Of a stretch of DNA of 59,718 bases, positions 1-59,718 are shown one piece after another. A model generated the notes under the pieces. The model saw only the letters and a list, made by a program, of their open reading frames with translations, was not told the DNA's origin and ran no database searches. The position numbers were made by a program, and so were the translations under genes. How positions within the stretch are numbered: the stretch's first letter is position 1; each line of letters opens with the position of its first letter. The stretch comes from Promethearchaeota archaeon (lineage in GTDB: Archaea; Asgardarchaeota; Thorarchaeia; Thorarchaeales; Thorarchaeaceae), in assembly GCA_027031765.1 (NCBI GenBank), contig JALVPN010000217.1:1-59718 (forward strand). The letters are read 5' to 3'.

Positions 1-490
1 CCGTTGCGGGGACCGCCTCCGACGCCTCAGGTGGGCTTGCTCTGTCTGTGACACCCAGTGCTGGGGAGAGGACTTCCAGCAGCTTGTAGGCACCAAACGT
101 GATGGCGGACGGCTTGGGTGGACAGCCAGGCACATAGGCGGTGACCGGGATTGCCTGGTCAACACCACCGAGGACGTTGTATGCACCGCGGAACACACCG
201 CCGCTACACGCACAGGAGCCGATGGCAACTACGAACTTCGGCTCGGCCATCTGCTCGTAAATCCTCTGCAGGCGGGGCTTGATCTGTTCAGTGACCGGCC
301 CCGTGCACAGCATTATGTCAGCATGACGGGGGCTCCCGACAAGTTTCACGCCGAACCGTTCAAGGTCGAGCCTTGGCATGAGGGCTGCCAGTATCTCAAT
401 GTCACAACCATTGCAGCTCCCGGAGTTGAAATGGAACACGTACGGGGACCGTACGCGTGCCTTGTTGATAAGCCTCTGGAGGAACCCCAT
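1..490 (-). CDS. NuoB/EchC-like [4Fe-4S] small subunit of a group 4 NiFe-hydrogenase or Complex-I-like complex (3' end off window)
   Basis: This is the small electron-transfer subunit that would carry the proximal [4Fe-4S] cluster next to the large catalytic subunit of a membrane complex. I translated it from the ATG at 490; about 163 residues are present and the reading frame leaves the window without a stop. Visible cluster ligands are a GSCNGCDIE segment (Cys26, Cys29), a GSCACSGG segment near residues 91-98 and PGCPP near residue 121. The CxxCDIE form is typical of energy-converting hydrogenases (EchC, MbhJ, HyfI type); respiratory NuoB usually has adjacent cysteines (CCAIE). The start overlaps the stop of the upstream NuoA-like gene (TAATG), so the two are translationally coupled. 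Which large subunit it pairs with cannot be seen. Confidence 0.88.
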   Translation of the reverse strand, partial: MGFLQRLINKARVRSPYVFHFNSGSCNGCDIEILAALMPRLDLERFGVKLVGSPRHADIMLCTGPVTEQIKPRLQRIYEQMAEPKFVVAIGSCACSGGVFRGAYNVLGGVDQAIPVTAYVPGCPPKPSAITFGAYKLLEVLSPALGVTDRASPPEASEAVPAT

Positions 491-825
491 TATTCGCCCA
501 CCTCTTGAGGTGCAAGGGAAACATATGCTGCGGCCACCAACGCGACCACAAGATAGGCAATCACAACCGGACCCGGCGCGCTCCAGCTCAGGAACAGTAT
601 GAAACCGAGGATGTCAAACAGCATGAAGTAGAGGGCAAAGTTGAAGAGTTCTAGGTGGAACTGTACCTTTCCACCAAGAAATGAGGGCTCACCGCATGCG
701 TACGATTCTGTGGCAGGGCCCGATTTACGTGCAGGCGGTGCAACGCTCCTGCCGATGAGTACGATTGCGCCTACAAACAGGACGCTCATGAGGAGCACCA
801 TGACAAACCCGAGCACCAGGTCCAC
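490..825 (-). CDS. NuoA-like membrane subunit
   Basis: A 111-residue membrane protein with three hydrophobic helices (about residues 1-28, 58-80 and 84-105). It has the NuoA/FpoA hallmarks: a conserved YACGEP loop after helix 1 and a FALYFMLFDILGFILF helix 2. NuoA sits at the junction of the peripheral and membrane arms of Complex I. The start is GTG, and the stop overlaps the start of the next subunit. A TATA-like box (ATTAAAT around 938-945, read on the minus strand) lies about 115 bases upstream. Pairing NuoA with a CNGCDIE-type small subunit is unusual, because simple Ech/Mbh hydrogenases lack NuoA. Confidence 0.85.
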   Translation of the reverse strand: MDLVLGFVMVLLMSVLFVGAIVLIGRSVAPPARKSGPATESYACGEPSFLGGKVQFHLELFNFALYFMLFDILGFILFLSWSAPGPVVIAYLVVALVAAAYVSLAPQEVGE

Positions 826-1075
826 TGTTGTTCCACCTCGGTCGGGCCGGAGCGCCCCGCGTGACGCATATATTCTTGGTGGTAGGGACGCCAGCCACTC
901 GCAGTGTTGAAGGCAGGTGAACCGTACACAGTGTCTGCTATTTAATCATGGGATAGAGGACTCTGATGGCAGGGCTGGTGTGGGTGGGGATGTCCAGCAC
1001 GGATTGGAGTACCATCCAGACTGGGGGCGGTCATGCATGGCACCATGAATAAGACGTATCAGGTCGGATAGATGG

Positions 1076-3070
1076 ATGAAGGATGTGACTGAGATGAGGC
1101 GGGCAGTCCTGCAGTGCATGGTGGTAGTCATACTACTGACCGCTGCCGAGACTACTAGTCCATACCCTCTGAACACGGACATAGGTGGTCGCAGGGCTGA
1201 CACCCCTTGGCGGCCGGCAATCAACAGGCCCACATGGCCTGGGGACGACGGGCAGTTCTCAAAGTGCAACCTGTCTGTATGTTTCACACCGGACAGTGCG
1301 CAGGTGTATGGGAACATCTCCCTGGATCTATACAACAACGACCCCGTCACGTTTGACAGCATCCCATTCCACCTGTATCCATCTGGGATGAAGTCACTCA
1401 GTAGAAACGGCTGCATTGATGTACTGGATGTCCTGACGCTTGTGGACGGGAAGACTGTTGGGCTCAACTTCACCGTACAAGGACAGCAACTGATGTGGGT
1501 GAACCTCAGTAGACCATGGCACCCCAGCGGACATGTCAGGCTCTTGATACGGTTTGTCACTACTCTGCCGGATGGGGGGATTGACCGTGCCAATGTATAT
1601 GGGAGCCATTCCACACAGGACTGGATACTGAAGTTTGCAAGTTCGTATCCCGTGCCATGTGTGTATGACCAGCGCGATGGGTGGAACACAGAACCATACA
1701 CATTCGATGCCGACCCGTTCTACTTCGACATGGCCTACTACAGGCTCAACATAACTGCTCCAGAAGACGTGGTCATTGCGGCTACCGGACTGCTCCGTGC
1801 AACGGAGCGGCACGGACAGTGGGTGACGTATGCGTATGACTCTGTCCTGCCGGTGAGAGAGGTCACATTCTCAGCATCACCATATTTTCTCACCGAGTCG
1901 CGCGCTGTAAACGGTGTCAATGTAACCGCGTTCTACCTCCCGAGTTCAGAGGCCCTCTGGGAACATACCGCAGTCAACATCACGGCCAATGCACTCGCCC
2001 TCTATAACCATACTTTTGGCACCTACCCTTACCCGGCCCTCAACGTCGTGGAGGAACACTCAGAGTACGGAGGGATGGAATACCCCTGTCAGGTGTACAT
2101 ATCGCATGCAGTATCACAGGCGGTCATGCGTGGGAACAGTGACCCGTCCATGTTTGAAGCGGTGGTAGCACACGAACTCGCACACCAGTGGTGGTATCAA
2201 CTGGTCGGCAACGACGAGTACGACGAGGGCTTTCTTGATGAGGGGCTAGCCTGTTGGTCGGAGAACTACTATGCCGAAGTGTACTATGGCAGCTGGACTG
2301 CCTTTCAGCAAACCGAGCTTGTAGACCTTGTCAGGCACTACCATGCCCAGAGTGGACTGCCATGCCGGATCAACCAGTCCACTGACGAGTACCCTGGGAA
2401 CTATCTGTTCGCGGCATACGTTAAGGCCCCAGTAGTCCTTGAGAAACTGAGGCAACTCGTGGGGCATAACATGTTCGTCCTAGCACTCCAACAATACTTT
2501 GAGGACAACGAGTTCGGTATTGCTACACTCCAAGACCTCCAGCGTGCCTTTGAGGACTCTGTACATAGACCTCTGGACTGGTTCTTCAATGCATGGTATG
2601 ACAACCCATACCTCCCACGATATGAGGTCACCAGTGCGACATGGGACACATCCACACGGATGCTTGTCATGACAGTTGAGGACACCAATGCCGCAACCAA
2701 CAGATACCCCTATCGTCAGGAACTCCTAGTCCGTGTGACGTCGGAAACGAACATCGTGTATGAGGCGTGGCAGTGGATAAACGGGAGCCATGTCATACTT
2801 GGACTGCCAGTGCCCCAGCAGCCGACATACGTCTTCCTAGTACTGGCTGACCTCGCCCTTGCACAGACATGCTATGGGGGGCAGGAACCGGCAGCCAGCA
2901 TACGCCCGGTGGACATCACCGGCGATGGTTCCACCACAGAGGGTCTGGACTCACCAACCACACTCCTTGTCCTAGGTGGGCTGACTGTAGCAGGCACCAT
3001 TGTGTTCGTGGTACTGCTGACAAAACGCGTGAGAAGACCTAGCCCTCAGTCGTCCATCGCACCTCTGTAG
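1076..3070 (+). CDS. Membrane-anchored extracellular M1-family aminopeptidase
   Basis: A gluzincin metallopeptidase of 664 residues, expected to trim N-terminal residues from peptides outside the cell. The zinc site is clear: HELAH near residue 365 followed 18 residues later by the third ligand Glu in FLDEG. Upstream is the substrate-binding GGMEYP motif, a variant of GAMEN. The N-terminus has a signal-like stretch (AVLQCMVVVILLTA) and the C-terminus a transmembrane helix (about residues 628-650) followed by a basic tail, so the catalytic domain should face outwards. Several N-x-S/T sequons fit a glycosylated surface protein. Translation may instead begin at the ATG at 1094. The 3' end overlaps the convergent gene by about 25 bases. 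Confidence 0.9.
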   Translation: MKDVTEMRRAVLQCMVVVILLTAAETTSPYPLNTDIGGRRADTPWRPAINRPTWPGDDGQFSKCNLSVCFTPDSAQVYGNISLDLYNNDPVTFDSIPFHLYPSGMKSLSRNGCIDVLDVLTLVDGKTVGLNFTVQGQQLMWVNLSRPWHPSGHVRLLIRFVTTLPDGGIDRANVYGSHSTQDWILKFASSYPVPCVYDQRDGWNTEPYTFDADPFYFDMAYYRLNITAPEDVVIAATGLLRATERHGQWVTYAYDSVLPVREVTFSASPYFLTESRAVNGVNVTAFYLPSSEALWEHTAVNITANALALYNHTFGTYPYPALNVVEEHSEYGGMEYPCQVYISHAVSQAVMRGNSDPSMFEAVVAHELAHQWWYQLVGNDEYDEGFLDEGLACWSENYYAEVYYGSWTAFQQTELVDLVRHYHAQSGLPCRINQSTDEYPGNYLFAAYVKAPVVLEKLRQLVGHNMFVLALQQYFEDNEFGIATLQDLQRAFEDSVHRPLDWFFNAWYDNPYLPRYEVTSATWDTSTRMLVMTVEDTNAATNRYPYRQELLVRVTSETNIVYEAWQWINGSHVILGLPVPQQPTYVFLVLADLALAQTCYGGQEPAASIRPVDITGDGSTTEGLDSPTTLLVLGGLTVAGTIVFVVLLTKRVRRPSPQSSIAPL

Positions 3071-3564
3071 ATCCGCGCCATCTCGATGTATACCCTTGCA
3101 CCTGTCATGAAGGCCTCCTTCATCTCGGGGGACACCTGTCGTCTTACCTTGCCGGGAACTCCAAGGACTAGGCTCCCATCAGGGATTACAGAGTCCTCCG
3201 TGACCACTGCGCCAGCACCAATCACGCAGTCCGACCCCACCTTAGCGCCAGTGAGTACAATGGCGCCAATCCCGACAACTGTCCGGTCACCAATCTCACA
3301 TGCATGGATGACACAGTTGTGACCAGCAGTCACATAGTCCCCTATGATTGCAGGGTTTGTAACGGTCGTGTGCACAGTTGCATTGTCCTGAATTGAGGTG
3401 CCACGTCCCACACGGATATAGTTCATGTCACCGCGCAACACCGAGAACTCCCAGATGGAAGAATCGGCCCCGACCTCAACATCACCAATTATGGACGCAC
3501 GGGGTGACACGTAGGCCTCCGAGTGGACTCTAGGAGTCTTGCCTTCGAACGGATATAGTCCCAA
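3046..3564 (-). CDS. Gamma-carbonic-anhydrase-like hexapeptide-repeat protein
   Basis: A left-handed beta-helix protein of the gamma carbonic anhydrase / YrdA family, normally a trimer binding a metal at subunit interfaces. Hexapeptide repeats run through most of the chain, and the three expected metal-binding histidines are present in DNATVHT and AGHNCVIHAC. The frame is open up to 3606, but I place the start at the TTG at 3562-3564. It has a good GGAGGT Shine-Dalgarno site about 7 bases upstream and lies about 35 bases after the start site predicted from a TATA box (AATTA, 3618-3624, minus strand). Carbonic anhydrase activity is not certain; many relatives have unknown function. Confidence 0.85.
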   Translation of the reverse strand: MGLYPFEGKTPRVHSEAYVSPRASIIGDVEVGADSSIWEFSVLRGDMNYIRVGRGTSIQDNATVHTTVTNPAIIGDYVTAGHNCVIHACEIGDRTVVGIGAIVLTGAKVGSDCVIGAGAVVTEDSVIPDGSLVLGVPGKVRRQVSPEMKEAFMTGARVYIEMARIYRGAMDD

Positions 3565-3641
3565 TGAACTACCTCCCGCTGACAGGATGTCAACCGGGCC
3601 CGACAACTTGCGAGACCATAATTAAGGGTATTGAACCGGTG

Positions 3642-3911
3642 ATGGCGGTATCAGAAAAGGAGTGGGTGGCACAGGGCCACCCGAGTGCACCCGAGCGGGT
3701 AGACCAGCTCAGGAGCAACCTAGAACGGATAGTCAGGGCTTGGATCTGCTGGTACCGTGTTCATGATGAATCACAGACTGCAGTGATGGCAGTCGGATTG
3801 AACCGGAACGTGAATGTAGATTGCACTAGAAGAGGAGCGGGTGGAAAAGACATGCGAGTTGAGGGCGGGCACCAGCACACGGATCCGTTGAGAATAAGAG
3901 GGGCGGTCTAA
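3642..3911 (+). CDS. Possible small hypothetical protein (weak)
   Basis: An 89-codon reading frame starting with ATG at 3642, about 25 bases after a TATA-like sequence (ATAATTAAG, 3618-3626), so a leaderless message is possible. The first 45 residues look protein-like (SEKEWVAQGHPSAPERVDQ, then a predicted helix), but the rest is low in hydrophobic residues and I recognise no family. It lies in the roughly 580-base stretch 3565-4146, which otherwise contains only T-rich runs (minus strand, 3973-3981) that may end transcription of the regulator downstream. Treat it as a candidate only. Confidence 0.25.
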   Translation: MAVSEKEWVAQGHPSAPERVDQLRSNLERIVRAWICWYRVHDESQTAVMAVGLNRNVNVDCTRRGAGGKDMRVEGGHQHTDPLRIRGAV

Positions 3912-4146
3912 AGGGTTTTTGGCCACTCCGGTAGAGGACGACGCAACAGTGGCAGAACAAGTAGAGGTGTGAGGGGAAAAAAACGAGTATTTTCTGCCTT
4001 CGTGCCATCATAGTCACCAGCATCCCCGGCAAACGAGACGAGGTAGTAGCTGCTGGTCGTGCACGTATTACAACATCGCACACTTCTGGAGTTCGTGCAC
4101 AATCATGGAGAGTACTGGTACACAGTACTAGGTACAGAACAGGGTC

Positions 4147-5334
4147 TCAGGAGATGGAGGCCAAGGGGGTGTCAAGGACATAGTCACGACTGGTGTTCCA
4201 CTCCCCACGGCCAAAGTAGTTCTTGTGGTAGAAGAAGTAGGTGAAAGAGGAGTTCAACTGGAGCTGGTACACCGAGGAGCGGGTCGCGTGCTCCCAGAAG
4301 AACTCGGAGAACTCTGGCGCGAAAGAGGGTGCCGATGTCACGAACAGCAGGAACGACTCGTCATCACCGATGCACTGACACTCAAAAGGGATCTCACCGG
4401 ACATGACAAAGCGGTGCAGACGCTCGGGGCTCAGGTCGGAACCGGCCCTGAAATGACCGGCAATCATCTGGGTATACGTGAGGTCGAACACACTGCGGTC
4501 GTAGTAGAGGAGCTCATTCCTTATGACCAGGTGACGCAGCCGTTTCACACGCCTTGAGATTGTAGTGGCATCCCGGTTATAGAGCTCGCCCAGACGGCGC
4601 AGGTTCGGTTTGGCGTTTATTGTCAGCTCACGGAGGAGCGACATGTCGAGGTTATCGAAGTCGTGCACCATGGCACGTCTGATTGGAGGGACTGCTGTCT
4701 GCGGGTCGTTTGCAAGGAAGCGGTCCCACACGGACTCCAGTCGGCTCAGTCGCGACCCTGCGGCGGCCTTCCGCCCATAGTCCAAGCTCCAACGGTTCTG
4801 GCCGAGACTCCAGCGTTCAAAATCTGCCTGCAGCCTGGCGACGCGCAGTGGCGTCTTGACTACGAACTGTTCGAAGAGGCCGAGGTCGCGGAGGCGGCGG
4901 TAGAGGGACTCCATAAGTCCGCTGATATCTGGGGGGATGTCAAACTGCACGTACATTGCTGCACCGTCACCGTATGCGGCCACACGATAGTGTGTATATG
5001 GGTGCTCGTCACACAGCTTCTTGAGACGGCTCATCGACAGAACATCATGGATACCCAAGAATAACACATGCTGACGGAGGAGGCCCAGACGTGAGGGGCT
5101 GTATACGGCCTCGACCTCGGTCTGAGTGCGCCTGCCCAACACTGGGTCGTCAATCTGGCGGTCGGGACGGAGGAACCCCTTCGCCTTCATGCGCTGCAGA
5201 CGAATCCTGACGGCCTCTGCTGACATCCCCACCTCCTTGCTGATTGCCACATTGCTCTGTGAGGGGTTCCGCTCAAGGGACAGGAATATGCGGTAGTCCT
5301 TCATGTCAAGGTCATATGTCCCCCAGGCCGCCAT
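4147..5334 (-). CDS. Tandem winged-helix (Lrp/AsnC-like) transcriptional regulator
   Basis: A predicted DNA-binding protein of about 395 residues with two separate winged helix-turn-helix units. One is near the N-terminus (KDYRIFLSLERNPSQSNVAI, about residues 12-60) and a second in the middle (about residues 235-285, with DMSLLRELTINAKPNLRRLG). Each is followed by an alpha/beta segment resembling a degenerate Lrp-type effector domain. I chose the ATG at 5334 rather than the upstream ATG at 5358, because the TATA box at 5357-5364 would place transcription start at or next to 5334, giving a leaderless mRNA. The gene stands alone; its targets are unknown. Confidence 0.75.
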   Translation of the reverse strand: MAAWGTYDLDMKDYRIFLSLERNPSQSNVAISKEVGMSAEAVRIRLQRMKAKGFLRPDRQIDDPVLGRRTQTEVEAVYSPSRLGLLRQHVLFLGIHDVLSMSRLKKLCDEHPYTHYRVAAYGDGAAMYVQFDIPPDISGLMESLYRRLRDLGLFEQFVVKTPLRVARLQADFERWSLGQNRWSLDYGRKAAAGSRLSRLESVWDRFLANDPQTAVPPIRRAMVHDFDNLDMSLLRELTINAKPNLRRLGELYNRDATTISRRVKRLRHLVIRNELLYYDRSVFDLTYTQMIAGHFRAGSDLSPERLHRFVMSGEIPFECQCIGDDESFLLFVTSAPSFAPEFSEFFWEHATRSSVYQLQLNSSFTYFFYHKNYFGRGEWNTSRDYVLDTPLASIS

Positions 5335-5356
5335 GATACATACTCCCGCCGAATGC

Positions 5357-5364
5357 AATATAAA
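5357..5364 (-). promoter_or_regulatory. TATA box for the tandem winged-helix regulator
   Basis: On the minus strand this reads TTTATATT, preceded by purine-rich bases. Its centre lies about 27 bases before the ATG at 5334, which decides the start and implies a leaderless transcript. Confidence 0.6.
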
Positions 5365-5430
5365 CTGTTCTGGATGGCGTATAGGTGGCGTTCCTATCCG
5401 CTAACTGTTGCCCACTCGTAGTGTACTGTG

Positions 5431-5901
5431 TCAACATACACCGAAGGTCGGCTTGCCTCCTTCGCTCCCACCAGGTGGGTCGAAGACATATGTTGCGCTG
5501 TCGGTCGCAGTAGCCGGGGTTACCAGCAGTGCTTTCACGTAGACAGTATAGTCGCCGCTCTCGGTGGCATGATTGAAGAAGAGGTTGTACGTGTACACGA
5601 CGTCAACCCATGCGAGCACTATGACGAGGTATGAATAGCTCGTCCCGGAAGGCAACGTCAGAGTGATTACGTAGGCAAACTCGTAGTAGTCACTCGAACT
5701 CAGGTCGAACCGTACGACCACAAGCACATCGTCCTCCCAAGAGTCGTCGTCCAGGTCGGTGTAGCACGCATCAACAATCGTGACCTCAATCCCATGTTCA
5801 TCGGAGGCCGCATGCACAACGGGAATGTTGACACACATCGGAACGATGACGAGGAGTGCAAACAGAACCAGTGCACGTCTTGAACTCAGACCCGCAATCA
5901 T
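5431..5901 (-). CDS. Secreted protein of unknown function
   Basis: A 156-residue protein with a clear N-terminal signal peptide: a positively charged start (SSRR), a hydrophobic core (ALVLFALLVIVPMCV) and a VHAAS-type cleavage site near residue 31. The mature part is rich in Thr, Ser, Tyr and acidic residues, with a DDDSWEDD loop that could bind calcium and beta-strand-like alternation, suggesting one extracellular immunoglobulin-like domain. The end is a glycine-rich segment ending in a single cysteine. A TATA box (TATATA, about 5937-5942, minus strand) lies about 37 bases before the start. I recognise no family. Confidence 0.7.
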   Translation of the reverse strand: MIAGLSSRRALVLFALLVIVPMCVNIPVVHAASDEHGIEVTIVDACYTDLDDDSWEDDVLVVVRFDLSSSDYYEFAYVITLTLPSGTSYSYLVIVLAWVDVVYTYNLFFNHATESGDYTVYVKALLVTPATATDSATYVFDPPGGSEGGKPTFGVC

Positions 5902-6144
5902 CGTGAGAATCTCGTCTGCATGAATGCAAAGACCCTATATATGGGTTTGGGGAGGTCGTGCACCACATGCGTGCTCGCAACTGAGAAGAGGGCCGACCAG
6001 CAGTAACACAGGTCGCCGACCATTGCAGTCAGCGACAGGGACAAGACGACAGGAAAGAGGCGTACAGAGTGGAGGGGCCCATGTACCGGACATGGAACAG
6101 GTTGGAGAATACGGGACTGCTACAAAATACGAATTTGAGGAGGG

Positions 6145-6180
6145 GGGAAAAAAGAGGAGGGGTGGGGGTATACCCCCCAT
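6145..6180 (-). terminator. Hairpin plus T-run after acs
   Basis: Immediately after the acs stop, read on the minus strand, comes a perfect palindrome GGGGG-TATA-CCCCC (6164-6177), then a pyrimidine-rich stretch including six T (6148-6153). This resembles an intrinsic terminator. Confidence 0.55.
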
Positions 6181-6193
6181 TTAATGGACTGCT

Positions 6194-8185
6194 CTATGGG
6201 ATTCGCTCGCGGATTAGGGCCTCCACAACGCTTGGGTCGGCCAGGGTTGTGGTGTCACCGATGTCATCAATCTGGCCGGCAGCAATCCGCTTCAGGATTC
6301 GTCGCATAATCTTCCCGGAGCGTGTCTTCGGGAGAGCATCAGCGAACTGGATTTTGGCCGGCGTAGCAATGGGGCCAATCTCCTTCCGCACATGCTGGCG
6401 GAGTTCCTCCTTGAGCTCGTCGGTCTTCTCGACACCCACCTTCAGGGTTACGAAGACATAGATGTCCTCACCCTTGACGTCGTGTGGGAAGCCGACGACA
6501 GCGCATTCTGCCACAGCCGGATGTGCCACGAGTGCAGACTCGATCTCAGCGGTACCGAGACGGTGACCACTGACCTTGAGCACATCATCAATGCGTCCCA
6601 CGATGAAGTAGTAGCCGTCCTCGTTGAAGCGGGCACCATCACCAGTCATATACATCGGCTGACCGGTCTCGGGGTCCTTGTACTGCACCCAGTACGTCTT
6701 CACAAAACGCTGGTGGTCACCGTAGACTGTCCTCATGAGACCAGGCCATGGCCGCTTGATGCACAGATAGCCACCCTCGTTGGGCCCAACAGGCTGGCCA
6801 CTCTCATCAACGATGATAGGGTCGATGCCGAAGTATGGGAAGGTGGCCGAGCCGGGGATGAGCTCATCAGCGCCTGGCAGCGGGGTGATAATGACACCAC
6901 CAGTTTCAGTCTGCCAGTAAGTGTCGACGATTGGGCAGCGGGACTTGCCGACCACCTCGTAGTACCAGATCCATGCCTCGGGGTTGATTGGCTCCCCGAC
7001 TGTGCCCAAGAGCCTCAGGGATGACAGGTCGTGACGTTTGACAGGTTCCTCACCGAACTTCATGAGGGCACGGATGGCTGTTGGGGCGGTATAGAACTGG
7101 TTCACCTTGTATTTCTCAACGACCTGCCAGAACCGGTCAGTATCGGGCCATGTCGGCACGCCCTCGAACATGAGGGTCGTGGCACCCGCACTCAGGGGCC
7201 CATAGACAATGTACGAGTGACCAGTAATCCAACCGATGTCTGCGGTGCACCAGTAGACATCGCCCTCATGCCAGTCAAAGATGTTCAGGAACGAGTGCGT
7301 GGTGTAGACCATGTAGCCACCCAGAGTGTGTAGTACACCCTTCGGCTTCCCGGTGGAGCCAGAGGTGTAGAGGATGAACAATGGGTCTTCTGCATTGAGC
7401 CACTCGGTCTCACACTCCGCATCGACCTTATCGAGTTCCTCGTGGTACCAGACATCACGGCCCTCGACCCAGTTGATGTCGATGTTCGTGCGTTTGACAA
7501 CCAGCACCTTCTTGACAGACGGGATGCCTTCGAGAGCGGTGTCGGCATTTTCCTTGAGCGGGTATACCTTACCCCTACGGAAGCTGCCGTCTGCCGTGAC
7601 AAGGAGTTTTGCCTCACAGTCGAGAATCCTCTCCCGGAGGCTGTCTGAGCTGAACCCTCCAAAGACAATACTGTGGACTGCCCCAATACGGGTACAGGCC
7701 AGCATGATGATTGCGAGCTCGGGGATCATGGGCAAGTAGATTGCAACGCGGTCGCCCTTGCTAATGCCCAGGTTCTTGAGGATGTTCGCGGCCTTGTTGA
7801 CCGCATCGCGGAGCTCGCGATAGGTGTACTTGATTGCATCCTCCTCGGGTTCGCCCTGCCATATCAGGGCAATCTGGTCGCCCTTGCCACGTTCAATGTG
7901 CTTGTCAAGGCAGTTGTAGGCCATGTTGGTGATGCCGTCCTCGAACCACGTGAAACGTGCGTTCTCGGGGTCTTTCCAGTCGAACCCCTTCGTCGGTTCC
8001 CTCTTCCAATAGCAGAGCTCCTTGGCGACTTTGAGCCAGAAACCATCAGGGTCACGGATGCTCTCTTCCCAGAGTTTCATCCGCTCCTCATGGCTCTTTA
8101 TGTACGCCTTCTGGACGAAGCTCTCCGGAGGGGGGAACCTCCGAGATTCGTCTTCGAGTACTGTAATCTTCTTCTCGTCGGACAA
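6194..8185 (-). CDS. acsA: Acetyl-CoA synthetase (AMP-forming)
   Basis: This enzyme activates acetate with ATP and CoA to give acetyl-CoA, AMP and pyrophosphate. The adenylate-forming signatures are intact: [11 protein letters not shown] (P-loop-like), YWQTETGG, the [18 protein letters not shown] hinge region and the C-terminal [10 protein letters not shown] whose lysine is the usual acetylation-controlled catalytic residue. Length (663 residues) is normal for Acs. The frame is open up to 8332, but I take the TTG at 8183-8185, with a GGTGA site five bases upstream and a TATA box (CATATAG, near 8236) before it. The neighbouring gene encodes a SatP-type acetate transporter, so the pair likely serves acetate uptake and assimilation. 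Confidence 0.95.
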
Positions 8186-8375
8186 ACTCGTCACCCGATA
8201 GCATCGATGCTTTGGGCGTCGAGCACGAACACATCTATATGAACCTAACCATTGTATGTGTGGCTGTAGTATGGTGTCGAGCTGATACCAGAGATGCACA
8301 GTCCTGTGACGACTAGGAAGGGGAGGCTCCAAGACTTGAAGTGCCCCCTCGATAGCACTGGACTGACAGAGGAGG

Positions 8376-8410
8376 CGAAATAAAAGGCGAGCGCGGCCCA
8401 GAGGGGCCGC
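8376..8410 (-). terminator. Hairpin plus T-rich tail after satP
   Basis: Just after the transporter stop codon, the minus strand has a perfect stem GCGGCCC / GGGCCGC with a four-base loop (8393-8410), then a CTCGCC spacer and TTTTATTTC. It is a good intrinsic-terminator-like element. Confidence 0.6.
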
Positions 8411-8425
8411 AGGTCTTGTGCAACC

Positions 8426-8995
8426 CTACTCTACCGGGAACACTGGCCAGCCGTTCACCTCGGCAAGACCGAGGTAGAAAGCACTGGCACCACAGACGAC
8501 GCCCTCGTAACCTGCTGCCACAGCCAGTACAGCCGAGATTTCTGCCGAAATCAATGAGAGAGCATCAGCTGCTGACAGCATGAAGAACAAGATGGCCAGC
8601 GAGAGGAACACGAACTGGAGTACCCGGTTCGTCTTCAGCGTGCCAAAGAACATGAGGAGTGTGAAGACACCCCAGCAGGCAAGGTACGCAGACATCGAGG
8701 CTTTGTCGACAGTTGCAGCCCATCCGAGCAGCGGAAAAACGTGGAGGAATACAAATGTCAACCAGAAGAGCCCGTAAGAGCAGAAGGCGACCGTGCCAAA
8801 TGTGTTCCCCTTCCTAAACTCTAGTAGCCCGGCGAATATCTGTGCCAGTCCGCCGTAGAACACGCCCATCGCAAAAATCATTCCAAGGGCCGTGGCCGGG
8901 ATGATACCTGCGGTCTTCAGGTTCAGGAGGATGGTAGTCATCCCAAAACCTAGGAGGCCCAACGGGGCTGGGTTCGCAAGCTCAGTTTCACTCAT
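8426..8995 (-). CDS. satP: GPR1/FUN34/YaaH (SatP) family acetate transporter
   Basis: A polytopic membrane protein of 189 residues with six hydrophobic helices and the family signature NPAPLGL near the N-terminus. Relatives such as bacterial SatP and yeast Ato1 move acetate or succinate with protons. The ATG at 8995 is preferred over an upstream GTG at 9001, because AGGTGA lies six bases before it. A TATA element (ATATAAG, near 9054-9060) is upstream. It lies directly upstream of acsA in the same orientation, but a hairpin terminator separates the two, so they are probably transcribed separately as a functional pair. Confidence 0.92.
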
Positions 8996-9157
8996 TCTCA
9001 CTCACCTAATTGCTAGAGGTCGAGATGTTGGCACCGAGCGAAAAGACGCGGACTTATATTACTTACTTTGGGCAGGCAGACGCACAGCCCCGAGATTATG
9101 GTGCAGCGACAAAATGGAGGCATTGTACTGACCACAGCCGTGTGGAGTGCCATAACC

Positions 9158-9165
9158 TTTTTATC
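9158..9165 (+). promoter_or_regulatory. TATA box for tRNA-Ile
   Basis: TTTTTATC, about 30 bases before the mature 5' end of the tRNA. Confidence 0.6.
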
Positions 9166-9193
9166 AAGAACCAGGGGTTGCCAGTATGGACAC

Positions 9194-9271
9194 GGGCCCG
9201 TGGCATAGCCTGGTTATTGCACCGCTCTGATAAGGCGGGGGTCCGGAGTTCAAATCTCCGCGGGCCCACCA
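9194..9271 (+). tRNA. tRNA-Ile (GAT)
   Basis: A complete intronless tRNA: seven-pair acceptor stem (GGGCCCG with CGGGCCC), D arm with GG, anticodon loop CTGATAA giving anticodon GAT, and T arm CGGAG-TTCAAAT-CTCCG. The discriminator is A and the CCA end is encoded. It is one of only two uninterrupted tRNA genes in the window. Confidence 0.95.
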
Positions 9272-9383
9272 TCTAGTTCTTTCGCCCCCACCCCCACACC
9301 TGCCCCACCATGGTACTGCGTTGTCACCATGTGGAGAGATGTTCTGCTGCCACCAACGGAGATGTCAACCGTGGTGAGAATGT

Positions 9384-10268
9384 CTAGGCGAGTGCTGATG
9401 GAATCTCTGTAACGAGCCTGTGAAGAGACTTTCGTACCGCACTTTCACCGAGCTCGAAAACAAGGGGGCCAGAGAAACGGTCAGCCACCAGCCTCAAGAA
9501 GAACGCCCTGATTGGTAAAGAGCCATCCCCGAGGGGGAGGTGGTCTTTAGGTACGAGGACACCACCACACTCGGACACGTACCCGTCATGGAGATGGATT
9601 TCAACTATGCGGTCACGGTTTGCACGGTAGAACTCAAGGAGGGGCTCGTCACCGGAAGACTTCGCAAGGATGTGGCCCGTGTCAAGACAGATGCCCGTGT
9701 CGAACTCGTCAACAACCATGCGAGTCGCGGCAAACGGGAACGACACATTCTCTACTGCCAACAGTCGTGGGTCAATCTCGCTCTGCACGAGTATTTCTTC
9801 CAGGCTCTGGGCGGAATACCTGTTGACCAGTGTCAGCACGACCGGCGTTGCACTCTCGGGGAGGCCCATCCTCAGGAGGGCCGAGGCAAGGCTACCGGTG
9901 AGATGGAGGACATAGGCCTCCGGCTCAAGTGGTCCCACATGTCGGATGGCATCCACCACGGTCTTGACACTGGCGGCCCGTACAGCATCATTGGGACTTG
10001 AGAGCTCTACAGACCAGATGGGCAGATGGACTGTGTACGAGTGGCCCATCTCATCTCGGAGGTCGCAGAGCTCCTGGATATGTCGGGATCCGAGCACGCC
10101 CGGGACAATATGTACTATGTCCATTGAGAGCTCAATGACACTGATATGGTCGATTTCTAGGGCCTTACGGACAAGTGCCGGGACTGAGAGCTGTGCCAGT
10201 GCTGCCAGTCCGTCGGATACGGAAGATGCAACAGCCCCCAACCCCAGAGGGAGCATACCGTAGCGCAT
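9384..10268 (-). CDS. AP-endonuclease-2-like TIM-barrel protein (possibly CbiR-type)
   Basis: A protein of about 294 residues with the layout of the xylose-isomerase / AP endonuclease 2 superfamily of metal-dependent TIM barrels. Strands end in likely metal ligands: VIELSMD, SYTVHLP, YVLHLTG, LAVENVS, CLDTGHI, VEIHLHDG and LVFELGE. Substrate is not certain. The YTVHLP and AYVLHLTG segments remind me of CbiR cobamide-remodelling phosphodiesterases, but this is recall without a search. The frame opens at a GTG at 10280; I chose the first ATG, at 10268. Sugar-phosphate isomerase or endonuclease activity are alternatives. Confidence 0.7.
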   Translation of the reverse strand: MRYGMLPLGLGAVASSVSDGLAALAQLSVPALVRKALEIDHISVIELSMDIVHIVPGVLGSRHIQELCDLRDEMGHSYTVHLPIWSVELSSPNDAVRAASVKTVVDAIRHVGPLEPEAYVLHLTGSLASALLRMGLPESATPVVLTLVNRYSAQSLEEILVQSEIDPRLLAVENVSFPFAATRMVVDEFDTGICLDTGHILAKSSGDEPLLEFYRANRDRIVEIHLHDGYVSECGGVLVPKDHLPLGDGSLPIRAFFLRLVADRFSGPLVFELGESAVRKSLHRLVTEIPSALA

Positions 10269-10306
10269 AGGCACCAGCACATCCCCCTACTGGGTTGTGC
10301 ATGACT

Positions 10307-10792
10307 CTATCTCCGGACTGGCAGCTTCACCAGTTCGTGCTGTGCCACCACCGGGTCGACGGATAGCACCTCGACCTTTGGCATTCGGTCACCCGCACGG
10401 ATCTTGCGGACAGCATCCATGCCCTCGACTACATGTCCGAACACAGTGTGACGCCCGTCAAGGTGGCGGCAGTTCCTCTCGTCCAGCACAATGAAGAACT
10501 GGCTGCCACCTGTGTCCCGACCTGCATGGGCCATTGACAGCGCCCCGGTGACATGCTTCTGACGGGGGCCATCAGTCTCGCAGGGTATGGCGTATCCCGG
10601 GCCGCCGCGTCCGGTACCAGTGGGGTCACCACCTTGGACTACAAAGTCATCCACGACACGGTGGAATGTGAGACCGTCGTAGAACCCGCTCTGAGCAAGG
10701 GTCACGAAGTTCTTCACAGTGTTGATTGCATCGTCGCCCCAGAGTTCAGCCACAATTGGGCCATGTTCTGTGTCAATCCTGACCTTGGTCAC
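10307..10792 (-). CDS. Cyclophilin-type peptidyl-prolyl cis-trans isomerase
   Basis: A cytosolic cyclophilin of about 161 residues. The signature residues are present: FHRVVDDFVVQGGDPTGTG, the AMAHAG-like SMAHAG strand, GSQFFI and LDGRHTVFGHV. These build the proline-binding pocket (Arg, Phe, Gln, His). The frame is open up to an ATG at 10813, but the TATA box (TGTATATC, about 10817-10825, minus strand) would put transcription start near 10795. I therefore take the GTG at 10790-10792, giving MTKVRIDTEHG, a usual cyclophilin beginning. The gene is divergent from trm1. Confidence 0.9.
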   Translation of the reverse strand: MTKVRIDTEHGPIVAELWGDDAINTVKNFVTLAQSGFYDGLTFHRVVDDFVVQGGDPTGTGRGGPGYAIPCETDGPRQKHVTGALSMAHAGRDTGGSQFFIVLDERNCRHLDGRHTVFGHVVEGMDAVRKIRAGDRMPKVEVLSVDPVVAQHELVKLPVRR

Positions 10793-10931
10793 CACAACTT
10801 GCACCTTCAACATAGATATACATGGAGTAGGATGGTTGAGGATACTCGTATGTGGTGGTGCTTAGCCTTGTCGGTCACGCAGTCCGCGGCGTGCCTTTTT
10901 AAGAAGGGGAGTGGCACCTCAGGTGATCCTT

Positions 10932-12134
10932 ATGACAGCCCTCAAGGAGTACGTAGAGGGAAAGGTGACCTTCGTTGGCCCGGACATCGACCACTATACG
11001 GACAGTGCTGGACAGCCGACAGCATCCCTCCCGGTGTTCTACAACCCGCGGATGGCGGTCAACCGTGACTTTTCAGTCCTCTTCCTCACCACATACATGC
11101 GTGACAGAGACATAACTCGCATCTGCGAGCCCCTTGCGGGGACGGGAATCCGGACGCTCCGCTATCTAGTTGAGTGCCCCGGGGACTTCAGCGCAGTGAT
11201 GTTTGATGCGAACCCGCTTGCTGTAGAAGTGGCGCGCAAGAACGTCCAACTCCAGCGACTTGAGGGGCGGGCGAGGGTGATTCACGGGGATGCAAAGCTG
11301 CTCCTGTTGACAGAATCGCGTGAGAGGAGGTTCGACTTTGTCGACATCGACCCCTTCGGGTCACCAACACCATATCTCAACGCGGCGATACAGTCAATCA
11401 GGCCACGCGAGGGACTGATTGGCATCACAGCCACAGATATGCCGGTCCTGTGCGGAGTCTACCCACATGTAGCCCTCCGAAAGTATGGTGGCCTCTCCAT
11501 GCGCACACCAGTGACTCATGAGATTGCACTCAGGCTCCTAGTCCACAGGGTGTACCATGTTGCAGGGATGAATGACTTCTCGGTACGATTGCTGGCGTCT
11601 CTCAGTACCGACCACTACGTCAGGATATGGATGAGTGTCCGGCGTGAGAAGCATGTGGCAAACCGCCAGACAAGAGATATTGGGGTTGTCCTCTACTGTC
11701 CCGGGTGCCAAGCAGTACAGGTACGGAGCATACAGGATTTGGCCCGCCAGGACACATTCGAGCACGAAACACCCGAGTGTAGACAGGAGGCGCGGATAGC
11801 GGGGCCACTCTGGACAGGCCCGCTGTTCGACAGGCACTTCATGCAGAGTGCGGAAAAGGCAATGACCAAGGGTGCCTTTGAGTTCACGAGGAGGACACAC
11901 AGGCTGTTCGACCGTATGCTTGCCGAGTGCCAACACACACAGTATCCATTCTATGACGTCCATGTGCTGTGTGATATGCGTGGACTGAGCCCACCAGCTA
12001 TTGAGGACGTAGTGACTGCGCTCGTAGAACAGGGTTACCTAGCCGCTAGGACCCATATCAGACCGACTGGAATCCGCACAAATGCGACTGCGGGGGCAGT
12101 CGGAAAGATTATTGAAGAAATATCCAGGGGGTGA
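10932..12134 (+). CDS. trm1: tRNA (guanine(26)-N2)-dimethyltransferase Trm1
   Basis: It methylates G26 of tRNA with S-adenosylmethionine. The class I methyltransferase core shows EPLAGTGIR, VMFDANPLA and the catalytic DPFGSP motif, which is diagnostic of the family. The C-terminal part has a zinc-binding pair of cysteine motifs (CPGC near residue 257 and a CR further on) followed by a winged-helix-like domain. The ATG at 10932 is preferred over the first possible start at 10911, because AGGTGATCC precedes it and a TATA box (CTTTTTAAG, about 10894-10902) lies about 30 bases upstream. It forms an operon with the downstream rlmE-like gene, six bases away. Confidence 0.95.
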   Translation: MTALKEYVEGKVTFVGPDIDHYTDSAGQPTASLPVFYNPRMAVNRDFSVLFLTTYMRDRDITRICEPLAGTGIRTLRYLVECPGDFSAVMFDANPLAVEVARKNVQLQRLEGRARVIHGDAKLLLLTESRERRFDFVDIDPFGSPTPYLNAAIQSIRPREGLIGITATDMPVLCGVYPHVALRKYGGLSMRTPVTHEIALRLLVHRVYHVAGMNDFSVRLLASLSTDHYVRIWMSVRREKHVANRQTRDIGVVLYCPGCQAVQVRSIQDLARQDTFEHETPECRQEARIAGPLWTGPLFDRHFMQSAEKAMTKGAFEFTRRTHRLFDRMLAECQHTQYPFYDVHVLCDMRGLSPPAIEDVVTALVEQGYLAARTHIRPTGIRTNATAGAVGKIIEEISRG

Positions 12135-12140
12135 CCAACA

Positions 12141-12737
12141 ATGGGACGCCCCAAGAAGCTGCATCGAAAGGAACACTACTACCGGGAGGCGAAGAGACGT
12201 GGCTATCGGGCGAGGTCAGCATTCAAGCTAATGCAGATTGCAAAGACACACCACCTGCTCCGTGGTGTGAGCACCGTCGTGGAGCTCTGCTCAAGCCCAG
12301 GGGGCTGGACTCAAGTCATCCGGCAGCTCAGCAACACCGCAAGGATCATAGCAGTAGACCTTGCCCCAATGGAGCCCCTAGAGGGGGTCATATTCATACA
12401 GGGCGACATTACCGACCCGGACACTGTCGAGAAGATTGTTGCGGCAGCTGGTAGTCGCGTAGACCTAGTGCTCTCAGACTGTTCGCCGAAGGTCACGGGC
12501 TACTGGGAGGTCGATGTCGCCCGGCAGCTGGCGTTGGCTGAAACAACAATTGAGATAGGACACAGACTGCTCGGCCGCAATGGAAAGGTACTTGCAAAGG
12601 TGTTCCAAGGGCCCGGGTTCCAAGAGTTCCTCAGGACTGCACGGGGCCGTTTCCATACTGTGAGGCTTTTGAAACCAGACGCCTCTAGGAGGACCAGCGC
12701 AGAAGTCTACCTGCTAGGTATTGGGCCAGTACCATGA
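12141..12737 (+). CDS. rlmE: RlmE/FtsJ-family rRNA 2'-O-methyltransferase
   Basis: A 198-residue SAM-dependent enzyme that most likely methylates the 2'-OH of the A-loop uridine of 23S rRNA (U2552 in E. coli numbering). The K-D-K-E catalytic set can be followed: Lys in RSAFKLMQI, Asp in LVLSDCSPKVTG, Lys in GKVLAKVFQGPG and a late Glu in SAEVYLLG. The SAM-binding motif is ELCSSPGGWTQV. It starts six bases after trm1 and is probably co-transcribed, making a small RNA-modification operon. Confidence 0.92.
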   Translation: MGRPKKLHRKEHYYREAKRRGYRARSAFKLMQIAKTHHLLRGVSTVVELCSSPGGWTQVIRQLSNTARIIAVDLAPMEPLEGVIFIQGDITDPDTVEKIVAAAGSRVDLVLSDCSPKVTGYWEVDVARQLALAETTIEIGHRLLGRNGKVLAKVFQGPGFQEFLRTARGRFHTVRLLKPDASRRTSAEVYLLGIGPVP

Positions 12738-12779
12738 CTGGAAGGCCGACAAGTGCGGCCCGACCACAGAACAGAGTGC

Positions 12780-13121
12780 TCAACCGAAACGCATCCATTC
12801 CTCAAGCTCTCTGCAAGTCGCGGGAGAGTCCGGTTGACGGAGACCACACCTGTCAATCTTGAGGCAGTGAAAGCATGGACACCCATTTAGGTCAGATAGA
12901 CCGCGGCCCTCATGAGAGTTCTCCACCTGCGCCCTCACAATGGGGCGATTGTCCTTTAGTTCCTGTGTCTGCAATACGAGTCCCTCTGATGTCAGTTGTT
13001 CGAGTGTGATTGTAACAGTCTTCGAGTCGATGCCTAGTCTGTCCACGAGCTCGTCGATGAACAGTCCCGCACTGCCGGCAGCACGCAGAGCTGACAGTAT
13101 TTGGGCTGCTACATCATTCAT
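12780..13121 (-). CDS. RPC34-like winged-helix protein with C-terminal Fe-S cysteine motif
   Basis: A 113-residue protein: a winged helix-turn-helix (about residues 4-60, NDVAAQILSALRAAGSAGLF onward) followed by a C-terminal cluster CPCFHC, CG and TCRELEEWM. This layout matches archaeal orthologs of the RNA polymerase III subunit RPC34, whose last cysteines bind an iron-sulfur cluster. The protein is thought to act in transcription initiation. The frame extends to 13253 but the ATG at 13121 begins the domain, and a TATA box (TAAATAAT, near 13176-13183) lies about 55 bases before it. It follows srp19 and gar1 on the same strand. A generic regulator is the alternative. Confidence 0.7.
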   Translation of the reverse strand: MNDVAAQILSALRAAGSAGLFIDELVDRLGIDSKTVTITLEQLTSEGLVLQTQELKDNRPIVRAQVENSHEGRGLSDLNGCPCFHCLKIDRCGLRQPDSPATCRELEEWMRFG

Positions 13122-13252
13122 TTGTATGACCCTTTCAAATGGACGGATGGCAGACTCAATCGAGGCATATTGACTATTATTTAGATTTCGGAAGGTGCCA
13201 CGTTGTACGCTGGTAGCGACACGGGATGGACAATGTTGTACAGATGTGAACA

Positions 13253-13504
13253 CTACTCCCTTCGGACTACATATAACAACTGGCCGACAAGATGGCCTGC
13301 CAGTTCGCGGTTGTCAGGACGCACTGCAACATATGGACGCCTGACCGGGCCGAACACATCAATCACAGTGCCAACACGGTTCGCTCTCTTGTCAAGTACA
13401 ACAGCATGGGGGCCCATTGGAGGCGTCTTGTCCGTGCGGAGAATCAAGGAGCCCCGCCGAGATACGTGGAGAACAGTCCCGAGACGGCGCAAGTATACAC
13501 TCAC
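13253..13504 (-). CDS. gar1: Gar1-like H/ACA RNP protein
   Basis: An 83-residue reductase-barrel protein of the H/ACA pseudouridylation complex; Gar1 binds the Cbf5 catalytic subunit and helps substrate release. The family pattern GTVLHVSRRGSLILRT, then DKRANRVGTVIDVFGPVRRP, is clear. It starts with GTG 13 bases after srp19. The srp19-gar1 pairing is common in archaea. Length is normal for the archaeal protein, which lacks the Gly/Arg-rich tails of eukaryotic Gar1. Confidence 0.92.
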   Translation of the reverse strand: MSVYLRRLGTVLHVSRRGSLILRTDKTPPMGPHAVVLDKRANRVGTVIDVFGPVRRPYVAVRPDNRELAGHLVGQLLYVVRRE

Positions 13505-13517
13505 ACTCCCTGCCCGG

Positions 13518-13865
13518 CTACCGGCGCCTCTTCTTGCGACGTTTCTGCGAGGCCTGCTGTTCAGCTGCGATGCGTCGTGCTACAATCCGGCGCACTTGCT
13601 TGGCCAGCATCAGCAGCAGCCGCTTTTTTGAATGACCAGGGCTACGTACTACGATGTACCCCGGATGCGTGTCATGCCAGACCCGTGGATAGCGCTTGTC
13701 ACTCAAGACCTCATACTCAAGGGAGAGCGCACCGGCCGCCTCTGCGAGCATGTCGACCGTCACATCCGGGGCGGCAAGGTTCGAGGCAATCCTACGCCCC
13801 TGTGCCCTGCTAAGCTTCGAGTCCAGATATACTGGCCACACAATGGTGCCATTCTTCTTACGCAT
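13518..13865 (-). CDS. srp19: Signal recognition particle protein SRP19
   Basis: A 115-residue basic protein that binds helices 6 and 8 of SRP RNA and prepares the site for SRP54. The N-terminal IVWPVYLDSKLSRAQGRRI is diagnostic, and the C-terminus is a lysine/arginine-rich tail. The ATG at 13865 is the natural start. A TATA-like box (GGTAAAAAG, about 13919-13928, minus strand) lies roughly 55 bases upstream. First gene of an apparent srp19-gar1-RPC34-like unit. Confidence 0.93.
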   Translation of the reverse strand: MRKKNGTIVWPVYLDSKLSRAQGRRIASNLAAPDVTVDMLAEAAGALSLEYEVLSDKRYPRVWHDTHPGYIVVRSPGHSKKRLLLMLAKQVRRIVARRIAAEQQASQKRRKKRRR

Positions 13866-14179
13866 GTGAGTAGTGCCCCTTCATATCATCGTTACTGTAG
13901 AATGAGGTCTTTGCAGACATCTTTTTACCTTTCCTCTTTGGGTGGACTGTGATGCCCATGCCATGGGCGGTCGTGGCCGCATGCAACAGGCACGAGAGAA
14001 GGAATCCGAGAGAACGGACATATGGAAAATAGAGGAGTCTGGGTAGCACAGACTAGAGTCTTGCCTGACCAAGGTGAACCGATGTCAAGACGTCACAGGA
14101 TATGAAGGGATTCCTTCATAAGCAGGAAATCCAGACCTATGGTGAGAACCAACAACACCAGACAGGGGACAATGTGTGA
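13866..14179 (+). other. Intergenic region without a recognisable gene
   Basis: A 314-base divergent spacer between srp19 and the dCMP deaminase gene. Apart from the srp19 promoter and a TATA-like CTTCATAAG (14111-14119) suited to the rightward gene, I see no conserved coding sequence or tRNA. Short frames on the minus strand look random. Confidence 0.5.
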
Positions 14180-14698
14180 TTGAAGCGGAAGAGCAAGGAT
14201 GTGTACTTTCTTGAAATAGCAGACCTCGTGTCCTCGCGGAGCACCTGCCTTCGGAACCAAGTCGGTGCCGTCATTGTCAAGGACTCTCAGATACTCTCAA
14301 CAGGGTACAATGGTGCGCCAAAGGGGCTTGCACATTGTGATGCGGTGGGCTGCATGCGGGAACGGCTTGGACTGAAGTCAGGTGAACGCCATGAGCTGTG
14401 TAGGGGGCTCCATGCCGAACAGAACGCGATAATACAGGCAGCGTACCACGGCGTATCTGTGAAGGGTGCGAAGATATATGTCACCACCAAGCCATGCAGC
14501 ATCTGCACAAAGATGCTAATCAATGCGGGGATCGAGGAGGTCGTCTATATTGAGGACTATCACGATGAGCTCTCAGAGCAGTTGCTCAGGGAGGCGGAGC
14601 TGACCGTACGCCAAGTGCATGTGACACGGGTCTATGGACGACATGGGACCGGACAGAAGAGGACAGGGCCAGACACACAGTCAGGCCTGAAGAGTTAA
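14180..14698 (+). CDS. Deoxycytidylate (dCMP) deaminase family protein
   Basis: A zinc-dependent cytidine-deaminase-fold enzyme converting dCMP to dUMP, a step towards dTMP. The zinc site is visible: HAEQNAI carries the histidine and the catalytic glutamate, and [11 protein letters not shown] carries the two cysteines. The [13 protein letters not shown] segment is typical of dCMP deaminases. The open frame begins with a TTG at 14180; no better start is visible. It lies 45 bases before pyrB, so two nucleotide-metabolism genes are probably co-transcribed. The C-terminal 20 residues are polar and unlike the family. Confidence 0.9.
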
Positions 14699-14742
14699 AG
14701 GCAGACCCCAAGGAAACAACAAGAAATAGGGTGTGAGCCCAG

Positions 14743-15657
14743 ATGGGACGGTTTCACAACCTAATCAGCATTCATGACCTCACGAGAGAGGACATTGACC
14801 TGATACTCAAGACAGCAGCAGAGATGGAGCGTCTGACCGGGCAGTGGGGCAGGCTCCTGCAGGGGCGCATAATGGCCTGTCTGTTCTTTGAGCCATCTAC
14901 CAGGACACGTCTCTCCTTTGAGAGTGCAATGTTGCGACTTGGGGGAAATGTGTTGGGCTTTGCTGATGTTTCAGTGTCGAGCGCCGGAGGGAAGGGTGAA
15001 ACACTTGCAGACACGGTTCGCACGGTCGAACAGTATGCCGACGTGATAGTGATAAGACACCCCCTTGACGGGTCGGCTAGGGTCGCGGCCGAGTTCGCAA
15101 CGGTGCCGGTCATAAATGCAGGAAGTGGTGCTGAGGAGCATCCGACGCAGGCACTGCTGGATCTGTACTCGATATGGAAGTTGAAGGGCCGGATAGACGG
15201 GCTCACAATCTCTCTGTGTGGGGACTTGAAGTATGGGCGAACCGTCCATTCCCTCGGCATTGCACTGTCGCGGTATGATGTCAGGATTAGACTTGCTTCA
15301 CCACCCACACTCAGGATGAAGCCGACAATTGTCCAAGACATGGAGCAGGCAGGAATTGAGGTCACACAGACAGACAGCCTTATCGAGGCGGTCACAGATG
15401 TCGACGTTGTGTACATGACACGCATACAGAAGGAGCGGTTCCCTGACATCACCGAGTATGACAAGATAAAGGACAAGTTCAGGATCACGATGTCTGAGGT
15501 CAAGCGGATGCGGGACGACACCATAATCCTGCACCCCCTGCCACGTGTCGGGGAGATAGACCCCGAGGTCGACCCCACACCTAATGCCAAGTACTTCGAG
15601 CAGGTGTACAATGGTGTAATCACGAGAATGGCAATCCTCAGACTCATCTTGGAGTGA
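14743..15657 (+). CDS. pyrB: Aspartate carbamoyltransferase catalytic subunit
   Basis: It condenses carbamoyl phosphate and aspartate, the first committed step of pyrimidine synthesis. The carbamoyl-phosphate motif FEPSTRTRLSFESAM and the HPTQALLDLYSI motif are intact, as is the HPLPRVGEID segment that binds aspartate. Length (304 residues) is normal. The regulatory subunit gene pyrI, often directly downstream in archaea, is not here; a convergent regulator follows instead, overlapping by 14 bases. pyrK and pyrD lie nearby at 17068-18761. Confidence 0.96.
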   Translation: MGRFHNLISIHDLTREDIDLILKTAAEMERLTGQWGRLLQGRIMACLFFEPSTRTRLSFESAMLRLGGNVLGFADVSVSSAGGKGETLADTVRTVEQYADVIVIRHPLDGSARVAAEFATVPVINAGSGAEEHPTQALLDLYSIWKLKGRIDGLTISLCGDLKYGRTVHSLGIALSRYDVRIRLASPPTLRMKPTIVQDMEQAGIEVTQTDSLIEAVTDVDVVYMTRIQKERFPDITEYDKIKDKFRITMSEVKRMRDDTIILHPLPRVGEIDPEVDPTPNAKYFEQVYNGVITRMAILRLILE

Positions 15658-16393
15658 GCCCGTGCAGTTCATCCGGGGCCATGGCTTTCAGTGCACGGAC
15701 GAGGGCCTCGACAGAGCGCTCATTGCAGGTAGCAAGAGGGATGTGCATCTGTTCGGCAAGGTCTATTGCAAGACGGTCGACCCGGGTGGCGCCATGGAGG
15801 ACGACCATGCCGGGTCTGAACTGCTGCGACTTGATGGCAATCATTGCAGCCCGCCCATTTGTGACTGCTGTAAACAGGAGACAGCGCTCCGTGGCAGCAC
15901 CAAAGAGACGCAGGAAGTCCTCGCTCTCAAGTTCTTTGACAGCCCGCTCCAGGTCTACAAGGGAGTATCCATAAATCTCCCGATCCATCAGGTCATGACC
16001 CGTGAGGGCCTGACAGTCAAGACCGTTGCAGAACTCGGTACAGGTCATTGGCCATGCAAAGTCGTTCATCGCAAGTACTATGTTGAGGTCGACGAGGTTC
16101 ACATCCATCAGGCGCACGAACGCTGCGACCACCTGGCCACCCTTCTGTTCATCGAGGGCCAACAGGGCCAGTACAAACCTGCGGATTGTGGATGTGCCAG
16201 GTGACTTGCGCCGGCCAGACTCATAGTCACTGATGACACTGGGACTCACACCCAAGTACTCAGCCAGTTCGACCTGTGGTAGGCGGAACCGCTCCCTCCA
16301 TGTCCGCATCGCACGGCCCGGACTGTCAGACAGTGCAATCTCGCCTGCGATACGCCTTGCAAGTTGCTCCCGGGCAGGGGCGTGGGCAGACAT
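15644..16393 (-). CDS. XRE-family helix-turn-helix regulator with C-terminal domain
   Basis: A 249-residue predicted transcriptional regulator. Residues about 30-85 form a Cro/CI-type helix-turn-helix (LPQVELAEYLGVSPSVISDYE). The remaining 160 residues form an alpha/beta domain of unknown ligand, ending in a region with MAAIKSQQFRPGMVVLHG. The arrangement resembles an archaeal family of predicted regulators (COG1709, from memory). It converges on pyrB with a 14-base overlap, which might cause transcriptional interference. The target is unknown. Confidence 0.75.
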   Translation of the reverse strand: MSAHAPAREQLARRIAGEIALSDSPGRAMRTWRERFRLPQVELAEYLGVSPSVISDYESGRRKSPGTSTIRRFVLALLALDEQKGGQVVAAFVRLMDVNLVDLNIVLAMNDFAWPMTCTEFCNGLDCQALTGHDLMDREIYGYSLVDLERAVKELESEDFLRLFGAATERCLLFTAVTNGRAAMIAIKSQQFRPGMVVLHGATRVDRLAIDLAEQMHIPLATCNERSVEALVRALKAMAPDELHGLTPR

Positions 16394-16490
16394 TCTGTCA
16401 GGAGCTGCCCGACATCCGAAGATAAGAGTTTCGACTATTGACGAAGTGGGGTTGGACTCTTGGCGTCAGGGTCTGGGAGCAAGTGTGAAA

Positions 16491-16598
16491 TGGTGGGCCG
16501 GACGAGATTTGAACTCGCGATCCCTTGGACCCAAACCAAGGATCAGTTTGGTGGGGCCATGGACACGCAGCCCCAATACCAAGCTAGACCACCGACCC
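16491..16598 (-). tRNA. tRNA-Pro (TGG) with a 31-base D-loop intron
   Basis: The mature tRNA has acceptor GGGTCGG/CCGGCCC, anticodon arm CTTGG-TTTGGGT-CCAAG (anticodon TGG), T arm GCGAG-TTCAAAT-CTCGT, discriminator A and encoded CCA. An extra 31 bases (plus-strand 16546-16576) sit after A21 in the D-loop. Around them a bulge-helix-bulge folds perfectly: central helix UUGG/CCAA, inner helix UGGGGC/GCCCCA, bulges UAU and ACU cut after their second base. Removal gives AGCTTGGTA-TGAT and a 77-base tRNA. A TATA box (GTTAAATT, 16629-16636, minus strand) lies upstream. Confidence 0.93.
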
Positions 16599-16628
16599 AC
16601 AACTGTGGATATTCAGGATTGATGAAGG

Positions 16629-16636
16629 AATTTAAC
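16629..16636 (-). promoter_or_regulatory. TATA box for tRNA-Pro
   Basis: GTTAAATT on the minus strand, 31-38 bases before the tRNA 5' end, the same spacing as at the tRNA-Trp gene. Confidence 0.5.
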
Positions 16637-16811
16637 CATTTCTGCATGTGTCGCTTGCGGGACAGAGAGACTATTGGACTGGCCGCATCGGGACTGATTG
16701 AAAGGGGGTAGCCCCGCCTGTTAGGGACGTGATGCAGGGGGAGATGAGCCCAGTTGTGCAGCATAACTAGGGACATACTGCAGACGGGCGGGCGACCACC
16801 TGACGGCAAGC

Positions 16812-16819
16812 CTTAAAAC
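16812..16819 (+). promoter_or_regulatory. TATA box for eS30
   Basis: CTTAAAAC, about 45 bases before the eS30 ATG. It is the same sequence as the initiator tRNA box at 56421. Confidence 0.55.
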
Positions 16820-16861
16820 GTAAGTGGGAGAACTCGTATCGCACAAGAGAGGAACAGGACA

Positions 16862-17023
16862 ATGCCAGGCTCACATGGTTCACTGACAAAGGCTGGAAAG
16901 GTACGGGAGTCCACACCGAAGGTACCAGCCCGTGAACGTCATACCCCAATCCCAAGGATTCGTAACAAGAGGAACTACGTCAAGCGCTTTATCCGTGGAC
17001 AGATTGTCGGTGTACGCAGGTAG
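16862..17023 (+). CDS. rps30e: Small ribosomal subunit protein eS30
   Basis: A 53-residue, highly basic protein that I translated directly from the DNA. It begins MPGSHGSLTKAGKVRESTPK and has the family core IPRIRNKRNYVKRF, the classic eS30 signature. eS30 lies near the decoding centre of the small subunit. The ATG follows a GGAACAGGA ribosome-binding stretch, and a TATA box lies upstream. The gene stands alone. eS30 is found in eukaryotes, TACK and Asgard archaea and is generally missing from Euryarchaeota, so it is a useful lineage hint. Confidence 0.92.
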   Translation: MPGSHGSLTKAGKVRESTPKVPARERHTPIPRIRNKRNYVKRFIRGQIVGVRR

Positions 17024-17067
17024 GAGCTTGTCGAGCACCTGTTGGAACAGCAGGTGTCCAGGCCAGA

Positions 17068-17898
17068 CTAGAACCTGAGTCTACGGCCGGTCGAGTCGCG
17101 ATAGAACATCCCAAAGTCTGAGGGCTCTGCAAGTACAGATGATGTGAAGACAGGCCCATCCTTACATACGAGTAGTCCTGTGGGGTCGAGGACGCAGCTC
17201 CCACAGATACCACAGCCACACTTCATGATGCGCTCCAGTGAGACCTGGTAGTCTGTGCCGGACTCCTCAGCAAGGCGTACCAGCGAGACAAGCATTGGTT
17301 CGGGGCCACATGCATACACCATATCAAATACGCCCTCGGCCATCAGGGCACCTGCGAGCTCGTGCGCAAGACCGTGGAACCCCATGGAACCGTCGTCGGT
17401 AGCGACTTCCAAACGGAGGCCGCTCACTTGTGGGAGGTCGTACAGCAACAGAGAGTGCGAGGTCCGGGCTGCCACTATCACGGTAGTCTGTACTCCCTGA
17501 CTTGCCAGCTCGTGCACTAAGAAGCGCAGTGGTGCGACGCCAACCCCCCCGCCCACCACAAGTGGGCTAGATGTATCTAGGGAGAAGTGTGTGCCGAACG
17601 GGCCGCGCACCCCGATGCGGTCACCCGGGTGGAGGGACGCAAGTGCATGTGTAGCCTCGCCGACCACCTGGACAGTGATTGCAGCGGTGTCATGTCCAGA
17701 GTAAGAGATGCTCATGGGGATCTCATCAACGTCTGGCACCCACACCATCAGGAACTGGCCGGGTCTGGCGTCAACCAGAGAGGGAGGGCGTCGGAAGTAC
17801 AGAGTGACCGTGGAGTCGTTCTCCTTGTCCCGCCGTACAATCTCGCACGTTGTGGGGTTGCCGACCAGCGTGTCCATATTCACCGTCATCACATCCAT
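17068..17898 (-). CDS. pyrK: Dihydroorotate dehydrogenase electron-transfer subunit PyrK
   Basis: A ferredoxin-reductase-like protein of 276 residues carrying FAD and a [2Fe-2S] cluster that moves electrons from PyrD to NAD+. Visible are the FAD-binding RPGQF segment with a variant PMSIS motif, GVGVAPLRFL (nucleotide-binding fold), YACGPEPML, and the cluster motif CGCGICGSC followed by a cysteine 12 residues later in GLLVCKDG. The start ATG overlaps the pyrD end by ten bases, so the genes form a translationally coupled pyrD-pyrK pair. Confidence 0.93.
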   Translation of the reverse strand: MDVMTVNMDTLVGNPTTCEIVRRDKENDSTVTLYFRRPPSLVDARPGQFLMVWVPDVDEIPMSISYSGHDTAAITVQVVGEATHALASLHPGDRIGVRGPFGTHFSLDTSSPLVVGGGVGVAPLRFLVHELASQGVQTTVIVAARTSHSLLLYDLPQVSGLRLEVATDDGSMGFHGLAHELAGALMAEGVFDMVYACGPEPMLVSLVRLAEESGTDYQVSLERIMKCGCGICGSCVLDPTGLLVCKDGPVFTSSVLAEPSDFGMFYRDSTGRRLRF

Positions 17899-18761
17899 GC
17901 GACACCGATAATCTCGGACACTGAACTGAAGCCCTCCTCTTGGAGATATGCGTACACACCCTGTTTGACCCGCTGGAAGATTTCGAGGCCCGTCAATACA
18001 GCCGTACCAATCTCAATCGCACTGGCACCTGCCAGGTGCATCTCGACGGCGTCCTGCCAGCATGAAACACCACCAACACCCACAATGGGTATTGAGAGAG
18101 CACCATACAGGTCGTACACACACCGCAGGGCGACCGGGAACAGTGGTGGGCCCGAGAGACCACCCACCTTATTGCCGAGCACGGGACGCCTCTGATAGAT
18201 GTCAATCTTCATAGCCCGCAGTGTATTTGCTGCGACCACAGCGTCGGCCCCGGCCTCTTCGGCTGCACGGCCGACCGCGACCGGGTCGCTTGCATTGGGG
18301 GTTATCTTGACCAGAAGGGGGGACTTGACGACATCCCGCACCCGGCTGACATAGGTGTGTGTCAGATCCGGGCTGTGAGCAATCTGGCTTATCTCAGCAT
18401 GGGGACAGGAGAGGTTCAACTCAATCCCATCAGGGCCGTACTCAACCGCATGCACTGCGACCTCTTCAATCTCGTCGGCTGTCCGGCCAAATATACTGAG
18501 GACTACGGGCACCGGAGCATCAGCAAGGGCCCGCATCTCCTCTGAAAAGGCAACAATCCCGGGGTTTGAGAGACCGACAGCGTTTATCAGGCCACCGTGG
18601 GAGGTGGTGAGGATGGGGCCGGGATGCCCTGCGCGAGGTTCGAGACCAATAGACTTTGTGACCACTGCGTCTGCACCAGCATCAATCACCCTCCGGAGGG
18701 TGGAGCCAGCAAGACCGAGGATGCCAGAAGCCAGCCAGTAGCCTTCAATCCTGAGTGTCAT
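17889..18761 (-). CDS. pyrD: Dihydroorotate dehydrogenase catalytic subunit PyrD (class 1B type)
   Basis: An FMN-binding TIM barrel of about 290 residues that oxidises dihydroorotate to orotate. The class 1 active-site loop with catalytic cysteine is present (GIELNLSCPH). Phosphate and FMN contacts appear in LVKITPN, NKVGGLSGPPLFP, VGVGGVS and AIEIGTAVL. Pairing with PyrK makes it class 1B, using NAD+. I take the ATG at 18761 rather than a TTG at 18767; a TATA box (CTTATTT, near 18788-18794, minus strand) is about 30 bases upstream, so the leader is very short. Confidence 0.94.
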   Translation of the reverse strand: MTLRIEGYWLASGILGLAGSTLRRVIDAGADAVVTKSIGLEPRAGHPGPILTTSHGGLINAVGLSNPGIVAFSEEMRALADAPVPVVLSIFGRTADEIEEVAVHAVEYGPDGIELNLSCPHAEISQIAHSPDLTHTYVSRVRDVVKSPLLVKITPNASDPVAVGRAAEEAGADAVVAANTLRAMKIDIYQRRPVLGNKVGGLSGPPLFPVALRCVYDLYGALSIPIVGVGGVSCWQDAVEMHLAGASAIEIGTAVLTGLEIFQRVKQGVYAYLQEEGFSSVSEIIGVAWM

Positions 18762-18862
18762 TGCCAAGGCGGGTTTCCTGACGGCACCAAATAAGGAGTG
18801 TCATAGGGTTGACAGTCACATTTATCCGCTGGGCAGGCCAACTGGAGCCGTTGGTGACCTCC

Positions 18863-20122
18863 ATGGGACTGTACCTCACCCCGACCACCCTGGGCCTCTT
18901 CATAGTCGACGAACAGGGTGAGGTAGTGAGTGGTCAGACATTCTATCCGGACGTACAACAGGCAGTGTCGGTGCTGGTGGCCCTGTGGGAGGGACGGAGT
19001 GACGAGCTCGTACCGTTGTTGGCACCAGTGCTGGCAAATGTGACTACTCAGGACCTGGCCACGGGCGACACCGCATTGGCAAGGGTCGTGTCAGAGATCC
19101 TGGGTGTGGCCGTCCAGGCAGTGAGTGGGGGCTGTGATGCAATCAAGAGGTTCCGGGCTCGGATTGACGATGTGGCAGAACAACATGGGGATGTGCCCAG
19201 TGCTGATGAGAGCCGACGGTTCAGAAGACGGGTCGCACTGACAATTGCGAGGAATGCCGTAATACGCTCAACACAAGAACGCGACACACTGGTCAGGATA
19301 GCTATTGATGCGATTGACGAGCTTGACAGAACCATCAACACGGTCGCAATGCGGCTCCGGGAGTGGTATTCGATACATCACCCCACGCTGAGTAAGATAG
19401 TTACTGATCACGAGAAGTACGCACGGGTCATTGAGGGCACTCATGCCAGAGGCGCGGTCGACATAGGAACACTGATGGGACTTGGGCTCTCCGGACACGA
19501 GGCGACACAGGTGGTGGAGGAACTTGAATGGGATCTCGGGGTGGAGCTCCGTGAGGACGACATCAGTCCAATCAGACGCCTAGCACGGCAGCTACTAGAG
19601 ATGTACACGACACGGAGAGGACTCGAAGAATATGTGGGCCGGTTGATGCAGGAGGTGGCACCAAACATCACCGCGCTTGTAGGGCCACTTGTGGGCGCGA
19701 GGCTCATTAGTATTGCCGGCTCCTTGAGAGCACTTGCGCAGAAGCCGTCCAGCACAGTCCAGGTATACGGTGCAGAGAAGGCCCTCTTCAGGAGCCTGAG
19801 GACGGGGTCTGCACCACCAAAGCACGGCATCATATATCAGGCCGCAGAAGTACATGCAGCACCATACTGGCGACGCGGGAAGGTCGCACGGGCACTGGCT
19901 GGAAAGCTTGCCATAGCAGCCAAGGTGGACGCATTCTCGGGTAGGGACATGGGCGCAGAGATTAGAGGGGCATTTGAGAGACGTCTGGAGGAGATCATGA
20001 GGACGACACCGGAGGAGCCGCCACCAAGAAAGGTGGAGCAGCACCGGAAGCGTCCGAAGCCGGCCAGACGCCGCGGGAGGAGGAAGGGGACAAAGAGGAA
20101 GACACGGGGAGGAAGACGATGA
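18863..20122 (+). CDS. nop5: Nop5/Nop56-related C/D RNP scaffold protein
   Basis: It bridges L7Ae on the C/D guide RNA and fibrillarin in the rRNA 2'-O-methylation complex. The Nop domain signature GAEKALFRSLRTGSAPPKHG is intact (about residues 300-320). It is preceded by a coiled-coil region (about 95-230) and followed by a lysine/arginine-rich tail. The frame opens at a TTG at 18809, but GGTGACCTCC directly before the ATG at 18863 and a TATA-like ATTTATC near 18821-18827 support the later start. It overlaps the fibrillarin gene by four bases. Confidence 0.95.
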   Translation: MGLYLTPTTLGLFIVDEQGEVVSGQTFYPDVQQAVSVLVALWEGRSDELVPLLAPVLANVTTQDLATGDTALARVVSEILGVAVQAVSGGCDAIKRFRARIDDVAEQHGDVPSADESRRFRRRVALTIARNAVIRSTQERDTLVRIAIDAIDELDRTINTVAMRLREWYSIHHPTLSKIVTDHEKYARVIEGTHARGAVDIGTLMGLGLSGHEATQVVEELEWDLGVELREDDISPIRRLARQLLEMYTTRRGLEEYVGRLMQEVAPNITALVGPLVGARLISIAGSLRALAQKPSSTVQVYGAEKALFRSLRTGSAPPKHGIIYQAAEVHAAPYWRRGKVARALAGKLAIAAKVDAFSGRDMGAEIRGAFERRLEEIMRTTPEEPPPRKVEQHRKRPKPARRRGRRKGTKRKTRGGRR

Positions 20123-20817
20123 TGGAGGTGAAGCCGCACAGACACCCGGGCGTGTTTGTTGTCCATGTGGGTGGACGAGTGTCACTCGCCACACGCTCCA
20201 TGGTAAAGGGCCAGTCGGTATATGGAGAGAAGACCGTGCAGTTCGACGACGATGAGTACCGGATATGGGCGCCGCGAAAGTCCAAACTTGCGGCTGCGCT
20301 CCACAAGGGCTTGGAGAGGATGCCCATACGTGAGGGGGTCAACGTCCTGTATCTTGGTGCGGCGTCTGGGACGACTGTGAGCCATGTGTCGGACATAGTG
20401 GGGGCTACCGGGACGGTATATGCGGTGGAGTTCTCAGCGAGGATTGCAAGAGAACTTGTACAGCTTGCAAGGACAAGAGACAACATAGTCCCTATAGTTG
20501 CAGATGCCAGGCATCCTGTCCGTTATGCGCCCATTGTGAGCGATAACATAGAGGTCGTATACCAAGACGTTGCACAGCCAGACCAGGCCTCAATCCTGAA
20601 CGACAACATGCAGGAGTTCTGTTGTGAGGGTGCCTACGGCATGATAGCAATCAAGGCACGCAGCATCGACTCGGTCATAGACTCTCGACATGTCTTCGAC
20701 CGCGAGGTGGGGGCGCTCAGAGGATACGGCTTGAATGTCATAGAAACCATCAACCTGCACCCCTTGGAGAAAGACCATCTGTTTGCAGTCGTGCGCATTG
20801 GAGAGGAAAATGGATGA
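20119..20817 (+). CDS. flpA: Fibrillarin-like rRNA 2'-O-methyltransferase
   Basis: The catalytic subunit of C/D small RNPs, 232 residues. The methyltransferase fold shows VLYLGAASGTTVSHVSD (SAM site), VYAVEFSAR and VYQDVAQPDQA. Catalytic lysine lies in MIAIKARSID. The ATG overlaps the nop5 stop (ATGA-type), and its own stop overlaps the next ATG, so nop5-flpA-DUF61 is one tightly packed operon. Confidence 0.96.
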   Translation: MMEVKPHRHPGVFVVHVGGRVSLATRSMVKGQSVYGEKTVQFDDDEYRIWAPRKSKLAAALHKGLERMPIREGVNVLYLGAASGTTVSHVSDIVGATGTVYAVEFSARIARELVQLARTRDNIVPIVADARHPVRYAPIVSDNIEVVYQDVAQPDQASILNDNMQEFCCEGAYGMIAIKARSIDSVIDSRHVFDREVGALRGYGLNVIETINLHPLEKDHLFAVVRIGEENG

Positions 20818-21284
20818 GCTCCTTCTTTGAGCGGATGTTGAAACATGAGATTGACACCGCGAACGACCACCTGCCCCGTGTGAGAGTCCCCCTAGACAAG
20901 CTCCTCAGAGAGGAACACCCATGCTTCATGACACGCGGTGGTGAGCCCTCTTTCTTCCGGAGGGAGGAGCTGGAACTGCTCAGGGGGCTCGTGCCAGAGA
21001 GGTACCGACAACAGATCAGTCTCCCCATAGTGATAATGCGGCGACCAGACCTAGGAGCAGGACTGTACACTATAGCAGGGAGTCGGCCAGAGCTCTTCCT
21101 CATCAATAGAGTTGCGTCTGGAGCACTGCAGCTTGACTGGCGAGAACCGCGCACATGGAGAATACGGGAAACACTTGCACGTCCCGAAGTACAGGTGGTA
21201 CGTAGGAAACTGCCGTCTACAACATGTGTTGGGATTGCGGTCTCGTCCCATGCTCACGCTGGAAACACAAATGGGTCACATTAG
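20814..21284 (+). CDS. DUF61 / UPF0216 family protein
   Basis: A 156-residue protein of an archaeal family without assigned function. The recognisable core is NDHLPRVRVPLDKLLREEHP, then FFRREELELLRGLVPE and ISLPIVIMRRPDLG, matching my memory of DUF61. Its start overlaps the fibrillarin stop by four bases, and this link to nop5-fibrillarin suggests a role in RNA modification or ribosome assembly (inference). The last 25 residues (after the VVRRKLPS segment) do not look like the family and may be a lineage-specific extension. Confidence 0.75.
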   Translation: MSSFFERMLKHEIDTANDHLPRVRVPLDKLLREEHPCFMTRGGEPSFFRREELELLRGLVPERYRQQISLPIVIMRRPDLGAGLYTIAGSRPELFLINRVASGALQLDWREPRTWRIRETLARPEVQVVRRKLPSTTCVGIAVSSHAHAGNTNGSH

Positions 21285-21331
21285 CAATCCTGAAAAGGGT
21301 TGGTTGTGGGACTCATATCTTGGGCGCTACA

Positions 21332-22297
21332 ATGACACAAGCTCGGAGCCAGCTCATTCAGGAGGTCATAAAGACCCTAGAGGACGCTGGGTTCGACCTA
21401 TCATCACAGTGCGATGTCAGGCCGACGTGCTTTGACCTTGTGGCCAGACGTGGCGACCGGCTCGTCCTGATAAAGGTACTTGCAAACATCGATGCCCTTA
21501 CCGAAAAAGATGCGATTGCACTCCAAGTGGTGGCGCATTTCTTCAATGCCACACCACTCGTCGTGGGCCAGAAGACGCGCCGGGGCGAGCTGGACACAGG
21601 GGTCGTATACAAGAGGTACGGCGTGTCAACAATCACGCCGCCCACCCTACGTGGACTCATTGCTGAGGAGCAGATGCCAAGAGAGTTCATCCAGAGGGGG
21701 GGGCGGTTCGTGGCCATAGATGGGGCGCGCCTGCGGGAGGTCAGGGTCACACACGGGATGACAAAGAAGGAGCTGGCAAGGTGTGTGCAGGTGTCCACAA
21801 GGGCAATCCTTGCGTATGAAAAGGAAGAGATGGACATGAGCAAGGAGGTTGCTGAACGTCTTGAGCGCGTCCTAGAAACAGACCTGATAATCCCGATTGA
21901 CCTCTGGAGCGAGGCCACCACAGAGAAGGCTGCGCTCACTCAGCTGGAGAGGCCGGGTGAGATACCAGACCTTGAAAGACGTGTGAACAACTTCTTTGCG
22001 AAACTCGGGATGACCGTATTGTGGACGGACCGGGCGCCGTTTCATGTCGCGGCAAAGGAGCAAGGCCCTCCCCTGATGACCGGCATTGGTTCAATAAGGA
22101 GCAGGGCCCTCCACAAGAGGGTCGAGGTTCTCAAGAGCGTTTCAGAGGTGACCGACCTAGACTCTCTGGTTATAGTCCGTGAGGGACGTGCTGATGAGAA
22201 CATCTCGGAAGTGCCGGTAATCAGACAGCTCGAACTGGACGAGATTGAGAAGCCACGTGAGCTGAAGAAGATAATTGAAGAGCGCTCCCAGAACTAG
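21332..22297 (+). CDS. Predicted transcriptional regulator with helix-turn-helix (COG1395-type)
   Basis: A 321-residue protein. The N-terminal half (about residues 1-130) resembles a restriction-endonuclease-like fold with FDLVARRGDRLVLIKVLANI. Residues about 125-190 form an XRE-type helix-turn-helix (TKKELARCVQVSTRAILAYE). The layout matches an archaeal family annotated as putative regulators (COG1395, from memory). The frame stretches 36 codons further upstream with a cysteine-rich sequence, but the ATG at 21332 begins the conserved part. It overlaps the convergent RNase HII gene by four bases. Confidence 0.78.
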   Translation: MTQARSQLIQEVIKTLEDAGFDLSSQCDVRPTCFDLVARRGDRLVLIKVLANIDALTEKDAIALQVVAHFFNATPLVVGQKTRRGELDTGVVYKRYGVSTITPPTLRGLIAEEQMPREFIQRGGRFVAIDGARLREVRVTHGMTKKELARCVQVSTRAILAYEKEEMDMSKEVAERLERVLETDLIIPIDLWSEATTEKAALTQLERPGEIPDLERRVNNFFAKLGMTVLWTDRAPFHVAAKEQGPPLMTGIGSIRSRALHKRVEVLKSVSEVTDLDSLVIVREGRADENISEVPVIRQLELDEIEKPRELKKIIEERSQN

Positions 22298-22980
22298 ACG
22301 AGGCGGCCCTGTTCAAGTTCGTCGAGGACTCGTTGGACAGAAGCCCAGCTCCGTCGTACGATTGGTGGTAGGTCGCGACCCTCAGAGAGCACTGCACGGA
22401 TGAACTCGACTGACTTGGGGTCAGCCGGGTATCCTGAGCCGAAGTCGCCGTACTCTTCGTGCAACACTTTTATGAGCCGGTCACGTTCGACCTTGGCCAC
22501 GATAGAGGCCGCAGCAACGATAGCGTACTTCGAGTCAGCCTTGTGTTCTGCGATGAACGAGCAGGCCGTATCACCCAGGCCCGAGGCCTGCCTAACGCGG
22601 TCGCGGAACCTAGCCGCATCGACATCAGCCGCATCCATGTAGACGACCTTGGGGCGGAGCGAACGCACGACCTCTGCAAACGCCATTACTTCGAGTTCGT
22701 TCAGGTTTGTCCCATGGACCTTTGCCTCGTCAATCCTACTTGCAGAGATTACCTTGACCACAACCCGATCCGCAACGGATTTGATGAGGGGGGCAAGTGA
22801 TGACCGTCGACTGGGCGTCATTGTCTTCGAGTCGCGGACACCCATGGAGGAGAGTCGTCCGACAGAGGTCGGGGCAAGTAGGACGCCACATACTACCATT
22901 GGCCCAATCATCGGGCCACGACCGGCCTCGTCAATTCCTGCGACACCATATAGAGGGCGGGGCTTGGTTGTGCCATTCAT
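22294..22980 (-). CDS. rnhB: Ribonuclease HII
   Basis: It cleaves RNA in RNA-DNA hybrids and removes single ribonucleotides from DNA. The catalytic acidic residues are in GIDEAGRGPMIGPMV (Asp, Glu), VYMDAADVDAARF (Asp) and EHKADSKY (Asp). Length, about 228 residues, is normal. The ATG at 22980 is favoured over an upstream GTG at 22992, because a TATA box (TATATAC, about 23003-23009, minus strand) would place the transcript start close to 22980. Confidence 0.96.
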   Translation of the reverse strand: MNGTTKPRPLYGVAGIDEAGRGPMIGPMVVCGVLLAPTSVGRLSSMGVRDSKTMTPSRRSSLAPLIKSVADRVVVKVISASRIDEAKVHGTNLNELEVMAFAEVVRSLRPKVVYMDAADVDAARFRDRVRQASGLGDTACSFIAEHKADSKYAIVAAASIVAKVERDRLIKVLHEEYGDFGSGYPADPKSVEFIRAVLSEGRDLPPIVRRSWASVQRVLDELEQGRLV

Positions 22981-23055
22981 GACTGTGTCCACACACTGCG
23001 AGTATATACCAGTTTACATCACGTCGTCATGGGACAACAAGAAACAGGAGGGGAG

Positions 23056-23219
23056 TGGTGGGGACGGGGAGATACGTCCCGTCGGCGGAACACGCCAGAC
23101 GTTTGAACTCCCGACCGACGAGTGTCTTCGTAGGCGACTTCCAGGATGACCCACGCCTTCGAACACGCAGAGTGTTCAGATCTGGAGCCCGTCGCCATAC
23201 CGGACTAGGCCACGTCCCC
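23056..23219 (-). tRNA. tRNA-Trp (CCA) with two introns: canonical 37/38 and T-loop
   Basis: Exons are 23182-23219, 23103-23123 and 23056-23073 on the minus strand. The spliced 77-base tRNA has acceptor GGGGACG/CGTCCCC, anticodon arm ACGGG-CTCCAGA-CTCGT (anticodon CCA), T arm GGGAG-TTCAAAT-CTCCC, discriminator A and encoded CCA. Intron 1 (58 bases, 23124-23181) sits at the canonical 37/38 site. Intron 2 (29 bases, 23074-23102) splits the T-loop between A58 and A59. It shows a perfect bulge-helix-bulge: central helix GUUC/GGAC, inner helix CGUC/GACG, bulges AAA and GUA cut after the second base. I see no clear C/D boxes in intron 1. Confidence 0.93.
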
Positions 23220-23249
23220 ACTGGGTCATTGGTTCAGCTCCATGAACCC

Positions 23250-23257
23250 GATAAGAA
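23250..23257 (-). promoter_or_regulatory. TATA box for tRNA-Trp
   Basis: TTCTTATC on the minus strand, 31-38 bases before the mature 5' end. Confidence 0.5.
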
Positions 23258-23345
23258 TGTTTCGACTCACCGACGACTGGCTGCTACTATCGAAAGTGCC
23301 TTTGGTAACAGGACGCATGATATGGTGCTGGACGGAGGTCTCGAC

Positions 23346-24325
23346 ATGACGGGACGCAGGGGGGTCGTGGTCGTGCTTGCGCTCTTTGTACTGAACGTAT
23401 TGGTCATATCCACGGCCGCTCGTACCACAGGCCCTGATGGGCGGGCAGGCGTATCACCGGCCCTACAGTATCAGGAGTGGACGAGTTTGTCTATCATGTG
23501 GTCTTTTGTTTCTCAGATGGCACAGAAGCGTTCAGAGTCCGTGCCAGAGTGAACATTGTATATGTGCACCAGAACCGTCACCCGACCATCAGTGCCCACT
23601 ATGTGTCCGTCTTGCTGGGAGTGTACTATGCACACACCCCGCTGGGGCGCCCGGTGCTGAGAGGCGTGGACTGTGAGGAGCTGTCGTTCTATCCGGTCTG
23701 GCTGGACTCGGCGGGGTACATGCATGACACAGCAGATGAGGAGGTGGTGTCCGTCAACGGGAGCATCCCAGATGGGGAGATGTTCGTTGGGACGGCACTG
23801 GTCGACCCCTTTGCAGTGTCGAACATTGTGATAATGATTGGTGGGGCCTTTGTGTTTAGAGGGCTCACACTCGTCCTGGCTGATGGGACGTCAGTCAGGG
23901 TCACCGACGGGAGGATTGTCGTGTCCGTGGAGAAGTGGTTCAATGACGACCGGCCCCTTGCCGGCAACCTCTCCGGCGTTGACCTAGAATATTCATCCGA
24001 TAGCAGACAGCTCACCGTGGCCCTCAAGGTGGCAGCACCGGCACTTACAGTTGTGGACTCGGTCATTGCGGCAGGGGGACTATTGGGCGTAGTAGTCATC
24101 ATACTCACGTTGATACTCTATAGGCGCGGGCACATCGAGCACCTGCCGTTGATACCGTGGCACAGATCACAGACGTGTCAGCCCACGACGACGACAGGCA
24201 GTACGGAGCAGACGAAGTGCCAAGAGCCGTCGCCGACGCACCTAGAGCAACCTTTAAAACTCCATGGAGATGTGAGAGGACTTGATGGCGGCCATAGGCG
24301 TCGGGGTTCACCTGATCTCTGCTGA
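23346..24325 (+). pseudogene. Frameshifted secreted/membrane-anchored protein gene
   Basis: The front part (ATG 23346, after a GGAGGT site) encodes a signal peptide, GVVVVLALFVLNVLVIS. Its frame continues only to 23552. The body of the protein is in another frame, open from about 23437 to 24325: extracellular beta-rich sequence (VDEFVYHVVFCFSDGTEAF onward) and a C-terminal transmembrane helix (LLGVVVIILTLILY) with a polar tail. Neither half makes sense alone, so a single-base indel between about 23437 and 23477 is likely: a real frameshift, a sequencing error or, less likely, recoding. The second frame also runs about 40 bases into the 5S rRNA gene, so the 3' end may be disturbed too. No family recognised. 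Confidence 0.6.
24253..24260 (+). promoter_or_regulatory. TATA box for 5S rRNA
   Basis: TTTAAAAC preceded by CC, about 27 bases before the predicted 5S start. Confidence 0.6.
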
Positions 24326-24403
24326 ACTCAGAAGTTAAGCCCGATGCCGTCAGGGAAAATGTGCGGTGCGCGAGCCCGTGACAAGTCCCTGAGCTGCCAC
24401 ATC
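24284..24403 (+). rRNA. rrf: 5S ribosomal RNA
   Basis: About 120 bases with conserved 5S elements: GGCGGCCATAG near the 5' end, the loop-B/C region CTGAACTCAGAAGTTAAGCCC, and a 3' strand GCTGCC pairing back to the 5' end (GATGGC with GCC-AC-ATC, two bases bulged). A T-rich stretch follows. Ends are estimated from pairing and may be a few bases off. No 16S, 23S or tRNA is adjacent, so the gene is unlinked from the rRNA operon. Confidence 0.9.
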
Positions 24404-24691
24404 CTCCCTTCTCTTTCTGTCGTTCTCCATCCTTTCTTTCGGACTCTTGGCTGTGAAGGCCCAGCACTGCGCTGTCGCTCACATGTTGTAGTCCACGACT
24501 GTACTGAGGAGAGGACAGGCGGGTGATTCGAAACGGGACACTCAGAAGTACACTGTACATCGGAGAGGCAATGACATACGACTAGCTGCGGACAGTAGTG
24601 GCAGGACACCCGCAACACGCCCGTACCACTATGCCTACCACCGAAGATACCTGTCACAAGCCTTAAAGGACAACCAGAGTTTTCGCCAGTG

Positions 24692-25816
24692 ATGCTCATG
24701 CAAATACCAGAAGGCACGGAGCTCAACCAGATAATTAACCTAGCATTCTTTGTATTCATAGTACTGATGAGCCTCTATGGCCAGAGAATCCAGATGTGGC
24801 AATGGTTGAAGCAGATAGAGGGTGGGCTCGCAGAGCTCAAGAGGATGAGGGAGGAGTCCAGGAGCACCAGTATTGAGACCTTTGAGCGGTATGGACGCCC
24901 ACATGAGGAGGTCGAGTCTGATATCGACCGCTGGCTGGACTTCTTCACAATCATGCCTGTAGACCTAGACCCTGCAGGAGTACTGCAGCGACTTGAGCAC
25001 CTATTGAATGAGCGTCGCGATAGGTTCGGGGAGTTCATAGCAGAGCTTGCGCCCGATGCCCAAGAGGCCGAACGTCAGAACTTGGAGAACGTCCTTGAGG
25101 TGACCCAGGTACTTGACCTGATATATCGGATAGTACGGCACTTCTATATACTGGGAAAGCGCACTGGGAGCACCCTCATAATAATGCAGGTACATATGCA
25201 GATGCCGGAGCTCCTGCGGATTGCAAAGGCATACTATGACGCGCAGGAGGCATTTGCAGACGGGAAGCCGATTGGCGATGGAGTCGGGCCACTTGTGGTA
25301 ACAAGACTCGCACACGAATACGGAGCAACCGCGGAATCGTATGTACATGATGTTGCTCGAGAAGTCGGGTACTATGAGGTGAAGGTCGAAGGGAGGATTG
25401 TCTATGCACTCCGTGCCACAGGGCCTGGCGGGACTGTTGGCAAGCCCGGTTTTGCAGTGAAGAGGATTATCGAGGACAACAATGGCAAGATAGCACGGAT
25501 AATCACCGTCGATGCGGCCCTGAAGCTTGAGGGAGAAGACTTGGGGAGGATATCGGAGGGGATTGGTGCAGCAATCGGCGACCCTGGTCCCGAGAAGCAC
25601 GCCATCGAAGAAACAGCAACACAGCACAATGTACCACTGGAAGCAATTGTGGTCAAGCAGGACGAGGCGGCCGCGATTGGCGTCATGGACAAGAAGGTCG
25701 TGGATGTGATTCCGGAGGTGATTGAGAGAATCAAGGCCGCTATCAGGAAGAGAACGGAGCCTGGCGACAGGGTGATACTTGCTGGCATCGGGAACACAAT
25801 AGGTATCGGACTCTAG
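24692..25816 (+). CDS. DUF1512 family membrane-associated protein
   Basis: A 374-residue archaeal protein of a conserved family of unknown function. It has one N-terminal transmembrane helix (INLAFFVFIVLMSLYG), a charged coiled-coil-like region (about 40-130), a helical middle and an alpha/beta C-terminal half with glycine-rich GGTVGKPGFAVKRIIEDNNG and a final VILAGIGNTIGIGL. Family assignment is from memory. GTG 24689, ATG 24692 and ATG 24698 are all possible starts; a TATA-like CTTAAAGG (about 24662-24669) lies upstream. The next gene, a membrane zinc-ribbon protein, begins one base after the stop, so the two are probably co-expressed. Confidence 0.78.
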   Translation: MLMQIPEGTELNQIINLAFFVFIVLMSLYGQRIQMWQWLKQIEGGLAELKRMREESRSTSIETFERYGRPHEEVESDIDRWLDFFTIMPVDLDPAGVLQRLEHLLNERRDRFGEFIAELAPDAQEAERQNLENVLEVTQVLDLIYRIVRHFYILGKRTGSTLIIMQVHMQMPELLRIAKAYYDAQEAFADGKPIGDGVGPLVVTRLAHEYGATAESYVHDVAREVGYYEVKVEGRIVYALRATGPGGTVGKPGFAVKRIIEDNNGKIARIITVDAALKLEGEDLGRISEGIGAAIGDPGPEKHAIEETATQHNVPLEAIVVKQDEAAAIGVMDKKVVDVIPEVIERIKAAIRKRTEPGDRVILAGIGNTIGIGL

Positions 25817-25817
25817 G

Positions 25818-26192
25818 ATGGTGTACATGATGGGGATTGCATCAAAGTTTGTTGGCCTTCTGCTATCAGGAGCAGGGGCAGTCATACTCACCTACGGGAT
25901 GAGCAAAGAAGGAGACTGGATGCTTTACGTAGTGGGACTATTCGTCATGTCGCTGGGCCTGAGCCTGCTGACCGCCCGGCGTCAGCCCACAGAAATCCAT
26001 CCACCGCCCCCCACCGTGACGGAGATACACTGCGACAACTCCGAATGCGACTTCAGAGAGATCAGAGACTTTCAGAGGGGCGACTATGTGCTCAAGAAAC
26101 TCCCCGCAAAGTGCCCACGGTGTGGCAGGCCGCTCACAATCCACGCGATATATGTGACGAGAGAGCAGGCACCATCGACAGCTGCGAGTTAG
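25818..26192 (+). CDS. Two-helix membrane protein with zinc ribbon
   Basis: A 124-residue protein with two N-terminal hydrophobic helices (about 5-25 and 34-52) and a cytoplasmic-looking tail. The tail carries four possible zinc ligands, CDNSEC and CPRCGRP, about 35 residues apart. It starts one base after the DUF1512 stop, so it likely works with that protein. No functional family recognised. It overlaps the convergent methionine aminopeptidase gene by four bases. Confidence 0.7.
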   Translation: MVYMMGIASKFVGLLLSGAGAVILTYGMSKEGDWMLYVVGLFVMSLGLSLLTARRQPTEIHPPPPTVTEIHCDNSECDFREIRDFQRGDYVLKKLPAKCPRCGRPLTIHAIYVTREQAPSTAAS

Positions 26193-27076
26193 GCTGACAG
26201 GACGACTGGCCCCTCTTCGGTGACGAAGACGGTGTGTTCGGCATGGCTGACGGGTCGGCCACTCTTCTCGACCTGCACAGGGAGCGCACGTATCAACTGG
26301 TTCCTGAGGAGGACACGTAGGGCCTCCACTATGTCGATATTGAGGTGTGTACGGATCCACCGGGACGCAAATGGGAACGGGCCGTACCTGTCCCGGAGGT
26401 GCGTGCGCAGCTTCTCAACAACACCTGACAGCTCAACATCCCGACCTGTGTTCTGGAACATGTACACGAGTCGCGAGTCGACGACCATGCCAGCACCGTT
26501 GGTAGCAAAGGGCTCGACCGCATAGCACTCGCCAACCTCTATGCGGTCAGAGGAACGCACCTTCACGTTTGGGACGCTCTTGTCGCAATGGAGGCGGAAC
26601 CGTTGTATCTTGTGACCCGACAAGTTGCGGATAGGACGGAGACCATAGGTCTTGATCACCCCCTCAATGCGGGAGCCCACCTCCCCCAGTTTGACCCCGG
26701 GGGTGAAGAGTGCAATGGTTTCGGACAGCGCATCTTCGACCGCCACCACAAAGGCCTCGAAACTCCCATCGATGTCAACTGTCTTTGCTGTATCGACAAT
26801 GTACCCGTCCACATGCACACCAATATCAATCTTGACAAGACCTGCATCCGGGAGCCGGGAGTGGTCGTCGGATGGCGATGTGTTGTGTGCAACCACATGG
26901 TCGACACCGACACAACACGGGAATGCGGGCTGCCCACCGTACTTGAGGACTAGCCGTTCGGCCAGTGTGCACACATCCAGCACACGCATGCCGGGGCTAA
27001 CCCTCGATGTCACTTCATCGAGCACTCTCGCTGCAATCTTGCCGGCCTTCACAAGGTTCGGATGTGGACTTGGCAT
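26189..27076 (-). CDS. map: Methionine aminopeptidase, type II (copy 1)
   Basis: It removes initiator methionine from new proteins. All five metal ligands of the pita-bread fold are visible: the aspartates of KIDIGVHVDGYIVDTAK, the histidine of SGHKIQ, and the glutamates of AVEPFATNG and AEHTVF. The substrate histidine is in VVAHNTSP. A type-II-like helical insertion lies between the last motifs. The start is an ATG; a TATA box (CTATATG, about 27103-27109, minus strand) lies about 27 bases upstream, suggesting a very short leader. A second, diverged copy lies at 41181-42095. Confidence 0.93.
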   Translation of the reverse strand: MPSPHPNLVKAGKIAARVLDEVTSRVSPGMRVLDVCTLAERLVLKYGGQPAFPCCVGVDHVVAHNTSPSDDHSRLPDAGLVKIDIGVHVDGYIVDTAKTVDIDGSFEAFVVAVEDALSETIALFTPGVKLGEVGSRIEGVIKTYGLRPIRNLSGHKIQRFRLHCDKSVPNVKVRSSDRIEVGECYAVEPFATNGAGMVVDSRLVYMFQNTGRDVELSGVVEKLRTHLRDRYGPFPFASRWIRTHLNIDIVEALRVLLRNQLIRALPVQVEKSGRPVSHAEHTVFVTEEGPVVLSA

Positions 27077-27343
27077 TGGGCGTCACAAGGGGCCGTAGAC
27101 AAGCCACATATAGACTGTATGATTTGCACGCCATGGTGGCCGATACCGGGGCGCACTGAGATAAGACCGCATTTCTGGATGGCGGCCGGGTCCATGTCAG
27201 AGAGCCAATGCTACGACGGGGTGGACGGAGGGGGGTGGACGGAGGACAAGGTTCAAAAGCAAACATCCCTGTTCGGCCAGAGCAGTAGTACGAATAGCCC
27301 AGTCCAGAGGCCGTTCGGCGAGGAACAGTGATGGTGTTCGATA

Positions 27344-28354
27344 ATGGCACATCGGAAGAAACATGCACCAAGACGCGGGAGCTTGGCGTACCTGCCGAGA
27401 GGACGCGCGTCAAAGTTTGTGCCCCGCATAAAGTCCTGGCCCGAACTCCCTGATGGCTCGGCTGCAAAACTACTTGGTTTCATCGGCTACAAGGCCGGCA
27501 TGACGCATGCTGTGATGACCATCCAACACAAGCACAGTCCGTTCAAGGGACAGGAAACAGTCATCCCCGTGACTGTCATCGACACGCCTCCAATCAGGCC
27601 GTTCTCAATCCGCGGCTACAGGGCGACCCCCTACGGACTGCGGCTGGCCACAGAGGTGCTGGCAAGGGAACTGTCCCCCGACCTCAAGCGGGCGATGCCC
27701 CTCCCGAAGCAGTACGACCATGACTCAAAGATGGAAACCTTCGAGGAGCAGTTGGACACGCTCAGCGAGATACGCATGCTCGTCCACACACAACCAAGAC
27801 TTGCGGCTGTGCCGAAGAAGAGGCCAGATGTTACAGAGTACAAGGTAGGGGCCTCCAGCGTACAGGAGGCTTTCGAGTACGCGAGAGAAATCCTTGGGAC
27901 AGATGTACGTGTTGCTGATGTCCTCCAAGAGGGGACACTGGTAGACACTATTGCTGTGACCAAGGGGCACGGGTTCCAAGGCCCTGTCAGACGGTGGGGC
28001 GTCAGGATACTCCAGCACAAGTCACGTAAGACAAAGAGGGGTGTCGGGTGCATCGGGCCGTGGACACCCACGAACATACGCTACACAGTCCCACGTGCAG
28101 GACAGACAGGGTTCCACACACGCACAAGCTTCAACAACGAGGTCTTGCGGATGGGTGAGCGAGGCGAAGAGATTACCCCTGCAGGTGGCTTCGTGAACTA
28201 TGGTGTGATAAGGGGAGACTATGTGTTGCTGTGGGGCTCTGTGCCGGGCCCTGTGAAGAGGCCAGTCCGGATGCGATACGCCATCCGCCCGCGACGCTCA
28301 CACCTTGGTACGGTGACGAATGTGACATACATCAGTACGGCGTCGAAGCAGTAG
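27344..28354 (+). CDS. rpl3: Large ribosomal subunit protein uL3
   Basis: A 336-residue archaeal-type uL3, which binds near the peptidyl transferase centre and starts large-subunit assembly. It has the N-terminal basic extension (HRKKHAPRRGSLAYLPRGRA) and the conserved KGHGFQGPVRRWG loop. It begins the uL3-uL4-uL23-uL2 operon. A TATA-like TTCAAAAGC is seen near 27252, and the divergent methionine aminopeptidase shares the spacer. The SPOUT methyltransferase often next to archaeal uL3 is instead at 40268. Confidence 0.97.
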   Translation: MAHRKKHAPRRGSLAYLPRGRASKFVPRIKSWPELPDGSAAKLLGFIGYKAGMTHAVMTIQHKHSPFKGQETVIPVTVIDTPPIRPFSIRGYRATPYGLRLATEVLARELSPDLKRAMPLPKQYDHDSKMETFEEQLDTLSEIRMLVHTQPRLAAVPKKRPDVTEYKVGASSVQEAFEYAREILGTDVRVADVLQEGTLVDTIAVTKGHGFQGPVRRWGVRILQHKSRKTKRGVGCIGPWTPTNIRYTVPRAGQTGFHTRTSFNNEVLRMGERGEEITPAGGFVNYGVIRGDYVLLWGSVPGPVKRPVRMRYAIRPRRSHLGTVTNVTYISTASKQ

Positions 28355-28371
28355 AGGAGGGCTGAAGGACA

Positions 28372-29160
28372 ATGACTAGAGTAAAGACCTACTCGCTCAA
28401 GGGCAAGGCAGGTAAGGAAGTGGAGTTACCACCACAGTTCGAGACCCCTTTCCGCCCAGATGTGATAAAGCGAGCTGTGCTGTCAATACAGTCGTACCGG
28501 CGCCAGCCACATGGTGTGGACGAGCTGGCAGGGAAGCGCACGACGGCAGAGAGCTGGCAGACGGGACACGGGCGGTCACGTGTACCCCGGGTCAAGGGTG
28601 CAGGGACGCGGGCTGCGAACTCGGGCGCGTTCGCACCAGGGACTGTTGGTGGTCGGGTCGCACACCCACCTGAAAGCCGCAAGGTGATTGTTGAGCGCAT
28701 CAACAAGAAGGAGAAGCGACTGGCAGTCCGCTCAGCAATTGCAGCCACTGCCGACCGCAGGATTGTTGCATCTAGAGGACACAGGATTGACGGCGTGCCC
28801 GAAATCCCACTGGTCGTATCTGACGACCTTGAAGGGCTGCAGACGACACGTGAGGTGAAGGAGTTCGCATTGCGACTCGGTCTGGACGAAGACCTCAGGC
28901 GCGCAGTCAGCGGCAGGAAAATCCGGGCTGGAAAAGGCAAGATGAGAGGACGCCGGCTCAAGACACCCAAGTCGTTCCTGATAGTGGTCGGCAGAGACCG
29001 CGGGGTCTTGAGGGCGGCTAGGAACATCCCCGGGGTCGATGTGTGCGAGGTGCACGGCCTCAACGCGGAGCTCCTAGCACCAGGGACGCATCCGGGACGG
29101 CTCGTAGTCTGGACGAGGTCGGCAATCGAACGCCTCGCCTCAGAGGGGCTGTTCATGTAG
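28372..29160 (+). CDS. rpl4: Large ribosomal subunit protein uL4
   Basis: A 262-residue protein lining the exit tunnel. Its long basic loop (TGHGRSRVPRVKGAGTRAAN, about residues 62-81) and the KAGKGKMRGRR-like segment RAGKGKMRGRRLK are characteristic. It starts 17 bases after uL3. A 265-codon open frame on the opposite strand is a shadow. Confidence 0.97.
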   Translation: MTRVKTYSLKGKAGKEVELPPQFETPFRPDVIKRAVLSIQSYRRQPHGVDELAGKRTTAESWQTGHGRSRVPRVKGAGTRAANSGAFAPGTVGGRVAHPPESRKVIVERINKKEKRLAVRSAIAATADRRIVASRGHRIDGVPEIPLVVSDDLEGLQTTREVKEFALRLGLDEDLRRAVSGRKIRAGKGKMRGRRLKTPKSFLIVVGRDRGVLRAARNIPGVDVCEVHGLNAELLAPGTHPGRLVVWTRSAIERLASEGLFM

Positions 29161-29173
29161 GAGGTGACAGGAA

Positions 29174-29437
29174 GTGAGAGACCCAAGCCAAGTCATAATC
29201 CGTCCAGTGGTCACCGAGGCCAGCCTCGATGCGGTGGAGAACGAGAACAAGCTCATCTTCTATGTTGACAGGCGTGCGAATAAACACACGATACGCTGGG
29301 CCGTAGAAACACTGTACGAGGTGGTAGTCGAAAAAGTGAACACCCTCATCATGCCAGATGGAAAGAAGAAAGCGCTCGTGAAGTTGAGCCCAGAGTACAG
29401 TGCTGCGGATGTTGCGACCCAGCTGGGAATATTCTAG
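29174..29437 (+). CDS. rpl23: Large ribosomal subunit protein uL23
   Basis: An 87-residue protein at the tunnel exit, where it contacts SRP and chaperones. Conserved are VTEASLDAVENENKLIFYVD and KVNTLIMPDGKKKALVKL. The start is a GTG following GGAGGTGACA. It is spaced 13 bases after uL4. Confidence 0.96.
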   Translation: MRDPSQVIIRPVVTEASLDAVENENKLIFYVDRRANKHTIRWAVETLYEVVVEKVNTLIMPDGKKKALVKLSPEYSAADVATQLGIF

Positions 29438-29447
29438 GGGTGGTCAG

Positions 29448-30167
29448 ATGGGAAGAAGAATCCTTGTCCAGAGAAAGGGACGCGGCACAGACCAGTGGCA
29501 GTCACCGGGCCACAAGAAGATTGCTCCCGTCCGACATCCCAAGTGGGCACCCGGGAAGACCTATGTCGGTCGGATCACTGCACTGTACCACGAGCCCGGA
29601 CGCGGCGCACCACTCGCAGAAGTGCAGTTCGAGGGGGAGAATAAGCCGCACTACATGATAGCCCCTGAGGGGGCCTATGTGGGCCAAGTGATTGAGTGTG
29701 GGGAGGACGCTGCGCTTGCTAGTGGCAACACTCTGATGTTGCAACACATCCCAGAGGGAACCCCGATATACAATATAGAGATTAAGCCAGGGGACGGCGG
29801 GAAGCTTGTGAGGTCTTCGGGCCTGGCGGGGACGCTGGTCTCAATAGACGCCACTAAGGCTATTGTCAGACTGCCGAGTCGACAACAGAAGGCCCTGAGC
29901 CCGAGGTGCAGGGCCACAATTGGAATTGTTGCGGGTGGCGGCAGGCCGGAAAAACCGTTCCTGAAGGCTGGCGCTGTGTTCCACCACGTGAGAGGCAGGG
30001 CCCGTAAGTGGCCGGTGGTCAGGGGCGCGGCTATGAACGCCTGCTCACATCCACACGGTGGAGGTGCACACCAGAGCCCAGGACGACCGACAACTGTGAG
30101 CAGACATGCACCGCCCGGCCGCAAAGTAGGTTCAATAGCAGCTAGGAGAACGGGGCGGCGGCGATAG
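29448..30167 (+). CDS. rpl2: Large ribosomal subunit protein uL2
   Basis: A 239-residue protein essential for subunit association and the peptidyl transferase centre. The key region VRGAAMNACSHPHGGGAH, with the conserved histidine, is present, as is the N-terminal QRKGRG. The ATG at 29448 comes ten bases after uL23. It is the last gene of the operon here: uS19, uL22 and uS3, which normally follow in archaea, are missing from the window. Confidence 0.97.
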   Translation: MGRRILVQRKGRGTDQWQSPGHKKIAPVRHPKWAPGKTYVGRITALYHEPGRGAPLAEVQFEGENKPHYMIAPEGAYVGQVIECGEDAALASGNTLMLQHIPEGTPIYNIEIKPGDGGKLVRSSGLAGTLVSIDATKAIVRLPSRQQKALSPRCRATIGIVAGGGRPEKPFLKAGAVFHHVRGRARKWPVVRGAAMNACSHPHGGGAHQSPGRPTTVSRHAPPGRKVGSIAARRTGRRR

Positions 30168-30377
30168 ACAGACCGCCAGGACCTGTGCTGACGACCGTGT
30201 GACCAACATGGTCGCAGCACAACCACCCCCACATTTACTTGGAATAACAGCCGGCCCTCCAATCAACATACTCCAGTGCAACCCTCGCCCCCGTCCATCG
30301 ATTGGACATGGGGGCGGCATCTCATTTTGGTACAGGCACGTAATACTCACACCAATAACTGGGCCGTCAGTGCGTGT

Positions 30378-30390
30378 ACTTGTGACAAGT
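30378..30390 (+). promoter_or_regulatory. Perfect 13-base palindrome immediately before the RHH gene (possible operator)
   Basis: ACTTGT-G-ACAAGT ends one base before the ATG of the ribbon-helix-helix gene. RHH proteins bind such symmetric sites as dimers of dimers, so autoregulation of the cdrS-like-ftsZ unit is plausible. The rest of 30168-30377 shows no gene. Confidence 0.45.
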
Positions 30391-30391
30391 C

Positions 30392-30553
30392 ATGCGTCTG
30401 ATTGCAGTACATATCCCGGAGCGGTATGAGGCAGACCTGCAGCGGCTTGTGGACATGAGCCAATACCCGAACCGTTCCGAGGTGATCCGGATTGCAATAC
30501 GCGACCTGCTGAAACGAGAGCTGTGGGGGCGGGTGCCCACAACAAGGCCATGA
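30392..30553 (+). CDS. Short ribbon-helix-helix (CdrS/CopG-like) regulator upstream of ftsZ
   Basis: A 53-residue protein read directly from the DNA. It has a beta strand MRLIAVHIPE and two helices (YEADLQRLVDMSQYPNRSEV and IRIAIRDLLKREL), the classic RHH fold. The NRSEVIRIAIRDLL segment is the CopG/CdrS signature. It lies 18 bases upstream of ftsZ. In haloarchaea the short RHH protein CdrS is encoded with ftsZ2 and regulates cell division, so an equivalent role is likely here (inference). A perfect palindrome lies one base before its start. Confidence 0.85.
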   Translation: MRLIAVHIPERYEADLQRLVDMSQYPNRSEVIRIAIRDLLKRELWGRVPTTRP

Positions 30554-30571
30554 CCGGAGGCGGACAACAAG

Positions 30572-31843
30572 ATGAGATCCTTGATTGATGCAGCGAGGGA
30601 ACACAGTAGGAGTGAGAGGACAGCAAACACACCACTCGACATGGGACAGGCAAGGATATTGGTTGTCGGCTGTGGTGGCGCGGGCAACAACACGGTCAAA
30701 CGACTGATGACCATTGGGATACAGGGGGCCGAGTGTATTGCAATCAACACGGACAAGCAACACCTCGCCGTGACAACTGCCCATAGGAAGCTGCTGATTG
30801 GTGAGAAGATAACGCGGGGACTGGGCGCAGGAGGATATCCCCATGTCGGTCAGGCAGCTGCCGAGGAGTCTGCCCACGAGCTCGCGGAGATGCTGAGAGA
30901 TGCCGACCTTGTGTTCATCGCCGCAGGGATGGGAGGCGGGACTGGTACTGGCAGCGCACCCGTAGTGGCGGAGATTGCCAAACAGAACGACGCCATTGTC
31001 GTAGGCGTGGTGACAATGCCGTTCAAATTGGAACGGACAAGGATTGACAAGGCGAAGGCAGGACTGGCGCGGCTGCAGGAGAATGCAGACACTGTTGTCG
31101 TCATTGACAACCAGCGCCTGATGGAACTAGTCCCAGACCTCCCCCTTGAGGAGGCATTTGGTGTTGCCGATGAGGTGCTGGCTGGAATGGTCAAGGGAAT
31201 CACCGAGACCATCACCATGCCAAGCCTAATCAACTTGGACTATGCCGATGTGAGGTCAATCATATGTAACGGTGGCGTAGCCCTTGTGGGACTGGGAGAG
31301 GCGTCAGGTGAGGGACGTGCCGAGGCCGCAATAAAGAATGCCCTCAACAGTCCACTACTTGATGTGGAGTGGAGCGGCGCTACGGGAGCCCTAATCCACA
31401 TCACCGGGGGGCCAGACATGTCCTTGGCTGAGGCCAATAGCGTGGGGATGATGGTGTCCGAGAGGATGTCATCGGACGCGAACGTGATATGGGGTGCGCG
31501 TGTTGAGCCCAGATTGACCGGGGTGCTCAGGGTGATGCTAATCCTGACCGGGGTAAAGAGCCCGCAACTACTGCCGCGTGCCCGGGAGGAACGACGGGGG
31601 GCCTCAACAAAGTACCGGCGGCTGGCTGAACTTGGTCTGCTCAGTGCAACGACGCAGACATCCCCAAAGATGGGGGGCTACGCGCCACTGGCACTCGGGA
31701 AGGTGCCGCAGGCCTCTCGTAGACCTGCGTGGGAAGACCGGCTGAAGCCGGCGGACAGACACATGACGCCCAGGGAAAGGGGGACGAGCGCGACGGATAG
31801 GAGCAGGTTGTTAGACGAACTCGGACTGCGGAAACTGTTCTAA
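30572..31843 (+). CDS. ftsZ: Cell division GTPase FtsZ
   Basis: A tubulin-fold GTPase of 423 residues that forms the division ring. The GTP-binding signature GMGGGTGTGSAP is exact, and VVGCGGAGNNTVKR and the T7 loop NLDYADVRSI are present. A variable linker with many charged residues (about 330-405) leads to a short conserved-looking tail LLDELGLRKLF, which may bind ring anchors as in other archaeal FtsZ proteins. It follows the RHH gene and probably shares its transcript. Confidence 0.96.
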   Translation: MRSLIDAAREHSRSERTANTPLDMGQARILVVGCGGAGNNTVKRLMTIGIQGAECIAINTDKQHLAVTTAHRKLLIGEKITRGLGAGGYPHVGQAAAEESAHELAEMLRDADLVFIAAGMGGGTGTGSAPVVAEIAKQNDAIVVGVVTMPFKLERTRIDKAKAGLARLQENADTVVVIDNQRLMELVPDLPLEEAFGVADEVLAGMVKGITETITMPSLINLDYADVRSIICNGGVALVGLGEASGEGRAEAAIKNALNSPLLDVEWSGATGALIHITGGPDMSLAEANSVGMMVSERMSSDANVIWGARVEPRLTGVLRVMLILTGVKSPQLLPRAREERRGASTKYRRLAELGLLSATTQTSPKMGGYAPLALGKVPQASRRPAWEDRLKPADRHMTPRERGTSATDRSRLLDELGLRKLF

Positions 31844-31946
31844 CACCAACGTAGATATGCGGGCACCACATGTAGTGTCGACTCGCGGGACACACGGGAG
31901 AGCCACCCAAGGCAAACACCGGACTGTAGTTAGCAGACGAAACGAG

Positions 31947-32381
31947 CTACTCCAGACCAATCTCTTCCTTCCACGCCTCGTAGACCTCACGCACACGTTC
32001 GGCGAGGGGGCCCGTACCATCTACACCATCGCGGGTGATGCGGATTTTATTGAGTACTACTATAATCTGCGTATCTGGGAAGTATGTGACACCACCTGGT
32101 GGGAACTGTTTCTCCAACTGTTTTGCCAGGCCCTCAAGACTGAGCTCCTTTTCGGCCAGCGAGAAGGACACTATTGAACGCCCGTAGAGGAACAGTTTTG
32201 GAATCCACTCGTCAGTGCCCTCTACAGTCACGTCTGCAAGTACAATGCTCAGAGACTGGGGGTCAATCCCACGGAGGGTGCCAGAGTATACCTTACCACC
32301 TGTGGTTTCAACCTTCACCGACGCCCCAACAATGGCAGCCATCTCCCGGTTGAAGGCACGCATCGCAGCAACTTCAGACAT
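31947..32381 (-). CDS. Sm-like protein with C-terminal domain (SmAP3-like)
   Basis: An RNA-binding Sm-fold protein of 144 residues. The Sm1 strand pattern (GASVKVETTGGKVYSGTLRG, then IDPQSLSIVLADV) is clear; Sm2 is present as PKLFLYGRSIVSF. Residues about 80-144 form an extra alpha/beta domain, as in archaeal SmAP3, which makes larger ring assemblies. Ordinary archaeal SmAP1 is only about 75 residues. It is divergent from the oxidoreductase genes; the ATG follows a GGTGATATC stretch. Confidence 0.82.
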   Translation of the reverse strand: MSEVAAMRAFNREMAAIVGASVKVETTGGKVYSGTLRGIDPQSLSIVLADVTVEGTDEWIPKLFLYGRSIVSFSLAEKELSLEGLAKQLEKQFPPGGVTYFPDTQIIVVLNKIRITRDGVDGTGPLAERVREVYEAWKEEIGLE

Positions 32382-32526
32382 CTGATATCACCTAGTACAT
32401 ATTCGCAGTCGTGGAGGCCTCACAGGCAGGTCTATTAAAAGTGATGCTGGTCGAGGCATCAGGGGTCTTGCCTCCGAAGTATCACATATATGACATCGCG
32501 ATAGGCACGACAGTGGCGGTAGTACA

Positions 32527-33354
32527 TTGACAGCAACAGAGGCACATTTTGCAGTGAAGTACCTCAGAGAGGAAGCACTGCCAACACCGTTCTGTCCGGG
32601 GTGTGGCAACGGAATAATAACCAATGCCTTTCTGAAGGCCGTACAAGACCTCGGGCACGAGGACCTGCACGGGTTCGCCTTTGTTTCTGGGATTGGCTGT
32701 GGTGCGTGGATACCATCCCCACACTTCAATGCCGACACCCTCCACACCACACATGGCCGGGCAATAGCCTTTGCTACGGGACTCAAGATGGCGAGGCCAG
32801 AACTCAACGTCGTCGTGATAAGCGGGGACGGTGACCTTGCAGCAATAGGTGGCAACCACCTCATTCACGCTGCAAGACGGAACATCGACCTTACAGTCAT
32901 CTGCAGTAACAACTACATCTACGGGATGACCGGTGGGCAGGTGGGCCCGACGACCTTCACCGGCGACCGCACATCGACCACCCCATATGGCAACCCAGAA
33001 CGGCCATTTGACCTTGCGCGGCTGGTGGCAGCAGCTGGTGCCAACTATGTGGCCCGATGGACGACTGCTCACCCAGTCCAGATGGCACGGGCAATTCGTG
33101 TCGCACTCGAACGCAAGGGCTTCTCATTCATAGAGGTGCTGTCACAGTGCCCAACAGCATATGGACGACGTTCCAGACGTGGCGATGCCATCAGACTGAT
33201 GGGCTGGTTCAAGACGCTCAGGGTCAGGAAACCGGACGAGCCAATCCACTACCAGACACCAACAGCGGAAACACTGGACCTTGGAGTGTTTGCGGACAGG
33301 AATGAGAAGACCTTCAGCGAGTCGCTCGCAGAGATTGCTGCAGCGAGGAGGTGA
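32527..33354 (+). CDS. korB: 2-oxoacid:ferredoxin oxidoreductase, beta subunit
   Basis: The thiamine-pyrophosphate-binding subunit, likely of 2-oxoglutarate (or a related) ferredoxin oxidoreductase, which makes acyl-CoA, CO2 and reduced ferredoxin. TPP and cluster motifs are intact: CPGCGNGI near residue 23, GIGCGAW, ISGDGDLAAIGGNHL and CSNNYIYGMTGGQ. The start is a TTG with a TATA box (CATATATG) about 40 bases upstream. The gamma subunit follows with a GTGA-type junction, but the alpha subunit and ferredoxin subunit are not in the window. Confidence 0.92.
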   Translation: MTATEAHFAVKYLREEALPTPFCPGCGNGIITNAFLKAVQDLGHEDLHGFAFVSGIGCGAWIPSPHFNADTLHTTHGRAIAFATGLKMARPELNVVVISGDGDLAAIGGNHLIHAARRNIDLTVICSNNYIYGMTGGQVGPTTFTGDRTSTTPYGNPERPFDLARLVAAAGANYVARWTTAHPVQMARAIRVALERKGFSFIEVLSQCPTAYGRRSRRGDAIRLMGWFKTLRVRKPDEPIHYQTPTAETLDLGVFADRNEKTFSESLAEIAAARR

Positions 33355-33359
33355 CAGCG

Positions 33360-33887
33360 GTGAGGGTTGAGATCCGGATAGCGGGGACAGGTGGGATGGG
33401 GGTCGTGCTCGCGGGAGTGATTGTAGGTCATGCAGCCGTTGTATACGCTGGGCTTGATGCTGTGCAGACCCAGAGCTATGGGTCTGAGGCCCGGGGGACT
33501 GCAGCAAAGAGCGAGGTCATAATCAGCGACCGGCCAATCAGGTACCCGAAGGTCAGGAGATCAGACTATCTCATTGCGATGAGCCAAAAGGCACTTGATA
33601 CCTACATCGAGGGGGCAGCACCCAAGAGCAACGTGATCATAGACGCCGACCTGGTCGACGGGACTGGGCTCGACGACATGTACACAGTCATAAGAGTCCC
33701 AGCAATGAGGACTGCTGAGGAGCTCGGGAAGAGCATGGTCGCAAACATGGTCATGCTTGGGGCGCTGGCCAAGAAGATAGATGTACTCGGGACGGAGGCT
33801 CTCAAGAAGGGGGTTGCAGACCTTGTGCCCCCCGAAACGGTGGAACTGAACTTGCGGGCACTGCGGGCCGGTGCGGGTCTTGTCTAG
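33360..33887 (+). CDS. korC: 2-oxoacid:ferredoxin oxidoreductase, gamma subunit
   Basis: The 175-residue gamma subunit with the Rossmann-like IRIAGTGGMGVVLAGVIVG start and the conserved QTQSYGSEARGTAAKSEVI segment. The frame opens at 33351 overlapping the korB stop, but GGAGGTGA five bases before the GTG at 33360 makes that the likely start. It completes a beta-gamma pair. Its end overlaps the convergent MoaD-like gene by four bases. Confidence 0.9.
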   Translation: MRVEIRIAGTGGMGVVLAGVIVGHAAVVYAGLDAVQTQSYGSEARGTAAKSEVIISDRPIRYPKVRRSDYLIAMSQKALDTYIEGAAPKSNVIIDADLVDGTGLDDMYTVIRVPAMRTAEELGKSMVANMVMLGALAKKIDVLGTEALKKGVADLVPPETVELNLRALRAGAGLV

Positions 33888-34159
33888 CCACCGTGGATCA
33901 GTGGGAGGACGACTATCACATCGTCATTGGACACGAGAGTATCAAGACCATCCAAGAGTGCTATGTCAGTGTCATTACGCATGACCAGTGCATCACGTTC
34001 GATGTCGTCCGGGTGTGACCACACTGAGGCCAGCTGTGGCACCGAACGCAACAGTTCATGGAAGACCTCCCTTACGGACACTTGACCATCGGTCTGTACA
34101 ACAAACTCGGTTGTACCGCCATCTGGAGAGATGGGGCCACGGAAACGGATGCACACCAT
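33884..34159 (-). CDS. MoaD/ThiS/SAMP-like ubiquitin-fold protein
   Basis: A 91-residue beta-grasp protein ending in the diglycine LPLIHGG, the mark of sulfur carriers and small archaeal modifier proteins. Such proteins are adenylated and thiocarboxylated by an E1-like enzyme, then serve molybdopterin synthesis, tRNA 2-thiolation or protein conjugation. The inner part (VREVFHELLRSVPQL and VSNDDVIVVLPL) fits the fold. A TATA box (CTTTATC, about 34194-34200, minus strand) lies about 38 bases before the ATG. A link with the NcsA-type thiolase at 49519 is plausible (inference). Confidence 0.85.
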   Translation of the reverse strand: MVCIRFRGPISPDGGTTEFVVQTDGQVSVREVFHELLRSVPQLASVWSHPDDIERDALVMRNDTDIALLDGLDTLVSNDDVIVVLPLIHGG

Positions 34160-34296
34160 ACTGGACGACCCGGTGCGACACAGCCGGGCACCCAGATAAA
34201 GGGCGCGCTCTAGTAGCCCGAGGACACCATTGGAGCAGGGGGCAAGTCAATGGCATCAGGGAAGGACAGTCATGCCTGAGGGGTCGCCTGACAGGG

Positions 34297-35331
34297 TCAG
34301 AACCGGAAGAGCTCTTCGTATGGCTCCATCTTGCACGCATCAAGTAGCGAGAGCAGTCTTGTCCTTAGCGACCCGATTGACTCCGAGAGGATCTGTGGAC
34401 TGACTGCTCCTGCATGGTAGATGTCCTTGGTCGTCACATCGTTGACCGTCATCTCAGCAGGACTGAACAGTGCGGGATCCACCTTGTAGAAGTCGAAACC
34501 AACCGACTTGAACAACTGATAGAAGGGGGTGCCATGCTGAGGAGAGTGTGACGACACCGCCCGCTGGACAATTGACGCCAAGTCACGCCCCTCTTGGGGA
34601 CGTACAAAGAAGAATGTTGAACCACCATACAGTATGCAGTCATTAGTAAGGCCCATCGCTTTTGCATCACTATCGGCCACCGGGGCAACGGGTGCTACAC
34701 CATAGCCCCTGCGGAACTCTGGCGGTGTGAGGCCCAGCTGGTGGAGCCTGTGGACACCGACCTCAACAATGCGGGAAGCTATCTGCACCGAGCCACAGAG
34801 GGAGGCCGTTGGTACCACCACACAGTACAGGTCAGCAGGTGACACCCCACACAGCCCGGCAATCTTGCTGGTCACGGTTGGGGGCGGTATCTCCCGCGAC
34901 TCTATGACAAGGACAGCGACGGTTGAGTCATCATGATAGCCGAGTTCATCAAAGAGGTCCTGTTCGACCCGGGCCAGTGCACGTGCAGGCCCTGATGCCA
35001 TTGCCACATACCCGTCAATCTTGAGCCTCCAACCTGCGAGCTGAGACCCAAGTGTAGCGAGTGCGACGTCACGTGTGGCCACAACAGCAGCGGGAAACGT
35101 CAGGTCACCCAGATGGACACGAGAGATGCGCACACTGCCGAGGCCACCCATGCACACTTCGCCAAGAAGACGTCCGGCCTCTACACTGCCAGGCACATTG
35201 ACACCTGCGTCGACCACCGTGGCACCATTGTCTTGCTCCCGCACCTCACAGCCGAGGGCCTCTTGGCGGGCCATTACACTCTCAAGTCTTTCAAGGGCGC
35301 AGTCATTGAGCCGGTATGAGCGCTCAGTCAT
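34297..35331 (-). CDS. mch: Methenyltetrahydromethanopterin cyclohydrolase
   Basis: It interconverts N5,N10-methenyl- and N5-formyl-tetrahydromethanopterin in the archaeal C1 branch. Sequence blocks typical of Mch are GATVVDAGVNVPGS, EVCMGGLGSV, ASGPARALA, VPTASLCGSVQIASRIVE and FKSVGFDFYKVDP. The frame opens far upstream to 35637 with non-family sequence; the ATG at 35331 gives the normal beginning and overlaps the fwdC stop by four bases. Length of 344 residues is slightly above usual, due to a longer C-terminus. Confidence 0.95.
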   Translation of the reverse strand: MTERSYRLNDCALERLESVMARQEALGCEVREQDNGATVVDAGVNVPGSVEAGRLLGEVCMGGLGSVRISRVHLGDLTFPAAVVATRDVALATLGSQLAGWRLKIDGYVAMASGPARALARVEQDLFDELGYHDDSTVAVLVIESREIPPPTVTSKIAGLCGVSPADLYCVVVPTASLCGSVQIASRIVEVGVHRLHQLGLTPPEFRRGYGVAPVAPVADSDAKAMGLTNDCILYGGSTFFFVRPQEGRDLASIVQRAVSSHSPQHGTPFYQLFKSVGFDFYKVDPALFSPAEMTVNDVTTKDIYHAGAVSPQILSESIGSLRTRLLSLLDACKMEPYEELFRF

Positions 35332-36179
35332 CTCTGTTCGTCCTCTCGCCAGTGCACATAGATCTCTGCACGTGGACGCGGCCCCGAGAAGTCGCCAATA
35401 TACTTTGTCCAGAGAGCGTCTGGAGCAACAATGTCGCTGTTGAAGTCTGGTCGACGCCCCCACACATACCGCAGGTAGTAGTGGATGAACTCTCTTGGAG
35501 CTGTGCCACTGAAGCGGAAGGTGGGGAATACCCGAACCGCCCCTCCGACAAGGACCACCATACCGCGTGTGGCACCAACGCCCAAGCGTGGACCGGCCTG
35601 CCCGAAGACAACTATGGTGCCCCCCTGCATCCCGCATGCAGCATCTGGCCCCACATTGCCGCGCACGACGACCAGACCTCGCCGCATACGCGACGCCATC
35701 TCCGCCCCCACATCTCCGGCCACATAGACCCGGCCCCCTCGCATCCCCTCAAGGCTCCCAGGATATGCACCACACAGATGGTCGCCGGCATCTCCCTCGA
35801 CCTGAATGTTGCCCCCTCGCATCTCGGCACCGGCCCAGGGGCCAACAGACCCGTTGACACGAATCCGGCCCGCAATCATTCCAGCCCCAAGGTGCGCCCC
35901 GGCACTGCCCTCCACTACGAGGACACCCCCGTCCATATGTGCACCGAGCATCTTGAACCGTTGCAGATTGCCGTGGACTACGACCTCAGTCGACGATGCA
36001 GATGGGCCGGCGCTGCCCTCCACCTCAAAGAACGAGGCAAGGGGTAGTGTACGGTTCCCCTGTCGGACAGGTAGTGCTGCAATCTCATCTGCCGTCTTTC
36101 CTGCGAGGCGGGTAGGAGAGATCACCTCGGCCTCCACGGGGATGTCCACACTGTCACGGAGTCGGAGGGTAACAGGCAT
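35328..36179 (-). CDS. fwdC: Formylmethanofuran dehydrogenase subunit C
   Basis: Subunit C of the tungsten/molybdenum formylmethanofuran dehydrogenase complex (or FhcC of the formyltransferase/hydrolase complex). It is a right-handed beta-helix made of GxxGxxxG-type repeats, seen here as repeated VEGSAGAHLGAGMIAG, VNGSVGPWAGAEMRGG and VRGNVGPDAACGMQGG units (about residues 75-215). Other fwd subunits are not present nearby. A TATA box (TTTTTATC, 36219-36226, minus strand) lies about 40 bases upstream of the ATG. It is coupled to mch by a four-base overlap. Confidence 0.93.
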   Translation of the reverse strand: MPVTLRLRDSVDIPVEAEVISPTRLAGKTADEIAALPVRQGNRTLPLASFFEVEGSAGPSASSTEVVVHGNLQRFKMLGAHMDGGVLVVEGSAGAHLGAGMIAGRIRVNGSVGPWAGAEMRGGNIQVEGDAGDHLCGAYPGSLEGMRGGRVYVAGDVGAEMASRMRRGLVVVRGNVGPDAACGMQGGTIVVFGQAGPRLGVGATRGMVVLVGGAVRVFPTFRFSGTAPREFIHYYLRYVWGRRPDFNSDIVAPDALWTKYIGDFSGPRPRAEIYVHWREDEQR

Positions 36180-36318
36180 AGTGGAGTCGACACCAAGCAG
36201 GAGTACGGCGGTGCACTGGATAAAAACCCTGACCTCTCATCGTACACGGCCCACAACCAGAGGACGACAAGGGTAGGAGTCAAAAGGGACTTTGGGACAG
36301 ACCGCTGCGGTGGCCAAC

Positions 36319-37212
36319 ATGAAGGTCAATGGTGTACCCATAGAGGACACATTTGCAGAAGCATTCTCGATGCATATGAACAGGACACTGATAACAGCCT
36401 GGGATGCCGAGTGGGCACGCATCACCGCACTGGAGGCCACTGGGTTTGCCACTTCGGTCATCATGGCCCCCGCTGAGGCAGGGATTGAGTGCACGGTCAG
36501 AGCAGAAGATACACCAGACGGTAGACCGGGGATCCGGGTAATCTTTGCTACCGCAAGGAAGCAAGACCTCAAGGAGCAATTGCTTGCCCGCATAGGCCAG
36601 TGTGTCCTCACAAGTCCCACTGCCTGTGCATACGATGCGACACCAAGTCCGAAAGAGACATATCCTATTGGTAAGCAACTGGCACTCTTTGGGGACGGGT
36701 ACCAAGTGAAGAAGGGGCCCATTGGGGGGAGGGTTCTCTGGCTGATACCAAGGATGAGTGGGACGTTTGTTGTCCAGGAGTCATTTGGCCGTACCAAAGG
36801 AGTAGCCGGCGGGAACATGATCTACTTCTGTGAGAGTGTGGAGTCGGGGATGCAGAGTGGGCGGGCTGCAGTTGCACGCATAGAGGAAGTCGAGGGGGCC
36901 TATACGCCGTTCCCCGGAGGACTCGTGGGTGCCGGCTCGAAGCCCGGCTCGCGGTACAAGGCACTCCGTGCATCTACGAACGAGTACTTCTGTCCGACAA
37001 TCCGTGCGCTTGTTGATGGGACACATGTCCCGACCAACTGTGAGTTCGTAATGGAGATTGTCATCAACGGGCTGGACGAGCATGCAGTGGCAGATGCGAT
37101 GCGTGTTGCAATAGAAGAAGTATGCAGACACCACGGAGTCCTTGGCGTGACAGCAGGGAATTTCGGGGGCAAGCTCGGGAAGTACAAAATCCACCTCCAT
37201 GACCTCTTCTAG
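36319..37212 (+). CDS. ftr: Formylmethanofuran:tetrahydromethanopterin formyltransferase
   Basis: It moves the formyl group between methanofuran and tetrahydromethanopterin, the step between FwdC's complex and Mch. The start MKVNGVPIEDTFAEAF matches the family beginning, so I prefer the ATG at 36319 to the one at 36292. Other Ftr blocks are ITALEATGFATSVIMAPAEAG, IPRMSGTFVVQE and GNFGGKLGKYKIHL. Divergent from fwdC-mch, it completes a three-gene C1 island. Mtd, Mer and Mtr genes are not seen, so direction (reduction or oxidation of C1) cannot be told. Confidence 0.95.
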   Translation: MKVNGVPIEDTFAEAFSMHMNRTLITAWDAEWARITALEATGFATSVIMAPAEAGIECTVRAEDTPDGRPGIRVIFATARKQDLKEQLLARIGQCVLTSPTACAYDATPSPKETYPIGKQLALFGDGYQVKKGPIGGRVLWLIPRMSGTFVVQESFGRTKGVAGGNMIYFCESVESGMQSGRAAVARIEEVEGAYTPFPGGLVGAGSKPGSRYKALRASTNEYFCPTIRALVDGTHVPTNCEFVMEIVINGLDEHAVADAMRVAIEEVCRHHGVLGVTAGNFGGKLGKYKIHLHDLF

Positions 37213-37353
37213 CACAGGACACCGGGAGCCGCCCCGACGTTGGACAGCACCGCTAGCACCTTGGCTGCTACGACGAGGTGGGACTGGGGGCCATACGTGG
37301 CATATTGGACCCATCACGACCCGGATGACCATGGTCAGACGGCCGAGTAGAAA

Positions 37354-37361
37354 TCTTTATC
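37354..37361 (+). promoter_or_regulatory. TATA box for tRNA-Thr
   Basis: TCTTTATC, about 30 bases before the tRNA 5' end. Confidence 0.55.
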
Positions 37362-37387
37362 TCCAACTTTTCGGCGGGTAGCCTCAG

Positions 37388-37495
37388 GCCCCAGTAGCTC
37401 AGACAGGTTAGATCGCCTCCTTGGTAAGGAGGAAGATGCGACCTGATTTCCAGATTGCAGCCGAATCGCGGGTTCAAATCCCGCCTGGGGCTCCA
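37388..37495 (+). tRNA. tRNA-Thr (GGT) with a 30-base variable-loop intron
   Basis: Acceptor GCCCCAG/CTGGGGC, anticodon arm CCTCC-TTGGTAA-GGAGG (anticodon GGT), T arm GCGGG-TTCAAAT-CCCGC, discriminator T, encoded CCA. Thirty bases (37436-37465) interrupt the variable loop; removing them leaves a normal five-base loop AAGTC. The intron forms a nine-pair hairpin with one mismatch (UGCGACCUG with CAGAUUGCA), and both cuts fall after the second base of 3-base bulges (AGA, AAU), four bases apart as expected. The central helix has only two of four pairs. The D-stem has an odd C11-U24 mismatch. Confidence 0.9.
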
Positions 37496-37539
37496 TTTCA
37501 GCCCTATTCTTGTCTTGGACAGGACACCGCATTATGGGA

Positions 37540-37776
37540 CTAGTGTTCCTGTTGTGCCCCACGTCGGCGACGCGACCGGCGACGCGCATCAGCCAGCAGT
37601 CTGTGTGCCTCCGCGGGCCCGAGTTCCTTTGACAGCCGTGAGAGGGCCTCTTCCTCATCGAACTCATCGAGCAGCCGGTCGACCTCGCGCTGCAGCTCAG
37701 GCGACAGGTCACGGGCGAGTTTCCTCATCCGCCCTCTGCGGCCTAGGCCAAAGTCATCAGGGCCTAACAGACTCAA
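37540..37776 (-). CDS. Small charged hypothetical protein
   Basis: A 78-residue protein, helical and strongly charged: an acidic middle (VDRLLDEFDEEEALSRLSKE) and an arginine-rich tail (ARRRSRRRRGAQQEH), preceded by a basic GRRGRMRKLARDL. A strong TATA box (CCTTATAAG, 37814-37822, minus strand) is placed about 40 bases before the ATG, supporting a real gene. The composition suggests nucleic-acid or ribosome binding, but I recognise no family. Confidence 0.6.
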   Translation of the reverse strand: MSLLGPDDFGLGRRGRMRKLARDLSPELQREVDRLLDEFDEEEALSRLSKELGPAEAHRLLADARRRSRRRRGAQQEH

Positions 37777-37813
37777 CTATGATCACCTCAACACCACACT
37801 ATATGGTGGCTCT

Positions 37814-37822
37814 GCGCTTATA
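37814..37822 (-). promoter_or_regulatory. TATA box for the small charged protein
   Basis: CCTTATAAG, about 40 bases before the ATG at 37776. The core is symmetric, so weak activity on the other strand is possible. Confidence 0.5.
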
Positions 37823-37982
37823 AGGTTCGGCAGGGGCAATGTGGGGCAATAGGCCAGTGGCGAGCAGCCAGGTCCATCTGGTTGAAGCAGGTCCAAGCAC
37901 CGACAGGGGTAGTGGATGCAGACTGGTCGGGTGGTGAGACCACATCGATTCCTTTAACCGGCCACAAGAGTACTGTGAGTAC

Positions 37983-39578
37983 ATGGCACACCCCGAGTAC
38001 GAACTCTACCGTACAATAATCGAAGAAATCCTGTCTGCAGGGAGTGGACTTGACAGGCATTCGGTCAACCGGATCAAGAACAGGGTCTGTGCACGACTCG
38101 GGGTCGAGAAAGTGCCGTCCAATGCAGACATAATGACCGCTGCAGTCCCCGAAGAGCTTGAGGTCTTGCAACCATTGTTGGTAAAGAGGCCTGTGAGGAC
38201 TGCATCTGGTGTGGCGGTTGTTGCAGTCATGACTGCACCCCAGAAGTGCCCACACGGGAGATGTGTCTACTGTCCGGGGGGGCCGGAAGAGGGTGTGCCA
38301 CAGAGTTACACGGGCTACGAGCCAGCAGCAATGCGTGGGCTGGAACACGACTTCGACCCATATCTCCAAGTGTCAAACAGGCTCCATCAGTTGAGGACAC
38401 TGGGGCATTCGGTTCAGAAAGTGGAACTCATCGTAATGGGTGGGGACTGGTGTTCGAAGGAACGGGACTACAGGGTGGCATTTGTCAAGGGATGCCTAGA
38501 CGCACTGAACGGGAGCACGAGCACCACAGTGGCCGAGGCCATCCGCACGAACGAAACAGCACCTGTACGGAACGTCGGGATGACGTTCGAGACCCGCCCC
38601 GACTATGTCACACCTGACAGCATTGATGAGATGCTAGAGCTGGGTGCCACCCGTGTAGAGCTTGGTGTACAGTCACTATCAGACGAAATCCTTGAGACAA
38701 TGAAGAGGGGTCATGGTGTTGATGCAACCGTTAGTGCAATCAAGCTGCTCCGGGACAGTGGGCTCAAGGTGTGCCTACACATGATGCCTGGACTGCCAGG
38801 TAGCAGCCCAGAGCGAGACCTTGAGGACTTTGACACGTTGTTCAGAGACCCGCGGTTCAGGCCCGACATGCTGAAGATATACCCGACTGTTGTCATTGAG
38901 GGCACAGAACTATACGAGTGGTGGAAGTCTGGGAGGTATGTACCATATACGACCGACGAGATAGTGGAGCTGGTCGGTACAGCAGTGAGTAGGATGCCAG
39001 AGTACGTACGGATCCAGCGGATGCAACGTGACATCCCGCTACACCGGATTGAGGCGGGACTGGACAAGGGGAACCTGAGAGAACTGGTGCAGCAGTGGAT
39101 GCAACAGCGGGGACTGCGAAACCCGACTATAAGATACAGGGAGGTCGGCCACTTCAGGATGCGGTCGGACGAGCCACTGGACGAGGAGAGGATACGGCTG
39201 GTCCGTCGCGACTACGAGGCTGCTGATGGAAGAGAGGTATTCCTGTCATTCGAGGACCCAGAGCTGGATGTCCTGTTTGCGTTCCTGCGACTGAGGTGGC
39301 CGAGCGAGGACGCGCACAGACGAGAGATACGACAAGTGCCGTGTATGGTCATCAGGGAGCTCCGGGTATATGGGCCAGCTGTCAACCTTGGTGAGAGAAG
39401 AGATGGGGCGTGGCAGCATACTGGCATGGGAGAAAGACTACTCGAAGCTGCTGAGGAGATTGCTGGTAGCGCGGGGGCCTCAAGGGTGCTTGTCAATAGC
39501 GGCATAGGAGTACGCGAGTACTACCGGAAACACGGGTATGTTAGCATCGGGCCCTATCTAGCAAAAGACATTGGCTGA
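37983..39578 (+). CDS. elp3: Elp3-like tRNA uridine(34) acetyltransferase/carboxymethyl synthase
   Basis: A 531-residue enzyme that makes the 5-carboxymethyl group on wobble uridine of tRNA, using acetyl-CoA and SAM radical chemistry. The radical SAM cysteines are in CPHGRCVYCPGG (about residues 86-97), and a C-terminal GNAT acetyltransferase domain ends the protein (about 440-531, with HTGMGERLLEAAEEI). The SAM-contact motif, usually GGTF in Elp3, reads GGDW here. A TATA-like CTTTAACC lies about 30 bases before the ATG. Confidence 0.94.
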   Translation: MAHPEYELYRTIIEEILSAGSGLDRHSVNRIKNRVCARLGVEKVPSNADIMTAAVPEELEVLQPLLVKRPVRTASGVAVVAVMTAPQKCPHGRCVYCPGGPEEGVPQSYTGYEPAAMRGLEHDFDPYLQVSNRLHQLRTLGHSVQKVELIVMGGDWCSKERDYRVAFVKGCLDALNGSTSTTVAEAIRTNETAPVRNVGMTFETRPDYVTPDSIDEMLELGATRVELGVQSLSDEILETMKRGHGVDATVSAIKLLRDSGLKVCLHMMPGLPGSSPERDLEDFDTLFRDPRFRPDMLKIYPTVVIEGTELYEWWKSGRYVPYTTDEIVELVGTAVSRMPEYVRIQRMQRDIPLHRIEAGLDKGNLRELVQQWMQQRGLRNPTIRYREVGHFRMRSDEPLDEERIRLVRRDYEAADGREVFLSFEDPELDVLFAFLRLRWPSEDAHRREIRQVPCMVIRELRVYGPAVNLGERRDGAWQHTGMGERLLEAAEEIAGSAGASRVLVNSGIGVREYYRKHGYVSIGPYLAKDIG

Positions 39579-39592
39579 CCCCCATCCACAGA

Positions 39593-39681
39593 TGGCGCCG
39601 AGGGGGAGATTTGAACTCCCGAGTGCGAACGCACACTGGTTTTCAAGACCAGCGCCGTGGTCCGGGCTTGGCTACCTCGGC
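39593..39681 (-). tRNA. tRNA-Ser (TGA)
   Basis: An intronless type II tRNA with a long variable arm (GTGTGCG-TTC-GCAC region), acceptor GCCGAGG/CCTCGGC, anticodon loop CTTGAAA (anticodon TGA), T arm GGGAG-TTCAAAT-CTCCC, discriminator G and encoded CCA. It lies between elp3 and archease. Confidence 0.95.
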
Positions 39682-39727
39682 GGTCATCAGTAGGATGTGC
39701 CAGTCAGGGTAGAGGCGTCGCAAACGC

Positions 39728-39735
39728 CTTTTAAG
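39728..39735. promoter_or_regulatory. Symmetric TATA box between tRNA-Ser and archease
   Basis: CTTTTAAG is nearly self-complementary. It is 52-59 bases before the archease ATG and 47-54 bases before the tRNA-Ser 5' end, so it may serve both directions. Confidence 0.45.
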
Positions 39736-39786
39736 CTTCGTGGAGGGTAGGTCCTGCTCAGAGAAGACAATGCGAGGAAAGATACG

Positions 39787-40248
39787 ATGTCAGGACTGGA
39801 CAATGGCAGCAGAGCTCAGGACCGGGGTTTTAGGTATCACGAACACACAGCCGACATAACAATAGAGTGTTGGGGGCCAACAATGGAGGCTGCATTCGAA
39901 CAGGCGGCCGTGGCAACATTCGAAGTGATTGTGGACACGTCGACTGTGGAGGCAATTGACATGGAGGAAATCCGGGTCGAGGGGATAGACCTTGAGGAGT
40001 TGCTCGTTGAGTGGGTGGGACAACTGATAGCACTTATAGACCTCACAGAGAGGTTCTATTCAAGGTTCGAGGTCACACGCATTGCTGAGGAGGACGGGAG
40101 GATGGGACTGGTCGGGCGGGCATGGGGCGAGACGATAGACCTCTCACGTCACGATGTGAGGACTGAGGTCAAGGCGATGACCTATGCGGACATGAGCATC
40201 AAGGAGGAAGGGGAACTCGTACGACTGAGGTTCACGCTGGACCTCTAG
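39787..40248 (+). CDS. Archease
   Basis: A 153-residue cofactor that helps the RtcB RNA ligase to be guanylylated, and so supports joining of tRNA halves after intron removal. Family features are YHEHTADITIECWG at the start, LLVEWVGQLIAL in the middle, and VKAMTYADMSIKE near the end, which carries metal-binding acidic and histidine residues. RtcB is not in the window. Its relevance here is high, because this genome splices many tRNA introns. Confidence 0.93.
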   Translation: MSGLDNGSRAQDRGFRYHEHTADITIECWGPTMEAAFEQAAVATFEVIVDTSTVEAIDMEEIRVEGIDLEELLVEWVGQLIALIDLTERFYSRFEVTRIAEEDGRMGLVGRAWGETIDLSRHDVRTEVKAMTYADMSIKEEGELVRLRFTLDL

Positions 40249-40267
40249 TGCCGAGGAGACGAGGGGC

Positions 40268-41125
40268 ATGCCACTGACTGTTGCAATCCCTGACTCGTCC
40301 CTGGTCGACTGCAATGGTCTGAGAGAGAAGACCGTAAGAGCAGGGCAGTTTGCGAGGGCCTTTGCCGTGTTCCGTGTCGAGCGTGTCGTAGTATATGGCA
40401 CCAAAGAGATGAGGGGTGGGCAGTCAAGGGACAGGGATCTGCTCGTCAGACTGTTGCAGTACATGGACACGCCCCAGTACTTGCGACGACACGTATTCGC
40501 CCGGACACCTTCACTCAAGTATGCAGGCCTCTTGCCGCCACTGCGCACCCGGAGCCACCCCCTTGCAGCCAGAGTGGCAGACCTGCGCCCCGGGGACACC
40601 CGGTGGGGGATGCTGGTCGGGAGCAACACTGTTGACCTTGGCCTAGACGAAAAAGTGAGATACTCTGGAACCATTGACAGACACACCCCGCAGCTCTTCA
40701 GGGTCGTAAGAACAGAGCCCATGGTGGAGATAGAAGCAGTCAGTAGGGGGGAGGTGGACGTATACTGGGGTTTCGAAACGGACACCATACAGGACTTGCC
40801 GGCACTGCTCAAGAGCCACCGAGAACACACTGTGATTGTCTTCTCCAGGAGGGGGACAGTCTTCAACAGTCTGCGCGACAAGATCATAGCATCAATAAGT
40901 CACGAGAACAATGTGCTTGCAGTCTTTGGGGGGCCGAAACGCGGAGTGCACGAACTTGTGGGGTCGGGACACCCCAGCATGGAACAGGTCGGCTACTGGG
41001 TCAACAGTGTAGTTGGACAGGGAACGGAAACTGTCCGGCTGGAGGAGGCCATATTGATAGGTCTGGGGTTGCTCAATGATGCTGCGGGGCACCTGTATGC
41101 CAGACCGGGCTACTATGATGCCTGA
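40268..41125 (+). CDS. SPOUT-family RNA methyltransferase (DUF171/SPOUT1-like)
   Basis: A 285-residue protein of the family that includes human SPOUT1/C9orf114. It combines a SPOUT knot methyltransferase domain with an OB-like insertion (about 80-170). The C-terminal knot shows VLAVFGGPKRGVHEL and IGLGLLNDA. In many archaea the gene sits next to uL3, here instead it follows archease 19 bases downstream. It is expected to methylate rRNA or another RNA (inference; substrate not established here). Confidence 0.85.
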   Translation: MPLTVAIPDSSLVDCNGLREKTVRAGQFARAFAVFRVERVVVYGTKEMRGGQSRDRDLLVRLLQYMDTPQYLRRHVFARTPSLKYAGLLPPLRTRSHPLAARVADLRPGDTRWGMLVGSNTVDLGLDEKVRYSGTIDRHTPQLFRVVRTEPMVEIEAVSRGEVDVYWGFETDTIQDLPALLKSHREHTVIVFSRRGTVFNSLRDKIIASISHENNVLAVFGGPKRGVHELVGSGHPSMEQVGYWVNSVVGQGTETVRLEEAILIGLGLLNDAAGHLYARPGYYDA

Positions 41126-41152
41126 CGGGCATCTGACGCCCCATACCGACAT

Positions 41153-41160
41153 CTTAAGAA
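41153..41160 (+). promoter_or_regulatory. TATA box for methionine aminopeptidase copy 2
   Basis: CTTAAGAA, about 25 bases before the ATG at 41181. This decides the start and implies a leaderless message. Confidence 0.5.
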
Positions 41161-41180
41161 AAGTGGTCTGCAGTGGCCAC

Positions 41181-42095
41181 ATGAGCCCAATGTCCCCGAC
41201 ACCACCACCAGACCTGCTACGCGCTGGACAGATTGCAGCCCATGTCAGGGACGCCGTTGAACGGAGGGTGCGCCCGGGAGTAAAGGTCATCGACATATGT
41301 ACGTTTGTGGAGAAGGAGATTGTGCATCTTGGTGCGCGCCCGGCGTTCCCCTGCAATGTTTCCATCAACAGTATTGCAGCCCACTACACGTCTCCTCACA
41401 ACGATGAGCAGACCGTCCCAGAGACCGGCCTCGTCAAGGTCGACCTTGGTGCCAATGTCAATGGATACCTATCGGACACAGCCGTCACCATTGACCTTGA
41501 CGACTCTCACAGACAGTTTGTTGATGCGGTCAACTCAGCACTCCAAGATGCAATCAGGGAGGTACGACCGGGTGTCAGACTGGGCCATGTCGGGGCGGTG
41601 ATTGAGAGGACGATACGGACAAGAGGGCTCAGGCCAGTCCACCAGCTCACAGGGCACCAGATGACACGTTGGACGCTGCATGCAGGGAAGACGGTTCCCA
41701 ATGTACGGACACGCACGACTGGGAAGATGCATGCAGGCGAAGTGTATGCAATCGAGCCCTTTGCAACAGACGGGAGCGGTACAATCAGGGCAGCTACGGC
41801 CAGTTACATCTTTTCCACCACGATGCCGTTCAAGAAACAACTCGACCCCCTATCAGAAGAGGTGTACGAGAGGACACAGGGCCAGTACAGGTCACTCCCA
41901 TGGGCCTCAAGGTGGCTCTATGAGGGTGGTGCCAAGCGGGACTATGATGCTGCACTGCGGAGGCTCATCCGCGCAGGGGCCATCAGGGGGTACCCGGTCC
42001 TGCTGGAGGGGCGGGGACGGCTTGTGTCACAGGCTGAACACACAATCATCGTGGATACCGATGGGGCCATCGTCACAACACTGGGGGGGACGTGA
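41181..42095 (+). CDS. Methionine aminopeptidase, type II (copy 2)
   Basis: A second pita-bread metallopeptidase, 304 residues. Metal ligands are preserved: KVDLGANVNGYLSDTAV (both aspartates), TGHQMTRW (histidine), IEPFATDG and AEHTII (glutamates); the substrate histidine is in IAAHYTSP. The frame continues upstream to 41076, but the promoter position and family length support the ATG at 41181. Compared with copy 1 the sequence has diverged strongly, so this is an old duplication or acquisition. It could be the housekeeping enzyme or a specialised peptidase. Confidence 0.9.
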   Translation: MSPMSPTPPPDLLRAGQIAAHVRDAVERRVRPGVKVIDICTFVEKEIVHLGARPAFPCNVSINSIAAHYTSPHNDEQTVPETGLVKVDLGANVNGYLSDTAVTIDLDDSHRQFVDAVNSALQDAIREVRPGVRLGHVGAVIERTIRTRGLRPVHQLTGHQMTRWTLHAGKTVPNVRTRTTGKMHAGEVYAIEPFATDGSGTIRAATASYIFSTTMPFKKQLDPLSEEVYERTQGQYRSLPWASRWLYEGGAKRDYDAALRRLIRAGAIRGYPVLLEGRGRLVSQAEHTIIVDTDGAIVTTLGGT

Positions 42096-42217
42096 TGTTA
42101 CTGGTGGAGAGGGCATGGTAAGACAGTCGGTGGACTGGGGGACTACAACGACTGCTCAGACATCCAAAAGATAGAAGAGATGGATGATGAGAGAGTGTGT
42201 TGTGGGAGATGGTGACA

Positions 42218-42892
42218 ATGCAGATAACGTACCTTGGTCATGCAGCATTCAAGATAGAGGCCGACGGAAAGGTAGTCCTGATAGACCCGTGGCTTGAGGG
42301 GCCCACATCCCCTGTGAAGACCCAAGACATTGGACATGCTGATATTGTGCTCGTGACGCACGACCATGGTGACCATGGTTATGCGGAAGGCGTGGAGATA
42401 TGCAAAAGGACCGGTGCGTTCTTCATTGCAATCAACGAACTCGGCATCCAGGCGCACGAACAGGGTGTGGAGCATGTACACACCCTGAACATTGGCGGGG
42501 GGGTCACGGTCGACGGGGTAACGGTGACGCTTGTACAGGCGCTACACTCATGCTCGAAAGGGGCACCGACCGGGTTTGTGATACAGTTCCCGAGTGGCAC
42601 AGTGTACCACGCAGGAGATACGGGCATTTTCTCCAGCATGGAAACAATTGGTGAGCTGTACTCACCAGATGTGGCGCTGCTCCCGATTGGGGGCTACTAC
42701 ACAATGGGCGTCAGAGAAGCAGTAATGGCAGTCAGACTGATCCGCCCGCGATACGTAATACCGATGCACTACAACACCTTTCCCGTGATAGAGGCAGACC
42801 CACAGGAGTTCAAGAACCTAGTGGCCCAGCAGGCTCCAGAAACGAGAGTAGAAGTTGTCGCCCCGGGCGGGACTGTCGAACTCGAACTGTAG
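42218..42892 (+). CDS. UPF0173 metal-dependent hydrolase (metallo-beta-lactamase fold)
   Basis: A 224-residue MBL-fold hydrolase. The metal motif THDHGDHG is exact, and later ligands are in ALHSCSKG, HAGDTGIF and PMHYNTFP. It belongs to the UPF0173/UlaG-like family, whose substrates are mostly unknown. MQITYLGHAAF is the usual family beginning, so I chose the ATG at 42218 over two earlier starts (42197, 42209). GGTGA lies close before it. Confidence 0.88.
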   Translation: MQITYLGHAAFKIEADGKVVLIDPWLEGPTSPVKTQDIGHADIVLVTHDHGDHGYAEGVEICKRTGAFFIAINELGIQAHEQGVEHVHTLNIGGGVTVDGVTVTLVQALHSCSKGAPTGFVIQFPSGTVYHAGDTGIFSSMETIGELYSPDVALLPIGGYYTMGVREAVMAVRLIRPRYVIPMHYNTFPVIEADPQEFKNLVAQQAPETRVEVVAPGGTVELEL

Positions 42893-43362
42893 TTGATGGT
42901 GGCCGACACCTGTACCCCAACACACTAACTCCCGACATCATGGCATCAGAGGTTTCCTCTGGCTCCGTCGAGCTGTCTCGTGGCGGGAAACGCGGTGCCG
43001 GCCTACCTGCCAATGTACGAGCCGGTGGTGACCCGCATGTCATCTGTGAGAGTCCTCTCCCATCAACCGGGTCCGTTGCGGCTCGCCCATCGAGTACTTG
43101 GCAGGCCGTGCCCGGGCTGTTTCCCGCACCTTGCACCACGCCTCATCGAACGACTCCGCGCGCCCTCGAATGCGGGAGGCTGTCGCCCAGACGGGAGAGC
43201 AGTTCGCCCGTGTCAATATTAGGGTTGCGAAGGCGGGCACTAGGAGAACAGCGGGGCAGCACAATACACCACGTGGACACACCACAGCGGGACTTGGCGG
43301 CAGGGACGCATCAGCAGTTATGGACACCAGTGCAGAGGGTCGTCCATGTTGACAGCGACAGC

Positions 43363-43372
43363 TTCAAATAAG
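43363..43372 (+). promoter_or_regulatory. TATA-like box before a candidate small RNA
   Basis: TTCAAATAAG, centred about 25 bases before the TGGACT that begins the foldable element. It is also usable on the opposite strand. Confidence 0.4.
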
Positions 43373-43391
43373 ACTCCGTGATAGTCACATG

Positions 43392-43469
43392 TGGACTGCG
43401 GGGCCTGGTGGATGGCCCCGTTTACACTAATCACCATTCGGATGGCAGGATGCCACGGGGTCAAGTCCA
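43392..43469 (+). ncRNA. Candidate structured small RNA
   Basis: The 78 bases are closed by TGGACT (43392-43397) pairing with AGTCCA (43464-43469). Inside, CGGGGCC and GGCCCCG (43399-43405 with 43414-43420) form a seven-pair hairpin. Its loop TGGTG can pair with CACCA at 43432-43436, a possible pseudoknot, and TGGCA/TGCCA (43443-43455) forms another hairpin. Alternative pairings to 43490-43520 (CCCCGC, CTGGAC) mean the 3' end is uncertain. No known RNA family recognised; it could also be a leader of dnaG. Confidence 0.35.
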
Positions 43470-43653
43470 GAGAGTTAGTCATTGGAGCACCCCGCGCAAG
43501 TTGCTGGACGATTACCGCTCACAGGATCATCACTCATCACATCACGTACTCACTCACGGGGACTGAAAGACACCACATAACTGGTCAGATGTGAAGAAGT
43601 CCGTAGAACTTCGCAGGATGGGGACGGATCCAGACCGACCGGGCTAGGGCGCC

Positions 43654-44979
43654 GTGGCAGCCCGACCGAGTTCAAGGGAACAGGAGACGTGCATTGCAAT
43701 CGGGAGCGATTTTGATTCGAGCACCGCCAAGTATGTCATACGAGCGCGGATTGATGTGGACGGCGTTGTGGACAAACCGGATGTGATTGGGGCAATCTTT
43801 GGTCAGACCGAGGGGCTCTTGGGTGAGGACCTCGACCTGCGGGAACTGCAGCGTACCGGAAGGATTGGGCGCATACAGATTGTGATAAAGTCTGAGGGGG
43901 GACACAGCAGGGGAGAGATTGTAATCCCGGTATCCCTCAACAAGACGGCCACTGCAATCCTTGCTGCAGCCCTTGAGACCGTCGAGAGGGTGGGCCCCTG
44001 CACAGCAAAGATTAGCATAGAGAAACTGGAAGACATAAGAGGAGCCAAAAGACGACGAGTCGTCAGCAGGGCAATAAGCATCCTCAAAGGATGGGAGGAA
44101 GAGGTCGCACCGGGCACCGAGGAGATCACAGCAGCTGTCACCATGGGCAAGAGGCGTCAGGTCGTGAAGTATGGACCAGACAGGCTGCCCGCAGGCCCCG
44201 GACTAGAAGACAGTGATGAGATAATAATTGTGGAAGGACGCGCGGATGTGGTGAACCTTCTCAAGAGCGGCATTGACAACACGGTCGCTGTAGAGGGGAC
44301 ACACATCCCAAAGTCAATTGCCGACCTCACCAGGCAGGAAGGAAAGACTGTCATCGCCTTTCTAGACGGGGACCGCGGGGGAGACCTCATCCTCCGGGAG
44401 CTCATGCAGGTAGCAAAGATAGACTACATAGCCCGTGCGCCCGAAGGGAAGGAAGTAGAGAACCTTACCAAGCGTGAGATTCTGAAGGCACTGCAGGCGA
44501 AGGTTCCAGCGGAGCAGGCACTGGCCATAGTGAGCGGGCGGAGGGCAGCCCATACCAAGCGTAAGCGTGGGGCACGCAAGACCAGCCAGACAAAGAAGGA
44601 AGAGGCAGCGGCAGAGGCCACGACTCGTGGCAGAGAGAAACCGACACGCCGGACGCGAGGAGGACGACGTGCCACTGCACGGCAGGTCAGTCCTGCGTAC
44701 GTATCGCGGATTGACGAGGTGCGTGACACATTCCAAGCACTCCTACTCGATGAGAACGCACAGGACATAGTCAAGTGCAGCGTGTCGGAGCTTGCCAAGG
44801 TAATGGAGGAGGCGGACGACGTGAGTGCTGTGGTGTTCGACGGAGTGATAACACAGCGCCTCGTCGACATCGCTGGCAAGAAACGAACCCGCCTCCTCAT
44901 CGGTGCTGCTATGACTGACATTGAAGACCGGCCGCCAGGACTTGAGATGTACACCTTTGACGAACTGGTTCCAGCCTAG
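43654..44979 (+). CDS. dnaG: Archaeal DnaG-type primase
   Basis: A TOPRIM-domain protein of 441 residues; in archaea DnaG can prime DNA and also associates with the RNA exosome. The N-terminal archaeal signature DKPDVIGAIFGQTEGLLG and the TOPRIM core IIIVEGRADVVNLL and AFLDGDRGGDLI are intact. Between about 300 and 340 there is a lysine/arginine-rich insertion of low complexity, then a C-terminal domain. Start is GTG. The two downstream genes lie on the same strand. Confidence 0.94.
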   Translation: MAARPSSREQETCIAIGSDFDSSTAKYVIRARIDVDGVVDKPDVIGAIFGQTEGLLGEDLDLRELQRTGRIGRIQIVIKSEGGHSRGEIVIPVSLNKTATAILAAALETVERVGPCTAKISIEKLEDIRGAKRRRVVSRAISILKGWEEEVAPGTEEITAAVTMGKRRQVVKYGPDRLPAGPGLEDSDEIIIVEGRADVVNLLKSGIDNTVAVEGTHIPKSIADLTRQEGKTVIAFLDGDRGGDLILRELMQVAKIDYIARAPEGKEVENLTKREILKALQAKVPAEQALAIVSGRRAAHTKRKRGARKTSQTKKEEAAAEATTRGREKPTRRTRGGRRATARQVSPAYVSRIDEVRDTFQALLLDENAQDIVKCSVSELAKVMEEADDVSAVVFDGVITQRLVDIAGKKRTRLLIGAAMTDIEDRPPGLEMYTFDELVPA

Positions 44980-45118
44980 GACGGGGCGACCTGAAACCAC
45001 CAGCAACACAGTACATTGGTACACTGGACTACCGCGCCCGGCCACCGATGCAGTGGTCGGGCCGTTTCACCTCTGTATTACTCACAGTTATCACAGACGA
45101 CAGGGCACCAGGTGCAGG

Positions 45119-46570
45119 ATGAGGCAGACCGTCATGCTGGACGCTCTCGACGGGGTTGAGTCCACGGCCCAGATACAGCTCAGCAAAGACCCCTTTGAGA
45201 GGATAGTGGGACAGGACCACGCAGTTGTGCTTGTGAAGTCAGCGGTCATGCAGCGTCGACATGTCCTCCTGTGTGGTGTCCCCGGCATTGGAAAGTCGAT
45301 GCTGGCACAGGCTGCTGCGACCCTATTGCCCCAGCCCAAGGAGGAGGTTTGCATCCGGCGCAACCCTTCATGTGAAGACAGACCCCTTGTGACCGTCCAC
45401 AGACGGACTGCCGTTGAGGCGCCCACACCAGGGCCGATAGATGAGGACACCAGATACGTCAGGCCAGAAGAACTACCAGTTGCAGTCGCCATTAGGATGG
45501 GGTACCGCTGCCCCATGTGCACAGCGCTGTCGAGTCCCGTGCGGGGGAGGTGTACAGCCTGTGGGGCGAGAAAGCGGGCGTCAGTATCGGGCAGTGCAGC
45601 GTACCTCCAGTTGTTCAGGACGCTAGATGTCATGCCAGACCCGGCTGAAGAGAGTGTCACTATTGATGTAGAGGAGGAGGGGTACCATACAAGGGTGACA
45701 TACGAACACGAGGCTGACGGCATGATCAGGGTCACAAGGACCCGCCGGGCGGCACCTGAACCAAGGCAGGCCCCCGCAGACAGGGAAGAGCACATCCTTG
45801 TGGCATGGGACACACCACGTTTCGTGCGGCTGAGTGGTGCAAGCCCGACGGAGCTCCTGGGGGATGTCAGACACGACCCCTATGGGGGTGTGGAAGGGCT
45901 CGGTGTCCCTCCGCACAAGAGAGTGGTCGCCGGGGCTGTCCACGAGGCACACGAGGGCATCCTCTACATTGACGAGCTGGCCACACTGGGGCCATTGCAG
46001 AAGCACCTCCTCACTGCAATGCAGGAACGAAAGTATCCTATCGTCGGTAGGAACCCACACAGCGCCGGAGCTGCAGTGAGGGTTGATGATGTGCCATGCG
46101 ACTTCATTCTGTTCGCGTCCTGTAACCTTGAGGACCTGCCAAACATTCTACCACCCTTACGCTCACGCATCAGGGGGTACGGGTACGAGGTAATGTTGTC
46201 CTCGTGGATGGAGAAGAGCCCCGAGAGTGCTGGACATCTAGTGAGGTTCATTGCACAGACAATTGCAGAGGACGGACGAATACCGCACATGTCAGTCGAT
46301 GCAATTGAGGAGGTGCTGGACGCAGCCGAGAAGATTGCGTACCAGATGGACAGGCAGAGGGACGCGTTCACGCTTAGGCTGAGGGAGTTGGGAGGCATAG
46401 TGCGGATTGCTGGTGACGTGGCCTGCCAAGAGGGGGATGTACTGATACGGGCGTCCCATGTGCGCAGTGCGGTCAAGTTGAACCAGATGATGGGCCAGTT
46501 GCCCTCTGCACAGAGGGACGGCTTGGACACAAGTGGGAGTCGTGACACCTACGGAGACTATTTCTTCTAG
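45119..46570 (+). CDS. LonB-like/Mg-chelatase-like AAA+ ATPase lacking a protease domain
   Basis: A 483-residue AAA+ protein. Walker A is GVPGIGKSM (about residue 55) and Walker B is GILYIDELATLG (about 285), followed by sensor region FILFASCNLEDLP. These resemble the ATPase part of archaeal LonB, including its large insertion between Walker A and B. Here the insertion carries a four-cysteine zinc ribbon, CPMC and CTACGA (about residues 137-157), in place of the usual membrane helices. The Ser-Lys protease domain is missing; the chain ends soon after the helical lid. The ATG at 45119 follows AGGTG. Role unknown. Confidence 0.75.
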   Translation: MRQTVMLDALDGVESTAQIQLSKDPFERIVGQDHAVVLVKSAVMQRRHVLLCGVPGIGKSMLAQAAATLLPQPKEEVCIRRNPSCEDRPLVTVHRRTAVEAPTPGPIDEDTRYVRPEELPVAVAIRMGYRCPMCTALSSPVRGRCTACGARKRASVSGSAAYLQLFRTLDVMPDPAEESVTIDVEEEGYHTRVTYEHEADGMIRVTRTRRAAPEPRQAPADREEHILVAWDTPRFVRLSGASPTELLGDVRHDPYGGVEGLGVPPHKRVVAGAVHEAHEGILYIDELATLGPLQKHLLTAMQERKYPIVGRNPHSAGAAVRVDDVPCDFILFASCNLEDLPNILPPLRSRIRGYGYEVMLSSWMEKSPESAGHLVRFIAQTIAEDGRIPHMSVDAIEEVLDAAEKIAYQMDRQRDAFTLRLRELGGIVRIAGDVACQEGDVLIRASHVRSAVKLNQMMGQLPSAQRDGLDTSGSRDTYGDYFF

Positions 46571-46595
46571 CCCCTGCAAGCGGCCATGAGGCACC

Positions 46596-47684
46596 GTGAA
46601 AATCCTGAAGCGAGTACCCAAAGAGGGGAAGATAACAGTCAAGGTTGAGAACCTCGATGACCTGTGGCACCTCTACAACGTAGTGCTACCGGGGGATGTT
46701 GTGATAGCACGCACCACCAGGAGGGTACGGATTGGCAACGAGGACGCTAGGAAGCAGGAGAGCGTGCGCAAGCCAATGACCCTTGTCCTGAGAGTGGAGG
46801 ATGTCAGTTTTCATAACTTCAGCAACAGGGTGCGTGTGCAGGGCGTAATCCTTGACGGGCCCACAGACCTAGTGAGCATAGGTTCACACCACACATTCAA
46901 CATTGAGATTGGCAGCGTCCTTACGGTAATCAAGGAACAGTGGCCGGACTACATGGTACAGCGACTCCGCGACGCTGAGAAACGGGGTGCGAGCCCGATA
47001 TGTCTCATTGTCACAATAGAGGACGGCGTTGCAGAGCTCTTCTTGGCGGCCGACTTCGGTCTCACTCAAGTGGTACGTGTGAGGACAGGGATTTCGAGGA
47101 AGCGTGGTGACCAGAAGACCTACGAGGCGTCAATAAGAGAGTTCTTCGACGAGGTCACTACTGCCGTGAGGGCCCAGTTGGGCCAGCACGACGCGCAGCT
47201 GGTCGTGGTAGCTGGACCGGGGTTTGTGAAAGAGCACTTTGCAGAACACCTGAAGCGCAGTGGCATCAAGGGGCTCCCACCGGTGGTGGTCGAGCCCACC
47301 AGCTCGATTGGGTTGCCTGGCGCAAAGGAGGTGTTACACAGGGGCGTGATTTCGCAAGCGGTCGCCGAGCTGAAAGTGGAAACTGAAACACGCTTAGTAG
47401 AGGAGCTAATTGAACACATAGCACGGGACGACGGCCTTGGGGCCTATGGTGACGAAGAGGTCATGAGAGCAGTACAGTTTGGGGCCGTGGAAGACCTGCT
47501 CGTCACGGATGTCCGGCTGAGGAGTGGGGACGAGCAGCAGCGCCGCTGGATGGACACGCTGATACATGGTGCTGAACAGACACGTGGACATGTGCATGTG
47601 GTGTCGACCAACCATCCGGCAGGAGATCAGCTGCAACGACTTGGTGGGATTGGTGCAGTCCTCAGGTTCCCACTGAAGGGCTGA
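46596..47684 (+). CDS. pelA: Pelota, mRNA surveillance protein
   Basis: A 362-residue eRF1 relative that releases stalled ribosomes together with an EF1A-like GTPase and ABCE1. Blocks include the N-terminal VKVENLDDLWHLYNVV, the central AELFLAADFGLTQVV and the C-terminal VVSTNHPAGDQLQRLGGIGAVLRF. The GGQ loop of eRF1 is absent, as expected for Pelota. Start is GTG. It follows the AAA+ gene by 25 bases. Confidence 0.95.
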   Translation: MKILKRVPKEGKITVKVENLDDLWHLYNVVLPGDVVIARTTRRVRIGNEDARKQESVRKPMTLVLRVEDVSFHNFSNRVRVQGVILDGPTDLVSIGSHHTFNIEIGSVLTVIKEQWPDYMVQRLRDAEKRGASPICLIVTIEDGVAELFLAADFGLTQVVRVRTGISRKRGDQKTYEASIREFFDEVTTAVRAQLGQHDAQLVVVAGPGFVKEHFAEHLKRSGIKGLPPVVVEPTSSIGLPGAKEVLHRGVISQAVAELKVETETRLVEELIEHIARDDGLGAYGDEEVMRAVQFGAVEDLLVTDVRLRSGDEQQRRWMDTLIHGAEQTRGHVHVVSTNHPAGDQLQRLGGIGAVLRFPLKG

Positions 47685-47692
47685 ACCACAGC

Positions 47693-48817
47693 TTACAATG
47701 GGTCGAACATTGTCTGGAGGCGGTCCCAAGATGGATACTCGTATGCGATGCCAATCTCAAGGGCGGGGGTGTCAGGGAAGACTATGCGGAGCTCGTCAGC
47801 AATCTCCATGAGAATCCAAGGTGCAATCTCAATCCGCCGGCGGCCATAGTCCACATTCATCATGTCTGGTGGCACATCGAAGTCATCAACGAGCACCCTG
47901 TAGAGCATGTCGAGGGTGTCCGTTGAGAGGGCCGAGCCATGTGGTGCCCGGACTATTCCAATGATTAGCAGTGGTTCAGAGCTGTCCCGTTCCTCAAATG
48001 GGCGGATGGTATTGTTCAGGCGCCGTTCGAGCCTGTTACGGATCTGTACAGTATCCTTGAACCGTGCTGAACAGTAGTGTACCGACAGCGATAGATGTCC
48101 GGCAGCCCACTGCACTACTTCATGTGCAGCCTCAGCACTGCCAGCAATACTACTGCTCGATAGGTCTGTGAGACGGTATCCCCGGCCCACAAGGTTCTGG
48201 AAGTTGGTCTCACTCGCCTCAAGTTCGTTGATGTTGATGAACCCCACACCAATCTGCTCAGCCCTGATGGCCAGCTGTCGCAGGCGTGGGGCGGACTGTG
48301 GGAGTGCCGGCACTTCAAGGCCAACATCGAGGCCGGCCCTGAGAGCAGTGCGGACAGCACGCCAGTCTGTCGTCTGTGGGTGGAACCGGATCTCGTCAAG
48401 CCCGGCAGCTGCCAGTGCTTGGACTACGGACTCATCGGCGTCCGTCTGGCTTGTATAGAGGTGGACATGGAACTCGGGCCCAAAACGGGACTTCAATAGT
48501 TGGATGTAGTGTATGGTGCGATCCAGTGAGCACAGCGGGTCACCGCCGCTGATGCCTACACCCTCTGCCCCGATTGCCTCGGCCTCATAGACCACATCTG
48601 TATCGGACACGACGGGCATCTCGTCGGCGAATATCACATCTTGGTGGGCACGGTCGTTCGAGAGAGGGCAGTAGAAGCAGTTGCTCTCACACACTCCCGT
48701 AACAAACAGTACCATCTTCGACCCGCGTCCGCACAGTTCGCAGCCGCGGGGAAGGCGTCCACAGAGTAGCGAGCCGCCAGCGAGCTCCTGTACTTCTCGA
48801 CCGGGCGGCAATGTCAA
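47693..48817 (-). CDS. Radical SAM protein (COG2108-like)
   Basis: A 374-residue radical SAM enzyme with the cluster motif CESNCFYC (about residues 43-50), the SAM-contact GISGGDPL, and an upstream cysteine set CGRLPRGCELCGRG. It resembles archaeal proteins described as related to pyruvate-formate-lyase activating enzyme. Reaction unknown. Its start overlaps the nucleotidyltransferase gene by four bases, and ncsA precedes that, so the three form one operon (ncsA - nucleotidyltransferase - radical SAM). Confidence 0.82.
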   Translation of the reverse strand: MTLPPGREVQELAGGSLLCGRLPRGCELCGRGSKMVLFVTGVCESNCFYCPLSNDRAHQDVIFADEMPVVSDTDVVYEAEAIGAEGVGISGGDPLCSLDRTIHYIQLLKSRFGPEFHVHLYTSQTDADESVVQALAAAGLDEIRFHPQTTDWRAVRTALRAGLDVGLEVPALPQSAPRLRQLAIRAEQIGVGFININELEASETNFQNLVGRGYRLTDLSSSSIAGSAEAAHEVVQWAAGHLSLSVHYCSARFKDTVQIRNRLERRLNNTIRPFEERDSSEPLLIIGIVRAPHGSALSTDTLDMLYRVLVDDFDVPPDMMNVDYGRRRIEIAPWILMEIADELRIVFPDTPALEIGIAYEYPSWDRLQTMFDPL

Positions 48818-49518
48818 CGCCTCCGTCGGATTGTCCTGCGCACTGCGGGGTCGCGGTCTTCAATCATCCTGACCACAGCCTCGAAGCTGGAGTCGGGGGG
48901 CACCGGTCTTGTGAGGTAGACTCCAGTACGGCCCAGCTCATCACGTCGGAGGAGGACACGCACACGTTCATGTGCAATATCAGGACTCACACCCAAGAGG
49001 TCAGCCACCTCGGCCTCGTGCCCAAGCACACTGGACTCGACGTGTCCGACATCGGTGGGCTCAATCAGCAGCAGGTGTTTGTCAACACCGGGGACTCGCT
49101 TGCCTTCGCGGAGCCCGTCAAGGTCGAGCTGACCGCCCCATGTGTAGAACTCCATCTCCCGTGGTCGCATCTTGAAGAGTGGGAACGATACGACAACACT
49201 GTCCTCCAAGTAGATGTGGCCCTTCAACACCATGGACGGAGTCGCCTGGACGATTTCACGCCGGAGTATGGGGTCAAGAGCGATTTCCAGTCGGTAGCTC
49301 GAGATCGGGCGGAGCACCACAATGTCAATGTCCGAGGCAGGCCGTACGTCGCCCCTTGCAACCGACCCGTACACGACCGAGGAGATACCGTGGGCCTTGA
49401 GCCGGGACATCACATCGACGGCCCGGGCCCTGAGTTGAGCGAGCAGCCGCCATCGCTGCGGGTCATATGTAATAGTCCTGGGCTCACGGAGATGTTCGGG
49501 ACGTGTAGCCAACTCCAA
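48814..49518 (-). CDS. MNT-type nucleotidyltransferase (COG2413-like)
   Basis: A 234-residue protein with the polymerase-beta-type nucleotidyltransferase motif GSVARGDVRPASDIDIVV (about residues 51-68), giving Gly-Ser and two metal-binding aspartates, plus a third acidic strand in MVLKGHIYLEDSVVV. The C-terminal half has a helix-turn-helix-like segment (EVADLLGVSPDIAHERVRVL). It begins with TTG directly after the ncsA stop codon, with GGAG seven bases upstream. Function unknown; the operon suggests RNA modification. Confidence 0.8.
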   Translation of the reverse strand: MELATRPEHLREPRTITYDPQRWRLLAQLRARAVDVMSRLKAHGISSVVYGSVARGDVRPASDIDIVVLRPISSYRLEIALDPILRREIVQATPSMVLKGHIYLEDSVVVSFPLFKMRPREMEFYTWGGQLDLDGLREGKRVPGVDKHLLLIEPTDVGHVESSVLGHEAEVADLLGVSPDIAHERVRVLLRRDELGRTGVYLTRPVPPDSSFEAVVRMIEDRDPAVRRTIRRRR

Positions 49519-50448
49519 TCACCAGCTCCTGATACTATCGAGGATTGAACATACCTTGCACACACTGACGGAGGTCGGCGCACCACAACGTTCGCACCGG
49601 AGGACAGACATGTTTGGCGATGATGCATTGAGCGCAGCCGCAATGGACTCGGCCGAGTGGAGGACTGCAAGCATGGTCCCAGGGTGCCGGTGCTCCATAT
49701 GGTTCAGGAAACGACGGACATCTGAGCGGTATGCCTCAGCCGCGTATGGACACGGGAAGGAGTGGTACGATAGAGAGAGGTGGTGTGCATATGCCACAAC
49801 ATCACGCTCTGACAGCTCCATGATTGGCTTCACACGTGATACCAAACCCGGGACTGGCCGTGAGCGCGGACGGTAGTTCCGAGCTATGCGATAGGGGTCT
49901 CCACGTAACAGGTTCATGAGGACTGTCTGTGTCTCATCGTCCATGATGTGTCCGGTGGCCACGACATCAGCCTGCAGGACAGTTGCAGCGTGGTTCATTG
50001 CACGCCGTCGCAGCACTCCACAGTAAGAGCATGCGCCAAGTGCATGTGGAGGCCGGCGGGCCACCAAAGTGTCAAGTGTGATGCCGAAGAGCTCCTCAAA
50101 TGAGAACACCCTGAGGGTGAGGCCGTGACCCATGACAAGGGCCTTGGCACAGTCAATCGCAGCATCACGATAGCCACGTATGCCTTCATCAACTGTGAAG
50201 GGCACCAGTTCTGCACGGGGGAACTTTTCCTCGATACGGCACAGCACATCAAGGAGGACAGCACTGTCCTTCCCTCCGGAAACCGCCACTGCAATGCGGT
50301 CATCTGGCCTGAGCATCCTGTGCCGGTTGATGGTACGGCGTACCCTATTGAGCGTAGTCGACACGAGGCAGCTGACACAGAGACGTTCGGATGTGTAGCG
50401 TCGTAGGTATACAGCTGGAGCGCCACACCTAGTGCAGTGTGGGGTCAT
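49519..50448 (-). CDS. ncsA: NcsA/TtuA-like tRNA 2-thiouridine synthetase
   Basis: An adenylating PP-loop enzyme of 309 residues that puts sulfur on tRNA uridines. The PP-loop SGGKDSAVLLD, catalytic cysteines (GACSYCGVLRR and a later FPCPY), and N- and C-terminal zinc fingers (CTRCG with CVSC; CERCG with CKVC) are all visible. The ATG at 50448 is preferred to an upstream ATG at 50505 because the TATA-like CTTAACTA (about 50478-50485, minus strand) lies only about 30 bases before it. Sulfur could come from the MoaD/SAMP-like protein at 33884. Confidence 0.92.
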   Translation of the reverse strand: MTPHCTRCGAPAVYLRRYTSERLCVSCLVSTTLNRVRRTINRHRMLRPDDRIAVAVSGGKDSAVLLDVLCRIEEKFPRAELVPFTVDEGIRGYRDAAIDCAKALVMGHGLTLRVFSFEELFGITLDTLVARRPPHALGACSYCGVLRRRAMNHAATVLQADVVATGHIMDDETQTVLMNLLRGDPYRIARNYRPRSRPVPGLVSRVKPIMELSERDVVAYAHHLSLSYHSFPCPYAAEAYRSDVRRFLNHMEHRHPGTMLAVLHSAESIAAALNASSPNMSVLRCERCGAPTSVSVCKVCSILDSIRSW

Positions 50449-50505
50449 GTGTTGCACGGTGGTCGCACAGGAAACTGTGTAGTTAAGACTTCGGTTAGGC
50501 GGCAC

Positions 50506-51675
50506 CTATGCAATACCTTTACCCATGAGGAATGACAGCAGGACATTCAACACAATGATGAGGACAGCCGCAGTCCTTGCGGCCCACTGCAATGCACGCA
50601 CGACCTGTTCATTATCTGTGGCCATGCGTAGAGCATCCAACAGGAGCCGGTCGCCGTCAAGTGCGGGGATTGGTAGCAGGTTTAGGAGCGCCACGGAAAT
50701 CAGTATCAGGAAGACCCAGCTGAGTGTCCGGCCCAAGTGAAACACGAACATGGGGCCACCGGGAACCCACTCCCATCCTGGTCGTGGGGTCCAATAGTCA
50801 GCACCATAAATCCCAATATATCCTCGTGATGCGTTCGCGGGACTTGCAGCCAAGGTTATGTTGAACGACCCGCGCAGAGTATGTACTGTCAGTGATGCAC
50901 CGGCGGGTGCTGAGTACATGAACCGTCCTACATCAGCCCAGTTTTCAATTGTGGTGTCGTTCAGACCCACTATGACATCCCCGACTTGCAGTGTGTGGGA
51001 TGCGGGGGTGTCTGCAGCTATGTCGTATATGTATGCACCGCCCGGCGGTACGAAACCAATTGACATTAGGGCCCCAAAGTTCAGGAGCAGTAGGAAGACG
51101 AAACCGCCCCATATCAGGTTCGAGAACGACCCTGCTGCAAGCACGCGCATGCGTTGTTGCGGAGAGGATGACTTCTCGAACACTTCGTCGTCGGTTTCGA
51201 CAAAGCCGCCGAACAGCACGAGAAAGAACACCAGCCCGGAGCTCTTGATGGGGATGCCATCGCAGGCGGCTGCAAGGCCGTGAGCGAACTCGTGGGTCAG
51301 GAGGGTGATTGCAAGGCCAACGGCCATGTATACAAGTTGCAGGCCGCTGATTGTCACGCCAGGGACGATGGGTACGACGCCCCCTGCTTGTTCCGGCCTG
51401 AAGAAGAACCACACCAGGTTCTGACCGAACAACCAGAAGCCAGCAATCATCCCACCAAATGCCACAACCACACCGGCACTGAAGAAAGCACGTGGAAACC
51501 TCTGGCCGAGCCGGGTAAGGAAGTCGTTCAGGCGTGCTGTCTTGACCATCAGGAAGAATGGGGTGCCGGCCTCGATGCCGCGTTCTTTCAGTCGGTCAAT
51601 GCCAACCGCCTGTGCAATGAAGTATATCAGCAGGTACAGTACGGCAACGAGTACGAGGACAGTGATGGGATCCAT
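50506..51675 (-). CDS. Site-2-protease family membrane metalloprotease (M50) with PDZ domain
   Basis: A 389-residue intramembrane protease. The zinc motif THEFAHGLAAACD lies in a helix and the third ligand is in LLPIPALDGDRLLLD near the C-terminus. A PDZ domain (TLQVGDVIVGLND) sits between. At least six hydrophobic helices are visible. It cleaves substrates within the membrane, often in signalling. The ATG at 51675 is preferred over an upstream start at 51708; a TATA-like TTATAAC (about 51720-51726, minus strand) supports this. Confidence 0.92.
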   Translation of the reverse strand: MDPITVLVLVAVLYLLIYFIAQAVGIDRLKERGIEAGTPFFLMVKTARLNDFLTRLGQRFPRAFFSAGVVVAFGGMIAGFWLFGQNLVWFFFRPEQAGGVVPIVPGVTISGLQLVYMAVGLAITLLTHEFAHGLAAACDGIPIKSSGLVFFLVLFGGFVETDDEVFEKSSSPQQRMRVLAAGSFSNLIWGGFVFLLLLNFGALMSIGFVPPGGAYIYDIAADTPASHTLQVGDVIVGLNDTTIENWADVGRFMYSAPAGASLTVHTLRGSFNITLAASPANASRGYIGIYGADYWTPRPGWEWVPGGPMFVFHLGRTLSWVFLILISVALLNLLPIPALDGDRLLLDALRMATDNEQVVRALQWAARTAAVLIIVLNVLLSFLMGKGIA

Positions 51676-51913
51676 AACATGGCACTTCCACGGGCGTCTG
51701 GCGCTCACACTGCTGCGATGTTATAATGGTTACGCAAAGGGCGTGCGGGCTTGTTGACACGACAAAGAGAGGGATGTGAGGTGTTGAGTGATAGACCAGG
51801 CATGACAGCATCCCATCAGATAACGTACCACAAGCCTCATAAAGTGACCATTATTGCTACGGGGCGGCCGATATCCGAGTGAGATTGATGGCTCGTAAGG
51901 TAGGCGATGTTAG

Positions 51914-52297
51914 TTGCCGTACAAACTCTCAATATCAGACCCTGACACAGGAAAGGCGGTTCAGTACGAGCTAGATGATACCAAGACAAATGCGTTGATG
52001 GGCCGGACTGTAGGGGACATTGTAGAGGGGGACATCATTGGTCTCCCAGGGTATAGACTGAAGATTACCGGGGGGAGTGATAGTTCGGGGTTCCCGATAA
52101 GGCCGGACGTACATGGTAGCGGAAAGAAGCGTATACTCATGCGTGGGCCCCCGGGATACCGCCCAAGGCGCAAGGGAGTTGCGCGCCGCAAGATGGTCAG
52201 GGGCAGGGAGTTGGGGTCGGACATTGTCCAGGTCAACATGAAAATAGTAGAGAGGGGCAGCACGCCAATTGAAGACCTCATCATGAAGGCAGCGTAG
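51914..52297 (+). CDS. rps6e: Small ribosomal subunit protein eS6
   Basis: A 127-residue archaeal eS6. The start KLSISDPDTGKAVQYEL and the later DGSSGFPIRPDV-like SDSSGFPIRPDVHGSGKKR are diagnostic. The frame has a stop directly before, so the TTG at 51914 is the only start that gives the family beginning. A TATA-like CTCATAAAG lies at about 51835. It is followed by the aIF2-gamma gene, a common archaeal order. Confidence 0.94.
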   Translation: MPYKLSISDPDTGKAVQYELDDTKTNALMGRTVGDIVEGDIIGLPGYRLKITGGSDSSGFPIRPDVHGSGKKRILMRGPPGYRPRRKGVARRKMVRGRELGSDIVQVNMKIVERGSTPIEDLIMKAA

Positions 52298-52367
52298 GGT
52301 TCATATGGGCGCTGTCGGTGGATGGCGTGATACACACCCGACGAAACCCCGCGGAAGTGAGGAATAG

Positions 52368-53609
52368 GTGAGCCCAAAGTACGAAGGACAGTCAGAAGTC
52401 AGCATTGGAACACTGGGACACGTTGACCACGGCAAGACAACGCTGGTGGAGTATCTTACAGGAGAATGGACTGACCGGCACTCCGATGAGGTGCGGAGAG
52501 GGATATCAATTCGTCTGGGATATGCTGCAACTACCATTTTGAAGTGCAGGTCGTGTCCCGAGCCAGAGGCATACACGACGTCGCACCTCGCAAAGGACGG
52601 CAGGTGCCCGAGGTGTGGTGGAGAGCTGGAGAAGTTGCGGGAGGTGTCCTTCGTAGACAGTCCGGGCCACGAGTCGCTTATGGCCACCTGCCTCAGTGGT
52701 GCCAGCCTGATGGACGGGGCAATCCTCGTAGTCGCGGCCAACGAGCGCTGCCCAATGCCCCAGACATCCGAGCACCTGCGGGCCCTTGAGATAGTCGGGG
52801 TGAAGAACATCATCATTGTCCAGAACAAAATCGAGCTGGTAAGTCCAGAGAGGGCCCGGGAGCACTATCAGGAGATAAGGGAGTTCATCAAAGGGACTGC
52901 AGCAGAGGGTGCACCAATAATACCGGTCTCGGCGGTCTTTGGTGCAAACATAGACCTGTTGATTCAAAAGATAGAGGAAATCATACCGACGCCAGAGAGA
53001 GATGCAGATGCCCCACCCAAGATGTTCGTGGCACGCTCTTTTGACATAAACAAGCCTGGAACCCCACCACAAGAACTGAAGGGCGGAGTTATCGGCGGGT
53101 CCATAGTTCAGGGCAGACTCAGGGTTGGCGATGAAATCGAGATTGCGCCGGGTTTCAAGACGAGCAAAGGGTTCAAGCCCATTCGGGCGAAGATAGTAAG
53201 CTTGGTCTCGGGCAGTGGGAACCGGTTACAAGAGGCATACCCCGGGGGACTCATAGGTGTGGGCACGGCGCTTGACCCGGCGTATACACGGGCAGACAGA
53301 CTGGTCGGGAATGTCGTTGGAAGGGTCGGGAAGATGCCAAAGACGATGCACAAACTCATGTTCAGACCAGTCCTCATGGAACGCGTTGTTGGGATGGAAA
53401 CGAAGAAAGAGGTGGAGAACCTCAGACTCAAGGAGCCACTTATGCTGGTGGTAGGCACTGCAGCCACAGTCGGGATAATCACAAGACTACATGGCGACGA
53501 GATTGAACTCACACTGAAACGTCCGGTCGCCGCTGAGAAGGGGCAGCGGGTTGCAATTGGGAGGCGTGTCGAGAACAAGTGGCGACTGATTGGATATGCA
53601 GAGATATGA
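52368..53609 (+). CDS. eif2g: Translation initiation factor aIF2 subunit gamma
   Basis: The GTPase subunit that carries initiator Met-tRNA to the small subunit. G-motifs [19 protein letters not shown] and NKIEL are intact, with a zinc knuckle formed by CRSCPEPE and CPRCGGE (about residues 61-87). Three domains cover 413 residues. Start is GTG after GGAATAGG. The PIN gene follows 36 bases later. Confidence 0.97.
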
Positions 53610-53645
53610 CCACACCAACATGTGGATGGCGGCATGTGATGGGCA

Positions 53646-54047
53646 TTGCCATTGGCAGTCGTTGTAGACACTAACTTTCTGCTGGTGCCTGCACAGTTTG
53701 GCATTGACATCTTCGAAGAGGCCGAACGGGTTCTGGAGCGCCGGATTGAGATGATAGTAATTCCAGCGGTGGTGCGCGAGGTGACACGGGGACTGAGAGA
53801 GGCACCCAGCACGACTGTGAAACGTCACTTCCGCATCGCGCAGGGCCTGTTGAGCAGGTGCACTCTGATAACACATGAGCCCCCAGGGAGTACGACAGAC
53901 GAGCAGGTGCTCAACCTTGCGCGGTCTACAGGGGGTGTACTCGCCACCAATGACCGCGCGTTACGTGTACGGGCACGTCATCATGGGGTACCGGTGCTAT
54001 ACATGCGTTCAAGGAAACACCTCGCACTTGATGGTGATGTCGTGTAA
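53646..54047 (+). CDS. PIN-domain protein (Fcf1/Utp24-related VapC-like)
   Basis: A 133-residue PIN-fold nuclease. Active-site acids are in VVDTNFLLVP (Asp), VREVTRGL (Glu), STTDEQVLN (Asp) and VLATNDRALR (Asp). In archaea this position after aIF2-gamma is typical of the Fcf1-like protein expected to act in rRNA processing. No antitoxin gene is next to it, which argues against a VapBC toxin. Start is TTG. Confidence 0.85.
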   Translation: MPLAVVVDTNFLLVPAQFGIDIFEEAERVLERRIEMIVIPAVVREVTRGLREAPSTTVKRHFRIAQGLLSRCTLITHEPPGSTTDEQVLNLARSTGGVLATNDRALRVRARHHGVPVLYMRSRKHLALDGDVV

Positions 54048-54204
54048 CTGTCACAACCCGACAGGTGGGGCATGCAGTGGCGTGGATCCCGGTCGGGTGT
54101 TTGGTGGGCCACACGAGTGTGTCTGTCCGGCAGGGCGAATTGGACTTCTTGCCAAAACGCTCCACCAGTGTGGCATGCATGTGACCCCTGACGATAGAGG
54201 AACC

Positions 54205-54262
54205 TTTTTATTGTGACCAAAGGAACGGGCCCTGAGCCGTCAGGTTCAGACCTGGGAGCCCC
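54205..54262 (+). promoter_or_regulatory. Promoter and leader hairpin before rpo7
   Basis: TTTTTATT (54205-54212) is a TATA box with a predicted start near 54234. The leader then folds CAGGT-TCAG-ACCTG (54241-54254), with GGGC/GCCC (54227-54230 with 54258-54261) outside it. The leader is about 80 bases long, unusually long for this genome. It may be regulatory, or nothing more than a chance hairpin. Confidence 0.35.
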
Positions 54263-54314
54263 TAGTGTCTGATTGTTCTAGATGCTTGTTGTACGAGTAG
54301 AGGAGCCCTTCATA

Positions 54315-54884
54315 ATGTACAGCATCGTCACTGTGCGGGACAAAGTACGAATCCCCCCTCGGGACTTTGGGAAACCAATCAGAGAGTCAGCACTACAGTA
54401 CTTGAGGAAGACAAGCGAGAATGTACTCGACCGTGACATCGGCCTGATGATTGCAGTGATTGATATTGAGGACATAGGGCCCGGAAAACTGATACCCGGG
54501 GACGGGGCCACATACCACTCAGTTGTGTACAAGGTGCTTGCATTCAAGCCAATACGTGGCGAGGTGGTCGAGGGGAGTGTTGTCGAGATAATGGACTTTG
54601 GAGCCTTTGTGAGAGTGGGACCTCTTGACGGCCTGTGTCATGTTTCACAGATCTGTGACGACTTTATTACGCAGGACCAGAAGGGCAACGCGTTGTTGGG
54701 CAAGGAGACCGGCCGGATACTCTCAGAGGGGGACTATGTCCGTGCATGTATTACATCAATTAGCGGCGAGGCCGGGGACCGGTCAGGAGAGCTGGGTCTT
54801 CCAATGCGGCAGCGGTTCCTGGGCAAGACTGGGCCCGACCAGTCCTGGGTCGAGGAGGACCTGAAGCGTGCACGGGGAGAGTAG
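54315..54884 (+). CDS. rpo7: RNA polymerase subunit Rpo7 (RpoE1)
   Basis: The Rpb7-like stalk subunit: an N-terminal tip domain and a C-terminal S1/OB domain (GEVVEGSVVEIMDFGAFVRV). The ATG at 54315 gives the standard start MYSIVTVRDKVRIPP and follows GAGGAG; an earlier ATG at 54282 would add 11 residues. Spt4 follows 14 bases later, a conserved archaeal order. Confidence 0.95.
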   Translation: MYSIVTVRDKVRIPPRDFGKPIRESALQYLRKTSENVLDRDIGLMIAVIDIEDIGPGKLIPGDGATYHSVVYKVLAFKPIRGEVVEGSVVEIMDFGAFVRVGPLDGLCHVSQICDDFITQDQKGNALLGKETGRILSEGDYVRACITSISGEAGDRSGELGLPMRQRFLGKTGPDQSWVEEDLKRARGE

Positions 54885-54898
54885 GGAGGAGGACGACT

Positions 54899-55111
54899 AT
54901 GGCGAAGCTGAAAGCATGTCGAGAGTGTCACTTCCTGACCACTGAGAACCAGTGTCCTAACTGCAAGAGCACGAACCTGAGCACATCGTTTACGGGGATT
55001 GTAGTCATCCTTCCTGGTCGAGACCCTCACGAAGACCCACGAAAGACCTCATACATCGCTGAGCGGCTCAACATCGACAAGCCCGGCAAGTACGCGCTCA
55101 AGGTAAGATAG
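54899..55111 (+). CDS. spt4: Transcription elongation factor Spt4 (RpoE2)
   Basis: A 70-residue zinc protein that pairs with Spt5 on the polymerase clamp. Zinc ligands are CREC and CPNC (residues 8-22). GIVVILPGRDP and KPGKYALKVR complete the family pattern. The kinase gene (DUF359) often placed between spt4 and eS24 is absent. Confidence 0.95.
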   Translation: MAKLKACRECHFLTTENQCPNCKSTNLSTSFTGIVVILPGRDPHEDPRKTSYIAERLNIDKPGKYALKVR

Positions 55112-55470
55112 AAGGGCATGAGGCCTCAGCAGAGCAGGCCACTGAGCGACTGCACCGATGGAGGTGCCCCCAGACGGGAAGTGGTAGGGAGAACAGTGCA
55201 AACACTTATGCCTCTACCTGCCCTGCACCGGGGATACGCTGAACGTTGGGGCCTGACATGTCCAGCAGTTGGTCGAGCCTGGCGCCTACGCAGGACATCG
55301 AGCTATGCCCGTAAGATTGATTGGCTGAAAGATTGAGACACCGCAACTGAGAGAGAAACGCCATCCCTGTAGCTGGACAACTGAGCGGAACGTAACTCCT
55401 GACCCTAAGCTTTATTAGACCACTGCAGGTGGGTCCGCTGACCTGCCTGATACTTGAGCGTGATGCCAAG
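55112..55470 (+). other. 360-base region without a protein gene
   Basis: No coding frame between spt4 and eS24 looks real. It holds a TATA-like box (55202-55210), a foldable element (55231-55310, listed separately) and the eS24 promoter (CTTTATTAG, about 55409-55418). Confidence 0.5.
55231..55310 (+). ncRNA. Candidate structured small RNA between spt4 and eS24
   Basis: An ACACTTATG TATA-like box (55202-55210) points to a start at about 55231, where GGGATA can pair with TATGCCC (55304-55310, one bulged G). Inside, ATGTCC (55258-55263) pairs exactly with GGACAT (55293-55298). Two CTGA sequences occur (55239-55242, 55253-55256) but no convincing C box, and no ACA box at the 3' end. No known family recognised. 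Confidence 0.3.
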
Positions 55471-55764
55471 ATGGAGATTGAAATCCTGAGAGAACGCGAG
55501 AACAGGACGCTCTCACGGAGGGAAATAGAGTTCAGGGTGGACCACAGTGGGAACACTACACCCAGCAGAGCGGATGTCCGTGCGAAAATCAGTGCAATGT
55601 TCAATGCGGACGTAGAGTCGGTAATCATCAAGGAGATGCACACATGTTTTGGGGCAGGGATTACTGGTGGTGAAGCCCGTATATACTCAAGTCCAGAGCA
55701 GGCACGACGGGTCGAGCTTGACTACGTAATAAGAAGGCACGAACCAAAGGAGGAGGCACGTTGA
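55471..55764 (+). CDS. rps24e: Small ribosomal subunit protein eS24
   Basis: A 97-residue eS24 with the family start [20 protein letters not shown] and the [15 protein letters not shown]-like [16 protein letters not shown]. The frame extends to 55429 but the promoter and family support the ATG at 55471. The stop overlaps the TTG start of eS31 (TTGA). Confidence 0.94.
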
Positions 55765-55928
55765 CGTACAAGTACTACCGCGTGGACAAGAGTGGAAAAG
55801 TAACATGTCTCAAACGACCATGTCCACGCTGTGAGAAGGGGACATTCATGGCCGAGCACTATAACAGGTTCTCATGCGGACGCTGCGGCTACACGGAGTT
55901 CAAGCGAAAGGGTAGGGGCGGCACATAG
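55761..55928 (+). CDS. rps27ae: Small ribosomal subunit protein eS31 (S27ae)
   Basis: A 55-residue zinc-ribbon ribosomal protein read directly from the DNA. It has [14 protein letters not shown] at the start and zinc ligands CPRC and CGRC. The start is a TTG overlapping the eS24 stop by three bases, with GGAGG in good position. It lacks the ubiquitin moiety fused to the eukaryotic protein. Confidence 0.94.
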
Positions 55929-55970
55929 CAGATGACGACATAAGCTGGAACTACACTCCCACCGACTGTT

Positions 55971-56276
55971 CTAGTCGGCCACCACAGTCATAATCCAGCG
56001 GGTGCCAAACAGCAGCATCATGACTAGACCCAGCGAAAGGTCGACATATACCACATAGTCTACAAGGGCAGCCGTCAGCATGAGGGACAGGAGGATGGAG
56101 AGTGGAAATGTGACTATGAACGTTACAGTGGGGACTAGCAACGAAATGACATCGGTGGCCACCATCGCACAGACTAGCGAAACTGTCCACACAAAGTAGA
56201 TACCGACAAGTAGTGCTAGGGTGGGGATCACTGCTGTCACACTCGATGGGGGACATGTGGTCGACAGGAAGACCAC
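55971..56276 (-). CDS. Small integral membrane protein, unknown
   Basis: A 101-residue protein with three hydrophobic helices (about 13-37, 42-70 and 76-92), no motifs and a GTG start. A TATA-like GTTTAAAATG lies on the minus strand at about 56334-56343, roughly 60 bases upstream. The high hydrophobicity over the whole chain favours a real gene, but no family is recognised. Confidence 0.5.
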   Translation of the reverse strand: MVFLSTTCPPSSVTAVIPTLALLVGIYFVWTVSLVCAMVATDVISLLVPTVTFIVTFPLSILLSLMLTAALVDYVVYVDLSLGLVMMLLFGTRWIMTVVAD

Positions 56277-56420
56277 TGTACAGCACCCATGGCTGCAGGA
56301 GCAGTCCTGTCTGCACTATCGTATGCGCACCTGCATTTTAAACACCCGGGGTTGCTGTCCTGATGCAGCCCCAGTGACCGGCAGAGCTGTGGAGTACGGG
56401 CTGACGACAGTATGAAAAGC

Positions 56421-56428
56421 CTTAAAAC
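56421..56428 (+). promoter_or_regulatory. TATA box for initiator tRNA
   Basis: CTTAAAAC preceded by GAAAAGC, about 37 bases before the tRNA 5' end. Confidence 0.55.
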
Positions 56429-56461
56429 TCCACTCAGCAACGAATATCCCAGCCCAGAGAA

Positions 56462-56571
56462 AGCGGGTTGGGGAAGCCAGAAGACGATTGGACTGCCCAT
56501 CGTCTGCCGAAGTCTATCCCGCGGGGCTCATAACCCCGAGATCAGTGGTTCAAATCCACTACCCGCTACCA
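56462..56571 (+). tRNA. Initiator tRNA-Met (CAT) with a 31-base D-loop intron
   Basis: Acceptor AGCGGGT/ACCCGCT, anticodon arm CGGGG-CTCATAA-CCCCG with the three G-C pairs typical of initiators, T arm AGTGG-TTCAAAT-CCACT, discriminator A, encoded CCA. The D-loop is interrupted by 31 bases (56481-56511). Removing them gives AGCCAGGTCTA with the invariant GG and A21. The intron has a seven-pair hairpin (AGACGAU with AUCGUCU). Both cuts fall after the second base of 3-base bulges (AGA and AAG), four bases apart as expected; the four-base central helix is imperfect. A cut at 56508 is also possible but leaves a 14-base loop. Confidence 0.88.
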
Positions 56572-56810
56572 TCCTATTCTTGTTCTAGTCTTCTGCTGTG
56601 GCCATAGCTGGATGAGGCTGGTCGCAGGCATATCCAAGCACATGACCAGACGATGAGGACTAACACGACCTGCACCTTACGTATCAGCCGATGGTACACA
56701 CTGCGTCTAGCCCGGTGGGGAAATACGAGGACATACAATAGCGCCCAGCAAGACTGTGTACCAAGGTGCATTGTGTGGTCAGAGCGGCCGCCGCCAAGGT
56801 AGTCCCGGGG
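56572..56810. other. Intergenic region
   Basis: About 240 bases between the initiator tRNA and the UPF0251 gene. I see no gene, repeat or RNA family here. Confidence 0.5.
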
Positions 56811-57131
56811 CTAGTCATCGGAGCTGGTGTCAGAGTCCCGATGGCCGATTATGAGGGGACGGGCATCATAGATAGCTCTGGCGACCTTCGAACGGGCACT
56901 GGCTAGAAGGCGCCACACTGTCCCACGGCTGACCCCCATGGCGCGCCCGGCATCCTCCTGGTACAGGCCCTCAATGTCTACAAGACGGAGTACCTCAGCC
57001 TCTGCAAGATCCAGTACGAGGGGCTCGGGACTCCCCAGAGGATGCGGATCCATCCGTCTGGCCGCAGGCACCTTGCGGATTACAGGCTGGATTGGATACC
57101 GGCCACGACAACCACGTCTTCGTCTGTGCAT
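56811..57131 (-). CDS. UPF0251 (DUF134) predicted DNA-binding protein
   Basis: A 106-residue protein. The C-terminal half has the sigma-70-region-4-like helix-turn-helix of the family: EVLRLVDIEGLYQEDAGRAM, then GVSRGTVWRLLASARSKVA. The basic N-terminus (RRRRGCRGR) is common in the family, although the usual cysteine pair is reduced. A TATA element (GATATAAG, 57173-57180, minus strand) is about 45 bases upstream. It is divergent from the DUF5320-like gene, with two identical 13-base repeats between them, and is probably the local regulator. Confidence 0.85.
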   Translation of the reverse strand: MHRRRRGCRGRYPIQPVIRKVPAARRMDPHPLGSPEPLVLDLAEAEVLRLVDIEGLYQEDAGRAMGVSRGTVWRLLASARSKVARAIYDARPLIIGHRDSDTSSDD

Positions 57132-57172
57132 GTCCACTCAACTCGTTACCATCGTACCGTCCCACCGCTAGC

Positions 57173-57180
57173 CTTATATC
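57173..57180. promoter_or_regulatory. Shared TATA region between UPF0251 and DUF5320-like genes
   Basis: CTTATATC on the plus strand, GATATAAG on the minus strand. Spacing suits both divergent genes (about 45 and 57 bases to their starts). Confidence 0.45.
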
Positions 57181-57185
57181 TGTTC

Positions 57186-57221
57186 GTATGCACAGAAATA
57201 TTGTGAGAGTATGCACAGAAA
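57186..57221 (+). repeat. Two identical 13-base direct repeats (GTATGCACAGAAA)
   Basis: Copies at 57186-57198 and 57209-57221, 23 bases apart start to start, that is about two helical turns. They lie just downstream of the shared TATA box and would overlap the transcript start of the DUF5320-like gene, so they are candidate operator sites for the UPF0251 protein or another regulator. Confidence 0.6.
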
Positions 57222-57233
57222 AGGTGATGTGAT

Positions 57234-57548
57234 GTGAGCTACCCATATGGATTTGGACATGGCAGGGCCGCGGGACGGGGCCGCGGCGGGAACTGGGGAA
57301 TGTGGCCCGGCAATGGGCCATTCCGGCACCTGCCCCCGTGGGAACGACCAGGCTGGCTGTACGGCCCCGGCTCATGCTGGACACTTGGCTACTGGGGACG
57401 GGCCACAACGCCACCGCCAGTGGCACCTGGCGTCACTGACGTCCAAGTGCTACAGCGCCAGAAGGAGATTATCGAGGCGCAGCTTGAGTCGCTACGGACG
57501 GCCCTGGCCGATATCGAGAAGAAACTCAGAGAGCTCAGTGAAGAGTAG
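57234..57548 (+). CDS. DUF5320-like glycine/tryptophan-rich protein with coiled coil
   Basis: A 104-residue protein. The N-terminal half is rich in Gly, Arg, Pro and aromatic residues (GHGRAAGRGRGGNWGMWPG); the C-terminal third is a coiled coil (LQRQKEIIEAQLESLRTALA). This layout is that of small proteins (DUF5320-type, from memory) found beside NifX-like and MinD-type Fe-S ATPase genes. Start is GTG behind AGGTGATG. Function unknown, perhaps metal-cofactor related. Confidence 0.7.
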   Translation: MSYPYGFGHGRAAGRGRGGNWGMWPGNGPFRHLPPWERPGWLYGPGSCWTLGYWGRATTPPPVAPGVTDVQVLQRQKEIIEAQLESLRTALADIEKKLRELSEE

Positions 57549-57595
57549 AGAAGAGCGGGTGGATGGCCTGCTGGACAGACAGGAGCAACGCCGGT

Positions 57596-58459
57596 TCAGT
57601 GGGCCATCCCAATGACCCGGTCCCACATCTCAACTATTCTCTCTGTCATGGAGTGAGAGGGGGCATATTCCGGGAGCGGGAGCGCGGCGACCATAGAGTC
57701 TGTTGTGACCGTGTCGAAGGGGAGCCGGCCCAGCACCTCCACACTACGGCCTTGGCACATGTCCTCAATCTTCCGGGTGTTGTCAACATTGAGGTCGTAC
57801 TTGTTGATCACGACCGTTGCGGGAACCCTGAAGCGCTCGAGGAGAGAGAGGATACGGTCGAGGTCGTGAAGACCGCTCATCGTTGGCTCCGTGACCACCA
57901 CAGCCAGCTGGAGACCAGTAACGGTGGCGATGACGGGGCAACCAATCCCTGGCGACCCGTCGATAAGAATGGTGTCAGAACCAGTGGCATTTGCGATTCG
58001 TTCGCCCAGCTTGCGCACCTCAGTCACAAGACGGCCCGAGTTGCCCTCGCCAGGCAACAGGCGCGCATGGGCCATGGGACCATAGCGGGTGGCAGACTCG
58101 AAGATGTATCCAGAGAGCCGGGGAGAGAGGTCTATTGCGTCCACCGGGCAGACATGTGCACAGACACCGCACCCCTCGCAGGACAGGGCATCAATCTCAG
58201 GCACATCCACTGCACCGAACCTGCAATGGGTCTCACACAGTCCGCAGCGAGTACACTTGTCCACATCGATTGACGCGACCTTGGAGCCACTGAACTCAGA
58301 CTCACTCTTGACGACAGGATGGAGCAGGATGTGGAGGTCGGGGGCATCAACGTCACAGTCAACGAGGACGACATCGTCCGCAGCTGCTGCGAAGGAAGCG
58401 GTGAGTGTCGTCTTGCCCGTTCCACCCTTTCCACTGACTATGCCTATCTGGACTGCCAT
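57596..58459 (-). CDS. MinD/Mrp-type ATPase with two [4Fe-4S] ferredoxin motifs (A)
   Basis: A 287-residue deviant-Walker P-loop ATPase (GKGGTGKTT, residues 10-18) with an inserted ferredoxin domain bearing two four-cysteine clusters: CTRCGLCETHC (about 69) and CEGCGVCAHVC (about 94). The later DGSPGIGCPV and EPTMSGLHDL are typical. Such proteins work in pairs with a NifX-like protein in metal-cluster (orange-protein type) systems. It follows paralog B by two bases, so the genes are coupled. Confidence 0.9.
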   Translation of the reverse strand: MAVQIGIVSGKGGTGKTTLTASFAAAADDVVLVDCDVDAPDLHILLHPVVKSESEFSGSKVASIDVDKCTRCGLCETHCRFGAVDVPEIDALSCEGCGVCAHVCPVDAIDLSPRLSGYIFESATRYGPMAHARLLPGEGNSGRLVTEVRKLGERIANATGSDTILIDGSPGIGCPVIATVTGLQLAVVVTEPTMSGLHDLDRILSLLERFRVPATVVINKYDLNVDNTRKIEDMCQGRSVEVLGRLPFDTVTTDSMVAALPLPEYAPSHSMTERIVEMWDRVIGMAH

Positions 58460-58461
58460 GT

Positions 58462-59307
58462 CTAGACCATCTCACGGATTTGCTCGAACATCTCACGGAA
58501 CCGCCGGCGCCACTCAGCATCCCCCCTCACAAAGGGGATTCCAGCAGAGTACAGCTCTGCAATCCGACGTTCGAAGGGGATTTCCATAAGGACAGGGATG
58601 TCATTCTCCCTACAGAACTGGTGTAGCCTGTCATCACCAATACCAGCCCGGTTCACTATTACGCCATATGGGATGCCCAGCGTACTGATTACCTCAACGG
58701 TCATCGAGAGGTCATGCACACCAAAAGGTGTTGGTTCCGAAACGAGGACGACAAAGTCGGAGCCCCTGATACTTTCGATTACCGGACATGCGGTGCCAGG
58801 CGGTGCATCCACCACGACATCACCACTACCGGCCTCTGCCTTGACAGCCCTGATTACAGATGTCGCCACAGGCTCACCAATCTTCAGTTCACCATACACG
58901 AGTCGGATGCCGTCAATGTTAGCGGTGTGCACCCACCCCACCCTGCGGGGCCTCTCGCTTATTGCGTGGGTCGGACAGACCATCGCGCAACCACCACAGC
59001 TGTGGCACAGCTCCTCATATACAATGGTCTTTGTCTTGCCTACAAAGATTGCATTGAACTGACAGAAGTCGGCACAGGCCCCACAGTGGCTGCACGAGTC
59101 CTGGTCAACGACGGGGGTGGGGACTGTTACGGGTGTGGACTCGAATGTCGGGGGATGGAGCAGAGTATGTGCATTTGGCTCCTCAACATCGCAGTCAAGC
59201 AGGGTCACATCGCCAAGTGCAACTGCCAGGTTGACTGCAACTGTAGTCTTACCAGTACCACCTTTCCCACTTGCGACTGTGACCAGCAACGAAGCACACC
59301 CAGCCAT
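58462..59307 (-). CDS. MinD/Mrp-type ATPase with two [4Fe-4S] ferredoxin motifs (B)
   Basis: Paralog of the previous gene, 281 residues: P-loop GKGGTGKTT, cluster motifs CSHCGACADFC and CHSCGGCAMVC, then DAPPGTACPV and EPTPFGVHDL. Two similar but not identical copies in tandem are normal for this system and may form a heterodimer. Start follows the NifX-like stop directly. Confidence 0.9.
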   Translation of the reverse strand: MAGCASLLVTVASGKGGTGKTTVAVNLAVALGDVTLLDCDVEEPNAHTLLHPPTFESTPVTVPTPVVDQDSCSHCGACADFCQFNAIFVGKTKTIVYEELCHSCGGCAMVCPTHAISERPRRVGWVHTANIDGIRLVYGELKIGEPVATSVIRAVKAEAGSGDVVVDAPPGTACPVIESIRGSDFVVLVSEPTPFGVHDLSMTVEVISTLGIPYGVIVNRAGIGDDRLHQFCRENDIPVLMEIPFERRIAELYSAGIPFVRGDAEWRRRFREMFEQIREMV

Positions 59308-59673
59308 TCAGTGCCTAGCATCAACACAGCCTTCTGTAAGCTCCACGAGCTCGCCCCGGACGAACGCGTCCAGGATCTCGTCAGTGCGTACTGTGTTCGC
59401 CTTCAGAACCGCAATGCGCTGATCCTGGAAGCTCATCAGGCCACGCGGGCCCATGCCCTGCACAATTACGACATCGGGCCTGTGAGCGAGGACATTGTCG
59501 TGCGCATGACCACGACCACCAGAGTGCTCACCGGTATTTGGGAACACCTCTCGCCGTGACACAGTGCCATCGTCGTCGAGTTCTACTAGGAGGAAGTATG
59601 GGGCACGGCCGAAGTGCCCCGAGATGACATCCCCATCAGCTGACTGGACTGGGAGCAGCAGTCTTGGACACAA
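59308..59673 (-). CDS. NifX/NifB-type dinitrogenase-cofactor-binding family protein
   Basis: A 121-residue protein of the NifX/NifB C-terminal/MTH1175 family, which binds metal-sulfur clusters. The family blocks are SGHFGRAPYFLLVE, VVIVQGMGPRGL and ILDAFVRGEL. A histidine-rich NTGEHSGGRGHAH loop could bind metal. The frame is open to the window edge (59706), but TTG at 59671-59673 with GGAGGTGG nine bases upstream looks like the start. No nitrogenase genes are near, so a nitrogen-fixation role is unlikely. Confidence 0.88.
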   Translation of the reverse strand: MCPRLLLPVQSADGDVISGHFGRAPYFLLVELDDDGTVSRREVFPNTGEHSGGRGHAHDNVLAHRPDVVIVQGMGPRGLMSFQDQRIAVLKANTVRTDEILDAFVRGELVELTEGCVDARH

Positions 59674-59718
59674 GGGGTTACCACCTCCTCCGCCCACGAC
59701 CCCCACGACCCATGCCCC

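Follow-up and report, generated by a model that had tools for sequence, protein, structure and literature searches.

The whole 59,718-nucleotide stretch analysed here (the window) belongs to a 2.95-Mb draft genome of an Asgard archaeon (G000; 229 contigs, 95% complete). Its minus strand carries a tRNA-Pro(UGG) precursor that extends from G1 at 16598 to the discriminator A73 at 16494 and is followed by an encoded 3' CCA (16491-16493). The gene scored 41.5 bits against the Rfam tRNA model in the genome search and 88.4 bits against a Pro-specific model. A possible TATA-like box (TTAAAT, 16630-16635, minus strand) was recognized by eye approximately 35 bases upstream of the tRNA. The gene for Trm1, a tRNA guanine dimethyltransferase, is located in the same window (10911-12134, plus strand). 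ARAGORN detected no tRNA in the unspliced gene; therefore, the plain ARAGORN scan of the window gave no tRNA at this locus. An Rfam search of the window only, at gathering thresholds, did not list tRNA-Pro(UGG), but the whole-genome search did.

On the minus strand, positions 16598-16494 read GGGTCGGTGGTCTAGCTTGGTA, the intron TTGGGGCTGCGTGTCCATGGCCCCACCAAAC, and TGATCCTTGGTTTGGGTCCAAGGGATCGCGAGTTCAAATCTCGTCCGGCCCA, and CCA follows. The intron is the reverse complement of 16546-16576. It is 31 nt long and lies between A21 (16577) and U22 (16545), which is exactly where the preliminary description had placed an insert. That description also regarded the tRNA as normal apart from these 31 bases and, indeed, all of the stems outside the insert are intact and CCA is encoded. 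It further proposed that removal of the insert gives a standard D-arm. The spliced form is recognized by ARAGORN as a standard tRNA-Pro(tgg), and intron-less relatives possess the joined form; thus, removal restores a standard tRNA, as is expected of an archaeal BHB intron. The intron boundary is ambiguous by one base, because a U opens the intron and a U also reopens the exon, and comparison alone is compatible with both 21/22 and 22/23. In BHB motifs, the cut falls after the second base of the bulge. The intron is therefore assigned to 21/22. The D-loop insert itself is supported by the fitted Pro genes and by covariation among relatives. The site thus lies outside the canonical 37/38 position, as had been claimed.

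In the predicted fold, UUGG of exon 1 (16579-16582) pairs with CCAA at the end of the intron (16548-16551) to form a 4-bp central helix. Two 3-nt bulges, UAU (16576-16578) and ACU (16545-16547), flank this helix at the exon-intron borders, and the BHB rule predicts cuts at UA/U and AC/U, respectively (all on the minus strand). Within the insert, UGGGGC and GCCCCA form an inner hairpin. Ensemble folding gave probabilities of 0.9-1.0 for the central pairs and of 1.0 for the inner pairs except for the first (0.45), which can slip. The D-stem serves as the outer helix with a probability of approximately 0.9, across an unpaired UAGC on the 5' side. Because this UAGC separates the D-stem from the rest of the motif, the strict form with a continuous outer helix (hBHBh') is not formed, and the motif is a relaxed BHB. 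The preliminary description of a perfect BHB was accordingly right about UUGG/CCAA and the bulges UAU and ACU, but the word "perfect" was slightly generous. Relaxed BHB forms also occur among known archaeal introns (PMC3978253). When the insert was shuffled 20,000 times with its dinucleotides preserved, only 6 of the resulting sequences yielded a 4-bp central helix and a 5-bp inner helix in the same register. When the BHB template was slid over both strands of the window, one of the 119,334 placements fitted.

To compare the site among relatives, 47 genomes of the same family were searched, and their Pro genes were fitted for intron position (locus L169 was left out). An insert of 28-32 nt occupies 21/22 in one or another of the Pro genes (UGG, CGG, or GGG) of G003, G006, G011, G013, G014, G021, G023, G027, G029, G032, G036, G060, G061, and G062. 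In Pro(UGG) of G002, G007, G016, G028, G031, G033, G035, G061, G062, and G068, the D-loop insert is shifted by one extra D-loop base. Some Pro genes of the family have introns at 37/38, 58/59, or 59/60, instead of or besides the D-loop insert. Empty sites are present in the same family as well: intron-less Pro genes, for example in G022, G025, and G028, have directly joined exons, and intron-less relatives match the precursor as two abutting segments (1-23 and 54-108). A pattern search for tRNA-Pro with a D-loop insert retrieved 19 public stretches, 17 labelled Candidatus Thorarchaeota and two labelled Candidatus Lokiarchaeota; G000 is therefore most likely a member of the Thorarchaeota group of the Asgard archaea.

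The 21/22 inserts in other genera mostly retain the central helix. Its least conserved pair is the fourth, in which U faces A or G or, in three rows, is unpaired. In an alignment of 11 distinct 21/22 stem-loops, 86.8% of the cells are paired under the BHB structure, and all seven inner pairs have changed on both sides. The covariation score was 0.481, compared with 0.182 in shuffles (none of 500 reached 0.481), and slid structures scored no higher than 0.142; the sequences were trimmed to two arms before alignment, which favours the structure, and the slid controls carry an equal bias.

Three Pro genes were found in G000 with the Pro model at E values up to 1. In addition to Pro(UGG), these are Pro(CGG), which has a related insert at 21/22 (contig C40, 52611-52716; Pro model and intron fitting), and Pro(GGG), which has one insert at 37/38 and another in the T loop (C40, 79327-79460; Pro model, with the second intron re-read by eye). 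A second intact Pro(UGG) gene, the finding that would have contradicted the intron, was not detected in this approximately 95% complete draft by the same search. Decoding of CCA codons should require the UGG anticodon; therefore, splicing of the Pro(UGG) transcript is presumably essential, with the proviso that the assembly may miss approximately 5% of the genome. No other copy of the Pro(UGG) intron with three or fewer mismatches was found in G000.

A search with PF01974 identified two splicing endonuclease genes in G000, on the separate contigs C38 and C40 (loci L036 and L037). By sequence, the C38 protein resembles catalytic endonuclease subunits from archaea (best E value, 1.4e-33). It keeps the catalytic His, at which the otherwise near-identical chain 3ajv_B has alanine, and Tyr and Lys are located at the expected catalytic positions, which completes the Tyr-His-Lys set. 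This alpha gene is apparently cut at its start by the contig end. A Lys of the C38 protein also aligns to position 44 of chain 3p1z_B, within a region that we take to be the N-terminal stretch holding the crenarchaeal loop lysine. The C40 protein has Thr in place of the catalytic His of alpha and therefore looks like the structural beta subunit; a catalytic subunit combined with such a partner is the arrangement that processes introns at sites other than 37/38. An RtcB ligase is also encoded (E value, 1.3e-177). Endonucleases of the alpha-beta type, which have been described from crenarchaea, thaumarchaea, and Nanoarchaeum (PMC3218864), cleave relaxed BHB introns, and this ability has been linked to the lysine-bearing loop (PMC6379350). 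The two G000 subunits may assemble into an enzyme of this type with a corresponding cutting specificity.

We conclude with high confidence that the insert is a splicing-endonuclease-dependent BHB intron at 21/22 in the sole detected tRNA-Pro(UGG) gene of this Asgard archaeon of the Thorarchaeota family. The relatives, the covariation of the hairpin, the lack of a detected second copy, and the splicing genes all support the original reading of a D-loop intron in tRNA-Pro(TGG). In the proposed pathway, the primary transcript would fold so that the exon UUGG pairs with the intron CCAA, while the intron forms its own hairpin. The two-subunit endonuclease would then cleave UA/U and AC/U within the 3-nt bulges, and RtcB would ligate A21 to U22 to give a standard tRNA-Pro(UGG) with its encoded CCA. 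The predicted spliced junction joins AGCUUGGUA to UGAUCCUUGG, and the predicted junction of the circular intron joins CCAAAC to UUGGGG. The analysis establishes the sequence, the predicted fold, the precise presence or absence of the insert among relatives, the covariation, and the enzyme genes; transcription, cutting, and ligation of the precursor are inferred.

Three other explanations were weighed against the intron. In the first, the gene is a pseudogene in decay that has received the 31 bases by chance, and an intact Pro(UGG) gene elsewhere provides the function. Such a copy could have escaped the draft, which is approximately 95% complete, but the Pro-specific model gave no other Pro(UGG) gene at E values up to 1, the stems and the encoded CCA are intact, and several genera occupy the same site with compensatory changes; decay is thus very improbable. 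Slightly more improbable still is that the mature tRNA retains the 31 bases and has an enlarged D loop with a hairpin. In favour of this idea, the insert folds into a stable hairpin and is located in a loop. However, the conserved parts are those of the BHB, namely the exon-paired central helix and the 3-nt bulges, and a hairpin that stayed in the tRNA would have no need of them; relatives without the insert have a normal D arm, and G000 has the genes for splicing enzymes.

An assembly error or chimera at the locus is conceivable in a draft of many contigs, but public genomes that were assembled independently have homologous inserts at this site, and Pro(CGG) of G000, on another contig, carries one as well. 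We consider such an artefact extremely improbable.

The two inserts at 21/22 in G000 resemble each other, with an identity of 0.75 between Pro(UGG) and Pro(CGG) (shuffle p = 0.004). The corresponding identities are 0.71-0.77 in genus g4 and 0.77-0.80 between G027 and the g3/g6 forms, whereas values between lineages are mostly 0.48-0.65, although g4 with g7 reaches 0.77. The greater likeness within than between lineages may mean that introns were copied from one isoacceptor gene to another or that these genes underwent gene conversion, a lead drawn from a few short sequences. The 21/22 introns of the family may therefore have been copied or homogenised between tRNA-Pro genes, a possibility that we hold tentatively and lean slightly against. 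If it is true, the patchy presence and the exact empty sites would be snapshots of intron gain or loss.

Inserts are frequent in other tRNA genes of G000. At least 20 of the 38 detected genes have them, many outside 37/38; this lower bound was obtained by script and by eye from loci L001-L035 and L116-L120. Besides Pro-TGG and Pro-CGG, Ala-GGC has a D-loop insert. Variable-region inserts are present in Lys-CTT, Thr-GGT, and Leu-TAG, and inserts in the T stem or loop are present in Gly-CCC, Tyr, Lys-TTT, Thr-CGT, Val-GAC, Ser-GCT, Asn, and Pro-GGG. The tRNA-Thr(GGT) gene lies in the window (37388-37492, plus strand) and is missed by ARAGORN; its variable-region insert of approximately 30 nt is apparently a non-canonical intron. 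The T-loop inserts of Pro-GGG (L116) and Tyr (L035) have GGGGCTCCCC and GGGACA in common. These elements are shared between different tRNAs, and the two inserts thus look like copies of a single intron that passed from one tRNA gene to the other.

The preliminary description implied that the intron was novel, which is not supported. Archaeal introns at 20/21, 22/23, 25/26, and other positions have already been listed, and introns in the D-arm rather than at 37/38 are thus familiar (PMC4090602). Non-canonical introns of Asgard archaea have also been published: in three genomes described in 2024, 92-95% of the tRNA genes were interrupted, often at non-canonical positions (PMC11291895). Therefore, the Pro(UGG) intron is genuine and of an already known type, and this single case confirms the existing picture rather than changing it. 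It adds a clean D-loop intron with comparative support, together with a predicted two-subunit splicing endonuclease, in the Asgard archaea, which are relatives of eukaryotes. Occupied and empty versions of the 21/22 site also occur among close relatives in the family, and they can serve studies of intron gain, loss, and copying.

Among the closest counterparts are the tRNA-Pro D-loop introns that other Thorarchaeota genomes have in the same gene, at the same site, and with the same BHB as G000. However, their sequences have strongly diverged, and in some of these genomes, introns at 37/38 or in the T arm replace or accompany them. The Atabeyarchaeia and Freyarchaeia are likewise Asgard archaea with many, often non-canonical introns and several per gene, but they form a different Asgard group, and the 92-95% of interrupted genes given above for the Asgard genomes compares with at least 20 of the 38 detected in G000 (PMC11291895). 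The non-canonical introns of Thermoproteales and other Crenarchaeota are also defined by the BHB and located outside 37/38, including D-arm sites such as 20/21, 22/23, and 25/26, and these organisms combine a broad-specificity alpha-beta endonuclease with introns that resemble one another in different tRNA genes, among which they have spread (PMC4090602, PMC4033280, PMC6379350). G000 differs from them in that the host is an Asgard archaeon and in that exactly 21/22 is absent from the short list of positions in PMC4090602, which ends with "etc."

Follow-up and report, generated by a model that had tools for sequence, protein, structure and literature searches.

A probable bulge-helix-bulge intron in the T-loop of a Thorarchaeia tRNA-Trp gene and its counterparts in other Asgard archaea

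The T-loop of the tRNA-Trp(CCA) gene described here, which lies in a 59,718-nt stretch of DNA (the window) from a Thorarchaeia genome, is interrupted by 29 nt between A58 and A59. We consider it highly probable that this insert (23074-23102, reverse strand) is a protein-spliced archaeal tRNA intron with bulge-helix-bulge (BHB) junctions in an essential, apparently single-copy tRNA-Trp, that it would be cut out by an EndA of the (alpha-beta)2 type with subsequent joining of the exons by RtcB, and that it would be one member of a large set found across Asgard archaea, whose introns of about 30 nt interrupt the T-loop in two registers, 58/59 and 59/60. The features of the gene are collected in Table 1.

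Table 1. Features of the tRNA-Trp gene (window positions).
Feature	Position	Strand	Basis
tRNA-Trp(CCA) gene, 164-nt pre-tRNA, CCA encoded, two introns	23056..23219	-	genome search; ARAGORN on spliced forms
5' exon, nt 1-37	23182..23219	-	ARAGORN
37/38 intron, 58 nt; sequence and structure conserved in other Thorarchaeia-like genomes	23124..23181	-	
Middle exon, nt 38-58	23103..23123	-	ARAGORN
T-loop intron at 58/59, 29 nt	23074..23102	-	
BHB central helix, exon strand G53UUC56	23105..23108	-	register common to 41/97 T-loop introns
BHB central helix, intron strand GGAC	23076..23079	-	
Inner intron hairpin CGUC...GACG, directly after the 5' bulge	23080..23101	-	register-specific pairing in related set
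3' exon, nt 59 to CCA	23056..23073	-	ARAGORN

The insert, read as the reverse complement, is ACGTCTGGCGTGTTCCGCCGACGGGACGT (29 nt), and it is flanked by TTCAA (end 23103) and ATCTCCC (start 23073). No tRNA is called by ARAGORN in the unspliced gene. Removal of the T-loop insert alone suffices for a call of tRNA-Trp(cca) with a 58-nt intron, and with both introns removed a complete tRNA is restored, as a clean 77-nt tRNA-Trp(CCA) is returned. A preliminary description made from the letters alone had placed a 29-base insert between A58 and A59, and its coordinates are exact; that a 58-base 37/38 intron makes two excisions necessary, and that cutting after the second bulge base restores TTCAAAT, is borne out by the calls on the partly and fully spliced forms. 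Position 58/59 lies outside 37/38 and is thus non-canonical. An Rfam tRNA scan gave a sub-threshold partial match to the locus (13.5 bits) because of the introns, and an unconstrained fold of the whole precursor was not tRNA-like and uninformative. The 37/38 intron is in itself remarkably well conserved within the family: a GGGTCA stretch is invariant, and the hairpin of the intron has compensated pairs in Thorarchaeia-like relatives. By eye, neither a strict BHB, which is why we treat this intron as relaxed, nor convincing C/D-box motifs were evident in it, and it may have a second role.

At the junctions of the T-loop intron, exon GUUC is complementary to intron GGAC, the bulges are AA^A and GU^A, and the inner helix consists of CGUC and GACG. 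This 4-bp helix between two 3-nt bulges is strict BHB geometry, and among 20,000 dinucleotide-shuffled versions of the intron only 0.145% reach it. Two reservations apply to the BHB earlier called textbook: the 3-nt bulge on the 3' side requires a slipped T-stem (A52-U60, G51-C61, G50-U62, and G49-C63), and RNAfold does not return the BHB as the minimum for the isolated T-arm but prefers to keep the T-stem intact and to form another helix within the intron, at -18.7 kcal/mol versus -16.3 or -14.9 kcal/mol for the BHB forms. As the isolated arm folds slightly better with the intact T-stem, it is probably the enzyme that captures the BHB form. That many different tRNAs have kept this geometry outweighs the minimum-energy fold of an isolated arm.

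In the proposed pathway, G53-C56 of the exon would pair in the precursor with the GGAC close to the intron's 3' end, resulting in the 4-bp helix with a 3-nt bulge on each side, and an (alpha-beta)2 splicing endonuclease would cut each bulge after its second base. The excision would be independent of that of the 37/38 intron, and ligation by RtcB would restore TTCAAAT. The genome contains an RtcB gene and two EndA genes. The catalytic EndA alpha (contig C38), whose gene runs off the contig end so that its N-terminus is not covered there, possesses the Y, H, K triad and an equivalent of K44, which we take to be the loop lysine of the literature; in an alignment of 28 sequences, neither K44 nor the triad varies. 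The second protein, EndA beta, has neither the triad histidine nor the loop. Among solved structures, the best match of EndA alpha is the EndA of Aeropyrum pernix (E 2e-33), an enzyme in which the loop lysine is needed for broad specificity (PMC6379350). Judged by their sequences, the two EndA genes match the crenarchaeal-type (alpha-beta)2 enzyme of the broad-specificity kind, and the subunits would be expected to assemble accordingly. The relaxed-specificity EndA that the preliminary description had called for, with the architecture to be classified, is therefore plausibly present in the same genome.

A tRNA-Trp with two introns could also be a decayed pseudogene, with another tRNA-Trp doing its work, and a second copy might be missing from an assembly that is a draft of 2.95 Mb in 229 contigs with 95% completeness. 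A DNA search with the whole precursor nevertheless found one tRNA-Trp in this genome, and the other strong matches were the 3' halves of tRNA-Pro and tRNA-Tyr, which have similar T-loop inserts. Of 44 tRNA genes counted from searches and targeted stretches, a count that may be incomplete, a single one has the anticodon CCA. On the basis of the single precursor match and the single CCA anticodon, this copy is unlikely to be a pseudogene, and as all its arms are intact and 10 other tRNAs of the genome have like inserts, we give decay hardly any weight. A second complete tRNA-Trp gene, which had been named beforehand as the observation that would speak for a pseudogene, was looked for in the 95%-complete genome and none was found.

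T-loop inserts are present in 11 of the 44 tRNA genes (Trp, Pro-TGG, Tyr, Asn, Lys-TTT, Thr-CGT, Leu-TAA, Ser-GCT, Arg-CCT, Arg-TCT, and Phe), and they extend far beyond this genome. A covariance model (R1) matched T-arms in all 39 Asgard-phylum genomes, and among the matches listed, the T-arm is interrupted (about 50-60 nt versus 28 nt when plain) in at least 34 of the 39, the exceptions among these matches being G014, G025, G029, G031, and G034. In the control, each of the two Methanomicrobiales genomes yielded a single weak match to a plain T-arm and none of intron length, which is a soft control because tRNAs there score low with the model in general; Aenigmatarchaeota gave two matches, of 64 and 44 nt. 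The intron of tRNA-Trp, at first regarded as exceptional, is thus real but not unique, as T-loop introns are common across Asgard archaea.

In tRNA-Trp itself, a T-loop intron was found in seven genomes (G000, G007, G009, G010, G011, G019, and G021), and it is absent from most other family members. Empty sites are seen in G017, a congener of G007, in G020, a congener of G010, and in Thorarchaeota SMTZ1-45, which has several T-loop introns elsewhere, for example in tRNA-Pro. Gain or loss of tRNA-Trp T-loop introns has been frequent. The fibrillarin encoded near our tRNA-Trp gene is 58% identical to that of SMTZ1-45, by far its best named match, and in SMTZ1-45 the tRNA-Trp gene also adjoins the fibrillarin gene, with the 37/38 intron present and the T-loop uninterrupted; this one protein and the synteny support the Asgard-like affiliation that had been suggested. 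Introns of about 30 nt also occur at 53/54, the border of T-stem and T-loop, in tRNA-Trp of G008 and G018 and in another tRNA of SMTZ1-45.

For the analysis of the registers, 31 genomes provided 97 distinct T-loop inserts. A 4-bp helix with G53-C56 and a cut at 58/59 (class I, to which the tRNA-Trp intron belongs) is possible in 41 of the 97 versus 4.2 in shuffles, a class favoured by the search because R1 was built with this first register; a 4-bp helix with U54-A57 and a cut at 59/60 (class II) is possible in 40 versus 3.9 in shuffles, and this register was not part of R1. Either register is present in 81 of the 97 inserts compared with about 8 expected, and 16, including 4 of the 11 of this genome, strictly fit neither. 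The two classes differ at the junction, as base 59 is A in 38/41 class I but in only 21/40 class II introns (P = 5e-5), as would follow from a class II cut one base further on. Base 52 is A in 25/41 class I versus 7/40 class II introns and would allow A52-U60 in the slipped stem. This is only suggestive, as the stem could slip by two pairs about equally well in either class when wobbles are included (33/41 and 30/40). The inner helix of 30-nt introns of either class is paired to 88% in the predicted register and to 30-45% one or two positions away from it, and CG, GC, AT, and TA occur as compensating pair types at the same place. In 483 of 485 cases, the two sides of the insert pair as a T-stem.

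These data also bear on the idea that the insert is never spliced but persists in mature tRNA, where it would enlarge the T-loop as a hairpin. In favour of this, the predicted fold allows the intron hairpin to stack on the T-stem in a single stable arm. An intact T-loop is, however, needed for contact with the D-loop in tRNA, close relatives have a plain T-loop, and both registers keep exact BHB geometry with class-specific junction bases. We therefore regard retention as very improbable and splicing as by far the better explanation.

As to the origin of the spliced introns, their uniformity has to be considered. The insert length is 29-31 nt in 96 of 99 cases, a uniformity that the search model could favour, and the 7 tRNA-Trp T-loop introns from a model-independent search with the 5' exon are also about 29-31 nt long. 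An AYTTC motif is present in 31 of the 97 inserts versus 7.9 expected. It is mostly apical, and in either register its place is base 11 counted from the cut. The near-fixed length of 29-30 nt and the apical AYUUC-type loop recur among relatives in T-loop introns of different tRNAs and genera and of both registers. It is conceivable, and we propose it tentatively as a reading with somewhat less than even prospects, that the Asgard T-loop introns are one family of fixed design, with 29-30 nt, an AYUUC-type apical loop from base 11 after the 5' cut, and two registers one base apart. If this is true, it would point to a common origin or to a loop recognised by EndA or an RNA-binding protein, and not to independent random insertions. 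Splicing is also compatible with an intron that recently copied itself between the tRNAs of this genome, as proposed for Thermoproteales. The likeness of the Trp, Pro, and Tyr introns, the patchy presence within the genera g8 and g11, and the shared apical motif would fit such an event, but the introns of different tRNAs are only a little more similar within genomes (mean score 0.153) than between genomes (0.131; P = 0.02), and this slight excess supports recent copying weakly; we consider it unlikely.

Heavy interruption of tRNA genes at sites other than the anticodon loop thus reaches Thorarchaeia and most of the Asgard families searched, alongside an EndA alpha with the crenarchaeal specificity loop. 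Given the widespread T-loop introns and this EndA, splicing in the archaeal relatives of eukaryotes seems to be of broad specificity, unlike that by the eukaryotic enzyme, which is largely limited to 37/38. Many sites are filled in one genome and empty in a close relative, so that gain and loss of introns can be tested directly. Standard finders miss interrupted genes (the window has at least 6 tRNAs, and ARAGORN reports 2), and the annotated tRNA sets of Asgard archaea are therefore probably incomplete. In the window, a tRNA-Thr(GGT) gene with a 37/38 intron (37388-37495, +) is missed by ARAGORN, as is a tRNA-Met(CAT)-like gene with a D-arm insert (56462-56571, +) that is also below the Rfam cut-off. 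A D-arm insert of about 33 nt is found in tRNA-Pro(GGG) (16491-16598, -), with a similar one in tRNA-Pro(CGG) elsewhere in the genome, and a 5S rRNA gene (24284-24402, +; Rfam, 58.8 bits) lies near the tRNA-Trp gene.

The kind of intron is known, and the Thorarchaeia examples and the two-register design appear to be unreported. The preliminary description knew of no account from an Asgard-like lineage, which no longer holds: a 2024 report on Atabeyarchaeia and Freyarchaeia found introns in 92-95% of their tRNA genes, with non-canonical positions being frequent (PMC11291895). Other reports of tRNA introns or of the splicing endonuclease in Thorarchaeota or Asgard archaea were not found in the open-access literature. 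The Asgard tRNAs described in the 2024 report also have several introns each, many of them outside 37/38, whereas our genome belongs to another Asgard class. Introns at non-canonical T-arm positions have been described in Thermoproteales, among others (PMC4090602, PMC6379350). In Thermoproteales, BHB introns of the T-arm occur for example at 56/57 and 59/60 (Sugahara 2008 and Fujishima 2010, reviewed in PMC4090602), a 37/38 intron can be present in the same gene, and the EndA is of the (alpha-beta)2 type. T-arm and 37/38 introns are likewise combined in our gene, and the same EndA type is predicted from the sequences; the Asgard archaea are a different phylum, and their T-loop introns differ in being concentrated at 58/59 and 59/60, with near-fixed length and a shared apical loop. 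Outside Thermoproteales, Caldiarchaeum subterraneum similarly has introns in the D-, V-, and T-arms, for which a recombinase-bearing mobile element has been proposed (PMC3293823). The (alpha-beta)2 EndA of Aeropyrum pernix (PDB 3p1z, 3ajv) has the same loop with the K44 equivalent and the same triad as our EndA alpha.
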